Below, one piece after another: positions 1-64,000 of a DNA stretch of 64,000 nt (its first letter is position 1; every line of letters begins with the position of its first letter). The stretch lies in the NCBI GenBank assembly GCA_019694355.1, contig JAIBCB010000002.1, forward strand, positions 1 to 64,000, written 5' to 3'. The notes beneath the pieces were generated by a model, which made no database searches, was not told where the DNA came from, and saw nothing but the letters and a program-made list of their open reading frames with translations. This stretch comes from Pyrinomonadaceae bacterium. GTDB lineage: Bacteria; Acidobacteriota; Blastocatellia; Pyrinomonadales; Pyrinomonadaceae. The position numbers and the translations under genes were made by a program.

Positions 1-4
1 CCTT

Positions 5-31
5 GGCCCGTTCGCCTTGTGCGAACGGGCC
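5..31 (+). terminator. Intrinsic terminator of a gene left of the window
   Basis: A perfect 11-bp stem (5-15 with 21-31) closes a 5-nt loop and is followed by a T-rich stretch, ATTTTCATTTCTT. This is the form of a rho-independent terminator for a plus-strand gene that ends before the window. It separates that gene from the ABC transporter at 127. Confidence 0.8.
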
Positions 32-126
32 ATTTTCATTTCTTCTCAACGGGAAGAGGGCACCGCTTGGCCGCCTTCGATATTCCTTTCGCGAAACGCT
101 AAAATAGAAAGCTCAAGCTTTCTACG

Positions 127-1983
127 ATGTCCGAAGAGGTTCGCAAATATCACGAAGAAGACGCCATCGGCAAGACCTATGACCTGAAGGTCGCAAAGCG
201 CCTTGCGCGTTATCTGCGGCCGTATTGGAAGGTGGCCGCCGCTGCTCTGCTCCTCACGTTCATAACGAACATTCTTGCATCGATCCAGCCGCTCTTTACG
301 AAGGTCGCCGTCGATAGCTATATCATTCCAAAGCACGTTGACGGGATCTGGCTCTTTTCTTTCGCGTTCTTCGGTGTCTTTTTTCTGAGGTTCATTTTCT
401 CGTATGTGCAGGAGATCCTGCTCAACACGGTCGGTCAGCGTGTGATGTTCGATCTGCGGACCGAACTCTTTACGAAGCTGCAGGATCAGGAACTCGCTTA
501 CTACGACCAGTATCCTGTCGGCCGAACGATGACCCGTTTGACGAGCGATGTCGATGCCCTCAACGAGCTTTTCACTTCCGGCGTCATTGACGTGCTCGGC
601 GATCTTGTCGTGATCTTCGCGATCATCGCAATGATGTTCTGGCTAAACTGGAAACTTGCGGTCGTCACGCTGATCACGGTGCCGCTGCTTTTTACGGCGA
701 CGAACTGGTTTCGGAAACGTGCCCGCCACGGTTTTGATCGAGTGCGCACGCGAAGTGCGAAGCTAAATGCGTTCTTGCAGGAATATGTTTCCGGCGCTCA
801 GACCGTTCAGCTTTTCAACGCTGAGAAGAAAGCCCAAAAGCGATTTGCTGAGATCAACGATGATTACCGAAATGCGAACATCGAAACGATCTACTATTAC
901 GCTGTCTTTTACCCGCTCGTCGATTTCATTGGTGCCGTCGGTGTGGCGATGATCATCTTTGCGTTCGGGTTCGAGTCACTTAACGGCTTCTTTAGCGTTT
1001 CGCAGGCTCTTTCGGTCGGTGTCCTCGCATCTTTTATTCAATATTCGCTCCAGCTGTTTCAACCGATCCGCGATCTTTCGGACAAGTTCAATGTCTTCCA
1101 GGCGGCGATCGTCGCGTCGCACAGGATCTTCATTTTGCTCGATCGCGAAGTTCTGATATCGACGCCCGAGAAGCCGAAGCTCGCGGGCAAGGCGAAAGGC
1201 AGCATTGAATTTGACGACGTTTGGTTCGCATATAAAGAAGAAGATTGGGTCCTGAAAGGCGTGTCGTTCTCGGTCGATATTGGCGAGAGCGTCGCACTGG
1301 TCGGACATACGGGTTCGGGCAAGACGACGATAACAAACCTCATAATGAGGTTTTACGATGTGCAGAAAGGCCGCATTCTTGTTGATGGCGTCGATGTCCG
1401 AGAATGGGATCTGGAAGCGCTGCGTTCAAACTTCGCGGTCGTCCTGCAGGATGTGTTCCTATTCAGCGGAACGGTCGCTCAGAATATCCGGCTCGGCAAC
1501 GACGATATCAGCGACGAAAAGGTTCGTTGGGCGGCAAAGGAAGTGCGGGCCGACGAGTTCATCAGCGAGCTTTCCGAAGGTTACGAGACCACTGTAAGAG
1601 AGCGAGGTGCGGGCCTTTCTGTCGGGCAGAAACAACTTGTGTCTTTTGCACGGGCACTAGCATTCGACCCGAAGATCCTGATCCTCGATGAGGCTACAAG
1701 TTCGATCGACACCGAGACAGAACAGCTGATCCAGCGGGCGGTCGATCGCGTGATGGACGAGCGAACTTCATTGGTTGTCGCACATCGGCTCTCGACGATA
1801 CAGAAATGCGACCGCATTATCGTTCTGCATCACGGCGAACTCCGCGAGATCGGTACGCATAACGAACTCCTTGCCCTTCGCGGGCTCTATTGGAGGCTCT
1901 ATCAACTCCAGTACTCGGACGAGAAGCTGCACATCTCTGCCCCGGGAACTTCGCCGAACGACCTCGCCGGCGACTCTGTATAG
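127..1983 (+). CDS. ABC exporter, fused membrane and ATPase domains (MsbA/LmrA-like)
   Basis: A 618-residue half-transporter expected to act as a homodimer in the inner membrane, exporting lipid, peptide or drug; the substrate cannot be told. The first ~330 residues carry about six hydrophobic helices of the ABC exporter membrane domain. The ATPase domain follows, with Walker A GHTGSGKT at about 393-400, the signature LSVGQKQ at about 497-503, Walker [13 protein letters not shown] just after it, and a switch histidine in VVAHRLS. The length is normal for the family. It is preceded by a terminator and stands alone, so it is probably transcribed by itself. The ATG at 127 is the first start of the frame; no strong ribosome site is visible. 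Confidence 0.95.
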
Positions 1984-2000
1984 ATCGACTCGAGAAGAGC

Positions 2001-2048
2001 CTCAAACCCATCGAACCATTACCATTTTTAGGGGTTTGAGATTATAAT
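2001..2048 (+). promoter_or_regulatory. Promoter of the sigma-factor gene overlapped by an inverted repeat
   Basis: A perfect -10 box, TATAAT (2043-2048), has a TTACCA (2019-2024) 18 bp upstream. A perfect 9-bp inverted repeat, CTCAAACCC (2001-2009) and GGGTTTGAG (2032-2040), brackets the -35 and ends just before the -10. It could be an operator, or a weak terminator hairpin for the ABC gene, although the 22-nt loop and the missing T-run argue against a terminator. Confidence 0.5.
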
Positions 2049-2077
2049 CATCAAGTTCCTTTGTGCCAATTCCAAGC

Positions 2078-3067
2078 ATGGACGCTGCCGCCAAAGCCTT
2101 CACAGAATCCTTGATAGCCGAGATGTATGCTCGCTGCCACGAGAGTGCGCCGAATTACGGCGTGTCGGCCGATGCGTTCTCATCTTCGATCTTCAAAACG
2201 ATCGAGAAACGTCTCGAGAGTGTGAGCGAACAGCCTTTGACAGAGTCGGAGATCCGCGAGTTTCTCGAAAATCTTCAGGCGGACGATCTCTTCCTTGCGC
2301 TCGGCTGCGCCGCAGGGAATGAAAGGGCTTGGTGGGAATTCGATCAAACGCATCGCTCGTATATGGAGAGGTTCGCACGCCACCTTGCAAGAGGCGACGC
2401 CGACCCGGACGAAGTTATCGGCAATGTCTATATCGAACTTTACGGAACGCGTGTGGTGGACGGTGAACGCTACTCGAAGTTCAGCACATACTCTGGCCGC
2501 GGGAGCCTTCGCGGATGGCTGCGAACGATAATTTGGCATTCGGTTGTCGATCAGCATCGCGCCGGACATTCGGAGGTCTCGCTCGACGAGATGACCGAAA
2601 CGATCGGCGAAGGAGCAGCACATGCCGCATTCGCGATCCCGACGCCCGACGGCGACAGCCAGATGATCGAGCAGGTCGCCCGGGAGAACTATCGGGCGGC
2701 GACGGTCGCGGCACTGTCCGAAGCCTTCTCGGCTCTCGAACCGCACGAAAAACTGCTGATAGCTCTTTATCACGTGGACAATTTGAAGCTGCGTGAGATC
2801 TCGCGTCTGGTCGAGGATGAAGCATCTCCGCTTCGCGGCTGGATCAAACGAAAGTCCTCGGCAAGGGAGAAAGATCCGACGGCCCGCATACATGAATCGA
2901 CCGTAATGCGCTGGCTCGAAAAGAGTTACGAGCGTATTCTCGATGTTTTCAAAAAAGACCTGACCGTTCGCCAGGGCCTCAATGCCGACGAGTTGGAGAT
3001 ATGCATCGGACTCGCCTCGGCCGATCTTGCGGGGCCCGACCTCTATCGGGACCTTGCCGCAGGCTGA
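2078..3067 (+). CDS. ECF-like sigma-70 family RNA polymerase sigma factor
   Basis: A sigma-70 family protein of about 329 residues, longer than a classical ECF factor. The middle resembles region 2 (ending in a GSLRGWLRTIIWHSVVDQHR-type segment that melts and binds the -10). The C-terminal part, around FSALEPHEKLLIALYHVDNLKLREISRLV, resembles region 4 but is interrupted by a lysine/arginine-rich insert before the second recognition helix (HESTVMRWLEKSYERI). About 75 residues precede region 2. A GTG at 2063 is an alternative start; the ATG at 2078 leaves a more usual leader after the TATAAT at 2043. The next gene encodes a zinc anti-sigma-like protein, so the two probably form a signal-controlled pair. 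Confidence 0.8.
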   Translation: MDAAAKAFTESLIAEMYARCHESAPNYGVSADAFSSSIFKTIEKRLESVSEQPLTESEIREFLENLQADDLFLALGCAAGNERAWWEFDQTHRSYMERFARHLARGDADPDEVIGNVYIELYGTRVVDGERYSKFSTYSGRGSLRGWLRTIIWHSVVDQHRAGHSEVSLDEMTETIGEGAAHAAFAIPTPDGDSQMIEQVARENYRAATVAALSEAFSALEPHEKLLIALYHVDNLKLREISRLVEDEASPLRGWIKRKSSAREKDPTARIHESTVMRWLEKSYERILDVFKKDLTVRQGLNADELEICIGLASADLAGPDLYRDLAAG

Positions 3068-3152
3068 AAAGGCGAAATATTTTACGCAAAAGTTATCGAG
3101 TCGCTGCGTCTATTACTCGGAGGCCTTTGGCTCACCCCCAAAGCGGGAAAAT

Positions 3153-3590
3153 ATGCAATACATCGACAACATCGACACCCGTTTCCAAGACCTTTTTGCA
3201 GGATTTCTTCGCGATCGGACAAATGCCTTGGCGGTGTCTGCGGCCGATTCGCATCTTGATGAGGACACGATCGCGGCCTTTGTGGACGGCGGCTTGACGC
3301 TCCGCGAAATGGATCCGATAGTAGCTCATTTAGCAGATTGCGGACATTGCCGCACATCGACCGCCGCCCTTCTTCGTCTTGAGGCCGAGTTTGCCGACCT
3401 GGCGACGCCTGTCCGTGAAACACCGGTCGAGTCGGCCGGAATCGCAGAGGCACTTGGCAGCTGGTTCGCCAAGCTCTTTGGAACGAGCGCAGACGGAGTT
3501 TTTGCCCATGGAGAAAAGTCTGATAAAGACGCTGAAAATGACACGAAGGCCGTTAAAGACGGTCAAGATCAGAACGACGACGATAACTAG
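3153..3590 (+). CDS. Zinc-binding anti-sigma-factor-like protein
   Basis: A 145-residue soluble protein with a histidine-cysteine cluster typical of zinc anti-sigma domains: His59-x3-Cys63-x2-Cys66 in the segment AHLADCGHC. It is preceded by the family-like phrase DEDTIAAFVDGGLTLREM. The tail from about residue 115 is acidic and lysine-rich, with no membrane helix, so it would act in the cytoplasm. It lies 85 bp downstream of the sigma gene and ends before a strong terminator, which fits a two-gene operon in which this protein restrains the sigma factor. The frame is open upstream to 2982, but that part overlaps the sigma gene; the ATG at 3153 is preferred. Confidence 0.65.
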   Translation: MQYIDNIDTRFQDLFAGFLRDRTNALAVSAADSHLDEDTIAAFVDGGLTLREMDPIVAHLADCGHCRTSTAALLRLEAEFADLATPVRETPVESAGIAEALGSWFAKLFGTSADGVFAHGEKSDKDAENDTKAVKDGQDQNDDDN

Positions 3591-3637
3591 GCGACAGATT
3601 TTGCGGGTCTTTTTTCTGATGAAATCGGCCTGATTTG

Positions 3638-3668
3638 GGAGCGGGGCTCAGTACCCGCTCCTTTTTTT
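3638..3668 (+). terminator. Intrinsic terminator of the sigma/anti-sigma operon
   Basis: An 8-bp perfect stem GGAGCGGG (3638-3645) / CCCGCTCC (3654-3661) with an 8-nt loop is followed directly by seven T residues (3662-3668). This is a canonical rho-independent terminator on the plus strand. Confidence 0.9.
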
Positions 3669-3802
3669 GTTTAAACTGGCGAAAATATACGTGTTCGCGT
3701 GAATTTTATTCCGTGCCCTAGCAACCTTTGGCAACCTTCAAAAATCTAACAATAATCTAGTTTTTAGGCCCTCTGAGGTTTATACTCAATTTAAGGGAAA
3801 AA

Positions 3803-4447
3803 ATGTTAGATAACGATCGACGGGCCGATGAAGTGTCCGAATGCCCGTGGCAAAAGCAGCGGCTTACAGTAGAAAGGGTCGCTGATGCGGATCTTCCGAC
3901 AAAGTACGGAAAGTTCAAGATCGCGGGTTATCGTTCACTCACCAGTGACGAAGAATTTGTCGTAATTTACATGGGCGAGATGAGGGCGGATGTGCCGACC
4001 CTCGTTCGGATACACTCGCAGTGTCTCACGGGTGACGTGTTCGGGTCACTTAAATGTGATTGCGGTCCGCAACTTCATGAAGCGATGGAACGTATTCATA
4101 CCGCCGGCAACGGCGCGATCGTTTACCAGCAACAAGAAGGACGCGGCATCGGCATTCTGAACAAGATCCGAGCGTACTCGCTCCAGGATCATGGTGCCGA
4201 CACGGTCGAAGCGAATGAGCAATTGGGCTTTGCCGTGGACCTGAGGAATTACCGGCAGTGTGCCGAGATCCTTTTTGATATGGGACTTTGCAAGGTTCGC
4301 GTAATGTCGAACAATCCTGAGAAGCTAAAAGCTCTCGAAGAAGCCGGACTTCGCGTCGTCGAGCGGGTTCCGATCAAAGTGCATACGGAGCAACCTGCTG
4401 CACATTATATTCAGACGAAAAAGGAAAAAATGGGTCATTTGCTCTGA
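3803..4447 (+). CDS. ribA: GTP cyclohydrolase II
   Basis: RibA opens GTP to 2,5-diamino-6-ribosylamino-pyrimidinone phosphate, formate and pyrophosphate, the first step of riboflavin synthesis. The 214-residue length fits the stand-alone enzyme. The zinc ligands are visible as Cys74-x10-Cys85-x-Cys87 in [17 protein letters not shown], and [18 protein letters not shown] carries the catalytic and GTP-contact segment. There is no RibB domain and no other rib gene nearby. A good ribosome site, AAGGG, lies 5 nt before the ATG. The TATACT at 3781 may be its -10, but no convincing -35 is seen and no FMN-riboswitch structure was recognised. Confidence 0.95.
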
Positions 4448-4501
4448 AGGGTTAGATGGCTCGTTAACAGACTCATACCGTAATCATCTCGGAGGATAAC
4501 A

Positions 4502-5527
4502 ATGCGTAACGCTGCATTTCGGGCGCTCTTTTCAACGATCGCTCTAATTATACTTACAGGAGCCGCTGCAAGCGTTTATGCGAGCACGATCTCCGGTACT
4601 ATCTACGATTCAAAGAGGAACGGCCTGCCGTATGTTGCGGTCGAACTGCAGAATAGCAACTATGTCATGATGCAGCACGCGACAACAGACGGTGTCGGCC
4701 GCTATACATTCGACGGTCTGGCCGATGGCACATACTATGTCAAGGTAATGCCTTTTCGCTACGACATGGATGAACAGACGCAGGAGGTCATTATCTCGAC
4801 CATCTCGGCCGTTACTGGTTCGGGCGGGAGTGCGTACATGATCCAGGATTTCTACCTTACGCCGCGCAAAGGCACCATTGCGGCCGCACAGGCCGAAGTG
4901 GTTGTTGCCCAGGAAGTTCCAAAGGCGGCCAAGGAAAAGTACGAAGAAGCAGCAAAGCTCCTTAAGAAAGGAAAGACCGATGAGGCGGTCCCGCTGCTCG
5001 AAGGTGCGATCAAGGATTTCCCGGCATACTTCTATGCCAACGACGCCCTAGGGCAGATCTATTTTCATAAGAATGACTTCGAACATGCCGCCCCTAGACT
5101 TTTGACCGCTTCCCAGACGTACGATAAGAGTCCGATGACGCTCTATATGCTCGGCGTTTCGCTCGGCCATCTCAACTACCTTCCTGCGTCGCTCATAGCG
5201 TTGAACAGTGCCGCTAATCTCGCTCCTGAATCCTCGATGGTCCACTTGGCCCTGGGCAAGACATACTTGAGCACGAAAGATTACAAGGCTGCTGAAACAA
5301 GCCTGCTCAATGCGAAAAAATTTGCAAAGACGCCGAGCGCTGAGGTCTATCAACTACTCGCCCGTGTATACAAAGCCACCAAGCAGTACTCTAAGGCGGC
5401 CGCAAGTCTTGAATCGATGCTGAAGAATGGAAATTACTCCGATGACGCGAAATCGTCGCTCAAAAAGGAGATCCAAGAATACAAGGCAAAGGCGGTTGCC
5501 AATAACGAGAAACCGAACAACGACTAG
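4502..5527 (+). CDS. Secreted protein with carboxypeptidase-like regulatory domain and TPR repeats
   Basis: A 341-residue exported protein. A signal peptide (about residues 1-27, ending VYAS) leads into a beta-sandwich of the carboxypeptidase-regulatory-like type (ISGTIYDSKRNGLPYVAVEL, later GRYTFDGLADGTYYVKV). From about residue 145 onward there are tetratricopeptide-like helix pairs (AKEKYEEAAKLLKKGKTDEA, YANDALGQIYFHKNDFEHA and later copies). The combination suggests periplasmic or outer-surface protein binding; the partner is unknown. GGAGG at 4491-4495 is a strong ribosome site. A terminator follows, so the gene is monocistronic. Confidence 0.75.
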   Translation: MRNAAFRALFSTIALIILTGAAASVYASTISGTIYDSKRNGLPYVAVELQNSNYVMMQHATTDGVGRYTFDGLADGTYYVKVMPFRYDMDEQTQEVIISTISAVTGSGGSAYMIQDFYLTPRKGTIAAAQAEVVVAQEVPKAAKEKYEEAAKLLKKGKTDEAVPLLEGAIKDFPAYFYANDALGQIYFHKNDFEHAAPRLLTASQTYDKSPMTLYMLGVSLGHLNYLPASLIALNSAANLAPESSMVHLALGKTYLSTKDYKAAETSLLNAKKFAKTPSAEVYQLLARVYKATKQYSKAAASLESMLKNGNYSDDAKSSLKKEIQEYKAKAVANNEKPNND

Positions 5528-5555
5528 TTTCTTTCTGATCACCTGTTTATAGGAT

Positions 5556-5590
5556 GGCGAGTTTCCAGGGAAAGGGAACTCGCCTTTTTT
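5556..5590 (+). terminator. Intrinsic terminator after the TPR protein gene
   Basis: Stem GGCGAGTTTCC (5556-5566) pairs with GGGAACTCGCC (5574-5584), 11 bp with one T-G pair, around a 7-nt loop. It is followed by a TTTTTT run (5585-5590). Confidence 0.9.
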
Positions 5591-5669
5591 CTTTCGAATA
5601 TCGGCAGTCCTTCAGCGGGACGTTCCGGATAGGATTGCAAAACGGCTTTCAGCTTGTTTACACTTCCAC

Positions 5670-6656
5670 ATGAGTGCGATGAGAAAGATTTTTGATGGGG
5701 CAGGCGAGCGCAACGAATGGCAGCGGCTCGAAGATCTTCTTGAAATGATGAAGATCTCCGGCCTTCGCGGTCTCTCGAGGATCGAGGTGCGCGAGTTCGG
5801 CGAGCTTTATAGGCGGGCCGCCGCAAACCTTGCGATCGCACGTGCTGAAACACGCGATCCGTCGCTTATCGGCTATCTGAATGGGCTCGTGATCCGGGCA
5901 CACGGCCATATCTACAGGGCTGAGAGCCAAGGCGTCGGACTAATTCGCGGCTTTTTTGGTCGCGAGCTGCCCGCAACCTTTCGTCGAAATTGGAAGTTTC
6001 TCGCCTTTGCATTTGCGATATTTGGCGGTTCCGCAATCTTTGGATTTATTACGACCTGGATCGATATCGATTTTACGCATTTTGTCGGGCTGTCCGGCAT
6101 ACCAGATCTTATCCGCAGCGGCGATCGCTGGTGGCTTAGCCTTAACGAAGCGAACCAGATCGGTGCGACGCAGATCATGGCGAACAACATTCTCGTAATG
6201 ATACGCGCGTTCGCGTTGGGGGCGTTCTTTGCCGTCGGCGCGGTCTATGTTCTCGCGTTCGAAGGCGCGAGGCTCGGCAGCGTCTTCGGGGCCGGTTATC
6301 AGATCGATCCTGTTTTTGCGAACGATCTTGCCTCGTTCGTTGTTGGGCACGGCGTGATCGAATTGTCCTGCATTTTCTTTTGTGCCGGTGCGGGAATGAT
6401 GATCGGTTACTCGATGATCGCTCCGGGCGACCTAACGCGTGCACAGGCCGCAAAAAAGAGCGGCATGGAAGCCGCTCGTATCGTAATAGGTTGTGCTTGC
6501 TTTCTCGTTGTTGCCGGTACGATCGAAGGCTTTCTTTCACCATCGGCCCTGCCGGCCCCAATTAAGGTCGCGACCGGAGTGTTGACCGGCATCGCACTCT
6601 ATTCTTACCTTTTCTTCGTCGGGCGGTCGCCGGAAGTTACCGACCCGAATCAGTGA
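5670..6656 (+). CDS. Stage II sporulation protein M-like membrane protein (SpoIIM/DUF95)
   Basis: A 328-residue integral membrane protein. A cytoplasmic helical start of about 110 residues (WQRLEDLLEMMKISGLRGLSRIEVREF, GELYRRAAANLAIAR) is followed by some five or six hydrophobic segments between residue 110 and 320. This is the layout of SpoIIM/DUF95 proteins in non-sporulating bacteria, where they commonly sit near DUF58/MoxR/RDD genes and have no proven role. A DUF58 gene lies 2.6 kb away on the other strand. The start at 5670 could also be the ATG at 5679. The 3' end overlaps the convergent META gene by 7 bp. Confidence 0.8.
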   Translation: MSAMRKIFDGAGERNEWQRLEDLLEMMKISGLRGLSRIEVREFGELYRRAAANLAIARAETRDPSLIGYLNGLVIRAHGHIYRAESQGVGLIRGFFGRELPATFRRNWKFLAFAFAIFGGSAIFGFITTWIDIDFTHFVGLSGIPDLIRSGDRWWLSLNEANQIGATQIMANNILVMIRAFALGAFFAVGAVYVLAFEGARLGSVFGAGYQIDPVFANDLASFVVGHGVIELSCIFFCAGAGMMIGYSMIAPGDLTRAQAAKKSGMEAARIVIGCACFLVVAGTIEGFLSPSALPAPIKVATGVLTGIALYSYLFFVGRSPEVTDPNQ

Positions 6657-7096
6657 GCGTGTTCCTTTTTCGCTTCCTCAACCACCGGTTCGAAAACAAG
6701 GTAAGTATGCCGCTTCGTGCTTGTGATCGTGAGCTTCTTATCCTTTAGCGAAAATGTGTCTGCGTTTTGAATGACATCGAGGAACTTCCGCTCAAACCCA
6801 TTCGTCAATTCATCGCAGAACATCATCGTCGAGATCGGTGCAGAGACCTTGAGCTTGCCGTCAACGATCGAAAAGTCGGCCCCATAAACGTTGCAGCCGG
6901 CCTTACCGCCGATACGGCCATCTGCCGAGACATTCAGCGTAACTTCCATCTTGTCAATGGGATACGCCATCTTGTCGCGGAACATATACTGTGTAAGTTT
7001 GAATTTGGCGACAGGCATTTGCTGTGCATATCCCACTGCGGCGCCTGCGGTCAAAAATAGTCCAAATATAGTTAACACTAAAAGATGTTTTTTCAT
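6650..7096 (-). CDS. Secreted META-domain protein (HslJ-like)
   Basis: A 148-residue protein with a clear signal peptide (MKKHLLVLTIFGLFLTAGAAVGYAQ). The body matches the META/HslJ pattern: GGKAGCNVYGADFSI followed by ISTMMFCDEL, with the two cysteines (GCN and FCDE) that family members share. META proteins are envelope proteins tied to stress or motility phenotypes in other bacteria; the function here is not known. The frame is open to 7141, but the ATG at 7096 gives the proper signal peptide. It overlaps the convergent spoIIM-like gene tail to tail, without room for a separate terminator. Confidence 0.75.
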   Translation of the reverse strand: MKKHLLVLTIFGLFLTAGAAVGYAQQMPVAKFKLTQYMFRDKMAYPIDKMEVTLNVSADGRIGGKAGCNVYGADFSIVDGKLKVSAPISTMMFCDELTNGFERKFLDVIQNADTFSLKDKKLTITSTKRHTYLVFEPVVEEAKKEHAH

Positions 7097-7179
7097 AGTA
7101 GATCCCCATTCAATGGCGGCATGTATCGTTTTGCCCGCCAAGCTATAGAACGACTATTAACACAAAGCTTGCAGCTTGG

Positions 7180-7929
7180 CTAGAGGCCGCGCACCTGCTG
7201 GGGCCCTTTCAGGTCAACGGCCCACGCTGCTTTCGCCGCTTGCCGCATCTCTTTTGTGCTGCCGGTCGTAAGAAAAATGTCCGGCTGATCGGCCAAAGTG
7301 CGCAAGAGATCGAGCCGGCTGACGACCGCATCCGCCGGGTCGATAAGCTGCGTCGTCGGGGAAACATATCGGGACAGAACGCCAGCGATCGCGGGATAGT
7401 GAGTGCACGCGAGCAGAATATGCGAGCACGTCGCAAGAGGTTTGAGGATACGTTGTGATTCAATGTGAAGAACGGGCGAATCGATCTCACCCTTTTCGAT
7501 CAGGCCCGAGAGCGGCTGTGCGATCCTTTGTTTTAGTGTTATTCCCTCGTCGGCAAGTCCACGCCGATAAACGCCTGAAACAACTGTTCGCCGCCCGCCG
7601 ATCAGCCCCAGGTCCCTCGGCTTTAGTTTTGCCGCCAACTCGATCGCGGGTTTGATAACACCCGAAACTTCAATGCCTTCGCAACGAAGTTCATCGACCA
7701 CCGTGCTTGCGGCGTTACAGGCGATGACGACCCGTGATACTTCACGCTGTTGAAGAAAACGCACAACGCGTTCAAGACGCTCAATGAGTTCGCGACGCGT
7801 CGTCTTGCCGTACGGCGTGAATCCGGTGTCGGAGAAGTATGTGACAGCGGTTTGCGGAAAGCTCGCTTTTAGCCGGCGATAAATGCCGATCCCGCCGATC
7901 CCCCAATCGATCATTCCGATGCGGCCCAT
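7180..7929 (-). CDS. murI: Glutamate racemase-like protein, divergent N-terminus
   Basis: Glutamate racemase makes D-glutamate for peptidoglycan using two cysteines as acid/base. Both are present: Cys71 in VVIACNAAS and Cys175 in LLACTHYP. The TPYGK segment and a YFSDT motif also fit. The 249-residue length is slightly short. The N-terminal DSG of typical enzymes reads DWG (Asp8-Trp9), and the usual ACNT/S reads ACNA, so substrate contacts may differ and another Asp/Glu/hydantoin racemase role is possible. It starts 3 bp after the methyltransferase gene at 7933, so the two are probably co-transcribed. No other cell-wall gene is adjacent. Confidence 0.75.
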   Translation of the reverse strand: MGRIGMIDWGIGGIGIYRRLKASFPQTAVTYFSDTGFTPYGKTTRRELIERLERVVRFLQQREVSRVVIACNAASTVVDELRCEGIEVSGVIKPAIELAAKLKPRDLGLIGGRRTVVSGVYRRGLADEGITLKQRIAQPLSGLIEKGEIDSPVLHIESQRILKPLATCSHILLACTHYPAIAGVLSRYVSPTTQLIDPADAVVSRLDLLRTLADQPDIFLTTGSTKEMRQAAKAAWAVDLKGPQQVRGL

Positions 7930-7932
7930 AAG

Positions 7933-9243
7933 TTAAGGATATGTGAGTTTTGCCTCGACACCGAGTTCGACCGGCCCGCTGTCAAAGGCAAGTATGCGCG
8001 AATTCCAACCGATATTCAGTATCTCCGCTTTTTGACCGGGAAAACGGCTTTCAAGATACCATTTCATCTCGTGTTCAGAACGGATCGGATTGTATTCGAC
8101 CATCGTCTGCCACGCAGGGTTGGCGACGAGCCGTTTCAAGGCGGCTTCGTATTTCGCGTTCGATCGGCGGCCGGCAAACTCCTTTGCCTTGTCGAGAAGG
8201 AGTTTTGGATACTCTTTGAAACCGACCGGAACCGTGACCATATCAACGATCAGAAACTTGCCGCCAGGCCTTGTCACCCGCTTGATCTCGGCGAGCAGCG
8301 GATCCCAATCGAGATAGCGAAACGACATCATTGAGATGACAATGTCGAATTCGGCGTCGGCAAAAGGAAGCACCGGGCCATCGATCTTTTGAAACTCAAG
8401 ATGAGCGTGTTCGGCATTTCGTTTTCTTGCCTGTTCGATCATAGGCCCTGATTCGTCAACGCCGACGCCTGAAGCGATCCGCGACGAAAGAGCATTCAGC
8501 AACGCACCATTTCCGCAGCCAATATCGAGAACGCGTACATCCGAATCCGGAATGTGCTCGCTCAGCCAAGCCCATTCATCACGCCGGACACGAATATCTT
8601 CAAAGACCGCATCATAAAGCTCCGCGACATGGTCATAACTCGGATCGCCGTCAGGCGGCTGCGGTTCAAAACGCTTGATCTTCTCGGCCGGCATCATCCC
8701 CAATCGCTTCTTTAACGCTGCGGCGTAACCGTGTGATTTTCTTCCTTTGCAGCCGATCGTATAGATCGGGGTATCGGTTCGCGTACCGGCGGAGATGAAC
8801 TTGTCCTTATTCTTCGAGAAGGTCGTGTACCAAAAGAAACCGTGGGCCGGCACGTTCTGCGTTCGCGCAAAGAACGGTGCGAACCAACGCGCCGAACGAC
8901 AGCAATAGAACGACGCGCTTCCATTCTCGGCGAACGGAATCTCCATCTGTTCCCATTCGTATGGTGAGAACTGCTCCGGAAACTTTACTGTGCCGAACAT
9001 CGGGCCATACATTCCGGAATGTCCGACGAAAATAAATTCTTTCAGCCTGCCGTTTTTCGTTTTGATGTCGGCGATCGCACCGAGAACATCGTGCTTCGAT
9101 TCGACCGCACGAGTGATCACTTCGCAGGCGGGATCTTCACGCCGCTTTTCGTCCGCTAGAGTTTCCGCGACCACAGGAAACTGAGAACCGCCGAGTCGGT
9201 ACTTTGTTGTGTAAATGATGAGAGTAAAGAGGTTATCTGACAT
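7933..9243 (-). CDS. SAM-dependent methyltransferase with an unusual N-terminal domain
   Basis: 436 residues in two parts. The C-terminal half (about 200-436) is a class I methyltransferase: motif I VLDIGCGNG at 238-246, an acidic strand end at GVGVDES, and the FDIVISMMSFRYLDW and GGKFLIVD strands. The N-terminal ~180 residues are not a methyltransferase. They show alternating strands and helices with an IFVGHSG segment (His75) and a SFYCCRS segment (Cys114-Cys115), the order of the His and Cys of caspase-like (clan CD) folds. That reading is an inference. The racemase gene follows after 3 bp. Substrate unknown. Confidence 0.7.
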   Translation of the reverse strand: MSDNLFTLIIYTTKYRLGGSQFPVVAETLADEKRREDPACEVITRAVESKHDVLGAIADIKTKNGRLKEFIFVGHSGMYGPMFGTVKFPEQFSPYEWEQMEIPFAENGSASFYCCRSARWFAPFFARTQNVPAHGFFWYTTFSKNKDKFISAGTRTDTPIYTIGCKGRKSHGYAAALKKRLGMMPAEKIKRFEPQPPDGDPSYDHVAELYDAVFEDIRVRRDEWAWLSEHIPDSDVRVLDIGCGNGALLNALSSRIASGVGVDESGPMIEQARKRNAEHAHLEFQKIDGPVLPFADAEFDIVISMMSFRYLDWDPLLAEIKRVTRPGGKFLIVDMVTVPVGFKEYPKLLLDKAKEFAGRRSNAKYEAALKRLVANPAWQTMVEYNPIRSEHEMKWYLESRFPGQKAEILNIGWNSRILAFDSGPVELGVEAKLTYP

Positions 9244-9260
9244 TTATGCTGCGGCCCCGG

Positions 9261-10601
9261 CTAGAGAAGGCCGCGTACCTTTACGCGAATATAAGATTCG
9301 AGAAGCTCGGTTGCAAGTGTTTGGGTCGTTACATCGAGTGCGAGGCCGCCAAGAGCTTCGACCTGCAGCAGAGCGGCACCGCGTTGGACGAGCAGTTCCT
9401 CGGCCGCGGACTGCAGGAACATCTCTTTCTCATTCTTCGGCGGCGATGAGACAGAAGCGTTCAGGTCGCGGTCGCCTATCGTTGCAACGAGCGGCAAATG
9501 TCTCGGGCGAAGAAGCGGCAAGGCTTCGAGCAGTCGGCTTGAGCTGTCCTTGTCGATCACATCGGTCAGGATCACAACGAAAGCGCGCTTCTTTGTGTTC
9601 GAGGCGATGAACTGAAAGCCTCGTGAATAAGAAGATTCGATAAGCTGCGGTTCGATATCAACAAGCGTTTCAAGGGCCGCGTCCATTTGGCCGACACCGC
9701 GTTTCGGGGGAAGATATCGGATCACGCGTCGGCCGAACACAACAATGCCGCAGTTGTCGCCCGCACGTGAACTGGCCGATACGAGCGCAAGGCTTGCGTG
9801 CAGAGCGGTCTCGAATTTTGTCTCGTTATCGATGCGTCCTGTCATCAAGCGGCCAGCGTCGAGAGCGATGATGATCGTCTGGTCGCGTTCGATCTGATGC
9901 TGAACCGATATAAGTTTCGAACGCCGAGCCGTTGCGGTCCACGAGATATTCCGCATCTCGTCACCCGCGACATAGTCGCGCAAAGACTCGAATTCGCGGC
10001 CTTCCCCACGCCGTACAGCCTTTCGCTGTATCGCGAGAAATGAACGCGCGCCGAGAGCGCGGAGTTCGATCTCACGAACCCGCCGCACATTCGGATAGAC
10101 CTTCACGCTTCGAGCGGTTCCGATCGATGCTTGACACCAAACGAGCCCAAGCCGCGAAAGGATCCGGACAGCGGTTTCGCCGAAATCATAAAGTCCGCGT
10201 CGCGGCGGCGTGACCATATAGGAATATGTGCCGACGCTGTTCGGTTCGAGTTGAAGCATTGCTTCGCGTTTCTGATCGCCAAGCTCCATTTCGGGCGGAT
10301 ACTCATCCTTGATCTTTAGAAGGAGGGTCCGGCCGCCCGAGTTAGAGGCATTAAGGATGATCTCTGTCGGGTCACCGATCGCCGGACGCCGCTCGAAATG
10401 CCGAGTTATATCGAGATCGCTCACCGCACCGCGGCTTGCGAAATAGTCCGCCAAGGCCGTCACGATGAGCGCGGCGTCGAATAAAAGGACTAGCCAGCCG
10501 ATATTCGTAAAAGCGAACGTCGCCAACAGCAGTACCACGGCCGCGATCAGCAGGGCATAGAATCTGTTGGTAAAGACGAATTTCACTTGGCCGCCGAGCA
10601 C
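9261..10601 (-). CDS. DUF58 domain protein
   Basis: 446 residues. Two hydrophobic helices at the start (about 8-48) anchor the protein. A beta-rich region follows, then the DUF58 block (GREFESLRDYVAGDEMRNI, SWTATARRSKLISVQ) and a von Willebrand A-like fold with an IIALDAGRLM strand. In many bacteria DUF58 proteins are encoded beside a MoxR AAA ATPase and take part in maturation or envelope stress; no MoxR gene is visible here. The GTG at 10601 has GGGAG just upstream and is the chosen start; a second GTG lies at 10586. It diverges from perR, with about 110 bp between them. Confidence 0.8.
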   Translation of the reverse strand: MLGGQVKFVFTNRFYALLIAAVVLLLATFAFTNIGWLVLLFDAALIVTALADYFASRGAVSDLDITRHFERRPAIGDPTEIILNASNSGGRTLLLKIKDEYPPEMELGDQKREAMLQLEPNSVGTYSYMVTPPRRGLYDFGETAVRILSRLGLVWCQASIGTARSVKVYPNVRRVREIELRALGARSFLAIQRKAVRRGEGREFESLRDYVAGDEMRNISWTATARRSKLISVQHQIERDQTIIIALDAGRLMTGRIDNETKFETALHASLALVSASSRAGDNCGIVVFGRRVIRYLPPKRGVGQMDAALETLVDIEPQLIESSYSRGFQFIASNTKKRAFVVILTDVIDKDSSSRLLEALPLLRPRHLPLVATIGDRDLNASVSSPPKNEKEMFLQSAAEELLVQRGAALLQVEALGGLALDVTTQTLATELLESYIRVKVRGLL

Positions 10602-10673
10602 GATCTCCCGATGAGGTTCGAATTGCTAGATTATAGCATCATCCACCAGGCAAAAATGCAGGTACAAGCCGAC

Positions 10674-10712
10674 TTGACAAAAATTAGAATTGGAATTATT
10701 CTAATTCAAGTT
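10674..10712 (+). promoter_or_regulatory. perR promoter with overlapping Fur/PerR-type operator
   Basis: TTGACA (10674-10679), a 17-bp spacer and TATTCT (10697-10702) form a strong sigma-70 promoter. AATTAGAAT (10682-10690) and ATTCTAATT (10698-10706) are perfect 9-bp inverted arms around a 7-bp centre and cover the spacer and -10. The AT-rich inverted form resembles Fur/PerR boxes, which points to autoregulation. The predicted start of transcription falls only about 3 nt before the ATG at 10713, so the mRNA would be leaderless or nearly so. Confidence 0.75.
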
Positions 10713-11117
10713 ATGAAGTTCTCGGCGATCAAAGAACTGGGTTTAACACGGCAGCGTGAAGTTGTGCTTGAGGTCGTGCGTGAGTCGCACGGACACTTGA
10801 CCGCAAACGATGTTTTTGTCGGAGCCAAGGCGAAGCTGGCGACCATCAGCTTTGCGACCGTGTACAACTCGCTTCGCTTTCTAAAGGAGGCCGGCCATAT
10901 TGCCGAGATTCCTTTTGGAAACGGTGCAAGCCGGTTCGATAAATTCACGCATCGCCACGATCACGCGATCTGTACGTCGTGCGGCAAGCTTGTCGATATC
11001 GAGATGGAGCTTCCTCCGGATCTCGTAAAGCGGGCCGCAAGGTCGTCGAAGTTCAAGCCCGAGACACTCGAATTCACGCTTCGTGGATTGTGTCCGGATT
11101 GTGTAAGAAAACCTTAA
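10713..11117 (+). CDS. perR: Fur-family regulator, PerR-like
   Basis: A 134-residue Fur-family repressor. The N-terminal winged helix contains LTRQREVVLEVV and the recognition region ISFATVYNSLRFL. The C-terminal part has the metal-site histidines in HRHDH (80, 82, 84) and two CxxC pairs, Cys87/Cys90 and Cys127/Cys130, for structural zinc. A peroxiredoxin gene follows after 90 bp, which favours PerR (peroxide sensing) over Fur or Zur. The frame is open back to 10587, but that would run through the promoter and operator; the ATG at 10713 is right for the family. No ribosome site precedes it, in line with a leaderless message. Confidence 0.85.
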   Translation: MKFSAIKELGLTRQREVVLEVVRESHGHLTANDVFVGAKAKLATISFATVYNSLRFLKEAGHIAEIPFGNGASRFDKFTHRHDHAICTSCGKLVDIEMELPPDLVKRAARSSKFKPETLEFTLRGLCPDCVRKP

Positions 11118-11207
11118 GAATAGGATTTTCGCATTCCCATAATGGAGCAAAAACAATAGCCGTTCATATTGGACGGCGAAGATCAGAAAAAGGAGAGAAT
11201 TAAAACA

Positions 11208-11795
11208 ATGTCAACTGCAACAGGAACCGCAACTGAGAACATCGCCACGGCACCGATCGCGAAGGTCGGCAAACCCGCACCTGACTTTAATATGCCCTCG
11301 ACAAAGAACATCGACACCTTGGCGGAGAACGTCAAGCTCGCCGATTACAAGGGCAAATGGCTCATTCTGCTTTTCTACCCGCTCGATTTCACGTTCGTTT
11401 GCCCGACCGAGCTGATCCACTTCTCGGATCGTCTGGAAGAATTCCAGGGCATCGGCGCTGAGGTCGTTGGTGTTTCGACCGATTCGGTCCATTCGCACCG
11501 CGCATGGCTCAAGACGCCGCTTGATAAGAATGGCATCGAGGGCGTGAAGTATCCGATCGCTTCGGACACGGCGGGCAAACTCGCACGCCAGTACAACATT
11601 CTTGTTGAGGAAGCGAACATCGCTCTTCGCGGACTTTTCATCATCGATCCTGAAGGTGTGCTTCAGTATTCGGTTGTCCAGAGCCTGAACATCGGCCGTT
11701 CGGTGGATGAAACGCTTCGAGTGCTGCAGGGCCTGCAGACCGGCGGACTTTGCTCGGCAGACTGGAAGCCGGGCCAGGCGAACTTGAAGGTCTAA
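11208..11795 (+). CDS. 2-Cys peroxiredoxin (AhpC/Prx1 type)
   Basis: Reduces hydrogen peroxide and organic peroxides. The 195-residue protein has the peroxidatic Cys65 in FYPLDFTFVCPTE and the resolving Cys182 in GGLCSADW, so it is a typical 2-Cys enzyme. The ribosome site AGGAG lies about 12 nt before the ATG at 11208. It is placed directly after perR and before a thioredoxin-like gene that might recycle it; no AhpF is encoded here. No second PerR box is evident in the 90-bp gap, so read-through from the perR promoter is likely. Confidence 0.93.
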   Translation: MSTATGTATENIATAPIAKVGKPAPDFNMPSTKNIDTLAENVKLADYKGKWLILLFYPLDFTFVCPTELIHFSDRLEEFQGIGAEVVGVSTDSVHSHRAWLKTPLDKNGIEGVKYPIASDTAGKLARQYNILVEEANIALRGLFIIDPEGVLQYSVVQSLNIGRSVDETLRVLQGLQTGGLCSADWKPGQANLKV

Positions 11796-11909
11796 GAGTT
11801 ATACAAGATCAGCCGCAGGTGGCCCAAAACCGATGCAGGGGATGATACAAGGAGTATTTGCATTGGAATACGGTTCATCTGCGGCTGTGAATTTTGAGGT
11901 GATCTTAAA

Positions 11910-12386
11910 ATGCCAATGAGAATCGGAGACCAGCGTCCCGCCTTTGACGGCGCGACCGACTGGCTGAATGAACTAGAGCAAACGGCCGATGAATACGTGA
12001 ACGGCCAACCCACGCTCGTCTATTTTTGGGCCACAAGCTGCGGTATCTGCAAGGACAATATGCCGAAACTGCAGGCTCTTAAAGCCAAGTATAAGGACGC
12101 GGGCCTTCGCTCGGTCGCGGTACATATGCCGCGGTACGAGGCGGACACGAACATTGAAACAGTGAAGGAAACGATCGCGGCACACTGCATCGACGATGTT
12201 TGTGCCGTGGACAACGAACATAAGCTCAAGGACGCTTTCCTCAACGAGCAAGGCTGGGTTCCGGTCTATTATCTCTTTGATGCGGAAGGCAAACTCAAGA
12301 GCCGTGCGGCCGGCGAATTCGGCATCGGTGTGCTGACCGGCGCACTCGAGAAGATGTTCCCTGAAGCGCAGGCGGTGGGAAATTAA
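11910..12386 (+). CDS. Thioredoxin-like protein with CGIC motif
   Basis: A 158-residue thioredoxin-fold protein without a signal peptide. The redox motif is Cys44-Gly-Ile-Cys47 in YFWATSCGICKDNMP. A cis-proline segment (GWVPVYYLFDAEGKL) and the closing helix follow. It resembles the TlpA/ResA branch but is probably cytoplasmic. GAGGTG at 11894-11899 is its ribosome site. The 114-bp gap before it holds AGCCGCAG and CTGCGGCT as inverted arms about 60 nt apart, which could fold the leader. It is likely a reductant or accessory factor for the upstream peroxiredoxin. Confidence 0.8.
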   Translation: MPMRIGDQRPAFDGATDWLNELEQTADEYVNGQPTLVYFWATSCGICKDNMPKLQALKAKYKDAGLRSVAVHMPRYEADTNIETVKETIAAHCIDDVCAVDNEHKLKDAFLNEQGWVPVYYLFDAEGKLKSRAAGEFGIGVLTGALEKMFPEAQAVGN

Positions 12387-12395
12387 CCTAAGGTC

Positions 12396-12433
12396 TAAGT
12401 CCAAAGTCAAAGAGCACGCAAGTCTTTGGACTT
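12396..12433. repeat. Imperfect hairpin element between convergent genes (family member 1)
   Basis: AAGTCCAAAG (12397-12406) and CTTTGGACTT (12424-12433) are perfect inverted arms around a 17-nt loop, between the convergent genes ending at 12386 and 12445. The 12-mer TAAGTCCAAAGT at 12396-12407 recurs in reverse complement at 46969-46980, inside another hairpin element. It may also help end transcription, although no T-run follows. Confidence 0.6.
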
Positions 12434-12444
12434 TGGATCTTATA

Positions 12445-12930
12445 CTAAATAAGCGGACGGCTCGTCAGAACCCAGTACAATATCAACCCGCTTGCTGTGA
12501 TCGAAGCGATCAGCAGCAAAAGCAGCGTGCCGATCAGGCCAAGGATAAAAAGATAATCGCTTCGTGTGCCCTTGCCGCGGCCTGTCGCACGCGTACGGAT
12601 AAGCTCCATATTCTTCTTGTTCGACTTCCACACAAAATCGAACGCATCGCCCAAGAACGGGATCATCCCGACAAGATAATCGATCGCAATATTCAACGCC
12701 ATCCTCAGCAGCGTGATCTTCGGCACACCGTAGCGAACGCCCGAGAACAAGATGTACATCGAGGGCAGGAACGTAAGCGTGTCGCCGACGTTCGGGATCA
12801 AGCCGATCAGGGCGTCCAGCCCGAAACGCCAACCCGTGCCGGGGATGCGAAAAAGCCCATCGAGATATCGCGAAAGATCGTCGAGGCTCTCTTCGATCTC
12901 GATCTCTCTGCGTTTCTGAATATCGTTCAT
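12445..12930 (-). CDS. DUF4112 membrane protein
   Basis: 161 residues. The conserved DUF4112 phrases are present: LDGLFRIPGTGWRFGLDALIG, LIPNVGDTLTFLPSMYI and VGMIPFLGDAFDFVWKSN. A final hydrophobic helix (LFILGLIGTLLLLLIASI) anchors the C-terminus; the shorter hydrophobic stretches before it may be re-entrant. The family has no known function. It is followed on the same strand by no close partner, and converges with the thioredoxin-like gene. Confidence 0.85.
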   Translation of the reverse strand: MNDIQKRREIEIEESLDDLSRYLDGLFRIPGTGWRFGLDALIGLIPNVGDTLTFLPSMYILFSGVRYGVPKITLLRMALNIAIDYLVGMIPFLGDAFDFVWKSNKKNMELIRTRATGRGKGTRSDYLFILGLIGTLLLLLIASITASGLILYWVLTSRPLI

Positions 12931-12961
12931 ATGCCGTCGCCGAGATTACCGCTGCGGGAAC

Positions 12962-15157
12962 CTATTTCTTCTCGACTATCTTCACGCTCAGGATCTTGTC
13001 GCCGCGAACGATGCTGTCAACAACATCCATTCCAGTGCCTTTGACGCGTCCGAATACCGTGTAGCCGCCATCTAGATGCGGCTGCGGCGAATGTGTTGCA
13101 AACCATTGCGAGCCGCCCGTATCCTTGCCGGAAAGCGCCATTCCGATCGCACCACGATCGTACGGCTGCATATTTATCTCGCAGCGGATCGACCAACCCG
13201 GGCCGCCGTTGCCATCGCCTCGCGGGTCGCCATCCTGCATTACGAAATTCGCGACAACTCGATGAACGGCGATACCATTGAAGTAGCCGTGATTCGCGAG
13301 CTTGATGAAATTATCGACCGTCAGCGGTGCGTCTTCGCCGAGAAGTTCGATCTCGAAGACGCCCTTTTCCGTCAGAATGTGCGCAACGGCCGAGCCGTTT
13401 TTGCGCGACTGTGCCCTAATATAATCTTCTCGTCGGTTCAATATCTGGCCAAGGTCGGTGCCCGTTGAGGATGAATGCAGCTGAACCTCGTCGAGGTGTT
13501 TTTCGCGCGCGTTCTTTAGAAATGTTGCGAGCTTTTCATCCTTCTCAAAGGCCTTGTCGCTCAAGAGATCAAAGCCTTTCTTTCGCACAAGATAATCCGG
13601 CGACGAAAGAGCGAGCGAGAACGTTGGGATCGCAGCCTTCTTGTCGATCTTTGCCAAAGCGTCGAGGATCGCAAGTTGTGCATCATCCTCGTGTTTGTCG
13701 GAAGAGAGTGCGGCCCCGAATGCCTTCTCGAGTGCCGTAAAGCTCTTTTCCGATTTGGGCAGATCTGCGAGTGCACTCGCTGCGGCAACTCGTATAAATA
13801 CATCCGGATTCTCAAGGAAGCCGAGCAGCTTCTCTTCGAGGCCGTCAACCTTCATCGCCGCCATTGCACCGACGGCATCCGGAAGAGCCTTCGTCATCTC
13901 GACCTTGTAGGAACCGTCGGTTCGGGAAGACAATTCGGCAATGAAGGTCATCAAGGCAGTTTTCGCGGCAGCGATGGCGGCTTCGTTCTTTGTATCAGCG
14001 ATCGAAGAGAGGCCAGAGAAATATGCGGAGGCCGCGTGGAAATCCGTGAACGCCTCTTCCGACGGTCGTTCTTGAACATAGACTTCCGGAGCAACGCGTG
14101 CGAATGCATTCTCGGTCTCGGATGATCGGTAAAGATCGAAGTCTCGCATCGAGCGTAGGAATTCGACGGCCTTTTCATCCTTAGTAGCGGCGAAGATGTT
14201 ACCAACAGCGGACGCGAGTTCGAGAAGTTCGGTGGTTTCGTTAGGCCGGCCAAGGCGGCGTGAAACAAGGCCTTTGTCGATCGCCGTCTTCAGCAAAGCA
14301 TTTGCACGTTCGACCAGCTTTTGTCCTGCCGCTTTGTCCTTGAATGAAGCGAGCGACCTCACCGCCGAGATACGTACACGGCTGTCCTTATCTTTTGCGG
14401 CAGCGGACACGAGCAGATCGGTCGCCTCTTTTGCACCTGCCGCACCAAGGGCTCTTGCGGCATTGGCTCGGGCCATCGGATCAGCTTCGTTCTTGACTAG
14501 ATCGATGAGCTTTGCATTTGCGTTCTTTGCGCGAAGCCTGGTCAATGTGTTGCCGGCATCTGTCCGAACTCGCGCATCGCTGTCGTCCAAAAACTTGGCC
14601 GCGATCGCGTCTGCACCATCGGGCCGCGTTCGTATCAAAGCCGTCAACCCAAGAAGAACGGTTTCGCGATCGCGTTGCCCGGCTTTCGCCAACTCAGCAT
14701 TCAGCGATGCCTTGATAGCGTCTTTGATCTTGGCGGCGCTGTCCGCCTTCGGGTTTGCAGCGGCGATCTTGCCGAGGGCTTCGAGCATGCGGGCCTTGAC
14801 CGCAACGGAAGTTTCCTTCGTCATCGCCGCGAGTAACGCGTCAGCGGCGTCGGTCGATTCGATCTCGCCGAGAGCGAACGCTGCATTCAGCCGGACCTTC
14901 TCGTCCTTGTCAGAAAGCAGCTTTGTGAGTGCGGGAATCGCTTCTTTCCGGCCGATGCGTCCGGCCGCGAGTGCAGCACGTGCTCGCACAGCGGCACTCT
15001 TTGACGCCAAATACCTCACAAGGTCGGCGTTGAATGATCGCGCGTCCTCGGCATACAGGATCCTGATGCCCGTTTGAAGAGGCACTTGTGCACCGGCGGC
15101 GGCCGCGAATATTGTCGTAAACAGTATCGCCGCAGAAAAGGTCGTGATCTTTTGCAT
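12962..15157 (-). CDS. Secreted HEAT-repeat protein fused to a cyclophilin-type prolyl isomerase
   Basis: 731 residues. A signal peptide (about 1-23) is followed by some 500 residues of HEAT-like helix pairs (VRARAALAAGRIGRKEAIPAL, VRLNAAFALGEIES and many more). The last ~165 residues are a cyclophilin: FEIELLGEDAPLTVDNFIKL, HRVVANFVMQDGDPRGDG and QWFATHSPQPHLDGGYTVFG. The catalytic-type Arg and the FVMQGD-like segment are present. This suggests a periplasmic folding factor with a docking solenoid. It starts 7 bp after the osmC-like gene, so they share an operon. Confidence 0.85.
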   Translation of the reverse strand: MQKITTFSAAILFTTIFAAAAGAQVPLQTGIRILYAEDARSFNADLVRYLASKSAAVRARAALAAGRIGRKEAIPALTKLLSDKDEKVRLNAAFALGEIESTDAADALLAAMTKETSVAVKARMLEALGKIAAANPKADSAAKIKDAIKASLNAELAKAGQRDRETVLLGLTALIRTRPDGADAIAAKFLDDSDARVRTDAGNTLTRLRAKNANAKLIDLVKNEADPMARANAARALGAAGAKEATDLLVSAAAKDKDSRVRISAVRSLASFKDKAAGQKLVERANALLKTAIDKGLVSRRLGRPNETTELLELASAVGNIFAATKDEKAVEFLRSMRDFDLYRSSETENAFARVAPEVYVQERPSEEAFTDFHAASAYFSGLSSIADTKNEAAIAAAKTALMTFIAELSSRTDGSYKVEMTKALPDAVGAMAAMKVDGLEEKLLGFLENPDVFIRVAAASALADLPKSEKSFTALEKAFGAALSSDKHEDDAQLAILDALAKIDKKAAIPTFSLALSSPDYLVRKKGFDLLSDKAFEKDEKLATFLKNAREKHLDEVQLHSSSTGTDLGQILNRREDYIRAQSRKNGSAVAHILTEKGVFEIELLGEDAPLTVDNFIKLANHGYFNGIAVHRVVANFVMQDGDPRGDGNGGPGWSIRCEINMQPYDRGAIGMALSGKDTGGSQWFATHSPQPHLDGGYTVFGRVKGTGMDVVDSIVRGDKILSVKIVEKK

Positions 15158-15164
15158 CTTGTTG

Positions 15165-15596
15165 CTAGTCCTTGTCGTCCTCGATGATCTCGTAGCTCGT
15201 CGTGATCGCTGCGGTCGGTTTAACTGAGGCAGCGACCGAGCAATATGTTTCGTCTGACAGCCTGATCGCGTCTTCTACCGCCTTCGCCGAAATACCGCGT
15301 CCGCGCACGATATGGGTTATATGGAACGCGGTGAATTTTCGCGGATGTTCTTCGGCGCGTGTGCCGGAGATGCGCACGTCGTAAGATGTTACGTCCTGCC
15401 GTTTCTTTGCAAGAATTGATTGAACGTCGATGGCCGTACATCCGGCAACGGCCACAAGGAGGAGCTCGATCGGCGTCGGGGCCGAGTGCCTATCTCCTTT
15501 AGAATCCATTAGTTGCGGCAGGCCGCTCGGGGTCGTACCCAAAAAATAGTCATCGCCGATGTAGCGGACGACCGCTTCAGAAGTATTCTGTGCCAT
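15165..15596 (-). CDS. OsmC/Ohr-family peroxide-reducing protein
   Basis: A 143-residue OsmC-fold protein that in this family reduces organic hydroperoxides through a Cys pair. Cys53 (VAVAGCTAID) and Cys119 (DETYCSVAAS) are both in the expected places. The size fits YhfA/OsmC-type members. It is the first gene of a pair with the HEAT-cyclophilin gene and adds to the window's oxidative-stress genes. The intergenic region to the divergent gene at 15744 is about 150 bp and should hold both promoters. Confidence 0.85.
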   Translation of the reverse strand: MAQNTSEAVVRYIGDDYFLGTTPSGLPQLMDSKGDRHSAPTPIELLLVAVAGCTAIDVQSILAKKRQDVTSYDVRISGTRAEEHPRKFTAFHITHIVRGRGISAKAVEDAIRLSDETYCSVAASVKPTAAITTSYEIIEDDKD

Positions 15597-15743
15597 AGTT
15601 CGGTAATTCTAGCATTATTTCGCAGGCGAGAGAGATTACAACTCCTGGCACGAAAAATGCTTCATAACGATCGGGCGAGAGTGTTTTATGAGCGCGTGTC
15701 GCCCAAATTCGCGTAAAATAGGCAAGAGAAAAGGTACGGCACG

Positions 15744-17363
15744 ATGAAAACTTTACGATTCCATCTAGCAGCATTTTTTGTCGCGATGATCGCGATCGCG
15801 GGCGTTACGACCGCGGACGCACAGCGACGCAGCGAACGTGAGATCCGCGATGCGGTCAGAAGCCTGGCGACAAAGGTCGATAATTTTGATTACGATCTGC
15901 GCTATCAGCTTAATTCGGCGTCGGTGAACACGACGGTCGTTTCCGAGGTCGGCCAGGACATCAGCGAGCTGAAAGATTCGATACGGGATTTTCGCAATAA
16001 TTTCGACAAGAAGCGCGAGAATCGCGACGACATTCGACCGATCGTCGATGCCGCAAAACGCGTTGAGCACTTCCTGATCGCAAATCAGCAGAACAACCGG
16101 CTGATGGACGATTGGAGCGATATCAAGGCGCAGATCGATCAGCTTGCCGCGAACTACGGCGTTACGAACAATTGGTCGGCGATCGGCAGTTCGAACGACG
16201 ATGATAACTACAACAATCCTGCAAACAATTATCCGCCGACGGGGAGTTCAGTTGTGGTCGGTCTTTCTGGTACGTATGATCTCGATCTGCAAAGAAGCGA
16301 GCGCATCGATGACATCGTCGCGCGTACTAACGCGGGTGCAAATGATCGTGAAGAATTGAAGGACAAACTCACCGCTCCGGCACAGATCGCCCTCGACATT
16401 CGCGGCAACAACGTTACGCTTGCGACCTCTAACGCGACGCCTGTTTCGTTCCTTGCGGACGGCCGCGAAACGACCGAGACCGACGCACAAGGCCGTACGA
16501 TCCGAATGCGTGCGACTCTGTCCGGCGATAAGCTCACCGTATCGAGCCTCGGCGGCGATACGGATTATACGATCACGTTCGAGACGTCGCGCAACGGCCA
16601 GGAGCTTCGAGTTCTTCGACGTATCACGACGAGCTATCTGAATCAGACGGTCTTCGCTGAAAGCGTTTACAACAAGACCGATCAGGTCGCGCGTCTCGGC
16701 ATCGACACGGGAAACTACGGCAATAACGGCGGCTATTCGGATAATGACAACAACGGTGGAAATACCGGTTACGGCAATAATCCTCCGAATACGGGAACGC
16801 CGCGAACAGGCCGTTTTATCGTACCCAACGGGACTGCGATCACGGGTGTCCTTGAGAACGACATCAACACAAAGGTGTCGCAGAATAACGATCGCTTTCG
16901 CCTGACGGTGCAGTCGCCGAATGAATTTCGCGGTGCTGTCGTCGAAGGATATATCTCGGGCGTCGGGCGTTCAGGACGCGTCAGCGGTCGGTCGAACATT
17001 ACCTTCAACTTCGAGAAGATCACGCTGCGGAACGGTGAGGTCTATGACTTTGCAGGAACGCTTTCTTCCATTCGCGACCAGAACGGCAAGGACGTAAAGG
17101 TCGATACAGAGGGTACTGCCAAGGGCGACAGTCAGACAAAAGAGAGCGTCAAACGCGGCGGCATCGGTGCCGGGATCGGTGCGGTTATCGGTGCGATCGC
17201 CGGTGGTGTGAAAGGTGCGGTGATCGGTGCGGTGATCGGCGGCGGTGCCGGTGCCGGTTCGGTCGCTATTCAGGGCCGCGATGACATACAGCTTATGAAA
17301 GGCTCGACGATCTCGGTCGTTTCATCCTCTCCGATCCAGAGAGATGCGCAGTCACCAAGATAG
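15744..17363 (+). CDS. Secreted protein with C-terminal glycine-zipper segment
   Basis: 539 residues with a signal peptide (MKTLRFHLAAFFVAMIAIAG...ADAQ). An arginine-rich helical region (20-150) and a low-complexity Asn/Gly/Tyr linker flank a beta-rich central part. A second N/G-rich linker (about 320-350) is followed by a domain starting RFIVPNGTAITGVLENDINT. Residues ~470-505 are a glycine zipper (GGIGAGIGAVIGAIAGGVKG), a membrane-inserting motif, just before an SH3-like end. It may be an outer-membrane or surface protein. No characterised family was recognised. Confidence 0.65.
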   Translation: MKTLRFHLAAFFVAMIAIAGVTTADAQRRSEREIRDAVRSLATKVDNFDYDLRYQLNSASVNTTVVSEVGQDISELKDSIRDFRNNFDKKRENRDDIRPIVDAAKRVEHFLIANQQNNRLMDDWSDIKAQIDQLAANYGVTNNWSAIGSSNDDDNYNNPANNYPPTGSSVVVGLSGTYDLDLQRSERIDDIVARTNAGANDREELKDKLTAPAQIALDIRGNNVTLATSNATPVSFLADGRETTETDAQGRTIRMRATLSGDKLTVSSLGGDTDYTITFETSRNGQELRVLRRITTSYLNQTVFAESVYNKTDQVARLGIDTGNYGNNGGYSDNDNNGGNTGYGNNPPNTGTPRTGRFIVPNGTAITGVLENDINTKVSQNNDRFRLTVQSPNEFRGAVVEGYISGVGRSGRVSGRSNITFNFEKITLRNGEVYDFAGTLSSIRDQNGKDVKVDTEGTAKGDSQTKESVKRGGIGAGIGAVIGAIAGGVKGAVIGAVIGGGAGAGSVAIQGRDDIQLMKGSTISVVSSSPIQRDAQSPR

Positions 17364-17394
17364 CGAACTTTTCAGGTCCAATCCGCAAAATAAG

Positions 17395-17433
17395 GCTGTC
17401 AGCTATCATTGAGTAGCTGGCAGCTTTTCTTTT
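17395..17433 (+). terminator. Intrinsic terminator after the glycine-zipper gene
   Basis: GCTGTCAGCTA (17395-17405) pairs with TAGCTGGCAGC (17414-17424), 11 bp with one T-G pair, around an 8-nt loop. It is followed by TTTTCTTTT. Confidence 0.88.
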
Positions 17434-17449
17434 GTGTTCTAATTCAGAA

Positions 17450-18247
17450 ATGCAGATTTCGGAAGAGATCGAATCCTATCGCGATAGAAAATGGCGTCGT
17501 GAGGACGCTTTGCGTATAGAAACTGCCGCTGCCGTTGAAGCGATGGTCGAGGATATCGGCGTTTGTCTCGGTATGACGGACGTGCGTAAACGTCTGCCAT
17601 CGGTCTATATCGCGGTCTGCGGGCGTCGTGATGCTCATATGCCGCGAAACGTGCAGAAAGATCCTGAGGCCAGCACGACCTGGGTCCTAAAAGACGAGGT
17701 CATCGCCCGCGGCCGCGTCTATTACGGCAAGATCTACAAGGGCCACTCGATGTTTCTTGCAAAGCGGATGATCCCCGTATTCAACACGCTTTGGGGCTGT
17801 TCAAAGAAAGGTGAAAGCGGCATCTTGTCAAAGAACGCGCTTGCTGTCTTGAAGGTTCTGCGAAAAGAGTTCGAACTTGCAACATCTGATCTGCGTGATG
17901 CGGCAGGTCTAACACGTCCTGATCTGACCAAAGCTCTTGATGAACTTCAAAAACGAATGAAGGTCGTTCCCGCAGAGGTCGTTTATGCTCCAAAATTCAC
18001 CTACATCTGGACCTTGAGCGAAGTTCGTTTCCCAAAAGAGATGTCGAAGAAGATGACCCGCGAAGCGGCCGTCAAGGAACTTGCTCGAATGTATCTGAAT
18101 TTATGCGGAATGACCTTGGTAGGCGAACTCGCGGGCAAGTTCGGCCTGTCGAGAAAAGAAGCCGGCAAGGCGAACCACGAGCTCGTTGACGAAGGGTTTG
18201 CCGAACGAGTTGAGAAAGGCGTCTATCGTCTCGCACGCCTGAAGTAG
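17450..18247 (+). CDS. AlkZ-related winged-helix protein (YcaQ-like)
   Basis: 265 residues. The central and C-terminal parts contain at least two winged-helix-like units (LSKNALAVLKVLRKEFELAT.. DLRDAAGLTRPDLTKALDELQ; later VGELAGKFGLSRKEAGKANHELVDEGF). This is the order seen in AlkZ-related proteins, relatives of DNA glycosylases that act on alkylated or crosslinked DNA. The family assignment rests on pattern memory and no catalytic QxQ-type motif was identified, so an ordinary DNA-binding role is possible. The frame opens with a TTG at 17432 inside the terminator's T-run; the ATG at 17450 is used. Confidence 0.5.
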   Translation: MQISEEIESYRDRKWRREDALRIETAAAVEAMVEDIGVCLGMTDVRKRLPSVYIAVCGRRDAHMPRNVQKDPEASTTWVLKDEVIARGRVYYGKIYKGHSMFLAKRMIPVFNTLWGCSKKGESGILSKNALAVLKVLRKEFELATSDLRDAAGLTRPDLTKALDELQKRMKVVPAEVVYAPKFTYIWTLSEVRFPKEMSKKMTREAAVKELARMYLNLCGMTLVGELAGKFGLSRKEAGKANHELVDEGFAERVEKGVYRLARLK

Positions 18248-18317
18248 AAACGCTCAAATTTGTGGTGAAACAACCAATCTCGATCTCGCTCATCTAAGCC
18301 TTTGTAAGGAATAGATT

Positions 18318-19106
18318 ATGCGAAAGCAAGAAATTGATATTCAGGCCATGCGGGTTGCCAAGCCGTGCTCTGCCGCTTGGGAAGCAATGACCGGCGACGA
18401 GCGTTCGCGGATGTGCTCACAATGTTCTACGCGCGTTTATAACATTGAAGGGATGACGGCGCCGGAGGTCCAGAACCTTGTCCTCGATTACGAGGGACGA
18501 CTATGCATTCGACTGCACCGGCGTGCCGACGGCACCGTAATAACAAAGGATTGCCCGAAAGGCCTTCAGCAAGTGCGAAAGCGCGTCTTTGGTATCGCTG
18601 CAGCGGCATTTGCTGCCGTACTTGGCCTTTTCTCGATCTCTTTCGGCCAGAAAGGCCATCCGGATCCGACCCGGCTTATTCCCGGAGCAACCGTCGAGCG
18701 GATCTATCCTACGGATGAGGATAAGAATACCTCGATCCGCGGAACTGCGGTTGATATGCACGGAGCGGTGATGCCAGGCATAAAGGTTTCGATCTTTCGG
18801 GCCGACAGCAAAAAGAAGAAGCCGGAAAAGAAGGTCATTTCTGATATGCGAGGCGTGTTCATTGTTCCAACCTTGCCCGATGGTGAGTATCGCCTCGAGG
18901 CGGGAATGACCGGCTTTCGAACGATCAAGGTCAAAAACCTTTCCATAGTGGCCAACAGTATTCTAAATATTGATCTTCGGTTTGAGGTTGCGGGCGATGT
19001 TGTAACCGTCGGCATCTTCTTGCCGAACGACAACTCTATCGACCCAACATCAAGCTCGGTTGATACGACGATCACCCGCGAGATGATCGAAAGGCTGCCG
19101 CATTAG
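18318..19106 (+). CDS. Membrane protein: Cys-rich N-terminus plus carboxypeptidase-like regulatory domain
   Basis: 262 residues. The cytoplasmic N-terminus has a cysteine pattern (Cys17, Cys33, Cys36, Cys63, Cys79) in MRVAKPCSAAWEAMTGDERS and RMCSQCSTRVYNI; a zinc or redox role is possible. A single hydrophobic helix (about 88-110) is followed by an exported beta-sandwich with the words IRGTAVDMHGAVMPGIKVSIF and RGVFIVPTLPDGEYRLEA, typical of the carboxypeptidase-regulatory fold. The end (TTITREMIERLPH) resembles the junction that precedes a TonB-dependent plug, but no receptor follows, so this could be a shortened relative. Confidence 0.6.
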   Translation: MRKQEIDIQAMRVAKPCSAAWEAMTGDERSRMCSQCSTRVYNIEGMTAPEVQNLVLDYEGRLCIRLHRRADGTVITKDCPKGLQQVRKRVFGIAAAAFAAVLGLFSISFGQKGHPDPTRLIPGATVERIYPTDEDKNTSIRGTAVDMHGAVMPGIKVSIFRADSKKKKPEKKVISDMRGVFIVPTLPDGEYRLEAGMTGFRTIKVKNLSIVANSILNIDLRFEVAGDVVTVGIFLPNDNSIDPTSSSVDTTITREMIERLPH

Positions 19107-19141
19107 GTAGATCGACCAATTTCCGAGCAGATCGAACGCAA

Positions 19142-19183
19142 ATGTCGCCGGCCTTCATAAGAAGGACCGGCGACATCGATTTT
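19142..19183. terminator. Two-sided hairpin terminator between convergent genes
   Basis: ATGTCGCCGG (19142-19151) pairs perfectly with CCGGCGACAT (19167-19176), extended by CCTT/AAGG inside with one bulged A. The loop is 6 nt, and CGATTTT follows on the plus side. It lies between genes ending at 19106 (+) and 19200 (-) and can serve both. Confidence 0.75.
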
Positions 19184-19199
19184 GACACTAACAGTATTG

Positions 19200-21110
19200 C
19201 TAGAACTGCGGCTGTTTCAGTATCGCGGCCACGGCGTTGAAGCGGGCGGTGTCGGCTGCATTCTTTGAAGCAGCGGCCGCCTTCTCGACAACCGCAACAG
19301 ACTTCGCAAGGCCTTTGCCGTTCTTTGACCTTTCGGCCTTGTCGAGCGCCTTGCGAATCTTCGAAGCGTCTTTTGCGGAGATCGCTGAATCGCGTTCGAG
19401 CTGATCGAGATAAGCCTTTGCTACGACCGGCTTGTTCGCCCAGACGATACGCTGCTGACTCTGAACGTTCCATTCAGGCAGATGCACCGTCTTCGCCGCA
19501 TCGATCTCGTTCTGCGTAAGGAACTTTGTCGGCGTCAGCTCAAAGACGTCCAGGCCGCGGGCGATCTCCGAACCGTAGATCTTGCCGTTGTACCAATACG
19601 TTGACCAGTAGCCGCCGAGGACCAGGGTTTTCGGATCGACCGGGCCGCGGTCAAAGTACGCGATCTCAAAAGGCTTCGACGCGTCGGTAAAGTCCATTAT
19701 CGAGACACCGCCCTGATACCACGCCTGCACCTTGATATCGCGTCCCGGCACAGGAACGAGCGAACCGTTATGAGCAACGCAATTCTCCTGCTCGGTCTGT
19801 GCAGCAGGCATCTTGTAGTAGCTTTCGAATTTCAGCTTGTCATCGACGATGTCGAAGACCGCGTCAGCACCCCAAACGTTCGGGTCTGTCGCACGGCATC
19901 GTGCTCCCATTCCGCCGCCCCATTCATCGGTGAAGACGACCTTCTTGCCGTCGTTCGAGAATGCGGCCGAGTGCCAATAGGCGTAGTTCGGATCATTCAC
20001 GGCGTCGATGCGTTTCGGGTTCGCAGGATCGCGAATATCGAGCAGAAGGCCGTTGCCTGAACACGCACCTGCCGCCAAACCGATCTCGGGATAGACCGTG
20101 ATGTCGTGGCACTGGTCGCTGAATTCGGCCTTGCCCTTGTTCGCGTGCGAACCGCCATCGCTAAGTCCGTTGTATGCTCCGGTTCTCGGATCGATAAAGA
20201 CACGCGGACTCGCAACGATCTTTGCATCCTGCGGAGCTGCGACAGGAACCTTGATCACATCGATTCGAAACAGAGCCGTGTTCGGATCTTTCGCCGGATC
20301 ACCGCCCGAACATCCGGCCATTTCTTCGTCCTGACGAACGAATGATGTTCCGGAAACATAGACATAAATGTTGGCCGGATCTTTTGGATCCGGAACAAGC
20401 GTGTGTGTATGCGAACCGCGGCAGGTTTGGATCGCGGCGACCTGTTTCGGTGCTTTTATGTCCGAGATGTCAAAGATTCGCACGCCGCGAAAACGCTCTT
20501 TATTTGCTGCCGGCAAGCCCGGAGTTGTCGGCGGTGGGAAGCCTTGCTCGCCGCAATCGAGACGGCCGTTGGGCATCTCGACCGACATAAAGAGCAAGTT
20601 CTTAAAGACGGAAACATCGCCCTGTCCGCCCGGACACGGCATCGATGTCACGAGTTCGGCCTTTGCCGGATCGGCGATATTGTAAATGTTCACGCCGTAG
20701 AAATTTCCGAGGAAAAGATAGTTGCCCTGAAAGGCAATGTCGGAATTTGCAAAAGCGAGCGGAGCAAATGACATCTTCAACGCTTCGGGTATCTTTGCAT
20801 CGGCCGGGATACCGAGCGAGGTCAAGGCCTTCGCGACCATCGGACTGTTCGGATCGGTGCCCACGTCAAATGCAGAGGGCTTTTTGAGCAGGAGCAGATG
20901 CTTCATTCCGAATGCCGCTTCGCCGGCATCAAAAACACCGGGTTTAAGGTGAGCACGCGGGTCATTGGCATTTGAACCTGTCATTCCGGGCGGGAGAGCC
21001 GGTGCTGCCTGCGGCGGGCCTTGTGCAAGCACGGCCGCCGCAAAGCCGATCGACACGAACGCCAAGACGGCGATCGATAGAAGTAAATTCGATAAGTTTC
21101 GGGTCTTCAT
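19200..21110 (-). CDS. Secreted LVIVD-repeat beta-propeller protein
   Basis: 636 residues with a signal peptide (about 1-30). The body is a run of LVIVD-like blades (GNYLFLGNFYGVNIYNIADPA, RGVRIFDISDIKAPKQVA, NGLLLDIRDPANPKRIDA, GGVSIMDFTDASKPFEIAY), so a seven-bladed propeller at the cell surface or in the periplasm is expected. Several conserved His/Cys (SHTHTLV, DQCHDITVYPE) could hold metal. A helical lysine/alanine-rich tail follows from about 575. It lies 3 bp downstream of a DUF305 gene; that pairing suggests a joint metal- or redox-related task, which is inference. Confidence 0.8.
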   Translation of the reverse strand: MKTRNLSNLLLSIAVLAFVSIGFAAAVLAQGPPQAAPALPPGMTGSNANDPRAHLKPGVFDAGEAAFGMKHLLLLKKPSAFDVGTDPNSPMVAKALTSLGIPADAKIPEALKMSFAPLAFANSDIAFQGNYLFLGNFYGVNIYNIADPAKAELVTSMPCPGGQGDVSVFKNLLFMSVEMPNGRLDCGEQGFPPPTTPGLPAANKERFRGVRIFDISDIKAPKQVAAIQTCRGSHTHTLVPDPKDPANIYVYVSGTSFVRQDEEMAGCSGGDPAKDPNTALFRIDVIKVPVAAPQDAKIVASPRVFIDPRTGAYNGLSDGGSHANKGKAEFSDQCHDITVYPEIGLAAGACSGNGLLLDIRDPANPKRIDAVNDPNYAYWHSAAFSNDGKKVVFTDEWGGGMGARCRATDPNVWGADAVFDIVDDKLKFESYYKMPAAQTEQENCVAHNGSLVPVPGRDIKVQAWYQGGVSIMDFTDASKPFEIAYFDRGPVDPKTLVLGGYWSTYWYNGKIYGSEIARGLDVFELTPTKFLTQNEIDAAKTVHLPEWNVQSQQRIVWANKPVVAKAYLDQLERDSAISAKDASKIRKALDKAERSKNGKGLAKSVAVVEKAAAASKNAADTARFNAVAAILKQPQF

Positions 21111-21113
21111 TTT

Positions 21114-21800
21114 TTACTGTTTCTCTCCCAACATTTTCTCCATAATTCGGATCTCGGCCCGCTGGCCGCTGTCAACATCTGTCGCAAAGTTAAAAAGTTC
21201 GGCATCCTGGCCGCTTCCCGGTGTGTCAAAAAGCTCCTTGACCATCGTAAGCGCGCCGCCGTGGTGCTGTATCATTCCCGTCAAGAAAAGCCGGTCAAAT
21301 TCTGCACCGCTTGCAGCCTTTAATGCTGCCATCTGCTCCGGGGTGAGCATGCCGGGCATCATCATATTGTGGTGCATATGCTCCATACCGCTCATCCCGG
21401 ACATATCCATTCCCGCCATCTTCATTTCGGCGGGCTGGCCGCGGGCGGCAAGCCAACGCTTCATAAAGTTCATCTCATCGGATTGCGATTGGCTGATTCG
21501 TGCGCCAAGACGGCGAAGGTCCGGGTTGGTCGTCCGTCCTTCCATCAAAGCCACCATTTCGACCGCCTGAGCGTGGTGCATTATCATCCCCTGCATGAAC
21601 TCGATGTCCTTTTTGGACAAGGGCGGCGGCAGCGGCCGTGTGTTCGCAGGCAAGACCTTGCTCGGCTCGCCCGGCGCACCGGGACGCACGATCACCGGCC
21701 CCGTTGATTGTGAAAATGCAGGCAATGCGAGCAATACAAAGGCCAATACAACGAGCGGCAAAGACATCTTTGCCCTTTCTTGTTTCTTAGTGGATGCCAT
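21114..21800 (-). CDS. Secreted DUF305 protein
   Basis: 228 residues with a signal peptide whose basic start (MASTKKQERAK) supports the ATG at 21800 over the internal one at 21767. Two halves of the ferritin-like DUF305 bundle are visible: FMQGMIMHHAQAVEMVALM and LFLTGMIQHHGGALTMVKEL, both with the M-x2-HH motif. Between them lies a methionine/histidine-rich segment (MKMAGMDMSGMSGMEHMHHN), suggestive of copper or silver binding. First gene of an operon with the LVIVD protein. Confidence 0.88.
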   Translation of the reverse strand: MASTKKQERAKMSLPLVVLAFVLLALPAFSQSTGPVIVRPGAPGEPSKVLPANTRPLPPPLSKKDIEFMQGMIMHHAQAVEMVALMEGRTTNPDLRRLGARISQSQSDEMNFMKRWLAARGQPAEMKMAGMDMSGMSGMEHMHHNMMMPGMLTPEQMAALKAASGAEFDRLFLTGMIQHHGGALTMVKELFDTPGSGQDAELFNFATDVDSGQRAEIRIMEKMLGEKQ

Positions 21801-21863
21801 AAGCGTATTCGCGACTTTAGCACAAATACGCAGGAATTGATGAGAAAGTTCCGCTCGGAAACC

Positions 21864-22301
21864 TCACGATGGAGGAAATTGAAGATGTTCTTCGAGAAAT
21901 GGATTCAGCACGGTCACTCCGCGATAAATACCGCCCGAATGCAGGTCCTCGGAGTATATGTATTTGCAGTTCGCCTTCTCAGCAGCGGCGACGATCAATG
22001 AATCCCAAAATGAGAGCTGCGAAACCAGACTGATATCAATAGCTTCCTCGATCAGCAGCAGGTCGATATTCACGATCTCCAGCGTGCGAAAGCTGTGAAT
22101 AAGATGCCTGACAATGTGCTTGTCGGCCTTCAGCTTGGATACCGCGACAGAGTATAGTTCCTGAATCACCTGAGTTGAAATGATCGAATGATGCTGTGGA
22201 GCCAGACCACCTAAAACTTGCCTGGCTCGTGCCTTTTTATCAGGATCCCAATCGTCGATCGAATAGACAAAAATATTCGTATCGATGAAAATCTTAGACA
22301 C
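21864..22301 (-). CDS. vapC: PIN-domain toxin (VapC-like)
   Basis: A 145-residue PIN-domain ribonuclease toxin. The first acidic residue is Asp7 in KIFIDTNIFVYSID; further acids are at VIQEL, SFWDSLIVAAA and YSEDL, completing the PIN metal site. The GTG start at 22301 lies within the last codons of the antitoxin gene (its stop is 22294-22296), an 8-bp overlap typical of coupled toxin-antitoxin pairs. The frame is open further upstream but would only shadow the antitoxin. VapC toxins cleave tRNA or rRNA; the target here cannot be read. Confidence 0.85.
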   Translation of the reverse strand: MSKIFIDTNIFVYSIDDWDPDKKARARQVLGGLAPQHHSIISTQVIQELYSVAVSKLKADKHIVRHLIHSFRTLEIVNIDLLLIEEAIDISLVSQLSFWDSLIVAAAEKANCKYIYSEDLHSGGIYRGVTVLNPFLEEHLQFPPS

Positions 22302-22518
22302 GGTAAAGTTCCTCTCTTGTCCAACGCTCGCCATCGGACGAGACTTTAAGCTTGTCCATGATTTCGAACATCTCATCAAATTGACCTTTGCCTTTTCGCG
22401 TCACAGCATTCTCCAACAGTCGTCGAACGAGCGAATTTAATGAAATGTTATGGCTTCGCGCATATTCACGGCCAGCGGTCAAAAGGTCATCGTCAATGGA
22501 TAAGGTGATGTTCTTCAT
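22294..22518 (-). CDS. vapB: Ribbon-helix-helix antitoxin (VapB-like)
   Basis: A 74-residue protein whose first half is a ribbon-helix-helix DNA-binding domain (MKNITLSIDDDLLTAGREYA, then NISLNSLVRRLLENAV). The tail (EMFEIMDKLKVSSDGERWTREELYRV) would wrap the toxin. The ATG at 22518 fits the fold start exactly; earlier in-frame starts would lie inside the promoter. It is expected to bind the direct repeats directly upstream and repress the pair. Confidence 0.85.
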   Translation of the reverse strand: MKNITLSIDDDLLTAGREYARSHNISLNSLVRRLLENAVTRKGKGQFDEMFEIMDKLKVSSDGERWTREELYRV

Positions 22519-22555
22519 GTTACACATAATACGTGCACACATAAAACAAAGTCAA
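22519..22555 (-). promoter_or_regulatory. vapBC promoter with direct-repeat operator
   Basis: Read on the minus strand: TTGACT (22555-22550), an 18-bp spacer, then TATTAT (22531-22526). The 8-mer TTATGTGT occurs twice (22544-22537 and 22529-22522), 15 bp apart, covering the spacer and -10; these are good candidate half-sites for the antitoxin. Only 7 bp separate the -10 from the ATG, so the message should start at or next to the start codon. Confidence 0.7.
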
Positions 22556-22572
22556 GGCAATTTCCAGATGTT

Positions 22573-22860
22573 CTATGTCAACTCCGACCACCAATACGCG
22601 AACCTACCGACAACATAGAACAAGACCGCGTTTATAAACGCGCCCAATAGTACGGCTAAATTTCCAAGATTTACGTCCAGAAATGTAGCAAGCAGAACGA
22701 ACAAAAGACTCCATGGAAAGGTGGCAATCACGGCGAGGAGGAAAACGTATCCTTCGTCCGACAATAGAGAAAGAATGCCCGGAATTGCTGCAATCAGAAA
22801 ATAGATGGCTGCCGGCAGAATCGCGTTTCGCGGGGGACGATTGAACAGCCACAAAATCAT
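22573..22860 (-). CDS. Small multi-pass membrane protein, 5' end probably frameshifted
   Basis: As it stands, 95 residues with three hydrophobic segments (AILPAAIYFLIAAIPGIL, YVFLLAVIATFPWSLLFVLLA and LAVLLGAFINAVLFYVVG). Family unknown. In-frame codons upstream of the ATG at 22860 read like another membrane helix (NISLFAGVAIGAISFAS) but have no ATG, GTG or TTG. An ATG at 22940 in the neighbouring frame would lead straight into that helix if the A6/T6 run at 22923-22928 had one more base. The complete gene would start 17 bp after the E1 gene stop and encode about 122 residues. Confidence 0.55.
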   Translation of the reverse strand: MILWLFNRPPRNAILPAAIYFLIAAIPGILSLLSDEGYVFLLAVIATFPWSLLFVLLATFLDVNLGNLAVLLGAFINAVLFYVVGRFAYWWSELT

Positions 22861-22956
22861 CGACGCGAAGCTGATCGCGCCAATCGCGACTCCTGCAAAG
22901 AGACTAATATTTCCGCTCCATGAAAAAACAAAAGTGTCATGGCGAAAACCGTGTTT

Positions 22957-25119
22957 TCAGTACTTCATCAACTCCCGGACCGCCGACTCAACATCCTCGG
23001 ACTGCGGTAGGATAAAGTCTTCCAACTGCGGAGCGTAGCCAACGAAGGTATCGGTTGCTGCGACTCGGCGGACGGGGGCATCGAGATACTCGAAGAGTTC
23101 GTCGGAGATACGTGCCGCGATCTCTGCTCCGTAGCCGAATGACATCGAATCTTCGTGTGCCACGATCACGCGCGAGGTCTTCTTGACGGTTGCGGCGATC
23201 GCTTCCCAATCGTATGGAACGAGCGTGCGCAGGTCGATGATCTCGACCGAGACGCCTTGCTGTTCGAGGCGTTTTGCGGCTTGGTTCGAACGTTCGACGA
23301 GAGCGCCGAATGTGATGATCGAAATATCCGAGCCTTCGCGGACCGTCCTTGCCTTGCCGAACGGGATCAGAAACTCGCTCGATGGATATTCCGACTTGTT
23401 ATAGACCTGACGGTAAAGGTGCTTATGTTCAAGGAACATCACAGGGTCGTCGCAGCGGATCGCCGTGCGGAGAAGACCATTCGCATCGAGGGCGTTCGAT
23501 GGATAGGCGATCATCAGACCGGGCGTGTGCGAAAAGAGCGTCGTGCCGGATTGCGAGTGATAGACGGCACCGCCTTTTAAGTAGCCGCCGACCGGAACGC
23601 GCATAACGAGAGGACATTTCGTGTCGCCATCCGAACGCCAACGCGTGACGGCGACCTCGTTTCTGATCTGGTGGAATGCCGGAAAGATATAGTCGAAGAA
23701 CTGAATCTCGACGACCGGTTTCAAGCCACGAATCGCCATGCCGACCGCACGCCCGATGATGTTCGCTTCGGCGAGCGGCGAATTAAAGACGCGCGCCGAA
23801 CCGAATTTTCGCTGGAGATTGGCCGTTACTTTGAACACGCCGCCTTTGCCTTTAACGCGGTCGAGATACTCTTCACGCGAGGCATCGGCAACGTCTTCAC
23901 CAAAGACGACGATGCGCTCGTCGCGTTCCATTTCCTCGTGCAGGCAGCGGTTAATTAGATCGACCATCGTGCCGGCGTTGCCCGAAAGCTCGGCACCGGA
24001 TTCGGTATCAAAAAGCTGGCGGTCGGTCGGATCGACATCCGGCGAAAACACATTGCGAAGGGCCGTTTCCGGTGCTGGCTGCGGTGTTTCGACGGCTATG
24101 TCAGCCGCGGCGTTGACCTCGGCATCGACCTCCTTTCGCAGAGCTTCGAGAGCTTCGCTCGACGCGATGCCTTCCTGCATCAAGAACGCGGCGAAGGTCG
24201 TTATCGGGTCGATCGCGGCCTCGGCCTGACGCTCTTCTTCGGGGCGATAGAGCTTTTCGTCGTCCGAGAGCGAGTGCGAATACGGGCGTATGACCTTTGC
24301 GTGGATGAACGCCGGGCCTTTGCGTTCGCGGCAATATTCGACCGCACGTTTGAACGCGGCGTACGAGGCGATCGGGTCGGTGCCGTCAACATTCTGAATA
24401 TAAAGGTCGGGGAATCCGACAACGAGTTTCGAGACATCGCCGCCCGCGGTTCCGACCTCTACCGGTGTCGAGATCGCGTAGCCATTATCCTCGACGACGA
24501 AGATCACCGGCAGTTTTAGGTTTGACGCCGTGTTCAGAGCTTCCCACCATTCGCCCTCGCTTGTCGTGCCGTCGCCGACCGACATATAGACGACCTCGTC
24601 GCCTTTATAGCCAACGATCTTGTCCTGCAAACCTTTGACGAGCGACGCGCGATAGCCCGCCTCGGCGGCACCGACGGAATGCAGTGCCTGCGTGCCTGTG
24701 CAGGACGATTGCGAAGGAACGTTGAGTTCCTTCTTACCCCAGTGCGAAGGCATCTGACGGCCGTGCGAATTTGGATCGACCTCGGCGCCGACCGCGGAAT
24801 AGAGCATCTCCTGAGCCGTCATCCCAAGCCCAAGCATCAGCGCACGGTCGCGATAATACGGAAAGAACCAATCGTATGCGGGCTTCATCGCGAGGGCCGC
24901 ACCGACGAGCATCGCTTCGTGGCCGGCACCCGAAATTTGAAAGAAGATCTTGTTCTGACCCTTTAGCTGTATCTCCTTGTCGTCAATTCGACGCGAAAGG
25001 TACATCGTGCGGTAAAGCCCGACGAGTGTTTTGGCGTCGAGGCCTTCGTATTTGTCGCCCTTCGCCGCGGGCTCTGCCAAATTTGTGTTCCTATCGATCT
25101 TTTCGGATGCTGTTGCCAT
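22957..25119 (-). CDS. 2-oxoacid dehydrogenase E1, alpha and beta parts fused
   Basis: 720 residues. The first half is the thiamine-diphosphate alpha part ([22 protein letters not shown]; ThDP motif [25 protein letters not shown]). The second half, from about residue 370, is the beta part ([51 protein letters not shown]). Such E1 enzymes decarboxylate pyruvate, acetoin or branched-chain 2-oxoacids and pass the acyl group to E2; E2 and E3 genes are not in the window. The frame is open to 25326, but the ATG at 25119 with AAGGAACC upstream fits the family start. Confidence 0.9.
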
Positions 25120-25281
25120 TAAAATCAGGTTCCTTGATAACAATAAGTTATAGTGCGAGTAACCTTTGATGATACCAAATCGGCAAAAATCGGGCAATTT
25201 AAGGTAGAAACCTGACCCTTTGGGAGAGAGTGCTTTCCCGCACATCGATGGGCAAAGCCAATGAAGTGCAGGAGCCAAACG

Positions 25282-25360
25282 TCCGAAATAGGGGATAAGG
25301 GATAAGTGCGTTGGCCGGACCTTCACACTTATCCCTTCAGACCTCTAACTTATTCCGAAA
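25282..25360. repeat. Imperfect hairpin element upstream of the E1 gene (family member 2)
   Basis: AAGGGATAAGTG (25297-25308) and CACTTATCCCTT (25326-25337) are perfect 12-bp arms around a 17-nt loop; TCCGAAATA and TATTCCGAA flank them. The right side (CTTATCcCTTC...AACTTATTCCGA) aligns with the right arm of the hairpin at 46906-46985. Between the E1 start (25119) and the M1 gene end (25368) no gene is seen. Confidence 0.6.
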
Positions 25361-25367
25361 CGGATGC

Positions 25368-27035
25368 CTATTGGGTTTTCAGCACCCAGCCGTCGGGATC
25401 GATCTTGGGCAGTGCTCCTGAATATGTTACCGAACCTTTGCCGTCGGGCATCTCGACGCGTTGTGTTTTGCCGTCGATGACGACATCGATCGGCATCGGG
25501 AACGGCATATTGTTCGGCGTTTCCCAACGCAGGAGCATCTTGCAGTTCGTCGTGCAGTCGGCCGGAACGGCCGTTACGAGTTTCGGCAGTTTTGGCTGAC
25601 GCAGATACATTTCGAAGATCCAATCGAGTTTCATTCCCGAATCTTTCTCGGCGGTGGTCAGGAAATCGTCCGTCGTAACGAGGCGTTCCTGGCGGCCGTC
25701 GGTATAAGATTCGTGTGCCTTGTCGGGATACGCCATATGGCGAAGCGCATTAAAGAACGCCTTGTCGCCGATCAGATAACGCAGCGTGTGCAGGAAATAC
25801 GCGCCCTTGCCGTAGATGTCGCCATCCGACTTCGTGTAATCCGGCTCGGCCATATAGACCTGATACGCGATCTTCGGTTCGCGAGGAGCGATGGGCTGCT
25901 TGTTACGGAATCTGGTCGCGGTCGCTGCGACCTTCTTCATATACGCATCCTTGCCGTGCAGATATTCCTGATAGAGCGCGTCCATATAGGATTGAAAACC
26001 CTCGTGGATCCAAAAATCACGCCAATCACTCGCCGTTACGAGGTTCGCCCAATATTCGTGACCGAATTCGTGCAGCAGGAGGAAATCCGTGCCGTCTGCA
26101 TCGTATTTGAAGTGGTTGCCGTAGGCGATATTCGTCGAATGCTCCATTCCAAGATGCGGCGTCTCCGAAATACCGACCTTCTGCGAGCGGAAAGGATACG
26201 GCCCCAAATAGTGCTCATAATATTTGAGATATTTCTTCTGCTCGGCGATCAGGCCCGCGGCCTTGTCGGCGTCCTCAGGCAGAACGTAGAAGAAGATCGG
26301 CATCACCGTTCCCGCTATCGAACGATACGAATCCTTGACGACCTTGTACGGAGCCGCGTTAAAAACGATCGAATAGTTAGCGATCGGGTTCGTCATCCGC
26401 CAGTTGTAGGTCGAGGTCTTGTCGCGGTTCTTCTTTATATCGACGAGTTTTCCGGGAGCTGTCGCATAGAGCGGATCGGGCACAGTGATGTGCATCGAGA
26501 CGGTCGCCGGTTTGTCCGAAGGATGATCCTTGCAAGGGAAGAGCAGATCGGCACCGTCATTCTGCAACGCGACCGAGATCCAGTCCGCACCGTCCTTTGT
26601 CTTTTCCCACATAAACCCGCCGACCCATGGCGGACGCGGCGCGACACGCGGAGTTCCCGAATAGACGATCTTCGTCTTTATCGTTTCGCCGACCTGTTTT
26701 GAATACGGGAAATATATGCGAATCTGCCCGTCCTTGCGAACATATCGCAGCGGCTGGCCGTTCTCTGTGACGGACTCGACCTGGTACGGCGTGTCGAGAT
26801 CGAGGACGATGACGTCCGAGGGAATGACCGTCTTTGCGGTCATCACAGTCGTGCCCGTGATCGACTTTGTCGCAGGATCCGCCTTCACAGAGATGTCGTA
26901 ATCCTGAACGTCAAAGACGGCCTGCTCGAACATAAGCGGCCCGCCGGTCTTCGTCGGTTTTGCTCCAAGCTCACGCTGGCCAAACGACGAGACCGCAAAC
27001 AACGCGATCACAGCAAACGCATAAAGTGCCTTCAT
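25368..27035 (-). CDS. Secreted M1-family aminopeptidase
   Basis: A 555-residue zinc metallopeptidase with a signal peptide (about 1-19). The zinc site is His322-Glu323-x2-His326 (LLHEFGHEYW) with Glu345 (IHEGF) 18 residues on. The substrate-amine segment ahead of it reads LGMEHST in place of the usual GAMEN. The N-terminal beta-sandwich (20-220) is typical. It lacks the long C-terminal helical domain of PepN, like other short bacterial M1 enzymes. Periplasmic or secreted peptide breakdown is likely. Its start overlaps the end of a broken gene at 27032. Confidence 0.88.
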   Translation of the reverse strand: MKALYAFAVIALFAVSSFGQRELGAKPTKTGGPLMFEQAVFDVQDYDISVKADPATKSITGTTVMTAKTVIPSDVIVLDLDTPYQVESVTENGQPLRYVRKDGQIRIYFPYSKQVGETIKTKIVYSGTPRVAPRPPWVGGFMWEKTKDGADWISVALQNDGADLLFPCKDHPSDKPATVSMHITVPDPLYATAPGKLVDIKKNRDKTSTYNWRMTNPIANYSIVFNAAPYKVVKDSYRSIAGTVMPIFFYVLPEDADKAAGLIAEQKKYLKYYEHYLGPYPFRSQKVGISETPHLGMEHSTNIAYGNHFKYDADGTDFLLLHEFGHEYWANLVTASDWRDFWIHEGFQSYMDALYQEYLHGKDAYMKKVAATATRFRNKQPIAPREPKIAYQVYMAEPDYTKSDGDIYGKGAYFLHTLRYLIGDKAFFNALRHMAYPDKAHESYTDGRQERLVTTDDFLTTAEKDSGMKLDWIFEMYLRQPKLPKLVTAVPADCTTNCKMLLRWETPNNMPFPMPIDVVIDGKTQRVEMPDGKGSVTYSGALPKIDPDGWVLKTQ

Positions 27036-27511
27036 AACACCGAAACTCCTTGAATTGTCGAATTAAAACTTTCTCTTAGCATACGCCAAAGTTGCCAAAA
27101 AGGTTTAGTCGGCAGGTATTGCTCCAAAGCCCTGTCAATGGTGATCTCCGGATCTTGCATTTCGTCCAAACGTTCAGACGCCAATTGTGCCAACCACAAC
27201 TTGAACGGCTCAGCTTTGGGCGACGGAATAGATTGAATGAGCCGGAAGATCTGCTCAGTATCGGCCACGTCGGTTTTATAAAATTTACCGTCTGACGATT
27301 GCAGCTTCAGTTGTCCGATTTTTTCGGACAACTCACTTCCTTCCTTTTTCAGCTTGGATTTCAGGTCATTCCAATATTTTCTAGGACGATCTGTTCCGGT
27401 CAGCACTTCAATTACATCAATTATCGAAATAAACCAAAGCTCTTTTTCAGGGTCCCAATGCGTACGAACCTGTGTTTGTTCAAATATTCGGATGGCATTT
27501 TCTTGTTCCAT
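27032..27511 (-). pseudogene. Truncated BRO/DinD-family protein remnant
   Basis: 159 residues open. The first ~125 match the Bro-N type start of DinD-like DNA-damage proteins: AIRIFEQTQVRTHWDPEKE, WFISIIDVIEVLTGTDRPRKYWNDLK and DPEITIDRALEQYL. Full proteins of this kind are roughly 270-290 residues and continue with a second helical domain. Here the match stops after LEQYL (around 27110), and the remaining ~30 residues run into the leader of the M1 gene. A 3' deletion is the simplest reading; a short functional form cannot be excluded. Confidence 0.65.
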
Positions 27512-27537
27512 ATAAGACGGTCACATTTGCCTTCGGG

Positions 27538-27846
27538 CTAATCCATCTCGATCGCCATCTTGTATTCATTTGCCATCGAAGGATGGCCGTGAGCCATCGA
27601 AACGTCGATGCCTTTGCGGTATGTCTCGATCGCCTTTTCGCGCTCGCCGGAACGAGCATAGGCGGCGGCGAGCACGCCGTACGCGTTGCCCTCGTCATCC
27701 GCCGCGGCGATGTAAGGCTCGAGCATCGCGATCACCTTCGCGTCTTCGCCAAGCTTCTCATACTCCTTCGCAAGGCCGAACATCACCATCGTGTTTGACG
27801 GGTCGGCCGCGAGCATCTGTTCAAAAACTTCGATCCTGTTCTGCAT
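27538..27846 (-). CDS. Small TPR-repeat protein
   Basis: A 102-residue soluble protein made of about two and a half tetratricopeptide repeats (VFEQMLAADPSNTMVMFGLAKEYEKLG, AYGVLAAAYARSGEREKAIETYRKGI). The ATG at 27846 starts the first repeat; an upstream ATG at 27876 would add ten unrelated residues. A scaffold or chaperone-like role is usual for such proteins; partners are unknown. Repeat-filled non-coding DNA begins directly upstream. Confidence 0.65.
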   Translation of the reverse strand: MQNRIEVFEQMLAADPSNTMVMFGLAKEYEKLGEDAKVIAMLEPYIAAADDEGNAYGVLAAAYARSGEREKAIETYRKGIDVSMAHGHPSMANEYKMAIEMD

Positions 27847-27897
27847 AAAGTTCAGGTTAGCGAAAAATTCGATCAAGGCAAAGACGCGCGACCGACT

Positions 27898-28145
27898 GTC
27901 GAACCGCCTGCGCGAGCGGCCAGTGGGCAGTGGTCCGTGAGCCGTTAGCAGTGAGCAGAAGTCAGAACCGCCTGCGTGAGCGGGCGGCCAATGTCAGTAC
28001 CACCTGCGGTAGCGGGTGGTCTTGTCTGCGTCAGCGGTCCGTGGGCAGTCTGTACCACCTGCGGTAGCGGGTGGGTTGACTCTTACCACAGAGGCCACAG
28101 AGAACACAGAGGAAGACCCACGTCAGCCTGCGTGAACGGCACGGG
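27898..28145. repeat. Cluster of REP-like short palindromes
   Basis: Short hairpins of the plan CCRCCTGC-4 nt-GCGGGYGG. TACCACCTGCGGTAGCGGGTGG occurs twice (27998-28019 and 28053-28074), a CCGCCTGC-GTGA-GCGGGCGG version lies at 27967-27986, and degenerate versions at about 27902-27920, 28024-28040 and 28122-28143. A CACAGAG-rich tract (28084-28112) sits between them. No gene is present. Confidence 0.75.
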
Positions 28146-28291
28146 GCGTTGAAGAAGCCCGCACGTTAGTAAGGGCACGCATCATCATTCATTCTACGGC
28201 TGATTAGCCCTCACAAGCTCGGCTTCCATTCCCAATTAACAATCCACAATGAACAATTCACAATGAACAATTCACAATTTCCCGATGTTTG
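28146..28291. other. Gene-free stretch with AACAATTCACAAT-type repeats
   Basis: No credible gene. AT-rich tandem words (AACAATCCACAATG, AACAATTCACAATG, AACAATTCACAATTT) run from 28237 to 28280. A similar tract lies at 35250-35345. These look like decayed repeat DNA. Confidence 0.6.
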
Positions 28292-28440
28292 TCCCGTCCC
28301 ACCGTCGGTGGGCAAGTGGGACAAAGTGGGACAAGAATCGGCGTTCTGGCGACCTGCGGTTACAATTTTTGTCACTATTGTCAAAGATCAGAGTGTAAAA
28401 CGCATGTTTACACCCTCTCTACGAGTATATCACACGTGTC
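28292..28440 (-). repeat. Composite intergenic element, copy A
   Basis: Read on the minus strand from about 28442: a core CTTGACACGTGTGATATACT followed by CGTAGA, then a hairpin GTGTAAA-CATGCG-TTTTACAC, the motif ATCTTTGACAA, a GTGACAAAAATTG segment, and finally repeats of GTCCCAC (tandem 10-mers at 28315-28334) with a perfect palindrome CCCACC-GTC-GGTGGG (28298-28312). The same parts in the same order occur on the plus strand at 43011-43200. No open frame is shared. Confidence 0.65.
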
Positions 28441-28471
28441 AAGCGCTATTTTGTGAGAGTCTCTTCGAATT

Positions 28472-28669
28472 GCCCCGGTCTTTAGACCGTGGTTCACGGC
28501 CATCAAAGAGTGCTCGTCGGCGGCTTGCCGCTGACATGTCTTTGTCGCGTGCTACGCACGCTCCGATATATTCCTAATCCGAGTGGCGGTCGGGCTCGGT
28601 TGCGTCTTTTGCAACACTTGGGGATCTATGACCCAAGAACCCCGACCGCACTGCGTTGCGGCAAGCCGC
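28472..28669. repeat. Chain of mini-hairpins and a three-way-junction fold
   Basis: Short perfect stems with 2-4 nt loops: CGGTC-TTTA-GACCG (28476-28489), GCGGC-TT-GCCGC (28520-28531), GCGTGC-TAC-GCACGC (28547-28561) and GCGGC-AA-GCCGC (28658-28669). Between them, a 9-bp stem (28586-28594 with 28641-28649) encloses two more perfect hairpins (28599-28615 and 28617-28637). No gene is supported; open frames here are built from these palindromes. Confidence 0.65.
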
Positions 28670-28788
28670 AAGAACGATCGAGCGACAAAGTCCGCAAAGG
28701 AGGAAAGCAGCCACGAATTCACGAATCATATTTCAACACTTGAAATACAGCCCTGATCGAGCGAGGCCTGAAATCTCCAATTTCACAT

Positions 28789-28920
28789 TTGAAATTTCAA
28801 ATCTGGGATTCAGAATCCCGTACCTCTGCGATCTTTGCGGGGTTTCGCTTTGCGGCCTTTGCGTTTCCAAACAAGGTCGTAAACGCAAAGAACGCTAAGG
28901 CAGCGCAAAGTTTGCAGAGG
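28789..28920. repeat. Decayed inverted-repeat element with CTTTGCG motifs
   Basis: A 14-bp palindrome TTTGAAATTTCAAA (28789-28802) and GGGATT-CAG-AATCCC (28805-28819) precede an inverted repeat. CTCTGCG..CTTTGCGG..CCTTTGCGTTT (28823-28866) faces AAACGCAAAG..GCGCAAAG..GCAGAGG (28881-28920). Similar motifs recur at 50059-50171. No gene lies between here and 28979. Confidence 0.6.
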
Positions 28921-28978
28921 AAGAAGGCCACTTGCTTCACGAGCTTGCCCCGAGGCGGACCACTTCGCGACCCTTATC

Positions 28979-30043
28979 CTAGAACAGCGTCTGCTGGATG
29001 GGTTCTGAGGTTGCGGCGGGTGTTTGTTTTGTGTCGGAAAGATGGTCGGCGCCGGATGGTCTTGCGTTGAAGCCGAGTCGGCGAACGTGAAAATCGAAGA
29101 GCCTTTGCGTTACGTCCCATTGCTCGGTCTTGCCCGCCATCCGCTCTTTGTAAGACTTGTGCCGCAAGGTGCCGCCGCGTTCGCGTTTCATCGAATTGAT
29201 GATCTTCGAAACGCGGGTTTCCGGCAGACGCTCCTGCATTTTCGTTAAAAAATATTCCTCGATCGACGGCGTGTCGATATGCAGCATAGACATAAAAGCC
29301 CGCGTCGCACCGCACTCTTTTGCCGTTTCGAGCAGGCCGGGAATGTCCGATTCGTTGTAGCCGGGAATGATCGGCGCAATTCCGATGCCGACGGCAATAC
29401 CTGCTTCAGCGACCGCTTTCATCGCACGAAATCGAGCTTCCGGCACCGGCGTGTATGGCTCGAACGGGTTTGATCTTTCGCGGGTCAGGAATGGGATCGA
29501 GAAAAAGACGCTCACTTTCTCAAGCCGCTGCATAACGTCGATATCGCGTGTTACGAGCGGCGATTTAGTGACGATGCTCACGGGCACGCGGAATTCTGCA
29601 CAAACTTCGAGGCATTGCCGCGTCAATCTGTACTCAGATTCGAGAGCGATGTAAGGGTCGGTCGCGAACGAAAAATCGAGATGCGGCATCTTATCGCGGC
29701 ACTTTTTCAACTCGGCCCTAAGAAGCTGCGGCGCGTTCGGTTTGACGACGATCTTTGTTTCAAAATCGGTTCCGGCGCCATAGCCGAGATATTCGTGATA
29801 TTGCCTCGCAAAACAGTACGTGCAGCCGTGAACGCAGCCGCGATAACAGTTCACCGTGTAACGCCAACCGCCTTCCCAGCCCGAAGCGAACGCCTTCGTT
29901 ATGACCTTTTTCGTCGCGGTCTCCTCGAAGATCTCAAGCTTTGTCGGCGGCGGTTCGCCGACGAACTCGGCCGAAAGCTTGTTGTATGGATTTGGAGGAT
30001 TCGTTATCTGTCGCACAGGTGAAACAGTTTCGCATTTTCGCAA
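28979..30043 (-). CDS. Radical SAM protein (SplB/Rv2578c-like)
   Basis: 354 residues. The iron-sulfur cluster motif is Cys70-x3-Cys74-x2-Cys77 in NCYRGCVHGCTYCFAR. The following VVKPNAPQLLRAEL, FATDPYIALESEYRLTRQ and IVTKSPLVTRDIDV match the widespread Rv2578c/PA0069 family, distantly like spore photoproduct lyase and of unknown substrate. SIPFLTRERSNPFEPYTP and IAPIIPGYNES belong to the barrel. No DNA-repair neighbour helps. It is transcribed away from the divergent esterase gene. Confidence 0.85.
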   Translation of the reverse strand: MRKCETVSPVRQITNPPNPYNKLSAEFVGEPPPTKLEIFEETATKKVITKAFASGWEGGWRYTVNCYRGCVHGCTYCFARQYHEYLGYGAGTDFETKIVVKPNAPQLLRAELKKCRDKMPHLDFSFATDPYIALESEYRLTRQCLEVCAEFRVPVSIVTKSPLVTRDIDVMQRLEKVSVFFSIPFLTRERSNPFEPYTPVPEARFRAMKAVAEAGIAVGIGIAPIIPGYNESDIPGLLETAKECGATRAFMSMLHIDTPSIEEYFLTKMQERLPETRVSKIINSMKRERGGTLRHKSYKERMAGKTEQWDVTQRLFDFHVRRLGFNARPSGADHLSDTKQTPAATSEPIQQTLF

Positions 30044-30137
30044 GCCAGAGTCAATGGCAATTTCGCGGCGGTTTTTCAGACCAGAAGACAGAACCGGGCG
30101 TCAAACAAGTGTCGAATACGACCGGAGATATGATCAT

Positions 30138-31109
30138 ATGAAAGCCGTGTATGTGACCGCTCTACTTGCATTGACAGCCTTATCGACGACCTTGGTTTGC
30201 GGACAAGGCGGCGGGCGATTGCGAAAGATGATCGAGGCACGTCGTGCCGGACAACAGCAGCAAAGCCCCACTGAAACCCGCGAGATCGACATCAATGGCG
30301 TCAAGCGAAGCTACATCCTTCACCTGCCGTCTGGATACAAGAAAGGCAGTTCGCTGCCGCTTGTCATCGCGTTTCACGGCGGCGGTGGAAATGCTGCGAA
30401 TATGGTGCGGATGAGCGGCTTCAGCGAGAAGGCCGACAAGGAGAGTTTTATCGTCGCGTACCCGAATGGCTCGGGCCGCATGGGCAACGCCCTTTTGACG
30501 TTCAATGCTGTCGGTTGCTGCGCTTACGCGATGCGAAATAACGTTGACGATGTCGCGTTCATCTCAAAATTGATCGACAGCCTTGTCGCGGAATACAGCG
30601 TTGATAAGAGCCGCGTTTACCTAACGGGCTTTTCGAACGGAGCGATGATCTCAAGCTATCTTGCCGCGAAATTGTCCGATAAGATCGCCGCGGCGGCACC
30701 GGTTTCGGGGTCGATATTCGCGAGTTCGCCAAAGCCTACGGGCAAGGTCGCGATCCTACTCATACATGGCACTGCCGACGCGGCGGTTCCGTATGACGGC
30801 GGTATGAGCCAACGCGCGCAGATCGAACCCGCACAATCCGAGCCGTACAAGTCGGTCAAAGATGGAGCGGCATATTGGAGCAAGAATTCCGGCTGCCGGA
30901 GCGTGCCCGAAAAGACGGTGAAAGGGAATATCACGACGGAAAAATATCAGGGTTGCGCGAAGGATGCGGACGTCGAGGTCATCTCGATAACGGGCGGGCT
31001 GCACGCCTGGCCCGGCGGCAGGAAAGGCCGTGAAGCGGCCGATGAGCCGTCAAAAGATATGAACGCGACCGACGTGATCTGGGATTTCTTCAAGGCCCAT
31101 CACAAATAG
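30138..31109 (+). CDS. Secreted PHB-depolymerase-like esterase (LpqC family)
   Basis: A 323-residue alpha/beta hydrolase with a signal peptide (MKAVYVTALLALTALSTTLV). The oxyanion motif HGGGG is at 80-84, the nucleophile Ser166 in GFSNGAM, the acid in LLIHGTADAAVPYDGG and the histidine in GGLHAWPG. The family acts on short polyesters, feruloyl or acetyl esters; the substrate here is open. The upstream in-frame extension (to 29901) overlaps the divergent radical SAM gene, so the ATG at 30138 is used. Confidence 0.85.
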   Translation: MKAVYVTALLALTALSTTLVCGQGGGRLRKMIEARRAGQQQQSPTETREIDINGVKRSYILHLPSGYKKGSSLPLVIAFHGGGGNAANMVRMSGFSEKADKESFIVAYPNGSGRMGNALLTFNAVGCCAYAMRNNVDDVAFISKLIDSLVAEYSVDKSRVYLTGFSNGAMISSYLAAKLSDKIAAAAPVSGSIFASSPKPTGKVAILLIHGTADAAVPYDGGMSQRAQIEPAQSEPYKSVKDGAAYWSKNSGCRSVPEKTVKGNITTEKYQGCAKDADVEVISITGGLHAWPGGRKGREAADEPSKDMNATDVIWDFFKAHHK

Positions 31110-31115
31110 GCAAAG

Positions 31116-31640
31116 TTACAGTTCACGCTGCATCAGCAGGTCGGTCTGCGGGTCGGACCCAAGCTGAAAGATATGACGGCCGACTGCGCGAAATCCATTT
31201 CTTTCGTAGAACCTTTGCGCCCGCGGGTTGTATTCCCAAACGCCGAGCCACATCACGTCGTGGCCGCTCTCTTTTGCAAATTCAAAACAGGCGTCCATAA
31301 GATTCTGGCCGACGCCTTTGCCCAAAAACTCCTGGTGCGAGTAAAGCCTTGCAAGTTCGATCGGCCGTTCTGCGGCGATGCCTTCTTCGGTCGCGTGTCT
31401 GACGAGCTTCGCATAACCGGCCGGCTTTTCGGCGATATCAGCGATCAAAAACACCGTGTTCTCATCCGCTAACTCCAACGCGATCTGCTCTTCGCTGAAC
31501 GCCTGCCGCATATAGTGCTTCATATCTTCAGGCCGATTCTTCGGATGCGACGCGAACGCATCCCAGAACGTCGTGTAGGCAAGATCGGTGAGAAGTGCCG
31601 AATCGTCTCGAAGGGCTTGGCGGATCGTGATCGGGGCCAT
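31116..31640 (-). CDS. GNAT-family N-acetyltransferase
   Basis: A 174-residue GNAT protein. The acetyl-CoA loop is ARLYSHQEFLGKGVGQNLMDACFEFA, with the usual Q/R-x-x-G-x-G/A pattern (here FLGKGVG), followed by WLGVWEYNPRAQRFYERNGF. Substrate unknown. The ATG at 31640 overlaps the stop codon of the upstream regulator gene (TAATG), so translation is coupled and the two products probably work together. Confidence 0.85.
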   Translation of the reverse strand: MAPITIRQALRDDSALLTDLAYTTFWDAFASHPKNRPEDMKHYMRQAFSEEQIALELADENTVFLIADIAEKPAGYAKLVRHATEEGIAAERPIELARLYSHQEFLGKGVGQNLMDACFEFAKESGHDVMWLGVWEYNPRAQRFYERNGFRAVGRHIFQLGSDPQTDLLMQREL

Positions 31641-32635
31641 TAGGCGTTCACCCAACCTGAGATGCTCGATGATATAACGGCGGTCGGAGCAGCAGGCTCT
31701 CGCATCTCTGAGACTCGTCGTTCATTTGTGCTTTGCAGGGTCCGAATCACCTCGTCCGCTATCGAGTCTTGCAGCTTGAAGACATTGGCTGTGTCATCGT
31801 CGAAGGTATTGCCCCACACGACCCTTTCGGAATGGACATCGATCATCTCCACCGTAACTCTGATGTGCCCGTCCTGCTGTTGGACAGAACCAGAAAGCAC
31901 GAGGTCTGCATTCATCCGGCGCCCGGCGGTGAGCGTATCTATGTTCGGAGCGTCGATCTGTCCGGGACGAAGCGTGATCTCGTCGAGGCTGCCGAGCTTT
32001 GCCCGAAGCGTATCTCGTATGCCTACGCCGTATCGATCGCCGTCGTTTCCAACAGACCGAAACGTCAAGATTCCGACAGATCGCGCGTTATGGAGCGGGG
32101 CGAAGTTGCGGCCGCCGAAAACGGCCATTGAAGAAAAAATTATCAGAATATATGCGATCGCGATCGCGGTGCCGCGTAGAGCGGCAGGATCGATGACAAA
32201 GGGACCGCCCGCGACCGGCACGATACTGTCTGAATTGTTGATCGAAGGGGCTAGGGAAGGCGGATCCGTCAGAATGATCGCCGTATGTTCAAATTCCGTC
32301 TGCTCGACAGCGACTGGTGCCGAGAAGCAATAGCCGCGGCCCGGGATCGTTGCGATGAATTCCGGAGCATCAGCACGGTCGTTGAAAAGTTTGCGCAGAG
32401 TCGAGATCTGCTGGGTCAAGTTATTCTCTTCGACGACAGAATCTGTCCAGATCGATGTCAGCAGCTCGTCCTTGGTTACAACACTCCCCGCTCGCTTTAC
32501 CAGTTCGACAAGCACGTCGAACGCTTTTGCAGTTACGGCAATACGGACGCCGTCTATGTAAATTCGGCGACGTAAAGGATCAATGCGGTATCGTCCGCAA
32601 ATATAGACCGGTGCGTCTTGCTGAGCGTCCAACAT
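31640..32635 (-). CDS. CadC-like membrane-anchored transcriptional regulator
   Basis: A 331-residue protein with an OmpR/PhoB-type winged helix at the start (YRIDPLRRRIYIDGVRIAVT, KDELLTSIWTDSVVEENNL, FIATIPGRGYCFS). A single hydrophobic helix follows (ALRGTAIAIAYILIIFSSMAVFG), then an outside domain resembling the TolB-like/adenylate-cyclase-associated fold (VGILTFRSVGND, ADLVLSGSVQQQDGHIRVTVEM). Such proteins sense signals outside the membrane without phosphorylation. The ATG at 32635 is used; the frame is open to 32692. A coupled GNAT gene follows. Confidence 0.75.
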   Translation of the reverse strand: MLDAQQDAPVYICGRYRIDPLRRRIYIDGVRIAVTAKAFDVLVELVKRAGSVVTKDELLTSIWTDSVVEENNLTQQISTLRKLFNDRADAPEFIATIPGRGYCFSAPVAVEQTEFEHTAIILTDPPSLAPSINNSDSIVPVAGGPFVIDPAALRGTAIAIAYILIIFSSMAVFGGRNFAPLHNARSVGILTFRSVGNDGDRYGVGIRDTLRAKLGSLDEITLRPGQIDAPNIDTLTAGRRMNADLVLSGSVQQQDGHIRVTVEMIDVHSERVVWGNTFDDDTANVFKLQDSIADEVIRTLQSTNERRVSEMREPAAPTAVISSSISGWVNA

Positions 32636-32808
32636 AACTTTCGTGAGAGGGTCAACATTATATACCACCTTAGGTTGCCGAAAAAAGCACAACTTTTCAG
32701 CCTATTTCATAAAAATTCATAGATCCTAACGACCATGCTCTCCTTCAAAAACGAAAATGAAAGCCGCATCTGAATACTGACCGGATGGAAAACAAGCAGA
32801 GAGGATCA

Positions 32809-34470
32809 ATGGAACTATTTAGGACAAAACCTATCGAATCAATACTTGCACAACCCGAGAACGAGGGTGAGGCAACGCTAAAAAGGACGCTTGGGGTAAC
32901 GGCGCTTACTCTACTTGGCGTTGGAGCCGTTATTGGCACGGGCATCTTTGTCCTGACAGGCCAGGCCGCGGGACGACATGCGGGGCCGGCAGTCGTGATC
33001 TCAATGGTGCTTGCCGGCGTCGTCAGCGCCCTCGCGGCTTTGTGCTACTCGGAATTTGCCTCGACCGTACCGGTCGCAGGTTCCGCCTATACATACAGCT
33101 ATGCCACTTTGGGCGAATTTATAGCGTGGGTGATCGGCTGGGATCTAATTCTGGAGTACGCATTTGGTGCTGCAACGGTCGCTGCCGGATGGTCCGGCAA
33201 TATGATCAGTCTGCTTGCCGACTTCGGTATTATCTTTCCGGTATCACTCAGCGCCGCTCCGGGAACTCGCTTTGTTTGGCTGAATGATGGGGCAGCGGCG
33301 CAGCTCGCAAACCTGAGGGTTGGCGAAACCATTCTCAATCCCCCGATCGGCTATTCAGTATTGACCGAAGAACTAACCAAAGGGCTTGCCCAGGCCGGGA
33401 TCAATGCTCCGATCGAGACCGCACTGTTCAACTTACCGGCCTTTTTGATCGCTATCGCTGTGACGGCCCTGCTTGTAAAAGGCATTCAGGAGTCTGCAAA
33501 CTTCAACTCGGTCGTGGTGATCGTAAAGGTAGCTGTCGTGATCCTGTTCATCCTTGCGGGAGTCGGCTTTGTGAATACCCATTATATGGGGATCGGGTGT
33601 CAGCCGGGCAGCGGAGATTGCTTGCAATTCGTGCCGCCAAATACCGGCGTGTTCGGTGAATACGGTTACAGCGGGATATTGACCGGTGCGGCCGTCATAT
33701 TTTTTGCATACATTGGATTTGACGCGGTCTCGACCGCATCACAGGAGGCAAAAAACCCGCAACGCGATATGCCTCGTGCCATCCTCGGTTCGCTCATTAT
33801 CTGCACGATACTTTACGTTCTCGTGGCCGCGATAATGGTCGGGCTGGTCCCGTACAGCCAGCTGAAGGAAGAGGCGGCTCCGATCGCAGCGGCGATCACG
33901 GCTGCGTCTCAAATGGCCGCGCAGGATTCGTTCATCGGATATCTTCTACGATCCTTCTCGATAATTATCAAGGTCGGGGCAGTGCTTGGCCTTAGCTCGA
34001 CGATGGTGGTGCAGATCATGGGTCAACCGCGCGTGTTCTACGCGATGGCAAAGGACGGTTTGCTTCCGGGCTGGGCGGCGAAGATCCATCCGCGATTTAG
34101 GACACCGTATGTAACGACGATCGTTACCGGAGCGATCGTTGCGATAATGGGCGGCCTCGTGCCGATCTCGCTGCTTGGACAGTTGGTCAGCATCGGAACG
34201 CTATTCGCATTTGTTATCGTTTCCATCGGTGTGATCGTGCTGCGTCGAACTCGGCCTGATCTTCCACGGCCGTTCAAAGTGCCGTTCTCGCCGATCATAC
34301 CGATACTCTCTGCCGCGGCAAGTCTTTATCTAATGTACGGTTTACCTTTCGATACCTGGGCCAGGCTTATTGTTTGGATGCTGATCGGAGTCCTGATCTA
34401 CTTCGCATATAGCGTCAAGCACAGCAAACTGAGGGCACAACAGAGAGAGAAGGAATCCGTTACCGGTTGA
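32809..34470 (+). CDS. APC-superfamily amino-acid permease (cationic amino-acid transporter type)
   Basis: 553 residues with about twelve to fourteen membrane segments. The first helix carries [18 protein letters not shown], the substrate-binding break of APC transporters, and [47 protein letters not shown] and [14 protein letters not shown] are family hallmarks. Imports amino acids with protons or by exchange. GAGAGGAT lies just before the ATG at 32809 and decides the start; an ATG at 32785 has no ribosome site. It diverges from the CadC-like regulator, which could control it; the 170-bp gap would hold both promoters. Confidence 0.88.
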
Positions 34471-34522
34471 GGGTCGAGAGGTCAAGGCCGCCGAACTTCG
34501 ACGGCCAACTCCTTACCACTAG

Positions 34523-34957
34523 CTATTGAATGATGTCCTTCTTCGGCGGCAGCAACGGCCGGTCCCCGATATTGGGAGAAGGCGGGCAGAGTTCAGCGAG
34601 GGCCGTGGCTAGCACGCGGTCGTACTCCGGGGTGTCCGGCAGCACCGGCTCGCCAAGCCGCCACGGTGCGTTCGATCGGAGGTTCGGGCCGAATTCTCGC
34701 GGGAAGACGCAATCGGTCGGCCCAAAAACGAGGCAGACAGGAAGGCGCTTCTCGAGCATTTCGAGCTCCGCGATCTGGATGGCCAGTTCCCTTATCTCAC
34801 GCCTCAATAGGCCGTTCTCGTCCCACGGCTCGATGTTGACGGCAAGTTCGACCCCGATGCGGTCGCCAATGTCCTCACCTTCGCGGAGTATATGGATGGG
34901 CTTTGTAACGAAGTGTCCGCTGCTGAGACGGACAATGATGGTTGGATAGTGTTTCAT
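34523..34957 (-). CDS. Hypothetical protein
   Basis: 144 residues, not recognised. It begins MKHYPTIIVRLSSGHFV, has a helical stretch (GLLRREIRELAIQIAELEMLEKRL) and a short strand-rich part, and ends in a proline-rich tail (CPPSPNIGDRPLLPPKK). No signal peptide, membrane segment or metal motif. The ATG at 34957 has GGAGA about 10 nt upstream, which supports it as a real gene. It converges with the permease gene. Confidence 0.5.
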   Translation of the reverse strand: MKHYPTIIVRLSSGHFVTKPIHILREGEDIGDRIGVELAVNIEPWDENGLLRREIRELAIQIAELEMLEKRLPVCLVFGPTDCVFPREFGPNLRSNAPWRLGEPVLPDTPEYDRVLATALAELCPPSPNIGDRPLLPPKKDIIQ

Positions 34958-35360
34958 TGTGATGTATCTCCTTTTTCGTAAAGTTAATACACCAGAAAAA
35001 GAAAGACCCTGACTCTTTTGCAACAAGAGAAAGGGTGATTTCTATAAGCAATCTACTGAGATTTCCTTGGCTTTCGCCATCGCACATCGAGGTTCTCACC
35101 TCAAAGCACCGTTTCTCGCCGGTTGCCGGGTTCACAACTCGTATGAACCACTCCTGATGCAGTTTTGAAAGTATCGGAAACGCCCATCGATGTCAAGACG
35201 GTACTGGCGGGGCGCATCTATTGCGTACTTGCACCGAGACAATTTCACCCAATGTACAATTTCCCAATTTACAATGGACAATCAAGAGCGTGTTGAGTAG
35301 CTCGAATTGTCCATTGTCAATTGAAACATTGTTAATTGGTAGGAGAGGGAATGCGGTCGG
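34958..35360. other. Intergenic stretch with AT-rich inverted repeat
   Basis: No convincing gene. The right part (35245-35345) holds AACAAT/ACAATT words and an inverted pair, TTACAATGGACAATC (35269-35283) against GAATTGTCCATTGTCAATT (35304-35322), of the same style as 28237-28280. A minus-strand frame at 34875-35135 is open but overlaps the start of the gene at 34523-34957. Confidence 0.5.
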
Positions 35361-35714
35361 TCAAACGCGAAAAAGGAAGTTCTCACCGACAAAGACCTTT
35401 CGGATCCTGAGGCGAGAAGGTGACTCGACAATTGAGAACGATTTCAAATTTTCCATACGCGAAAGAAAAACAGGCCTCCGCGAGGCCGGGACATCGTAAA
35501 GCCATTCCGGGATGCTGAGATGCATCTCGTCACACAGCGTTTCGATGACACCTGCAAGAACCGCATCTTTGATCTCGTCACCTAGTTCAAATGGTTCGGC
35601 AATGGCGGCCAGATTCTTGTGATACCGAAAATCATCAACGAGATCCATAAGCGCGATCTTCCACCAACGCGGTTCGTCGATCATTCGCTGTTTTGTCTCT
35701 TTGGCCGTGATCAT
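35361..35714 (-). CDS. Hypothetical partner of the DUF6036 protein
   Basis: 117 residues, mostly helical, no recognised family (MITAKETKQRMIDEPRWWKI, LMDLVDDFRYHKNLAAIAEP, LCDEMHLSIPEWLYDVP). The ATG overlaps the stop of the upstream DUF6036 gene (ATGA, 35711-35714), so the pair is translationally coupled. Gene order and size resemble two-component toxin-antitoxin or nucleotidyltransferase cassettes; the function is not known. Confidence 0.6.
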   Translation of the reverse strand: MITAKETKQRMIDEPRWWKIALMDLVDDFRYHKNLAAIAEPFELGDEIKDAVLAGVIETLCDEMHLSIPEWLYDVPASRRPVFLSRMENLKSFSIVESPSRLRIRKVFVGENFLFRV

Positions 35715-36214
35715 TTGGAAAAATACTCGTCCAACCAGGTGATCGTCGTTGCACTGATCTCTTTCCTCGGATAATAATCAGCGATGATCCCCAGTACGTC
35801 AGCTTTACTTTGTAGCCTGAGTTTCTCGATGAGGAAAATGGCATCGTCTTCGTCCTCGGTCTGGGGGCGCAACGCTATCATCTTCATGGCAAGCAGATAA
35901 TCCGCTTCCGGGACCGTGACACGAAGATTCGGGAGATCAAAAAGCAACTCTCGATCATGTTTGACCACAAACATTCGAACTGCCATATTTAGCCAGTCAA
36001 GCTTCAGAGCGTGGAGTTCTGCGATCCGGTGGGCAGCATTCCTGATCTCTTTGACCGGTTCAAAGATCGCATCGACATCTTTCGTCGCTATACGGGCATT
36101 GAACGCCAGCACCATGACGGCTCCGCCGAAGAGAGAAATCTCGCCTTTGATGTCCTTTAAGGCAAGTTCATCGTTCAGCTCTGAAAGGTATTGCTGTATC
36201 TCGTCAGCGGTCAT
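35711..36214 (-). CDS. DUF6036-like nucleotidyltransferase-fold protein
   Basis: 167 residues. ISLFGGAVMVLAFNARIATKDVDAIFEP has the Gly-Gly helix and the D-x-D pair (DVDAIF) of minimal nucleotidyltransferases. VPEADYLLAMKMIALRPQTEDEDDAIFLIEKL matches the conserved second half of DUF6036/AbiEii-like proteins. It could attach nucleotides to RNA or protein. It lies first in a two-gene unit with a 4-bp overlap. Confidence 0.7.
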   Translation of the reverse strand: MTADEIQQYLSELNDELALKDIKGEISLFGGAVMVLAFNARIATKDVDAIFEPVKEIRNAAHRIAELHALKLDWLNMAVRMFVVKHDRELLFDLPNLRVTVPEADYLLAMKMIALRPQTEDEDDAIFLIEKLRLQSKADVLGIIADYYPRKEISATTITWLDEYFSK

Positions 36215-36243
36215 TTAGTTGAATGATGCCACTAATGCACGAA

Positions 36244-37422
36244 TTATTTTCTGCTTGTGATCAACTTAGCTATGGTCTGGAGCTGCATGTTGCTTGTTCC
36301 TTCATAGATCGAGCCGATCTTGGAATCACGCCAGAATTTTTCGACCGGATAATCTTTGACGTAGCCGTAGCCGCCGTAGAGTTCGATAGCCTTTGAGGCG
36401 ACGGCCTCGGCGCAGCGTGAAGCGTAGAGCTTTGCGACGGCGGCTTCTTTGAGGAACGAACGGCCTGCATCCTTGAGACGAGCGGCGTTGTAAACGAGCA
36501 GGCGAGTCGCCTCGATCTCGACGGCCATCTCTGCAAGCTGGAACTGCACCGCCTGGAAACTGTTGAGTGCCGATCCGAACTGCTCGCGTTCTGCCGTGTA
36601 GCCAAGAGCGGCCTCGTAGGCGCCTTGTGCGATACCGAGCATCTGTGCGGCGATGCCGATGCGGCCTTCGTTGAGCGTTTCGATCGAGACCTTGTAGCCT
36701 TTGCCGACCTCGCCCAGAACGTTATCTTTCGGAACCTTGCAGCCATCGAAGATCAGCTCCGTCGTCGAAGATGCGCGAATACCGAGCTTGTCCTCTTTCT
36801 TGCCGACCGTGAAACCTTCGAAACCTTTTTCGACGATGAAGGCCGTGATGCCTTTGTATCCGGCGTCAGCGTCGATAGTCGCAAAAACGATAAAGATCTC
36901 GGCTTCATTGCCGTTCGTGATCCACAGTTTCTGGCCGTTCAGCTCCCAATGATCGCCTTTATCGACGGCCTTCGTCTTAAGTGCGAACGCATCCGAACCG
37001 GAGCTTGCTTCCGAAAGTGCATAGGCGCCCACGCGGCCCGAAGCGAGCTGCGGCATATATTTTTTCTTGAGATCGGTGCTGCCCCATTTTAAGAACGCAT
37101 TTGTTACGAGCGTGTTATGAACGTCCACAAAGACCGAAACGCTCGCATCGACGCGTGCCAATTCCTCGATCGCGATGATTGCGTTAAAGATCGACGAACC
37201 TGCACCGCCGTATTCTTCGGGTGATTCGATGGCCATCAGGCCGAGCTCGAAACACTGTTTTATAAGGTCGACATCGAGCTTGGAGTTGTGTTCCATCGAT
37301 TCGACCTTCGGACGGACCTCGCCTTCGGCAAATTCGCGGACGGCGGCACGAAATTGTTCTTCGTCTTCTGAAAGGACGGTCAATGCATTGTTGTTGATAG
37401 GTGCTTCTGCGGCGGTGCTCAT
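36244..37422 (-). CDS. Acyl-CoA dehydrogenase
   Basis: A 392-residue FAD enzyme that introduces the C2-C3 double bond into acyl-CoA thioesters. Seen: ALSEASSGSDAFALKTKA (FAD loop), LWITNGNEAEIFIVFA, ERIG-like NEGRIGIAAQMLGIAQGA, YGGYGYVKDYPVEKFWRD and the catalytic Glu374 in SIYEGTSNMQ. Its position fits the short-chain/butyryl-CoA group. No other beta-oxidation or ETF gene is near. It diverges from the flippase-like gene across a region with a perfect palindrome. Confidence 0.93.
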   Translation of the reverse strand: MSTAAEAPINNNALTVLSEDEEQFRAAVREFAEGEVRPKVESMEHNSKLDVDLIKQCFELGLMAIESPEEYGGAGSSIFNAIIAIEELARVDASVSVFVDVHNTLVTNAFLKWGSTDLKKKYMPQLASGRVGAYALSEASSGSDAFALKTKAVDKGDHWELNGQKLWITNGNEAEIFIVFATIDADAGYKGITAFIVEKGFEGFTVGKKEDKLGIRASSTTELIFDGCKVPKDNVLGEVGKGYKVSIETLNEGRIGIAAQMLGIAQGAYEAALGYTAEREQFGSALNSFQAVQFQLAEMAVEIEATRLLVYNAARLKDAGRSFLKEAAVAKLYASRCAEAVASKAIELYGGYGYVKDYPVEKFWRDSKIGSIYEGTSNMQLQTIAKLITSRK

Positions 37423-37456
37423 AATCTTTTATATCCTCAAAGTTCTCGAAATGTCG

Positions 37457-37470
37457 GTTTATCGATAAAC
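37457..37470. promoter_or_regulatory. Perfect 14-bp palindrome in a divergent promoter region
   Basis: GTTTATCGATAAAC is an uninterrupted palindrome between the divergent starts at 37422 (-) and 37512 (+). Its place suits an operator for a dimeric repressor such as a TetR or GntR type; no regulator gene adjoins. Confidence 0.45.
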
Positions 37471-37511
37471 TAGCATTTTAGAAAAGCCCTCGAACAAAGG
37501 CAACGACATAC

Positions 37512-38588
37512 GTGGATCTTGAAAATCAGCCGAGCGGCGACGAAACCCCAATTCCTCGGCTCGTTCCGCATCACATAACCCGTCTAAAAATAGCGGCGAT
37601 CGTGCTAACGGCGATCGGTGTCGGACTATTTGCCTATTTCATCTATTCGATAGGATATCGCGAACTCGCAGGAGAGATCGCAAAGCTTGGTATCAGCGGC
37701 TTCGCGGTCCTTCTTCTGCTTTACTTTTTGCGTGTAATTGCAAGGGCTTCAGCGTGGAAGCTCTCTGTTGGCGAGCCGTACGATCTGCCGATCCGCGACG
37801 GCTTGGCGGGCGTTATCATCGGCGAGGCGATGAGCTCCGTGATCCCGCTCGGCATCCTTGTCAGCGGCACTGCAAAGGCCATTGCTGTGAGGCGCAGGCT
37901 GCCGCTGGTCGTCGGCCTCTCGTCGGTCGCCACGGAGAATCTCTTTTACAGTTTTATTACAAGCATTTTTCTCATTCTCGGTTCTTTGACGCTTGTTCGG
38001 AGCTTTGAACTCGAAGAAGGCTGGGTCTTTACGATCGATCTTCTGATCGCAGCCCTCGTCGCCGTGATCATCTTTTTGGTGCTTCTTGTGGTGCGGCAAT
38101 GGCATCTCGCCAGCGAACTTTGCGAGAAGCTTTATCAACGCGGTATTGCCACATCGTTTACGGGAACGTGGCGAATGCACATCCGTCTTTTCGAGAATTT
38201 TATCTTCGGGTTTTATCGGCAATATCCGAAGCGTTTCCTTCCGATCTGCATTTTTGAGATCGCGTATCATTCCCTAGGCATCGCCGAAGTTTGGTATATC
38301 CTGAGCCAGATCGGTGACCGCGTGCCGCATCTGACTCAGGCCTTTCTGCTCGAATCTGTCAGCCGTCTCGTAACGATCGTCTTCAAACTCGTGCCGTTCG
38401 TGATCGGCGTGGACGAAGCAGGTGCGCAGTTCGTTGCGCGGACGCTAGGAATGGCGGTCGGGATCGGCGTGACGATCGCTCTTTTGCGCAAAGGGCGTAT
38501 GCTCTTCTGGGTGCTGATCGGCTTCGCTCTGATCGTTCGGCGGGGCCTTAAATTCAGTCACATTATCGGCAGGAAGAACGAGAGCTAG
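37512..38588 (+). CDS. Flippase-like integral membrane protein (LPG synthase TM domain family)
   Basis: 358 residues, about eight hydrophobic segments. The pattern of YFLRVIARASAWKLSV, GVIIGEAMSSVIPLGILVSGTAKAIAVRRRLPL and VATENLFYSF, and later ESVSRLVTIVFKLVPFVIGVDEAGAQF, belongs to the lysylphosphatidylglycerol-synthase transmembrane/AglD family of putative lipid flippases. No synthetase domain is attached. The GTG at 37512 is the start of the frame. The 3' end overlaps the convergent SLC13-like gene by 4 bp. Confidence 0.8.
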   Translation: MDLENQPSGDETPIPRLVPHHITRLKIAAIVLTAIGVGLFAYFIYSIGYRELAGEIAKLGISGFAVLLLLYFLRVIARASAWKLSVGEPYDLPIRDGLAGVIIGEAMSSVIPLGILVSGTAKAIAVRRRLPLVVGLSSVATENLFYSFITSIFLILGSLTLVRSFELEEGWVFTIDLLIAALVAVIIFLVLLVVRQWHLASELCEKLYQRGIATSFTGTWRMHIRLFENFIFGFYRQYPKRFLPICIFEIAYHSLGIAEVWYILSQIGDRVPHLTQAFLLESVSRLVTIVFKLVPFVIGVDEAGAQFVARTLGMAVGIGVTIALLRKGRMLFWVLIGFALIVRRGLKFSHIIGRKNES

Positions 38589-40375
38589 TCGAACGGCCAA
38601 AAGACCGGAACGAGCACGATCGAGACAATGAATACGACGATAGTGAGTATCGATCCGATCTTGACGAAGTCCATGAACCGATAGCGTCCCGGTGTATAGA
38701 TGAGTACGCATGCGGGTTCGAGCGGCGTAATGAAGGAGAATGATGCTGCGTAAGTGATCGCAATGATGAACGTGCGCGGATTCAGCCCGAGCGCAAGAGC
38801 GGTTTTGACCGCAACCGGCAGAACGACCAACGCCGCAGCTTGATTCGACATCGGCTGAGTGAGGGCGACCGTCAAGATGAAGAACCCGGCGAGGACAGCC
38901 GTGCTGCCAAAGGCCCCGATATAATCTTCTATTAATCCCGCAAGAAATCTGTCCGCACCGCTCGATTCCATCGCCGCCCCGAAGCTCATCATGCAGGCGA
39001 TCATTACGAGCAGACGCATATCGATCAAAGAATAGAGCTCGCGATACAGAACGGTCTGTGTAGCAAGCAAAACCATCACGCCGAGCAATACCGCGACCGT
39101 TAGCGGAATGTCGAGGCCGATAGTTACCTTCGAGATCGAAAGGCCGAGGAAGAGCAAGAATGCTGTGACCGCCCACTTCCTCTTCGCGAAGCGGGTGCTT
39201 GTATCGGATATCTCTTCGACGAGCACGACCTGATCGTCGCCGGCAAGCTGCTGTATGCTCTCGCGGCGGCCCTGTATCAGGAGAACATCACCGAACTTCA
39301 GCCTAACGTCGCTCAGCTTTTCGATAAGCGTCGTGCCGTGTCGATTGATCGCAAGCACCGTCATTCGATAACGCTGGCGGAAGTCGATCGATTTAAGCGT
39401 CTGTCCGACAAATATCGAGTCGCGCATAATGATCGCTTCATAAAGCCCAATGTCCTCGCCGCTGATATCTTCGTCCTCGAGATAAACCTCCGGCTTGATC
39501 TCGATGCCCTCGAGAGGCTTTACGCGAAGCAGGTCCTGGATCTTTCCTTCAACGATAAGAGAATCGCGGCGTCGGATGCGTTCGCTCGATCGCGGTGCAT
39601 CGATCCGTGAGCCGTCACGAACGATCCCGAGAACTGTGAGCCCGAGCTCGCTCGAAAGATCTGTTTCTGAGATCTTCTGACCGACGAGCGGCGACTTCGG
39701 CAGGACGAGAATCTCGGTCACATAATCGCGTATCTGATATTGATCGGTCAGCGAATCCTTGCTCTCGATCCTCGGCAGCATATGCCGGCCGACAAAAAGC
39801 ATATAGAGCATTCCGAACGCGAAGGTGACGATCCCGACCGGAAGAAGCTCGAACATCGAGAACGGTTCCTGGCCGTAACGCTGGATCGCACCGCTGACCG
39901 CAAGGTTCGTCGATGTACCGATCAAGGTCAGGCTGCCGCCGAGGATCGCGCCGAACGCGAGCGGCATAAGCAGCTTTGACGGTGCGATCTTTGCCTTTGC
40001 CGCAAGCCCCATAACGACGGGCAGGAACATCGCCGTCGTCGTCGTGTTCTTGAGCATGCTCGCGCTCAAGGCTGCCGTGAACATTATGAGCGCTGTAAGA
40101 AGAAACTCATTGCTGCCTGCTAATCGATGGATCCTGTTCCCGATCTCATCGACGATGCCTGTCTTTACAAGGCCGCCGACAAGGACGAAGAGGCCGCCGA
40201 TCGTGATGATGATGTCGTTGCCGAATCCGGCGACCGCATCTTTTACGGTGAGCACTTGCGTGAGCACCAACGTGATCACCAAAATAAGCCCGATGATATC
40301 GACCGGCAGCTTTTCGCTCGCGAATAGGACTATCGCAAGGACGAGCAGGACGAGTGTGATCACGATCGGGGTCAT
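38585..40375 (-). CDS. SLC13/DASS-type permease with two RCK-C (TrkA-C) domains
   Basis: 596 residues. Two blocks of membrane helices (1-190 and 400-596) surround a soluble middle with two TrkA-C-like units (VLPKSPLVGQKISETDLSSEL and AIIMRDSIFVGQTLKSIDF). Motifs such as ASMLKNTTTTAMFLPVVMG, LTLIGTSTNLAVSG and LTQPMSNQAAALVVLPVAV are the paired hairpin loops of the ion-transporter superfamily. It would carry an anion such as sulfate or a dicarboxylate with sodium or protons. Confidence 0.88.
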   Translation of the reverse strand: MTPIVITLVLLVLAIVLFASEKLPVDIIGLILVITLVLTQVLTVKDAVAGFGNDIIITIGGLFVLVGGLVKTGIVDEIGNRIHRLAGSNEFLLTALIMFTAALSASMLKNTTTTAMFLPVVMGLAAKAKIAPSKLLMPLAFGAILGGSLTLIGTSTNLAVSGAIQRYGQEPFSMFELLPVGIVTFAFGMLYMLFVGRHMLPRIESKDSLTDQYQIRDYVTEILVLPKSPLVGQKISETDLSSELGLTVLGIVRDGSRIDAPRSSERIRRRDSLIVEGKIQDLLRVKPLEGIEIKPEVYLEDEDISGEDIGLYEAIIMRDSIFVGQTLKSIDFRQRYRMTVLAINRHGTTLIEKLSDVRLKFGDVLLIQGRRESIQQLAGDDQVVLVEEISDTSTRFAKRKWAVTAFLLFLGLSISKVTIGLDIPLTVAVLLGVMVLLATQTVLYRELYSLIDMRLLVMIACMMSFGAAMESSGADRFLAGLIEDYIGAFGSTAVLAGFFILTVALTQPMSNQAAALVVLPVAVKTALALGLNPRTFIIAITYAASFSFITPLEPACVLIYTPGRYRFMDFVKIGSILTIVVFIVSIVLVPVFWPFD

Positions 40376-40526
40376 TGTCCTATAAGAATAAGGGTTTTAT
40401 GGCGTATGTAAATAGGAAAAACGTAAAGATCGTGTCGTCAGAAAGCGGAGCGGGCATTTACGGGCAGACGGTTCGATAGTGGTAATATTCTCATCAAACA
40501 TATAAATTCGCCTTTTGGAGCCAAAA

Positions 40527-42071
40527 ATGAAGAAACTTTTCCCGATACTTTTCCTCGTTCTTGTATTTTCACCCGCCATTTTTTCGCAGCAAACGCTTGA
40601 TGAAAAGCTCAAGGCGATCGATCTGTACGCGAACAAGGTCATGGAGACGTGGAAGGCGTCAGATGCCGGAATGGCGATCGCGGTCGTCAAAGATGACAAG
40701 GTCGTTTTTGAAAAGGGCTACGGCGTGCGTGAGATCGGAAAGCCTGAAAAGGTCGATGAGAATACGCTCTTTGCGATCGCCTCGAATTCAAAGGCGTTCA
40801 ATACGGCCGCCCTCGCGATCCTCGTTGACGAGGGCAAGCTGAAATGGGATGACAAGGTTTCGAAATATCTTCCGGAATTCCAGCTTTACGACCCGTGGGT
40901 AACGCACGAATTGACGATCCGCGACATCGTCTCGCATCGCGTCGGGCTCGATACCTTCAGCGGCGATCTGCTCTGGTATGACACGACATATTCGACGGAC
41001 GAGATCCTTCGCCGTGTGCGTTATCTGAAGCCGGTGTCGAGCTTTCGTTCGCGTTACGGCTATCAGAATCTGATGTTCATTGCCGCAGGCCGAATTGTCG
41101 AGAAAGTTTCGGGTCAGCCGTGGGCAGATTTTATTAAGAGCCGAATTTTAACGCCGCTCGGTATGACGCGGACGAATCTGAGCGTTCGCGATCTAAAGGA
41201 CAATTACGCGATGCCGCACAACGAATCGGGCGGCAAACTGCGTGCCTTGCCGCCGGGATTCCTCGATCACGCGATCGGTGCCGTTCGCCTTAACGCGTCC
41301 GTTCACGACCTTTCAAAATGGATCCGACTGCAGCTCGGACGCGGAACATTCGAGGGGAAAAAGATCTTTTCAAAAGAACAGAGTTGGGAGATGTGGTCGC
41401 CGAATACGCTCCAGCCGCTTTCTGAACGGGCTGTCGAGAATCTGCCGGGGCGTCATTTTTCAGCATATGCGATGGGCTGGGGAACGTACGATTATTACGG
41501 CCGCAAGATCATCAATCATAGCGGCGGGCTCGACGGAATGCTTTCGTACACCGTTCTGATACCCGAGGAAAATATCGGCTTCGTGATCCTGACCAACAGC
41601 GAGTCGCCCGGCTTCTCGATAATGATGTCGAAGATGCGGGATATTTTCGTCAACGCTCCCGACCGTGATTGGAATCAGGAAGCTGTTGTTCGGGCTGAAC
41701 GGCAGAAGGCCGCAGACGCCAAAGAAAGAGCGGAGATCGATGCCGAACGCATCCCGAATACAAAACCGTCGCTGTCTCTTGCGTCCTATGCAGGCACATA
41801 TACGAGCCCGATGTACGGTGACGTTACGGTCGCCGAGGAGAACGGAAAACTCGTGATGCGGCTCGGCCCGGCACCGAATTTCGTTGCCGACCTTGAGCAT
41901 TGGCATCTTGACACGTGGCAGATACATTGGCGGCCAAGCGTACATTACAACTTCCCGCGAGGTTTTGTGACATTTACGATCGACGAACATGGCAAGACCG
42001 ACCAGCTCAAGATCGACCAGCCGAACAACGATTTTTGGTTCTACGAATTGGACCTGCACAGGGCAAAATAA
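40527..42071 (+). CDS. Serine hydrolase, beta-lactamase class C/PBP4* family
   Basis: A 514-residue secreted enzyme with a signal peptide (MKKLFPILFLVLVFSPAIFS). The catalytic triad of the family is visible: Ser86-x2-Lys89 (ASNSKAF), Tyr179-x-Asn181 (GYQN) and HSGG (IINHSGGLDGML) in place of KTG. The last ~100 residues form the DUF3471-type beta-barrel (YAGTYTSPMYGDVTVAEENG). It is likely a D-amino-peptide or ester hydrolase; resistance is not implied. The ribosome site GGAG precedes the ATG at 40527. Confidence 0.85.
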   Translation: MKKLFPILFLVLVFSPAIFSQQTLDEKLKAIDLYANKVMETWKASDAGMAIAVVKDDKVVFEKGYGVREIGKPEKVDENTLFAIASNSKAFNTAALAILVDEGKLKWDDKVSKYLPEFQLYDPWVTHELTIRDIVSHRVGLDTFSGDLLWYDTTYSTDEILRRVRYLKPVSSFRSRYGYQNLMFIAAGRIVEKVSGQPWADFIKSRILTPLGMTRTNLSVRDLKDNYAMPHNESGGKLRALPPGFLDHAIGAVRLNASVHDLSKWIRLQLGRGTFEGKKIFSKEQSWEMWSPNTLQPLSERAVENLPGRHFSAYAMGWGTYDYYGRKIINHSGGLDGMLSYTVLIPEENIGFVILTNSESPGFSIMMSKMRDIFVNAPDRDWNQEAVVRAERQKAADAKERAEIDAERIPNTKPSLSLASYAGTYTSPMYGDVTVAEENGKLVMRLGPAPNFVADLEHWHLDTWQIHWRPSVHYNFPRGFVTFTIDEHGKTDQLKIDQPNNDFWFYELDLHRAK

Positions 42072-42160
42072 CAGCCGTGAGAATTCGACAAACACTGTTT
42101 CCTGTGCAAGAATTCACTTTTCGCCAAAGCGAGGAATAAAGAGGAGTAATTTCTTTCTAG

Positions 42161-42361
42161 ATGTCAGAAGAAGCAGTTCAGCAGGCTGAGGCCGCCCCCG
42201 AAACACCTTCGAATGCCGATGAGGTCCATTATCAGGCAGTCGAAAAGGAAGGTACGGTAACAGCTATCTGGGAAATGCAGGGACAGCAGCACCTTCGCAC
42301 GATCGATCCGCGATCGAACGAAGGCAAGCAGATCCTTGCACTGTTCGAAACCGCCGCCTAA
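42161..42361 (+). CDS. Small hypothetical acidic protein
   Basis: 66 residues (starts MSEEAVQQAEAAPETP, ends KQILALFETAA), no known domain. A disordered start leads to a compact part with the words VHYQAVEKEGTVTAIWEMQG. GAGGAG at about 42137 is rather far (18 nt) from the ATG. Codon use looks genuine. It follows the serine hydrolase by 90 bp and precedes the repeat island. Confidence 0.5.
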   Translation: MSEEAVQQAEAAPETPSNADEVHYQAVEKEGTVTAIWEMQGQQHLRTIDPRSNEGKQILALFETAA

Positions 42362-42472
42362 GAAGGCTCGGCTCGTTCCCCCAAAAGATCAATAAATAGA
42401 AGACGTTAAAAGCGCCTCCGCCCGCTCTCGAAATTTGCTCGACGAGAGCCGATTCACCGCGCCAATCGACCT

Positions 42473-42655
42473 CTGCGCGTGTGAAACACGCGATCATTGC
42501 CATTGTCGCGGCCTTGCCGCTCTATTTGCGGATAAGCTCTTTTCTTCGTGCGGCTCTGCCGCTCTATTTGCGGAAAAGCTCTGCTTTTCCGGCCCGTGGC
42601 CGAAGAATTACCGCGGCTTGCCGCCGCCCTTGTTCGGAGGCTGAGCCTCCGAGGA
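42473..42655. repeat. Chain of seven mini-hairpins
   Basis: Seven perfect palindromes with 2-4-nt loops in 180 bp: CGCGTGT-GAA-ACACGCG (42476-42492), GCGGC-CTT-GCCGC (42508-42520), GCGGC-TCT-GCCGC (42550-42562), CGGAAAAGC-TCT-GCTTTTCCG (42571-42591), GGCC-CGT-GGCC (42591-42601), GCGG-CTTG-CCGC (42613-42624) and CGGAGGC-TGA-GCCTCCG (42635-42651). The words TCTATTTGCGG and TTCGTGCGG also repeat. Open frames across it are by-products. Confidence 0.75.
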
Positions 42656-42666
42656 TCAAATGGAAG

Positions 42667-42975
42667 TCTTCGACGGTGAAGCAGAGGTTCTGGCGTCACA
42701 ACACCGCCAGTGTTCCGGTAAGCCGGAACCGCACCGCAAATAGACGGGCAAAGCCCGAAAGAAAGAGAGTGACTCCTCGTCGGTGAAGCAGAGGTTCTGG
42801 CGTCACAACACCGCCAGTGTTCCGGTAAGCCGGAACCGCACCGCAAATAGGCGGGCAAAGCCCGAACGAAAGCGAGTGACTCTTCGACGGTGAAGCAGAT
42901 GTTCTGGCGTCACAACACCGCCAGTGTTCCGGTAAGCCGGAACCGCACCGCAAATAGATGGGCATAGCCCGAAGA
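42667..42975. repeat. Three tandem 107-bp repeats, each with three hairpins
   Basis: Unit starts at about 42667, 42774 and 42881 (period 107; the last is slightly short). Each holds CTGGCG-9 nt-CGCCAG (42690-42710 in unit 1), GTTCCGG-TAAG-CCGGAAC (42712-42729) and CGGGC-AAA-GCCCG (42745-42757). The hairpin parts are near-identical while the ~25-bp linker varies. Period, loops and lack of unique spacers exclude a CRISPR array. Confidence 0.9.
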
Positions 42976-43010
42976 TGCAAACTTTGGTGGCGTTTCTTGT
43001 GTGTGCCCCG

Positions 43011-43200
43011 CGTCTTGACACGTATGCTATACTCGTAGATGTGGATGCAACAGGTGTTGTGTATCTTGTTCTTTGAAAAACTTATGGTTCTCTGGTCGAA
43101 AAAATGTTTTTTATTTTGGTTTTTGTCACCATAAACCCTGCTGCTGCAACAGTTATCTGTCCACTACGAGGGTAGTGGACAGTTTGTGGACAGTGAACAG
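43011..43200 (+). repeat. Composite intergenic element, copy B
   Basis: Core CTTGACACGTATGCTATACT plus CGTAGA (43014-43039), then CAACA-GG-TGTTG (a small hairpin), TTCTTTGAAAAA, a GTTTTTGTCACC segment, and a perfect palindrome CTGTCCACTA-6 nt-TAGTGGACAG (43157-43182) followed by another GTGGACAG (43186-43193). The order equals copy A at 28292-28440. No gene is seen from 42362 to 43273. Confidence 0.65.
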
Positions 43201-43273
43201 GAGAACGGCCAATATTTAGGGAAAAAGCGCCAACGTCTAATGTTCTTGAAGCTGTCCTCGACGGGCGAGATCG

Positions 43274-44002
43274 CTAGGTGATCAACAAGGAGCTGATCGG
43301 ATGGCTTGCGGACGGGAATGTTCTTTCTCCGAGCGATGCGGCCTGGACGACGCCGATGCCGGCGGATGTGAGAAAGACGGCGTCGGCGGATAAAAGGTCG
43401 TCGAGCTCGGCGGTCAGTTCGCGGACATCGAAATTGTCGAGGATGAATTCGCGAGTCGTGCCGGCGAGGCAGCCGGTCGAAAGTTCAGGTGTGAAGAGCG
43501 TGCCTCCTTTTAACCAAAAGACGTTCGCAAAACATGCACTTGTAATGCGGCCTTGTTCATTTAAACGAATCGCCTCGTCAAAACCGGATCTTCTTGCGGC
43601 TTCAAAACAGAGCGTCGGTTCGAGGTAATCTGTCGTTTTCAAGCCGGCTAGCGGCGAGCGAGAGTTGACCGGAAACGGCGAGATGCCGAGACGAAAATCC
43701 TCGCCGACCTCACGCGGCGGGCCGGTCACGATCGAAAGCGATGTTCTATCCGGCAGACCAGAGGCGGCAGGCCAAATGGTGCTTGGCCTAAGATCGGTGA
43801 ACGTGATTTTTGCACGGCCGCGTTGGATCGAATCTTCGGCAAGCTTGCTTTGAAGCGCGTCTTTAACGACCGTCTCGCTAAATCCGCCGAGGTCGATGCC
43901 GAGTTTTGCCGCCGCATGTTCGAGCCGCGACCAGTGCTTTTCCCAGAGAAAAGGCTCGCCGCCGCGGATCGCGATAGTTGTAAAGATCCCGCGTTCGCTC
44001 AT
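43274..44002 (-). CDS. pabC: Class IV aminotransferase, aminodeoxychorismate lyase-like
   Basis: A 242-residue PLP enzyme of fold type IV. The PLP lysine is in LAGLKTTDYLEPTLCFEAA; EAIRLNEQGRITSACFANVFWLKGG and GCLAGTTREFILDNF bind the cofactor phosphate. It resembles PabC, which forms p-aminobenzoate for folate, but a branched-chain or D-amino-acid aminotransferase remains possible because no other pab gene is near. The start overlaps the truB stop by 4 bp (ATGA), so the two are co-translated. Confidence 0.7.
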   Translation of the reverse strand: MSERGIFTTIAIRGGEPFLWEKHWSRLEHAAAKLGIDLGGFSETVVKDALQSKLAEDSIQRGRAKITFTDLRPSTIWPAASGLPDRTSLSIVTGPPREVGEDFRLGISPFPVNSRSPLAGLKTTDYLEPTLCFEAARRSGFDEAIRLNEQGRITSACFANVFWLKGGTLFTPELSTGCLAGTTREFILDNFDVRELTAELDDLLSADAVFLTSAGIGVVQAASLGERTFPSASHPISSLLIT

Positions 44003-44892
44003 ATATTTTCGCCAAGCACCAACGTCGGCCGGATCGCATTCTCATCTGCCGAATATTTTCCGACGGCGATCAATTGACCGTCTTCAGAGAACATCGCGAT
44101 CGGCTCATCTGCGGCAAATTCCTGACCGTAAACCCTTGAGGACAGGCCGTTGAGCGTCATCTTCGCGCGCTCGCTGTTGAGAACGAAATGCGGAAGACCG
44201 CTGACCAAAGTTTCGATCGGCAGCAAGCGTTTTGTCGGATCGGCCTCATCGGCTAGAGCATCGAGCGGCACGCTGTCTGCGAGCGAAAATCGACCGCTTG
44301 CCGTTCGCCTCAATTCGGTAAGATGAGCGGCGGTGCCGAGTGCCTTTGCTATATCTTCGGCGAGCGTTCGTATGTATGTCCCGGCTGAGCAACGCACTCG
44401 AATTGTATGATGTTCGCCCGATACGTCATCCGGCGAGACCACCGAGATCTCGTGGATCGTTACCGGAACGGCCTTGCGTTCGATCTCTTCACCGCGGCGA
44501 GCGAGTTCGTATAGCTTTTTGCCATCGACCTTTTTTGCCGAATACATCGGCGGCGTCTGCAAGATCTCGCCGTGAAAACGATCGAGCACGCTGTGGATCT
44601 CGCTCGACGAAATATCGCTTCTGCCGGTCTCACCGATCCGTTCGCCTGTGAGATCGCCCGTATCGGTCGCATAGCCAAAACGAACCGTTGCTTCGTATTC
44701 TTTCGCGTCTTTATCGACAAACTTCGCGAGCCGCGTCGCCTTACCGACGAGCACGACCATCACGCCGGTCGCAAATGGATCGAGCGTCCCGGCGTGTCCA
44801 ACCTTTCGCGTATTGAAGATTCGCCGCACGCGGTTAACGACATCGTGCGAGGTCGGACCGGCAGGTTTGTCGATGATGAGAATTCCATCCAC
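43999..44892 (-). CDS. truB: tRNA pseudouridine-55 synthase
   Basis: Makes pseudouridine 55 in the T-loop of tRNAs. 297 residues. The catalytic Asp38 lies in HAGTLDPFATG; GILIIDKPAGPTSHDVV, GYATDTGDLTGE and CSAGTYIRTLAEDIAKALG are hallmark segments, and a C-terminal PUA-like part ends the protein. Usual neighbours (rbfA, ribF, rpsO) are absent; the next gene is the PabC-like one, overlapping by 4 bp. Confidence 0.95.
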   Translation of the reverse strand: MDGILIIDKPAGPTSHDVVNRVRRIFNTRKVGHAGTLDPFATGVMVVLVGKATRLAKFVDKDAKEYEATVRFGYATDTGDLTGERIGETGRSDISSSEIHSVLDRFHGEILQTPPMYSAKKVDGKKLYELARRGEEIERKAVPVTIHEISVVSPDDVSGEHHTIRVRCSAGTYIRTLAEDIAKALGTAAHLTELRRTASGRFSLADSVPLDALADEADPTKRLLPIETLVSGLPHFVLNSERAKMTLNGLSSRVYGQEFAADEPIAMFSEDGQLIAVGKYSADENAIRPTLVLGENI

Positions 44893-44915
44893 TCGACGAT
44901 TCTAAGTTCTTGCCC

Positions 44916-44940
44916 GCGAATAACGCGAATTGCCGCGAAT
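44916..44940. repeat. Three CGCGAAT direct repeats
   Basis: GCGAAT occurs at 44916-44921, 44925-44930 and 44935-44940 in the 142-bp region between the divergent truB and recX genes. It may be operator half-sites or decayed repeat DNA. Confidence 0.4.
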
Positions 44941-45034
44941 AGAAAGCGATGACCTGACCCGGAACATCCGCGTTCTTTCGCGTGATTCCGGGGCATGGAT
45001 TTTTGATCTGTAAGCAGAAAGGTAAAATATATCG

Positions 45035-45577
45035 ATGTGGCGAAAAAGGCGTCGCGAAATTCTCCCTGAGGAACGCACAGTAAAAGACGAAGAAAAGGCG
45101 TACGCCAAGACGATGAAGCGCGCCGTGAACCTTCTCGCCGCGAAACCTCGTGCCGTCGAAGAACTTCGCGTTCGCCTGCTTGAGAAGGCGTGGACGAACG
45201 AAGAGATCGTCGCGAAAGTGATCGGGAAGATGCTTGAATATGGCTACCTCGACGACGAACAGTTTGCAAAGAACGCCGCACTCTCGGCAATACGTCAGCG
45301 TCCGCAAGGGCGGCATAAACTCCGGCAAACGATGTCGCGAAAGCCGCTCGACCGCGAGGTCAAAGAGATGGCGATCGAGCACGCATTTGAGCAAATGCCG
45401 GAAAGCGAACTGATCGATGCCGTGATCGAGAAACGCCTTCGTCTCAAAGGCGTTCCGCAAACCCCTGAGGAGAAGAAAAAATTTTACGACCATCTGCTCC
45501 GAAAAGGCTTTAGCTACAATCTGATCCGCGAGAAGATGATCGAGGTGCGGGCAAATGACCTCATCGCCGAGCCGTAA
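45035..45577 (+). CDS. recX: RecX-like regulator of RecA
   Basis: 180 residues, all helical. RecX proteins bind in the groove of RecA filaments and limit recombination. Visible: AVEELRVRLLEKAWTNEEI, VIGKMLEYGYLDDEQFAKNAALS, RQRPQGRHKLRQTMSRKPL and LLRKGFSYNLIREKM, the three-repeat pattern of the family. A basic start (MWRKRRREI) is unusual but tolerable. recA is not in the window. Shares a divergent promoter region with truB. Confidence 0.8.
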   Translation: MWRKRRREILPEERTVKDEEKAYAKTMKRAVNLLAAKPRAVEELRVRLLEKAWTNEEIVAKVIGKMLEYGYLDDEQFAKNAALSAIRQRPQGRHKLRQTMSRKPLDREVKEMAIEHAFEQMPESELIDAVIEKRLRLKGVPQTPEEKKKFYDHLLRKGFSYNLIREKMIEVRANDLIAEP

Positions 45578-45696
45578 CCGCACCGCAAACATCGCATTCC
45601 AAAAAAATTTTCCTTCAACTGAATCCATTTCCTCCGACCCGTGCGAATTCATGGACACAAAGCCAATGACGGCTTTTGGAAAAACTGGAGGATATT

Positions 45697-46245
45697 ATGA
45701 AAACTATTATTGGGGTGATCGTGCTATCGATCGCATTTGTTGTTGGGGTCTCTGCGCAGGATGGAAACCCGATGGTGGGCGGAGCCGCAATGTTCAAGAC
45801 GAAAAATATCGTCGAGAACGCCGTGAATTCGAAAGACCACACAACGCTCGTTGCTGCGGTCAAGGCCGCGGGCTTGGTCGATACGCTCATGAGCAAAGGG
45901 CCATTTACGGTATTTGCTCCGACGAATGCTGCATTCGACATGCTGCCTGCGGGAACGGTCGATACGCTTTTGAAGCCTGAAAATAAAGCGATACTCACGA
46001 AAGTGCTCACCTATCACGTCGTCGCTGGCAACTGGGATTCAAAAGCGATCGCAAAGCTGATAAAAATGGGCGGCGGAAAGGCCGAGCTCGCGACCGTCTC
46101 GGGCGGCAAGCTCTGGGCATCGATGGACGGCAGCGATCTCGTGTTGAACGACGAGAAAGGCGGACGCTCGACGGTAACGATCGCCAACGTTCGGCAGTCG
46201 AACGGCATCATTCATGTTATAAACTCGGTATTGATGCCGGAATAA
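45697..46245 (+). CDS. Secreted fasciclin-domain protein
   Basis: 182 residues: a signal peptide ([21 protein letters not shown]) and one FAS1 domain with [20 protein letters not shown] (H1), [13 protein letters not shown] and the closing [13 protein letters not shown] (H2). FAS1 domains serve in cell adhesion. GGAGG lies six nt before the ATG at 45697; the in-frame ATG at 45676 has none. A very stable hairpin follows the gene. Confidence 0.92.
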
Positions 46246-46250
46246 AAGCT

Positions 46251-46305
46251 CGTTCGAAAGGGTTCTGCGGCCGTCCGACCAGCCGGCCGCAGAACCAATC
46301 GAACG
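46251..46305 (+). promoter_or_regulatory. Long stable hairpin in the msrB leader
   Basis: GGTTCTGCGGCCG (46261-46273) pairs perfectly with CGGCCGCAGAACC (46284-46296), 13 bp; an outer CGTTCGA (46251-46257) / TCGAACG (46299-46305) extends it across a small internal loop. No T-run follows and the msrB ribosome site (GAGGAG) comes straight after, so an mRNA-processing or translation-control role for msrB, or a 3' barrier for the fasciclin message, is more likely than simple termination. Confidence 0.6.
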
Positions 46306-46322
46306 ACGAGGAGATCAGAAAG

Positions 46323-46895
46323 ATGCGATTCTTGGTTTTATCGTTGAGTGCGTTGATCGTCGGTACTGCTGCCTGTGTTTCGGGCCTTCGCGGATCGAAT
46401 GCGGCTGTTTCTGACGGAGCGGATCCGAGCGCTACACCGCGGCGGACAAAGGCCGTACGAGAGATCACTTACACCGATGCAGAATTCGACGGCAAAGAGG
46501 TCTTGATGACCGATGCCGAATGGAAAAAGATCCTGACGCCCATCGAATACACGATGATGCGTGAAGCTGGAACCGAACGGCCTTTTACAGGTGCGTATTA
46601 CAAGAACCACGAGGACGGTGTTTACTACTGTGCGGCTTGCGGGCTTGTGCTTTTCCGCTCCGCGAACAAATTCGATTCCGGGACGGGCTGGCCAAGCTTC
46701 TATCAACCGGCGTTCAAAAAGAACGTGATCGAGAAGGTTGACCGTTCGCTCGACGAGGTTCGAACCGAAGTGCTTTGTGTCCGCTGCCACGCGCATCTCG
46801 GCCACGTCTTTGACGACGGCCCGGAACCGACCGGCCTGCGTTACTGCATAAACTCGCCGGCATTGAAATTCAAGAAGGCCGAGCCGGCAGAATAA
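46323..46895 (+). CDS. msrB: Exported peptide-methionine (R)-S-oxide reductase
   Basis: MsrB repairs the R form of methionine sulfoxide. 190 residues: an N-terminal signal sequence (1-17) ending in a Cys18 that loosely resembles a lipobox, then the MsrB domain. Zinc ligands Cys103/Cys106 and Cys152/Cys155, the substrate motif GWPSF (122-126) and catalytic Cys175 in RYCINSPAL are all present. Export suggests repair of envelope proteins. A hairpin precedes it and an imperfect hairpin element lies 11 bp after the stop. Confidence 0.93.
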
Positions 46896-46905
46896 GTACA
46901 AGCTT

Positions 46906-46985
46906 CGAAATAAGTAATAAGTGAAAGGTCAGAAGTGAGAAGAAGCGACTTATCACTTCTGAACTTTCACTTTGGACTTATTTCG
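46906..46985. repeat. 80-bp imperfect hairpin element (family member 3)
   Basis: CGAAATAAGT (46906-46915) pairs with ACTTATTTCG (46976-46985), and GTGAAAGGTCAGAAGTGA (46921-46938) with TCACTTCTGAACTTTCAC (46953-46970), 17 of 18 bases. It shares the 12-mer ACTTTGGACTTA with the element at 12396, and its right arm resembles 25326-25360. No gene lies from 46896 to 47210. Confidence 0.75.
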
Positions 46986-47210
46986 GAGCGATTGGGGCGA
47001 ACGGCCTGCTTTTGCGGCTTCTATTCCTTCTTACGGCCGCTGCGTTTTGACCCAAAGAGAAAATGCGAAGTTCGCAAAGCGAAACCGACATTGCCCTTCC
47101 GAGGAAAGGCGTCGGAAATCCGTCCGCTCACGCAGACGGTACAGATCGCCGCGTTCTCCGTTCTCCCGCCGGCGTGTCGTTCTTTAGCTCAATATGTTAA
47201 ATTTGACCTA

Positions 47211-48029
47211 ATGACAGGCGACGAGATCAGAGAAAAATTCCTTTCATATTTTGAGAAGAATGGACACAAACGCGTCCATTCTTCTCCGCTTTTGCCCGCG
47301 AACGACCCGACGCTTTTGTTCACGAACGCCGGGATGAATCAGTTCAAGGACGTGTTTCTTGGCGTCGAGAAGCGTGATTACACACGTGCGACGACATCGC
47401 AAAAATGCATACGCGCGGGCGGCAAGCACAACGACCTCGACGAGGTCGGGAAGACCGCACGCCATCACACGTTCTTCGAAATGCTCGGGAACTTTTCCTT
47501 CGGCGATTATTTCAAAGAGGAGGCGATCGGCTTTGCGTGGGATCTGCTTGTGAATGAATTTGGGCTTGATATAGAGCGGCTCTGGTTCTCGGTCTTTGAG
47601 GGCGATGAAGAGGTCGGGCCGGACGACGAAGCCCGCGAATTTTGGATAAAGGCCGGTGCAAGGCCCGAACGCGTACTCGGTTTCGGCCGCAAGGACAATT
47701 TTTGGCAGATGGGCGACACAGGCCCGTGCGGCCCTTGTTCTGAGATCCATTATTTCATGGGTGAAGATCCTTCTGATCCGGAACAGAACTCCCCGCATTG
47801 GGTCAACGGCCCAGGCGACACGACGATGGAGATCTGGAATCTCGTCTTTATGCAGTACAACCGCACGCTCGAAGCGGACGGGAGTTTCCTGCTTACGCCG
47901 CTGCCGGCTCCGTCGGTCGATACGGGAATGGGCCTGGAGAGAATGACCGCGGTAATGCAGCATGTAAAGACGAACTACGACACCGACCTGATCAAGCCGC
48001 TCGTCGAATTCGCTGCAAAATTGGCTTGA
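47211..48029 (+). pseudogene. alaS: Alanyl-tRNA synthetase, catalytic core only (3' truncated)
   Basis: 272 residues against roughly 870-900 in a complete AlaRS. The start [20 protein letters not shown], motif 2 ([20 protein letters not shown] and [20 protein letters not shown]) and motif 3 ([11 protein letters not shown]) are intact, so the aminoacylation fold could form. It stops at EFAAKLA-TGA, directly after motif 3. The tRNA-binding helices, editing domain and C-Ala are missing and are not found in another frame downstream, where a regulator gene begins. Either a gene remnant or a functional core paralogue; a complete alaS would be needed elsewhere. Confidence 0.75.
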
Positions 48030-48037
48030 ATGGGGCA

Positions 48038-48658
48038 GTGATCAACGTACTTCTAATCGAACGTCAGCAGATCGCCCGCGAAGGTGTCGAGGCCCTAATC
48101 GCAAAGAGCGATCGATTTACACTTGCGGCGAGCACTGCCGATCCAAAGGAGGGCTTTGAGCTTTTCAAGGAATTGCGGCCGGATGTGGTCGTTCTCGGCC
48201 TAAGATTTGTCGATTCCTGCTCAATAGACGCTCTTCCTGCCTACTTTGAGATCCAACCCAGGGCGAGGGTCGTGATCCTTGCGGATAACGCGGGAGACGG
48301 CGAAATTGCGAAAGCTTTAAAACTTGGAGCTCTCGCCTTTGTTTCGAAAGATGAGAGCGGCGACGAGCTTTTTGCCGCTGTCGAGGCCGCCGCAAACGGC
48401 AAAAAGTATCTTCCGAAAGAGATCGCATCGGTTTTGGCGGAAAATTATGGTGCCGACGAATTAACACCGGCAGAAACCAATGTTCTGCGGTCCATCGTTG
48501 GCGGTATGTCGAATAAAGAGATCGCATTCGCCCTCGATATCTCCGAAAACACCGTAAAAAGCCATATTCAGAACATTTTTTCGAAGATCGGCGTCTCCGA
48601 CAGAACGTCAGCTGCGACCGCGGCGATAAAACGCGGCCTCGTAAGGGTGGATATATGA
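48038..48658 (+). CDS. NarL/FixJ-type response regulator with an atypical receiver
   Basis: 206 residues. A receiver-like fold (1-120) is joined to a LuxR-type helix-turn-helix (LTPAETNVLRSIVGGMSNKE, VKSHIQNIFSKIGVSDRT). In the receiver, the acidic pocket reads LLIERQQIAREG where DD/ED is expected, and the phospho-acceptor position reads VVLGL (Gly54) where Asp is expected; Lys104 (FVSKD) is kept. It should therefore not be regulated by Asp phosphorylation. The GTG at 48038 is 8 nt after the alaS-fragment stop. Its own stop overlaps the O-methyltransferase start (ATGA). Confidence 0.8.
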   Translation: MINVLLIERQQIAREGVEALIAKSDRFTLAASTADPKEGFELFKELRPDVVVLGLRFVDSCSIDALPAYFEIQPRARVVILADNAGDGEIAKALKLGALAFVSKDESGDELFAAVEAAANGKKYLPKEIASVLAENYGADELTPAETNVLRSIVGGMSNKEIAFALDISENTVKSHIQNIFSKIGVSDRTSAATAAIKRGLVRVDI

Positions 48659-49284
48659 TCAAGAACGAATTAACCGAATACGCAGAATTGTTCACTTCCG
48701 AAGAAAGCCCCGTTTTACGTGAGCTTCGAGAGCATTGCTACGCGCATTACAGCGATTCGTCGATGCTTTCGGGACATGTGCAGGGACGAATCCTCGCTCT
48801 TTTGTCGAAGATGATCCGGCCGAAACTCGTCGTCGAGATCGGCACATATCTCGGCTATTCGGCTCTTTGCTTTGCAGAAGGGCTTGCGGTGGGCGGAAAA
48901 GTAATTACATTGGATATACAGGAAGAGACGAATCGTGTCGCAAAATCGTTCGTCGAGCGAACCGAGTATAAAAACGTCATCGATTTCCGCCTCGGCGAGG
49001 CAAAAGACCTCATCCCGGAGATCAAAGACCCGATCGACCTCGTCTTTATCGACGCAGATAAGTCTAATTACTCGCTCTATTACGACCTTGTCTTCGAGAA
49101 AGTGCGGCCCGGCGGCTTTATCATCGCCGACAACGTCCTATGGAGCGGCCGCGTCCTCAACGAGGAGAAAGACGAGGACACGCAGGCCCTGCACGACTTT
49201 AACCAAAAGATCCAGTCCGACCCACGCGTCACGAACGCACTGCTCCCCATCCGCGACGGTCTGATGGTGGTTTGCAAGAAATGA
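48655..49284 (+). CDS. Class I O-methyltransferase (CCoAOMT-like)
   Basis: A 209-residue SAM enzyme. Motifs: VVEIGTYLGYSALCFAEGL (SAM loop), VITLDIQEET, DLVFIDADKSNYSLYYDL (metal and catalytic site of the caffeoyl-CoA type) and GGFIIADNVLWSGRV. Bacterial members methylate catechols or flavonoid-like phenols and need a divalent ion. It is coupled by a 4-bp overlap to the regulator gene, which may control it. Confidence 0.9.
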   Translation: MIKNELTEYAELFTSEESPVLRELREHCYAHYSDSSMLSGHVQGRILALLSKMIRPKLVVEIGTYLGYSALCFAEGLAVGGKVITLDIQEETNRVAKSFVERTEYKNVIDFRLGEAKDLIPEIKDPIDLVFIDADKSNYSLYYDLVFEKVRPGGFIIADNVLWSGRVLNEEKDEDTQALHDFNQKIQSDPRVTNALLPIRDGLMVVCKK

Positions 49285-49324
49285 TGTGGCCTCCTCCCTT
49301 CTCGGTCGTGCAATAATAGGCCGA

Positions 49325-49561
49325 ATGGATACTTCGAAGTTCAACGAGTTGATAGAAGGAGCGAAGCAGATGCGCGATCACGCATCGGGCAAGAAAGTCG
49401 ATGGCATTCGAGTAGTGACATTACCGTGGGATCCTGCCGACCACCTAACTTCGGACGAAGAGAGACTTTTCTATCTTGAAGCGGCGATCGAAGAGGGCGA
49501 TCCGGCGCTCTTGGAAGCAGCACTTCGCGACATCGAGCGCTCAAGATTAACTTGCAGCTGA
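49325..49561 (+). pseudogene. Truncated addiction-module antidote-like protein
   Basis: 78 residues. LFYLEAAIEEGDPALLEAALRDIERSR matches the front half of putative addiction-module antidotes (HigA-like), which continue with a helix-turn-helix. Here the reading frame stops five residues later and the HTH is absent in all three frames. The beginning (MDTSKFNELIEGAKQMRDHASGK) looks like a different, regulator-like start. No toxin gene adjoins. Probably a remnant. Confidence 0.55.
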
Positions 49562-49612
49562 ACGATTCGCGGAGTACCTGGCATTGTCGTTGATATCCGT
49601 TCAGGCGGATTT

Positions 49613-49819
49613 TTACAACCACCCGTCGAAACCTATACTCTGACGGTATTTGACCAGCTCAACGACGTGTGAATCTGGTTGTTCGTCAGGACGATATCCA
49701 CACCTCAAACATTTGTCGATATGTTTCGAGTGTATGTAGTTCTCAATACACTCACAATCCCAATAATCTGACGTTAGCTGAATTTTTCCGATATTCTCAA
49801 CTGCGATTTGAAATTTCAT
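49613..49819 (-). CDS. Small protein with a four-cysteine cluster
   Basis: 68 residues (MKFQIAVENIGKIQLTSDYW then DCECIENYIHSKHIDKCLRC). The two pairs Cys-x-Cys and Cys-x2-Cys, 13 residues apart, with His between, could bind zinc. No family was recognised, and no strong ribosome site is seen before the ATG. AT-richer than its neighbours, which hints at transfer. Confidence 0.45.
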   Translation of the reverse strand: MKFQIAVENIGKIQLTSDYWDCECIENYIHSKHIDKCLRCGYRPDEQPDSHVVELVKYRQSIGFDGWL

Positions 49820-50058
49820 AAAAATGCTACCAATGGGCGCTTGCTGAATGATACGTTACTTCTTTTGAACTGCAGGATTTACGTTCGAATTTAAGGTTGC
49901 GTGTCACGCATCCAGACTAATTAAACATATAGCATCAATACTGATTAAATTACCTTGCAACGGAAACGAGTCGTGATTCCCACCCGAAAGTATTAGGTCC
50001 TGCCCACCGCAATTGATGGTTACATTCATTCCTTAAGGCGATAGACTTCTTGTAATGG
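49820..50058. other. Gene-free stretch
   Basis: AT-rich, no credible frame or hairpin. It probably holds the promoter of the small minus-strand gene at its left end and runs into the repeat element at 50059. Confidence 0.5.
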
Positions 50059-50171
50059 CTTTGCGACTCTGCGTCTCCGCGGGAGAAATTGGTTTCTTGC
50101 AAAGACGAAGAATTCACCGCAGAAATGCAGAGGGAAGAAAGAGTTTCCCGCAGAGGTGCAGAGACGCAAAG
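50059..50171. repeat. Decayed inverted-repeat element upstream of pirin
   Basis: CTTTGCGACTCTGCGTCTCC (from 50059, continuing CGGGAGAAA) faces an imperfect complement at 50144-50171 (TTTCCCGCAGAGGTGCAGAG, then ACGCAAAG). A third arm-like copy (ACCGCAGAAATGCAGAGG) is at about 50116-50133. The motifs resemble those at 28823-28920. Confidence 0.6.
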
Positions 50172-50197
50172 ATAGAAGTGAGACAAGGAGGAATGAG

Positions 50198-51094
50198 ATG
50201 ACAGCGACAACAAAACACGAAATGGCGATGAGGACAGTTGAAAGGATCGTTGCGCCGCCGCAAGCGCATTGGGTGGGCGACGGGTTTCACGTACACGGAT
50301 TCTTTCCGCACGGGCCGCTTTCGGCGAAGAGAATGAGTCCGTTCTTCTTGCTGGACTACAACGCGCCGACGAATTTTCCGCCGCGAGAGGAACCTTACGG
50401 CGTCGGGCCGCATCCTCACCGCGGATTCGAGACGGTTACGATCGCGTATAAGGGCAAGGTCGAGCATCACGATTCGCACGGCGGCGGTGGCGTGATCGAA
50501 GAAGGCGATGTTCAGTGGATGACGGCGGGCAGCGGACTTCTGCACAAGGAGTTTCATGAGCAGGAGCGGAGCCGACAGGGCGGCCTTTTCCATATGGTGC
50601 AGCTTTGGGTCAATCTGCCTGCGAAGGACAAGATGACGCCGCCGAAATACCAGGCGATCACGAACGCCCAAATGGGCCGCGTCGAGCTGCCCGATGGCGG
50701 CGAGGTCGAGATCATCGCGGGTGAATTTGATGGCGTAAAAGGGCCCGCGACGACGTTCACGCCGGTAAATATGTTCAACGTGCGTCCTAAAAAAGGCACG
50801 ACCGTCGAACTCGCTTTTCCGGCGAATTTCACAACGCTCGTCCTTGCTGTCGAGGGCTCAGGCCGGATCAACGACAGCGACGTGCTTCCGACGGATCATG
50901 TTGCGTTACTCGCGACGGATGGTGAGCGTTTCACTATCGAAGCAACGGAAGAGAATTCGACGTTCCTTGTTCTGAGCGGCGAGCCTATCGACGAGCCAAT
51001 CGCGTCCTACGGGCCGTTCCTTATGAACACACAGGCGGAGCTCGCGCAGGCGATCGATGACTTCAATTCGGGTAAGTTCGGCCATCTCGAATAA
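50198..51094 (+). CDS. Pirin-family protein
   Basis: A 298-residue bicupin. The metal site is seen as PHPHRGFETVT (two His) with SGLLHKEFHE (His and Glu). The second cupin has lost the metal ligands, as usual. Bacterial pirins act as quercetinases or redox-linked regulators. GGAGG six nt before the ATG at 50198 decides the start. Alone in its unit, upstream of clpA. Confidence 0.88.
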   Translation: MTATTKHEMAMRTVERIVAPPQAHWVGDGFHVHGFFPHGPLSAKRMSPFFLLDYNAPTNFPPREEPYGVGPHPHRGFETVTIAYKGKVEHHDSHGGGGVIEEGDVQWMTAGSGLLHKEFHEQERSRQGGLFHMVQLWVNLPAKDKMTPPKYQAITNAQMGRVELPDGGEVEIIAGEFDGVKGPATTFTPVNMFNVRPKKGTTVELAFPANFTTLVLAVEGSGRINDSDVLPTDHVALLATDGERFTIEATEENSTFLVLSGEPIDEPIASYGPFLMNTQAELAQAIDDFNSGKFGHLE

Positions 51095-51170
51095 CCGGAC
51101 CTAGGGCAATTCTCCCACATCGCCCACAATCTTCTAGCCCGCCGCTTTACAAACTTGCTAAACTATAGGC

Positions 51171-53423
51171 GTGTTAACTCGCGAGCTTGAAGCAACATTG
51201 AGCACGGCGGTCGATGAGGCCGTCAGATACCGCCACGAATTTGTGACGTTGGAGCATTTGCTCCACGCGTTGATGGCAGACGAAACTGCGCGCGACATCC
51301 TTATAAATTGTGGTGCGGATCTTGCTGAGCTTGAACGAGCTTTAGCGGAATATTTCTCCACCGTGCTCGAGAAGGTGCCCGATAACGTGGCCCCTGCGAT
51401 GCCGGAGCTAACGACAGCATTCCAATCGACCATCTCGTACGCCGTACTTCAGGCCGAAGGCAGCGGCCAGCGGGCGGTCGATACAGGCAATATCCTTGCG
51501 GCCTTGTATCAGGCACAGCAGGCCTTCGCGGTCTTTCTGCTTCTTCAGCAGGGCGTAACGCGCCTAGACATCCTGAATTACATTTCTCACGGTATCTCGA
51601 AGATCGAGACGCTAGGCGATTCGTTCGAGGGCACTGCGGAACCTGATGCTGAAGCCGGTGAAGGCCAGCCAGTGCAGAAAAGAGACCCGCTTGAGAGCTT
51701 TACGGTCGAGCTGGTCGCGAAAGCCGCGGCGGGCGAGATCGATCCGATCATCGGCCGTTCAGAAGAGATCGAACGCACGATCCAGGTGCTTTGCCGCCGA
51801 AAGAAAAATAACCCGCTTTATGTCGGCGAACCCGGCGTCGGCAAAACGGCTCTTGCCGAAGGGCTTGCACTAAAGATCAGCGAAGGCAACGTGCCCGAGG
51901 TTCTAGCGGACGCGAAGGTTTTTGCACTCGATATGGGCGCGGTTCTCGCCGGCACGCGGTACCGCGGCGACTTTGAACAACGATTCAAAGCGATCATCAA
52001 AGAGCTTCAGAAGCAAGAGAATGCCATCCTTTTCATCGACGAGATACACACGATCGTTGGTGCAGGTTCTGTGTCTGGCGGCTCGATGGACGCATCGAAC
52101 ATCTTAAAGCCTGCGTTGGCGGCCGGAAAGTTACGTTGTATCGGTTCGACGACGCACGCGGAATACAAGGCCGCGTTCGACCGTGATCGAGCTCTGGCGA
52201 GACGATTCCAACGGATCGACATAAACGAGCCGACGGTTGCCGAGACATACGAGATCCTCAAGGGCCTGCGGAAATATTACGAGGACCATCACGGCGTAAA
52301 ATATACGGACGATTCGCTCCGAACGGCTGCCGAGCTTGCCGGAAAATACATAAACGATCGCTTCCTCCCCGACAAAGCGATCGACGTGATCGACGAGGTC
52401 GGGGCCGCTGTCAAACTTCGTCCCGCAGCAAAACGCCCGAAACGCATTTCGACCGATATGGTCGAAAAGGCGATCGCCCGAATGGCGAAGATTCCGCCGC
52501 GTTCTGTCGTTGCGAACGAGAAAGAGCGTTTGAAGACGCTTCGCGACGATCTGAAAAAACACATCTTTGGGCAGGACGAGGCGATCGACGCACTTGTCGA
52601 TTCGATACAGATCTCGCGTGCCGGTATCGGACACGAAACAAAACCTGTCGGTTCATTCCTTTTTTCAGGCCCGACAGGTGTCGGTAAGACGGAAGTTTCA
52701 AAGCAGCTTGCTGAGGTTCTCGGCATCGAGTTCATACGCTTCGATATGAGCGAATACGCAGAGCCGCACACCGTTTCGCGACTCATCGGGGCGCCGCCCG
52801 GATACGTCGGCTTCGATCAGGGCGGTCTCTTGACCGAGGCGATAATGCGTACACCGCACGCGGTTCTTGTTCTCGACGAGATCGAGAAGGCACATCCGAA
52901 TCTCTTCAACTTGCTGCTGCAGGTGATGGATTCCGCGACCCTGACGGACAACAACGGTAAGCGTGCAGACTTCCGCAACGTGATACTGATAATGACGACA
53001 AACGCCGGTGCACGAGAGCTTTCGTCGGGCGGCGTCGGTTTCAGGAATTCTTCCGAGACAAAGGGAAGCGCGAAGGGTGCGATCGAGCGGACTTTCACGC
53101 CCGAATTTCGAAATCGCCTCGACGCCTGGATCGCATTCAAGCCGCTCGATGTCGAGGTCATCAAGCTCGTCGTCGATAAATTCATTCGCGAACTGAACGG
53201 CCAGCTTGCCGAGAAACGCGTCAACGTCGTCCTTAGTGAAGACGCCCGCGAGTGGCTCGCAAAACACGGCTTCGATTCGCGGTATGGCGCACGCCCGATG
53301 TCGCGGCTCATACACGATAAGATCAAGCAGCCGCTCGCGAACGAAATTCTCTTCGGCAAACTCACCAACGGCGGCACGGTCCGCGTCGAATCTGACGACG
53401 CAGGCCTAAAGCTCGTCTTTTAA
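51171..53423 (+). CDS. clpA: ATP-dependent Clp protease ATP-binding subunit ClpA
   Basis: A 750-residue AAA+ unfoldase that feeds substrates to ClpP. N-domain (1-140), first AAA module (Walker A GEPGVGKT, Walker B ILFIDEIHTIVGAGS) and second (GPTGVGKT, VLVLDEIEKAHPNLFN), without the long middle coiled coil of ClpB, so ClpA rather than ClpB/ClpC. The ClpP-binding IGF/L-type loop should follow SSGGVGF, but a clear tripeptide was not identified. The GTG at 51171 is the start. clpS and clpP are not in the window. A small membrane protein follows after 5 bp. Confidence 0.93.
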   Translation: MLTRELEATLSTAVDEAVRYRHEFVTLEHLLHALMADETARDILINCGADLAELERALAEYFSTVLEKVPDNVAPAMPELTTAFQSTISYAVLQAEGSGQRAVDTGNILAALYQAQQAFAVFLLLQQGVTRLDILNYISHGISKIETLGDSFEGTAEPDAEAGEGQPVQKRDPLESFTVELVAKAAAGEIDPIIGRSEEIERTIQVLCRRKKNNPLYVGEPGVGKTALAEGLALKISEGNVPEVLADAKVFALDMGAVLAGTRYRGDFEQRFKAIIKELQKQENAILFIDEIHTIVGAGSVSGGSMDASNILKPALAAGKLRCIGSTTHAEYKAAFDRDRALARRFQRIDINEPTVAETYEILKGLRKYYEDHHGVKYTDDSLRTAAELAGKYINDRFLPDKAIDVIDEVGAAVKLRPAAKRPKRISTDMVEKAIARMAKIPPRSVVANEKERLKTLRDDLKKHIFGQDEAIDALVDSIQISRAGIGHETKPVGSFLFSGPTGVGKTEVSKQLAEVLGIEFIRFDMSEYAEPHTVSRLIGAPPGYVGFDQGGLLTEAIMRTPHAVLVLDEIEKAHPNLFNLLLQVMDSATLTDNNGKRADFRNVILIMTTNAGARELSSGGVGFRNSSETKGSAKGAIERTFTPEFRNRLDAWIAFKPLDVEVIKLVVDKFIRELNGQLAEKRVNVVLSEDAREWLAKHGFDSRYGARPMSRLIHDKIKQPLANEILFGKLTNGGTVRVESDDAGLKLVF

Positions 53424-53428
53424 CTGTG

Positions 53429-54034
53429 ATGGGAACAGATAATAATTTCGTATCGGTCATTGTTGCGGCATTGGTCGGCGCCCTCGTTGCGACGGCTGTC
53501 TGCGTCGCCTTCTTTTTTCTGTTTCTGCGGGAACCGTCGAGCGTTGTCGCAGGGCCGACACCATCATCGGGCCCAGCGCCAAGTTCTTCTCGGCCACCCG
53601 ACCCCGACGTCGCCGCCTCCGATGTAACCGCCATAGAGTTGAAAACGTCCTACAAAGGCTTCTTTGAAGATGGAAGATGTGCGGGTCAAGGCTCTTCGTG
53701 TCGGGCCGTGATCAGGATCGAACGCTCGGGTGCTGCGAAACGAACGATCTTCTTTTCGTCCTCGGACGACAACGCGGAGAAAGCTGTATCCACCGCCTCA
53801 CTAAAGCCCGGAGAATTTGATCTGATAGCCAAAACTGTAGTTTCGAATGGAGCTTTTCGGGCATGGCGTGAGGGTATGACGCTCACTACAAGCAATTCTT
53901 CCATCCGTGTCGAATACAACGGCGGTACAAAAACGATTCCGAGCAACGTGGATCAGAATACAACGACGTTCCTTGAGATGATGAACGCGATAAAGCAACT
54001 CAACCACACACTTGCGTGGAAGGAAGATTCCTGA
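53429..54034 (+). CDS. Single-pass membrane protein of unknown function
   Basis: 201 residues. One membrane helix (about 10-34, VIVAALVGALVATAVCVAFFFLF), a proline/serine linker (45-65) and an outside domain with two cysteines (GRCAGQGSSCRAV) that may form a disulfide. No family recognised. It starts 5 bp after clpA (GTG at 53426 or ATG at 53429) and ends 12 bp before the monooxygenase gene, so a three-gene transcript is likely. Confidence 0.6.
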   Translation: MGTDNNFVSVIVAALVGALVATAVCVAFFFLFLREPSSVVAGPTPSSGPAPSSSRPPDPDVAASDVTAIELKTSYKGFFEDGRCAGQGSSCRAVIRIERSGAAKRTIFFSSSDDNAEKAVSTASLKPGEFDLIAKTVVSNGAFRAWREGMTLTTSNSSIRVEYNGGTKTIPSNVDQNTTTFLEMMNAIKQLNHTLAWKEDS

Positions 54035-54046
54035 CACTTTTCAGCA

Positions 54047-55594
54047 ATGTTAAAGACCGATGTTGTGATCATAGGAGCAGGGCCGACCGGCCTTGCGCTT
54101 GCGTGTCAGTTGATCCGATACGGAATCGATTTCGTCATCATCGATAAGAAAGAAGGCACGACGCCTTTTTCACGTGCGATCGGCGTTCAGGCTCGGACAC
54201 TTGAGATCTACGATCAGATCGGCCTTGCCGACGACCTTATTTCGCTTGGGCACACCGCCGAGAAGGTGAAGTTCTTAAAGGATGGAGTGGTTCGCGGCGA
54301 GGCGAATTTGAGCGAGCTCGGCGTAGGACTTAGCCCATTCCCGTTCGTTCTGCTCGTAGAGCAAGGCCTCCACGAAGAGCTTTTATACAAGTTCATCACA
54401 GACAACAAACAAGATGTGCTTTGGCGGCACGAGCTTCTCTCATTCACGGACGATGGCGACGGCGTCTCTGCCAATATCAAGCGAGCGGACGGCTCAGAGT
54501 TTACAGTTCAGGCAAAGTATCTTGTCGGATGCGATGGCGCAAAAAGCGATGTGCGTCACGCGCTCGGACTGACATTCGAAGGCGACACGGTCGAGCGTTT
54601 GTTCTATGTCGCGGATGTCGAGCTCGATTGGCCGCACGGCCACGACGCACTCCAGATCAACCTGGGTGAGAATACGTTGACCGCATTCTTTCCGCTGAAG
54701 GGCGAGAACCGCTGGCGGCTTGTCGGCACCTTTCCCGAAGGGCATAAAAAGGACGAAAGCGATATTCCATACGAAGAGATCGACGCGCAGATCGAACACG
54801 ATATGGGCGTCAAACTCGACATCAAGAAGGTCAACTGGTTCTCGGTCTATAACGTACATTCGCGGGCTGTGAACGCGTTCTCGCGGGGCAGATGTTTAGT
54901 CGCCGGAGACGCCGCACACATTCACACGCCGGCCGGTGCCCAAGGGATGAACACAGGCATTCAAGACGGCTACAACCTCGCGTGGAAACTTGCGCTCGTC
55001 CTGCAAAACGCGGCGGACGAAACGCTCCTTGCGACCTACAACGAAGAGCGTCTTCGGAACGCGAAGAACCTGCTCTCGACCACCGACCGAATTTTTGAAT
55101 TTGCGGCGAGCGATGAATGGCTGGTCTCGTTCGTGCGGAATAATGTTTTCCCGTATGTTTTCGGCACGGCGCTGAGCTTTGACATCGTAAAGAGCAAGCT
55201 TTTTTCAATAGTTTCGCAGATCGGCATCAGCTATGCCGGCCAATCGCTGAGTTTGCAGTCAGGCGATTTTGCGATCGCGGCTGGTGATCGGATGCCTTGG
55301 TTCACGATGGATGGAACGAGCATTTACGAGAGCCTCAAAGAGCCGCAGTTCCACCTTCTGGCCTTTGGTGCGGATGAAGCGGTCCACGGTGAGATCTCTG
55401 CCGCGATGGACGCAAAATGGCGTAGCGAGACCGTCATCCTTTCACTTCCGTTAAGTGGCGAAGTAAAAAAGGCCTTCGGAAGCGAAAGCCCTTTTCTTGT
55501 TCTGCTTCGACCGGACAATTACATCGGCTATCTGTCCGACGATCTTTCCAGCGCCAAACTCAACAAATATATTGATAGCGTGTCGTTTCTATAA
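54047..55594 (+). CDS. FAD-dependent monooxygenase (PheA/TfdB-like)
   Basis: A 515-residue flavin hydroxylase. Motifs: VVIIGAGPTGLALACQL (FAD), LVGCDGAKSDVRHALG (DG motif) and CLVAGDAAHIHTPAGAQGMN (GD motif); a thioredoxin-like C-terminal part follows. It hydroxylates aromatic or polyketide rings with NAD(P)H. The substrate is unknown and no catabolic or biosynthetic cluster surrounds it. Confidence 0.9.
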   Translation: MLKTDVVIIGAGPTGLALACQLIRYGIDFVIIDKKEGTTPFSRAIGVQARTLEIYDQIGLADDLISLGHTAEKVKFLKDGVVRGEANLSELGVGLSPFPFVLLVEQGLHEELLYKFITDNKQDVLWRHELLSFTDDGDGVSANIKRADGSEFTVQAKYLVGCDGAKSDVRHALGLTFEGDTVERLFYVADVELDWPHGHDALQINLGENTLTAFFPLKGENRWRLVGTFPEGHKKDESDIPYEEIDAQIEHDMGVKLDIKKVNWFSVYNVHSRAVNAFSRGRCLVAGDAAHIHTPAGAQGMNTGIQDGYNLAWKLALVLQNAADETLLATYNEERLRNAKNLLSTTDRIFEFAASDEWLVSFVRNNVFPYVFGTALSFDIVKSKLFSIVSQIGISYAGQSLSLQSGDFAIAAGDRMPWFTMDGTSIYESLKEPQFHLLAFGADEAVHGEISAAMDAKWRSETVILSLPLSGEVKKAFGSESPFLVLLRPDNYIGYLSDDLSSAKLNKYIDSVSFL

Positions 55595-55605
55595 ACAAAC
55601 CAGTA

Positions 55606-55642
55606 TTGACATTTAGGTATGACCAGCGGTAATACTATTCGT
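55606..55642 (+). promoter_or_regulatory. mazEF promoter
   Basis: TTGACA (55606-55611) and TAATAC (55630-55635), 18 bp apart; the -10 is weak. GGTATGACC and GGTAATAC resemble paired half-sites between them. The -10 ends 7 bp before the ATG at 55643, so the message may be leaderless. Confidence 0.5.
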
Positions 55643-55885
55643 ATGAGTGTTGCGAAAGTAACCATTTCGATCGAAACCGCTTTGCTCGGCAAAGTTGATC
55701 GCTTGGTCAAGGAGAGGGTTTTTCCGACGAGAAGCCAGGCCGTTCAGGTTGCAGTCGAGGAGAAGCTTTTGCGTTTGGACAAGAATCGATTGGCTCGCGA
55801 ATGTGCAAAGTTAGATAGGGCAGAAGAACGCGCCCTAGCAGATACGGGGTTGGCGAGCGAAGTGGAAGAATGGCCAGAATACTGA
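55643..55885 (+). CDS. mazE: Ribbon-helix-helix antitoxin of a MazF-type toxin
   Basis: 80 residues. VAKVTISIETALLGKVDRLV..RSQAVQVAVEEKL is a ribbon-helix-helix DNA-binding domain; the acidic tail (RAEERALADTGLASEVEEWPEY) should block the toxin. This is the usual antitoxin type of PemK/MazF pairs. The ATG at 55643 starts the fold; an earlier ATG at 55619 lies in the promoter. It overlaps the toxin gene by 16 bp. Confidence 0.85.
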   Translation: MSVAKVTISIETALLGKVDRLVKERVFPTRSQAVQVAVEEKLLRLDKNRLARECAKLDRAEERALADTGLASEVEEWPEY

Positions 55886-56211
55886 GGGGCGACATCTTAT
55901 GGGCCGATCTTGACCCAAGCCTTGGCCATGAGCAGACGGGCAAGCGTCCGATCCTTGTCCTTAGCGAGAATGTCTTCAATGATCGGTCGGGAACGGTGAT
56001 AGCGGTTGCCCTGACAAGTCAAAGGCCCTCAGCCGGATTTCCCCTTACTCTTGAACTTTCCGATTCCAAACTGCCAAAACGTTCTTGGGCCAAGATCAGC
56101 CAGATCCGCACACTTTCGACCCAAAGACTTGGGAAGAAACTCGGAAAAGCCTCACGGCAAGAACTCGAAGCCGTTCTGGAAGGGCTGAACGAGATCCTCG
56201 GCGGTAGCTAG
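55870..56211 (+). CDS. mazF: MazF/PemK-family mRNA interferase toxin
   Basis: A 113-residue toxin that cuts single-stranded RNA at short motifs. RGDILWADLDPSLGHEQTGKRP is the MazF start with the basic pocket; IAVALTSQ, SWAKISQIRTLSTQRL and the last helix (ELEAVLEGLNEIL) complete the fold. The coupled overlap with the antitoxin supports a working pair. Confidence 0.92.
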   Translation: MARILRGDILWADLDPSLGHEQTGKRPILVLSENVFNDRSGTVIAVALTSQRPSAGFPLTLELSDSKLPKRSWAKISQIRTLSTQRLGKKLGKASRQELEAVLEGLNEILGGS

Positions 56212-56225
56212 AGCATCCGGGATCC

Positions 56226-58733
56226 CTAATTCCCGATCGGGTCGCCGGGCGGTGTTGCGAGCGGCGGCGTCCGTTTCGTCGGCTCAAAAGGCCGCGAGAG
56301 GAATCGCTCGATATCCTCGACGGTCGAGCGATCATGTGCTGCGGCATCTCCGACAGACCGCGTGCGTTTTAATGACGCGGCAAGCGAACGGAGAGCGTTG
56401 GACGCGATGGCACGTACCTGCGGACGCGCATCAGCGTCGGCAGCTAATTCCATCAAGCGTGTAACTACGAGGCTCTCAATTCCGCGTTCGATCTCCGCTT
56501 CGCGGGCATTTGCGGGGGCGACCGTTCCCCAAGTTGCCTTGATCAAAGCATCGACGACATCGCGAAAACCGGGACTCGCCTTGTCCGCAGCGTTCTGATC
56601 GAGAGTTCTTGCGGCACGATCCTGCTGCAGGAGTCCGCTGATCGTAAGGTCTGCGGCGATCTCTGCGGCACCGACGGGATCGAAGATCGGTGACGTGCGT
56701 TTCGTGAACAATTCCGAACGGCCGGAACGATAGCCGCTTGCGACCGGCGGCATCAATTCAAGAACATTCTCGGGGATCGCGAGTTCTTTTGGGCTGATCG
56801 TTGTCAGGACCAATGCCAGAGCCTTTTTTTGCCGTTCAGCAGGCACAGGCGAAGCGACCGTCTTTGGCGAAGGCCCGTCCGCTTCGCGTACGGAGAATGT
56901 AAAATATACGCCGCCGATCTCGCGTATCGCTGCAGAAAGCTGATAGCGATGATGCAGATAGAGCGGCATAAGTTTGTTCTCGAGCTCGGACATCGGCGTG
57001 CCGACAGGAATATTTTTGATCCCAAAATCATTGAGGCCGATGCGGCGCACCTGCATTTCGTGTTCGAGCATCGCGATCGGGTCGGGGCCGTTATCCCAAA
57101 GATTGGCAAGAGGATCGGCTGCGTTCGCCGGTCGAGCTTCCGAATCTGACAAATAGAGCATTCCTTTGCTAACGCCGTCTTTTACGATGGCGTTGAGAGC
57201 GGCGTCTTCATTGGTTCCGGGTGCGAACTGCGCATATGAATACGTGACCGCGAACTTATCGAACGCACCGATGCCAACGGCATACGCGTCCGAAAAGTCG
57301 AGCTTGCCGTTTGTGATCTTTACCATCGGGGCAGGATAATCCATCACGGATGCACGGCCGTATGTGCTTGCCGCAAAGTTGTGCGAAAAGCCGAGAGTAT
57401 GCCCGACCTCGTGGGCCGAGAGCTGTCGGATGCGGGCGTAGGACATCGCGGTCGCCTCTTGTGCAGAACTGTCAGGAAGCAGGTAATCTGCATCAGGCAG
57501 GGTACCGAAGTCACATGCGAAACTGCCGTTCAGATATTGCGGCATCATTCCCGTTGCGAGCAGAAAATCCTGGCGGGCACGCTGCGAATCGAGCGTTACG
57601 TCGCCTTTTAAGATCTCGCCCGTTCGCGGATCGACGACGCTGTCGCCGATCGACCAACCGCGTGTCGAACGATGCACCCAGTTGATCACGTTGTAACGCA
57701 GATCCATCGGATCGGCATCGGCCGGAAGCACCTTTACCTGAAACGCGTTCTTAAAACCGGCAGCTTCAAAGGCCTGGTTCCACCAGCTTGCACCTTCGAT
57801 CAGGGCATCCTGAATCGCCTTCGGTGCGCCGTTATCGACGTAATAGACGATGGGTTTAACGGGTTCGCTCACCGCCGCGTTCGGATCTTTCTTCTCAAGA
57901 CGATGACGAATGATCCAACGCTCTTCGAGGTCTTGGTTGATGTCTGTGCCGTAATCGTAAAAGCTGATATTCAAGGCTCCGGTACGCGGATCAAAACGAC
58001 GCGGCTTATATTTATCGTCCGGCAGTTGGACGAATGATTGGCGTTCGCGCACCGTAACGTGCTTGCCCATCGGAGCGACCTGATTGATAAGAAATTTCGG
58101 TGATGAACTCGACGAAACTGTTACGGTCGCCTCGACTTCGGTATTTAGCGGAAAGCCTTTTGTGTTCGGCAGATAAAGCGCGCTGCGGCTTTCGTCAAAG
58201 CTGTAATTTCCCTGCTGTGCTCCGTTGAGGCGGTCGGCGACCCCGTGCGCATCGCGTATTAGAAAACTCGTCGCATCGACTAGCACCTTATCGCCTTCCG
58301 AAGCCTCGATCTTGAAACCCCAAACGACCGAGCGTGCAAAAGATTCTTCGACCGACTTCTTCTGCTTTTCGTCACCTGTTGCCCGATAGTCGTAGTTCGG
58401 CTGGATGAGCAAGACCTTGTTGCCGGCACGCTCGAAGAACACGACGCGCGTCGAGCCCAACTGTCCTCGATCAAGCCCGAGCGGATTCGACCCGACGCCT
58501 GTAGGCAGACTTACCAAGTGCAGGAATTCCTTGTTGAACCGCGTGATCTCCATATAGACTTTGCCGTCATCGCGATTTACATAGAGCGGAATGAAGCCGT
58601 CGATCTTCTGTGTTTTTTCGACGATCGAGGCAAATGTCTTCTGCGGTTTCGCAGGCTGATCTTGTGCGGTAGAGAGTCCCGCAAAGAGTGCGACGGCGCA
58701 CACGACAAGGAATATGCGTTTCATAGGCTTCAA
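56226..58733 (-). CDS. Secreted zinc metalloprotease (DUF5117/DUF4953 family)
   Basis: 835 residues with a signal peptide (about 1-23). The zinc motif His441-Glu-x2-His445-x5-His451 in SAHEVGHTLGFSHNF is of the metzincin kind. FVNRDDGKVY-like starts and NWVHRSTRGWSIGDSVVDPRTG are family marks. It is common in Bacteroidota and Acidobacteriota and thought to break down outside proteins. Alone in its unit; the end lies 14 bp from the convergent mazF. Confidence 0.88.
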   Translation of the reverse strand: MKPMKRIFLVVCAVALFAGLSTAQDQPAKPQKTFASIVEKTQKIDGFIPLYVNRDDGKVYMEITRFNKEFLHLVSLPTGVGSNPLGLDRGQLGSTRVVFFERAGNKVLLIQPNYDYRATGDEKQKKSVEESFARSVVWGFKIEASEGDKVLVDATSFLIRDAHGVADRLNGAQQGNYSFDESRSALYLPNTKGFPLNTEVEATVTVSSSSSPKFLINQVAPMGKHVTVRERQSFVQLPDDKYKPRRFDPRTGALNISFYDYGTDINQDLEERWIIRHRLEKKDPNAAVSEPVKPIVYYVDNGAPKAIQDALIEGASWWNQAFEAAGFKNAFQVKVLPADADPMDLRYNVINWVHRSTRGWSIGDSVVDPRTGEILKGDVTLDSQRARQDFLLATGMMPQYLNGSFACDFGTLPDADYLLPDSSAQEATAMSYARIRQLSAHEVGHTLGFSHNFAASTYGRASVMDYPAPMVKITNGKLDFSDAYAVGIGAFDKFAVTYSYAQFAPGTNEDAALNAIVKDGVSKGMLYLSDSEARPANAADPLANLWDNGPDPIAMLEHEMQVRRIGLNDFGIKNIPVGTPMSELENKLMPLYLHHRYQLSAAIREIGGVYFTFSVREADGPSPKTVASPVPAERQKKALALVLTTISPKELAIPENVLELMPPVASGYRSGRSELFTKRTSPIFDPVGAAEIAADLTISGLLQQDRAARTLDQNAADKASPGFRDVVDALIKATWGTVAPANAREAEIERGIESLVVTRLMELAADADARPQVRAIASNALRSLAASLKRTRSVGDAAAHDRSTVEDIERFLSRPFEPTKRTPPLATPPGDPIGN

Positions 58734-58803
58734 ATTGTGAACTGAACTGGTTTAAGAGAAATCTACCTTTTTTACGCTGAAAAAGCGAAAGAGGTTTTCT
58801 TAT

Positions 58804-59976
58804 TCATCTGAGCGTAATGATCAGGGCATCGCCGATCTTGCGTTCGCCGCCTTTGTCCGAAGGCTGATTCACGACCTTGCCGTCAAGCACCATCGTCGTC
58901 GAGCCGCCGCCATCAAGATTCAACGCATCGACCGCACCAAGCTCGAGCAGAAAGTCTGCGAGGTCGTAAAGATCGATGCCGCCGCTCGCATCGCTCCTGC
59001 CGTCGGCGGTCAGCATCAGGAATTTACCGTCCTTCAAATTCGCGACCGCCGTCCTCGGATGCCGCGTCTCAACGAATGACTTCGAAGCCCCTTCCTCTTT
59101 CCACGTAATGTCGATCTTGCTGTCCCGAATGAGCTGCGGCACGCCGTTGGTCACATCCTCGGCCGCTGAAAATGCCCCGACCGTTGCTCTGGTCAACTCA
59201 CTCGGAAATCCCTCATTGGCTCGAGGATGATAAGAAACCCCGATAAACAGCTCCACCTTTGATTCCAGCCTAATAGCCTTCAGCAGTGCCACTCGCCATT
59301 TACCTGTGGCGGAGATCACATAGCCGCCATCCGGAATGTTCGAGCCGCCGTACCCATCAATGATCTTTTGGACACGTCCGTTTCGTACCACGATCTCAAG
59401 GCCACGACCGCCCGCGAGGGTCGTTGTATTAAACTCAGGCGTATATTCGATCAAGTCGTCTTTTCCCCGCTCACGGTTGATCCCTGTAAAATCAAAGGTC
59501 TTCCCGCCGACGCGAAAGCTGTCGTTGATATTGATCTGAGCAAAAGAAACACTGGTCTCGGTAGGTTTATTCGAAACAAAAAGCGCCGTGCGGTTCTTCG
59601 AGCTTTCGCTGAGCAATTTACGATCTATCATCAGCACACCTGCGGCGTCGCCGGCGAAGATGCTGTTATCGAGGCGGAAGAAGCCTGCGTTTATGGCGGC
59701 GACGGCGTTGTGACGCTTTGCAAGCGAAGACGTCGTCTCGGTGCCGATCGCGGAATCCATCGCGTGGACGACATCTAAGCGCACTTTCTTAAGGTCGAGC
59801 CGCAGAAGGTCGAAGTTCACATTCTTGCCATCGATCACGCGCGAAACCTTTGCGTATTCGACGCCCGGATGCACCTCTTTGTAATCCTGCGCCGGAACCG
59901 CCTTGGCGAATACCAGTGCGAGGGCAAAGATCAGGAGGCTCGTTGTTCGGTTGCGGTTGCGCGTTATCAACGGCAT
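58804..59976 (-). CDS. Secreted phosphodiester glycosidase-family protein (NAGPA domain)
   Basis: 390 residues with a signal peptide (about 1-29). The NAGPA/DUF2233 domain is shown by AVAAINAGFFRLDNSIFAGD, FLMLTADGRSDASGGIDLYDLADFL and DALNLDGGGSTTMVLDG. Members remove N-acetylglucosamine from phosphodiesters in animals or process exopolysaccharide in bacteria. Substrate unknown. Divergent from the M13 peptidase gene. Confidence 0.88.
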   Translation of the reverse strand: MPLITRNRNRTTSLLIFALALVFAKAVPAQDYKEVHPGVEYAKVSRVIDGKNVNFDLLRLDLKKVRLDVVHAMDSAIGTETTSSLAKRHNAVAAINAGFFRLDNSIFAGDAAGVLMIDRKLLSESSKNRTALFVSNKPTETSVSFAQININDSFRVGGKTFDFTGINRERGKDDLIEYTPEFNTTTLAGGRGLEIVVRNGRVQKIIDGYGGSNIPDGGYVISATGKWRVALLKAIRLESKVELFIGVSYHPRANEGFPSELTRATVGAFSAAEDVTNGVPQLIRDSKIDITWKEEGASKSFVETRHPRTAVANLKDGKFLMLTADGRSDASGGIDLYDLADFLLELGAVDALNLDGGGSTTMVLDGKVVNQPSDKGGERKIGDALIITLR

Positions 59977-60125
59977 CTTATTCTGTTTCTATTCTTAGGT
60001 TTGCATTGGCGGTCGGACCTCTTGTCTTCAGCCTACTTATCTTAAGACACTGAACATGAAACATTTTAGCTCGTTTCGTTGTAATATCTTCATTCCGGAT
60101 CTCGGAAAAGGGGAGCTTTCTTTAT

Positions 60126-62150
60126 ATGACATCATTCTCCAAGTTCATGGCGACTGTTCTCATGATCTTTTCTTTTGTTCTTGCTTCGATGGCGCAGAGT
60201 TCGGGTTTTGACGTTAGTCGTATGGACAGGACCACGGATGCGTGCGTCGATTTTTATCAGTTCGCCAACGGCAATTGGCTGCGTTCTACAAAGATCCCTG
60301 CTGAATACCCGAGCTGGAACAGCTTTACGATCGTCTATGAGAATAATCAGAACATTCTAAAAAAGGTTGTCGAGGATGCGGCTAAGACAGCGAATGCCCC
60401 GAAGGGTAGCGACACTCAGCTCGTAGGGGATTATTATTCGTCGTGCATGGACGAGGCCGCAATCGAAAAAGCGGGCATCTCCCCGCTCACGCCGTATCTC
60501 GCTAAGATCGCGAAGCTCGAAACCCGGACAGATGTTCAGCGAGAGCTAGCAGAGCTGCACAACCTTGGATTTGGAGGCCTTTTCCGCTTTTATATCGGGC
60601 CGGATGATAAGAACAGCAGCGTCTATCTTGCTTCTGCATATCAAGGAGGGTTTGGATTGCCGACGCGGGATTATTGGTTCAAAGATGACGCAAAGTCGGT
60701 GGAAACGCGTGCGAAGTATAAAGAATTCGTAACAAAGGTCTTCGAGCTTGCGGGTGATGATGCAAAAGCGGCTGCGGAGAACATGGATACGGTAACGGCG
60801 ATACAAAAGCGATTCGCTGGTGCGGCCCGCAGCCCTGTCGAGCTTCGCGATTCTGAGAAGAACTACAACAAACGGTCGCTTGCCGACCTCGCAAAACTCA
60901 CGCCGAACTTCTCGTGGAACAACTATCTGAAAGCCCGCGGCGTTCAGAAGGCCGAAGAGATCAATATCGGCCAGCCTGAATATTTTCAGGAATTGAACAA
61001 GATGCTCGTCGACGTACCGGTAACCCAGTGGAAGACCTATCTTCGATGGGTTGTCATCTCGGGATCGACAGGCTCGCTGACAAAGGCGTTCCGCGATGCC
61101 TCATTCGATTTCTACGGAAAGTATCTTTCGGGACAGCAGGAACAGCAGGCCCGCTGGAAGACCTGTACGCAGGACGTCGATAGTTCGATCGGCGAATCGC
61201 TCGGGCAGGAATTCGTAAAGGCAACTTTCTCTCCCCAGGCGAAAGCTCGTATGAATGAGCTGATCGACAATCTTTTTGCGGCCTACAAGGAACGGATACA
61301 GAAACTCGACTGGATGAGCGACGCCACGAAAAAGCGGGCCCTCGAGAAGCTTGCCGCCTTTTCACGGAAGATCGGCTACCCGGACAAGCTCAAAGGGTAT
61401 AAAGGCCTAGAAATCAACCGCGCAAGCTTTTTCGAGAATTCGATAAATGCAACCCGTTTCGAGATAAGGCGGAATATGGCGAAGTCGGGCAAACCCGTCG
61501 ATCGTACCGAATGGGGAATGACGCCGCCGACCGTCAATGCTTATAACGATTCGACCCTGAATGAGATCGTCTTCCCTGCGGGCATACTCCAACCGCCCTT
61601 CTATTCTGCAAATGCGGACGACGCCCTGAATTACGGCGGTATAGGCGCCGTGATCGGGCACGAGATCACGCACGGCTTCGATGACGAAGGAAGCAAGTAC
61701 GACGCTCAGGGCAACTTGAAGTCTTGGTGGACAGACGCCGACCGAAAGGCCTTTGACGCCAGAAATGAGTGCGTCGTCAAGCAATTCGACGGCTACAGGA
61801 CCGCGGATGGTACGCCGCTGAACGGTAAGCTTACCTTGGGTGAGAATTCAGCCGATCTCGGCGGTCTAACGATGGCGTTCCTGGCAATGGAAAATTCGAT
61901 GAAGGGCAAGCCACGGCCGGCTAGTATCGATGGATTTACACCCGAGCAGCGCTTCTTCCTCGGCTGGGCTCAGGTTTGGGCCGAGGTCGCAACACCGCAG
62001 GTCGAGGCGACTCAGGCGCAGACCGACCCGCACGCGATCGCTCGCTTTCGGGTAAATGGGCCGCTTTCGAATATGCCCGAATTCGCCGCCGCCTTCTCTT
62101 GCAAGAAGGATAACCCGATGGTCAGGAAGGACGTCTGTATGATCTGGTAG
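60126..62150 (+). CDS. Secreted M13-family metallopeptidase (neprilysin/PepO-like)
   Basis: 674 residues with a signal peptide (about 1-24). Zinc site: His512-Glu-x2-His516 (IGHEITHGFDDEG) and Glu573 in ENSADLGGL. NAYYxxx-like VNAYNDSTLNEIVFPAGILQPPF, which holds the substrate, and the C-terminal CxxW-type end (VCMIW) are typical. It cleaves short peptides outside the cytoplasm. Third secreted peptidase in the window, with the M1 and DUF5117 enzymes. Confidence 0.95.
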   Translation: MTSFSKFMATVLMIFSFVLASMAQSSGFDVSRMDRTTDACVDFYQFANGNWLRSTKIPAEYPSWNSFTIVYENNQNILKKVVEDAAKTANAPKGSDTQLVGDYYSSCMDEAAIEKAGISPLTPYLAKIAKLETRTDVQRELAELHNLGFGGLFRFYIGPDDKNSSVYLASAYQGGFGLPTRDYWFKDDAKSVETRAKYKEFVTKVFELAGDDAKAAAENMDTVTAIQKRFAGAARSPVELRDSEKNYNKRSLADLAKLTPNFSWNNYLKARGVQKAEEINIGQPEYFQELNKMLVDVPVTQWKTYLRWVVISGSTGSLTKAFRDASFDFYGKYLSGQQEQQARWKTCTQDVDSSIGESLGQEFVKATFSPQAKARMNELIDNLFAAYKERIQKLDWMSDATKKRALEKLAAFSRKIGYPDKLKGYKGLEINRASFFENSINATRFEIRRNMAKSGKPVDRTEWGMTPPTVNAYNDSTLNEIVFPAGILQPPFYSANADDALNYGGIGAVIGHEITHGFDDEGSKYDAQGNLKSWWTDADRKAFDARNECVVKQFDGYRTADGTPLNGKLTLGENSADLGGLTMAFLAMENSMKGKPRPASIDGFTPEQRFFLGWAQVWAEVATPQVEATQAQTDPHAIARFRVNGPLSNMPEFAAAFSCKKDNPMVRKDVCMIW

Positions 62151-62184
62151 ACAGCCCCGACGGAATGGCCGCGGCTACCCTTAT

Positions 62185-62886
62185 TTATTGTGGGACGCCC
62201 GGCCTTTCGTCATTCTGGTGGTATGGCAGCCAATGTCCTTGCCAATCAAAGACCTCGAGCGAGCGAAAGCGTTTCTTGTAGTCGTAAAATGATTCGCCCT
62301 CGTAGGCAAAGCCCGGATAGTAAAAACTGCGGTCGGTCCCGATCGAATACTCGATCTCCTTGAGCATCGTGAAGATGCCGAGACGTCGTTCAGCGAGTTC
62401 CGGGTCGAATGCGGCGTAGATCCCCGAAGTCGCCTTGATTCCTTCGTCAAAATAGCTGATGGCGACGAGTTTATCGCCGTCGTAAACCGCAAGTTCGCTT
62501 GCGGATGCGGGTTCGACGGCCGGTTCTGACGAAAGGAAGCAATATATCGAATCGGGGATCGCGTGGGTAAAGCGGACACGATGCCGATGGAACAGGTCGT
62601 TCGTCTCCTCGGTGATCTCGATCGGGCGAACTACGCATCGAAGGTCGGCATTTCGCCGAAGCGTTCGTCGCTGACTTTTTGAGAAAGTAAAATTCTTCAG
62701 GCGGATCCGAAGCGGTAGCACGCGGCGAACGTCCTCTTCATAAAGGCTAAGGCTGTAACGATAGAAATAGTTCCCGAAATGGCGCCAGGCTCTAGCGAGC
62801 AGGATGTCCATTTTGCTTCGTGAGATCGAGTCCGAATAGAACGACTCGTTGACAAAAATGATCTCAGAGGCCCGAGTACCAGTCAT
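62185..62886 (-). CDS. Arginyl/leucyl-tRNA-protein transferase-like protein (Ate/Bpt family)
   Basis: A 233-residue protein of the GNAT-fold aminoacyl-tRNA-protein transferases, which tag N-termini for ClpAP decay (N-degron). DILLARAWRHFGNYFYR, LRIRLKNFTFSKSQRRTLRR and FYYPGFAYEGESFYDYKKRF are typical. The N-terminal cysteine cluster found in Ate1 enzymes is missing, as in some bacterial relatives. The first 23 bp overlap the molybdoenzyme gene. The clpA gene at 51171 would be its partner pathway; clpS was not found. Confidence 0.75.
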   Translation of the reverse strand: MTGTRASEIIFVNESFYSDSISRSKMDILLARAWRHFGNYFYRYSLSLYEEDVRRVLPLRIRLKNFTFSKSQRRTLRRNADLRCVVRPIEITEETNDLFHRHRVRFTHAIPDSIYCFLSSEPAVEPASASELAVYDGDKLVAISYFDEGIKATSGIYAAFDPELAERRLGIFTMLKEIEYSIGTDRSFYYPGFAYEGESFYDYKKRFRSLEVFDWQGHWLPYHQNDERPGVPQ

Positions 62887-63691
62887 AACCTTCTTTTGCC
62901 CAGTAATCTTCAGGCCGTTCGTTCGTAAAGTCGATCCGGCCGATCCGCTTTAGCTGTTTGATGCCGTATTTGGTCGGCGAGGCCAAACGCAAAGGCGCAC
63001 CATGGTTCGAAGTTAACATCTCACCGTTCATTTCGTAAACAAGTAGTGTCTGCGGATGCATTATCGACGGCGTGTCCCAGCCGACATAATAGCCGCCATC
63101 GGGTGTTGCGAGCGATACATAGGACGGCATCTCTTCGACTGTCTTCCACGGCGTAACAGCCGCGACGAGGTCGGAGAATTTTGTGCCCTTCCACTGAACA
63201 ATTGTTGACCAACCCTCGATGCATTTGAACTCGGTGATGTGCTCGGCTCTAGGCAAATGGCGAATGTCGTCCATCGTGAGAACGAGATCGCTCGCACGTC
63301 CGGGAATGCCGCCTATATTCAGACGCCACTCCGCAAGGTCGATCTCGCTTTCGATCCCAAGCATTCCGTTGACGCGTGCAGGACGCGATACTTTGTCGGC
63401 CGGAAATTCCGGCGCGAGCCGAGTCGGGCTAAAAAGGGCCGAAGTTACACTTTCGTTAAAGCGAAAAACACGCTGCAAGAAGCCGACCTTTGTCGCCTCC
63501 GGCAGCCAACGCCAACCGAAGACGCCTGCCAAGGCCGCCGCACCACCAAGAAGAAATCCGCGACGGCTTCTTGATCCAAGGATCTTGCGGGCTCCCGCAT
63601 CAGACATTTCTTCCGAGATCGAACGGCGCTCATTCAGCACATTCGCGGAATTCCCGCGGCCGCCCGGCCATTTTGTGTCGTTCTCGCTCAT
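62864..63691 (-). CDS. Molybdopterin-dependent oxidoreductase (sulfite-oxidase fold, MsrP-like)
   Basis: 275 residues. A twin-arginine signal (SRRGFLLGG, Arg43-Arg44) exports the folded enzyme. The molybdenum-binding Cys157 is in EFKCIEGWSTIVQWKGT. The short length fits the YedY/MsrP group without dimer domain, which reduces methionine sulfoxide in the periplasm. The start overlaps the stop of the cytochrome b gene (ATGA), so the cytochrome is its likely electron donor. Confidence 0.88.
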   Translation of the reverse strand: MSENDTKWPGGRGNSANVLNERRSISEEMSDAGARKILGSRSRRGFLLGGAAALAGVFGWRWLPEATKVGFLQRVFRFNESVTSALFSPTRLAPEFPADKVSRPARVNGMLGIESEIDLAEWRLNIGGIPGRASDLVLTMDDIRHLPRAEHITEFKCIEGWSTIVQWKGTKFSDLVAAVTPWKTVEEMPSYVSLATPDGGYYVGWDTPSIMHPQTLLVYEMNGEMLTSNHGAPLRLASPTKYGIKQLKRIGRIDFTNERPEDYWAKEGYDWYSGL

Positions 63692-64000
63692 TCTTGCCCG
63701 CCTTCGGTCGTGATGATCTCAACGCCTGTTATCATCGATTGAAAATTTCGCCAGCCGGCCAACGCAACTTGTACGACGTGGACGGCGAAGAACGCCGCAA
63801 ACCCAATCATCAACCAGAAATGCTCCCAGCGCGCCCACTCGTAGCCGCCGAGAAGCGACGTAAAAACCGAGGCCTGAAGCGGTTTGTAGATCGCGATACC
63901 GGTCAGAATGGAACCCGCACCCATAAGGATGACGAGAGTGTAAACGATACGCTGAGCATCGTTATACTTTCCCTGCGGCGGCTTCTGTTTAGAGATGTGA
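63688..64000 (-). CDS. Cytochrome b561-type membrane protein, 5' part missing
   Basis: 104 codons are present; the gene runs off the right edge without a start. Visible: KYNDAQRIVYTLVILMGAGSILTGIAIYKP, then WARWEHFWLMIGFAAFFAVHVVQVAL with a heme-type His, which are the last two helices of a di-heme cytochrome b. It would pass quinol electrons to the coupled molybdoenzyme. Confidence 0.8.
   Translation of the reverse strand, partial: HISKQKPPQGKYNDAQRIVYTLVILMGAGSILTGIAIYKPLQASVFTSLLGGYEWARWEHFWLMIGFAAFFAVHVVQVALAGWRNFQSMITGVEIITTEGGQE

Follow-up and report, generated by a model that had tools for sequence, protein, structure and literature searches.

The dispersed intergenic cassettes described here carry arrays of short repeats, and in one genome after another these match the repeats next to a stand-alone helicase-like DNA-binding gene. 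This suggests a so far undescribed system made up of a gene and its scattered target sites. Two of these cassettes, copies A and B, lie in the window, which is the whole 64,000-nucleotide stretch of DNA, from an uncultured acidobacterium (Pyrinomonadaceae), that was analyzed; the data are metagenome-assembled genomes (MAGs). We consider it fairly probable that A and B belong to a set of over 30 non-autonomous cassettes in intergenic DNA, the arrays of which serve as binding sites for orphan ATPase-HTH proteins. The basis for this is at the sequence level: the copy number, the fixed order of parts, the conservation across species, the homology between copy A and the end of the gene, and the match between the motifs of gene and arrays.

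Copy A (28443-28281, minus strand, ~160 bp) begins with the core CTTGACACGTGTGATATACTCGTAGA (28418..28443), in which TTGACA is followed by the extended -10 promoter-like TGATATACT and CGTAGA. Next come a 5' hairpin, GAGGGTGTAAACATGCGTTTTACACTC (28391..28417), and a boxA-like motif, TGATCTTTGACAA (28378..28390), that is almost invariant among copies. The 3' half (28283..28376) is homologous to the 3' end of an orphan AAA_25-HTH gene and contains a hairpin-forming TGTCCCA array (28287..28334), in which two direct TGTCCCAC units and inverted GTGGGAC and GGGACA units form a long hairpin with a period of 10. Copy B (43014 to about 43200, plus strand) consists of the core CTTGACACGTATGCTATACTCGTAGA (43014..43039), the 5' hairpin region GTGGATGCAACAGGTGTTGTGTATC (43040..43068) with the GCAAC-N4-GTTGY pattern common to B-type copies, the boxA-like motif TTCTTTGAAAAA (43069..43080), and the array CTGTCCACTAC..GTAGTGGACAG..TTGTGGACAG (43158..43200), a GTCCAC variant with the identical change in all units. 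The two copies thus have the 5' half in common, but their arrays differ (TGTCCCA in A, GTCCAC in B). Orthologues of copy B carry GTCCAC in G017 (L060) and GTCCCAC in G003 (L042). The pattern TTGACA-N7-TATACT (up to two mismatches) has 7 matches in the window compared with 1.8 expected, and copies A and B match it exactly.

An earlier note on this DNA had described the two cores as near-identical, and they are (24/26 positions equal, 2/26 different). The order that it gave for both copies, namely core, hairpin of differing sequence, TCTTTGA word and GTCC(C)AC palindromes, is also conserved; this is a composite element with a fixed order of parts, conserved across species. Its pairing of GTGACAAAAA in copy A with TTTTTGTCAC in copy B as equivalent parts did not hold up, as the two are not homologous and the GTGACA of copy A corresponds to the stop-codon region at the 3' end of a gene. 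Other repeats lie close to both copies. A 7/14-bp minisatellite, ATTCACAATGAACA, is present 3' of copy A (28228-28279), and similar runs are found 3' of many A-type copies and also flanking one RAYT locus. Just upstream of copy B (42508-42973) is a palindromic repeat array with a 107-bp period, which matches repeats flanking the RAYT (Y1_Tnp) gene at G000:C6:462685 (L103).

A search of the whole host genome with the core YTTGACANNNRTGNTATACTYGTARA, allowing up to three mismatches, yielded 22 matches, with none for the reversed-pattern control, and a sequence-only profile covering the core, hairpin and CTTTGA word yielded 32 copies. The element is therefore two-copy only within the window, as the note had called it, and a core confined to two occurrences is excluded. 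Four sister species also carry profile copies (20 in G003, 21 in G017, 7 in G022 and 2 in G021); none was found in the remaining 36 searched genomes of the genus.

The copies fall into subfamilies. About 27 similar host copies of ~160 bp, copy A included, form the A-type, which comprises the core, the hairpin GGTGTAAAC-ATAT-GTTTTACACC, TGATCTTTGACAA and TAGTGACAAAAATTGT, then a variable module and CGAT..TTGTCCCACTTTGTCCCAC..GTGGGACGGGACAAACATCG. The B-type (several host copies, including copy B) has the core, the hairpin GCAAC-N4-GTTGC and TTCTTTGAAAA, then a stretch rich in T and, after it, the conserved domain GTAA..ASTTATTTGTCCCAC..GTGGGACA..GTGGGACA, which is present in other species of the genus too. 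The C-type (L065-L080 and L175-L182; about 19 host copies, and also found in G003) is promoter-less and lacks the core, and it carries the same TGTCCCA array domain as the B-type cassettes.

The genes that flank the cassettes are unrelated housekeeping genes, in either orientation and often convergent. A role for the core as the leader of a downstream gene was rejected, as the neighbors are unrelated and the orientation is mixed; a phage origin was likewise rejected, as viral scans gave isolated matches only. Several cassettes occupy orthologous sites in different species, with site positions mostly unconserved between sister species. Some intergenic spots seem to collect cassettes repeatedly, since the cassette type in an intergenic region can differ from that in its orthologue in another species (L019 vs L165, L147 vs L162, and L026 vs L182). 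Recent duplication within a genome is seen for L145/L147 (95% identity over 570 bp) and for four G017 copies, among which L164 is homologous to the remaining three from the core onward, or from about 15 nt before it. No target-site duplication and no sharp common ends were established.

From its sequence, we infer that the core is an extended -10 promoter and that the cassettes are probably transcribed. It does not have sigma-70 boxes (TTGACA/TATAAT) 16-18 bp apart, as the spacing in the host clade is 7 bp. In G031 and G010, which belong to the TGTTTCA lineage (see below), several dispersed cassettes begin with TTGACC-N17/18-ATGATACATTCGTG, promoters that resemble RTGNTATACTCGTA and are homologous to the copy A core. 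As these related cassettes have spacings of about 17-18 bp, the 7-nt spacing of the host clade is probably due to a spacer deletion of about 10 nt. A sigma-54 promoter was rejected, since the copies do not conserve the GG at -24 and the GC at -12. The boxA-like sequences 3' of the promoter, TGATCTTTGACAA and TTCTTTGAAAA, match the rRNA boxA TTGATMTTTGAAAAC of the same genus, whose rRNA leaders consist of CTTGACA-N17-TATAAT, a short hairpin and TTGATMTTTGAAAACTA, followed by 16S. The likeness to boxB/boxA leaders that had been raised earlier as a speculation is borne out in this respect, in that the promoter-hairpin-CTTTGA order of the cassettes resembles the promoter-hairpin-boxA order of these leaders.

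In the 5' hairpin, 90.5% of cells pair across 32 copies, and two pairs changed on both sides. By eye, its subfamilies pair in two registers, and RNAalifold found no consensus fold for the mixed 5' alignment. For the 32 A-type sequences, 92.9% of cells pair, compared with 32-50% when the partners were slid, and double-change cells number 22 versus 9.1 in shuffled alignments; the A-type array hairpin has changes on both sides at three pairs. A C-to-T switch at pairs 115-154 and 125-149 (six cells each) tracks the GTTCC variant described below, and these switches therefore count as one kind of event rather than many independent ones. The B-type array hairpin has almost no covariation across the genus. 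Membership in a known RNA family was rejected, as the element had no Rfam match at the gathering score. Taken together, the compensated pairing partly supports the structured RNA that the earlier note had proposed alongside a protein-binding locus. What the note missed is that the 3' repeats behave as sites for a sequence-specific protein would, judging from the conservation of their sequence within a lineage, their iteration every 9-11 bp or so, and the switching of their motif together with that of the array at the helicase-HTH gene.

This gene was found through a search for TGTCCCA doublets, which led to a locus (L254) where an A-type 3' half lies directly 3' of an orphan AAA_25-HTH gene (AAA-1; G000:C1:163879-165180, host chromosome), the stop codon falling within AGTGACAAAAATTGTCGC. 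Window copy A is 84.8% identical to the 3' end of the gene over 99 bp, stop codon included (E=3e-23). Likewise, A-type copies of G017 are 87-89% identical to the gene end of G017 itself and 75-78% identical to that of the host. A solo A-type 3' half without the host-clade core is also present at L255 (1982-2078; 79% over 98 bp). The host protein has Pfam matches above cut-off to AAA_25 (E=8e-21) and a C-terminal HTH_23, and its predicted model has a RecA-like core, mostly of high confidence, plus the HTH, with T7 gp4 helicase as the best PDB fold match. The model suggests that the product is a RecA-fold ATPase of the DnaB/T7-gp4 type with a C-terminal HTH. Of 41 genomes of the genus, 28 have a member of this gene family. 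Its genes in the host and G017 stand alone on the chromosome, where their neighbors are housekeeping genes and none was seen to be a replicon gene; distant homologues occur in Bacteroides mobilizable elements and in plasmid records.

A B-type cassette lies divergently upstream of a second AAA-HTH gene, AAA-2 (host C7), and arrays are found at about the same distance from the hits in G003 and G017. A palindromic promoter-like TGTGATACAATGTAGCACA lies between the AAA-2 start codon and this cassette (L256, about 2200-2250), and similar palindromes are found in B-type copies of another species, SSF22. Some AAA homologues have no clear adjacent array, and a simple autocorrelation/periodicity score did not separate the flanks of AAA genes from controls. 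In G003, a close AAA-1 orthologue was not detected, though A-type cassettes are present there. An AAA homologue of G003 at C3:10625 (L267) has an in-frame TAG, and at its 3' end lies a perfect tandem array of 9-bp units, CGTTCATAG.

The array at the AAA-1 stop codon has a different motif in different lineages: GTCCCA in the host, GTTCCG in G017, TGTTCCA in G002, and GTGTTTCA in G031, G019, G010 and G020. It was predicted in advance, and borne out, that dispersed TGTTTCA arrays would be confined to the last group: there are 34, 31, 30 and 25 matches in these four genomes, which are not independent as their AAA genes are related, compared with none in the host or G017, one in G003 and at most 6 elsewhere. 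The dispersed TGTTTCA loci are promoter-plus-array cassettes or bare arrays. Among A-type arrays, GTCCC outnumbers GTTCC 25:1 in the host and 6:1 in G003, and the ratio in G017 is 1:6 (p=4e-5 for host vs G017); at sites shared by descent (L029/L047/L064, L143/L152/L159, L145/L040/L160, and L144/L063), GTTCC is found only in G017. The orthologous host and G017 proteins are about 92% identical over the match; around the recognition helix, 4 of 15 positions differ, versus 29 of 409 elsewhere (p=0.023). The B-type arrays of G017 are still GTCCC although its A-type arrays changed, so a second partner would be needed. A unit spacing of 10-11 bp was rejected as a helical-phase proof of a DNA site, since the TGTTTCA arrays have a period of 9.

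The simplest reading of these sequences is that the arrays are predicted binding sites for the HTH of the ATPase, and that the A, B and C cassettes are their non-autonomous carriers. A cassette would join an extended -10 promoter, with its 5' hairpin and boxA-like motif for antitermination, to a short-repeat array spaced at about 9-11 bp, and each ATPase-HTH gene would carry an array of its own, placed 3'-terminally in AAA-1 and divergently upstream in AAA-2. The HTH may bind the repeat units and the ATPase domains may assemble on the array, with loading aided by transcription through the array and boxA helping against Rho. Dispersal would then occur by duplication at the DNA level, the protein acting in trans, which is also how RAYTs are thought to work on REPINs. 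We favor such a role for the pair, by analogy, over an origin-like activity or chromosome organization.

The best-known long-lived partnership of a bacterial gene with dispersed repeats is REPIN-RAYT. There, a low-copy chromosomal gene is flanked by repeats and accompanied by dispersed non-autonomous hairpin repeats (PMC3116915; PMC8266576). The likeness lies in a low-copy, repeat-flanked gene with tens of dispersed, cognate, non-autonomous and hairpin-forming repeats, the partner here being the AAA_25-HTH gene; the differences are that this partner is a predicted RecA-fold ATPase with an HTH instead of a Y1 tyrosine transposase, and that a promoter-boxA cassette here holds tandem repeats with 9-11 bp units and not palindromes of 20-40 bp. 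That the cassettes are themselves REP/REPIN elements mobilized by a host RAYT is very improbable. The host does have 14 Y1_Tnp matches, with repeat families of their own, and many other palindromic repeats, which flank RAYT genes, but the core is absent from all 14 of these loci and TGTCCCA occurs at only one (L099), as a single site more than 1 kb from the gene; a RAYT link was rejected on these grounds. We give equally little credence to the idea that the AAA-HTH proteins bind chromosome-organizing sites of the parS or matS kind: the scatter of tens of sites between genes and a candidate chromosomal binding protein would fit, whereas the poor conservation of positions between sister species and the intergenic spots with differing cassette types would not. 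An open-access literature search found no description of a helicase-HTH protein with dispersed arrays, an absence that is no proof that none exists.

Small structured non-coding RNA genes, with a promoter core, a stabilizing 5' hairpin, boxA and a 3' hairpin, would account for the paired changes and G-U pairs in the hairpins, the promoter-hairpin-boxA order and the independence from neighboring genes. The repeats would then act in RNA, with an RNA-binding protein sponged up by them as one example, and the same motif would be in the 3' UTR of the gene. We think this unlikely for the cassette as a whole, given that no Rfam family matches, that sequence is conserved in every array unit, including those beyond the hairpin arms, that the B-type hairpin hardly covaries, and that the promoter half is missing from the C-type copies and from many TGTTTCA arrays; an RNA reading is possible chiefly for the 5' half. 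Less likely still are relics of integrated iteron-type replicons or satellites, with origin-like regions (promoter transcript, A+T-rich stretch and iterons) and AAA_25-HTH as the helicase gene. In iteron-controlled replicons, a Rep gene lies next to direct repeats, as in incA-type loci, and here too a DNA-binding gene of replication type has a direct-repeat array immediately 3', beginning at the AAA-1 stop codon. The A+T-rich (T-rich) stretch adjoining B-type arrays, the helicase fold and the distant homologues in mobilizable elements and plasmid records point the same way. Against this, the genes are solitary chromosomal orphans near housekeeping genes in the host and G017, with no replicon genes beside them; the units are 9-11 bp in dozens of dispersed arrays; and in place of a winged-helix initiator there is AAA_25 plus HTH_23 with a DnaB/gp4-like fold. 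The AAA ATPase of CfxA-carrying Bacteroides mobilizable elements (e.g. CP103138) is about 35% identical over ATPase and HTH, but it lies within a module of integrase, transposase, excisionase and mobilization protein genes, while the gene here is solitary with an array.

Leaders with a boxA are known from CRISPR arrays as well as rRNA operons, as discussed in PMC7862264, which cites Stringer et al. 2020. Relative to the leaders as outlined there, the cassettes have in common a promoter, a hairpin and a CTTTGA-type boxA upstream of untranslated sequence; they differ in being short and dispersed, in having a protein-site-like array downstream rather than rRNA or CRISPR repeats, and in that antitermination is putative here. 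Apart from rRNA operons and CRISPR arrays, boxA-bearing promoter cassettes would be an unusual setting for antitermination signals.

Our broadest proposal is a tentative one, which we hold at somewhat below even chances: a new two-part intragenomic system in Acidobacteriota, in which an orphan ATPase-HTH protein of the replicative-helicase type recognizes, and helps to spread or maintain, tens of dispersed transcribed cassettes, the array motif and the recognition helix co-evolving in each lineage. The natural protein/DNA-motif pairs (GTCCCA, GTTCCG, TGTTCCA and GTGTTTCA) would allow a direct test of co-evolution between an HTH and its site. If the proposal is true, this would be a second kind of partnership between a gene and dispersed repeats, built on a helicase-like ATPase, and it would mean that such partnerships arise from different enzymes.
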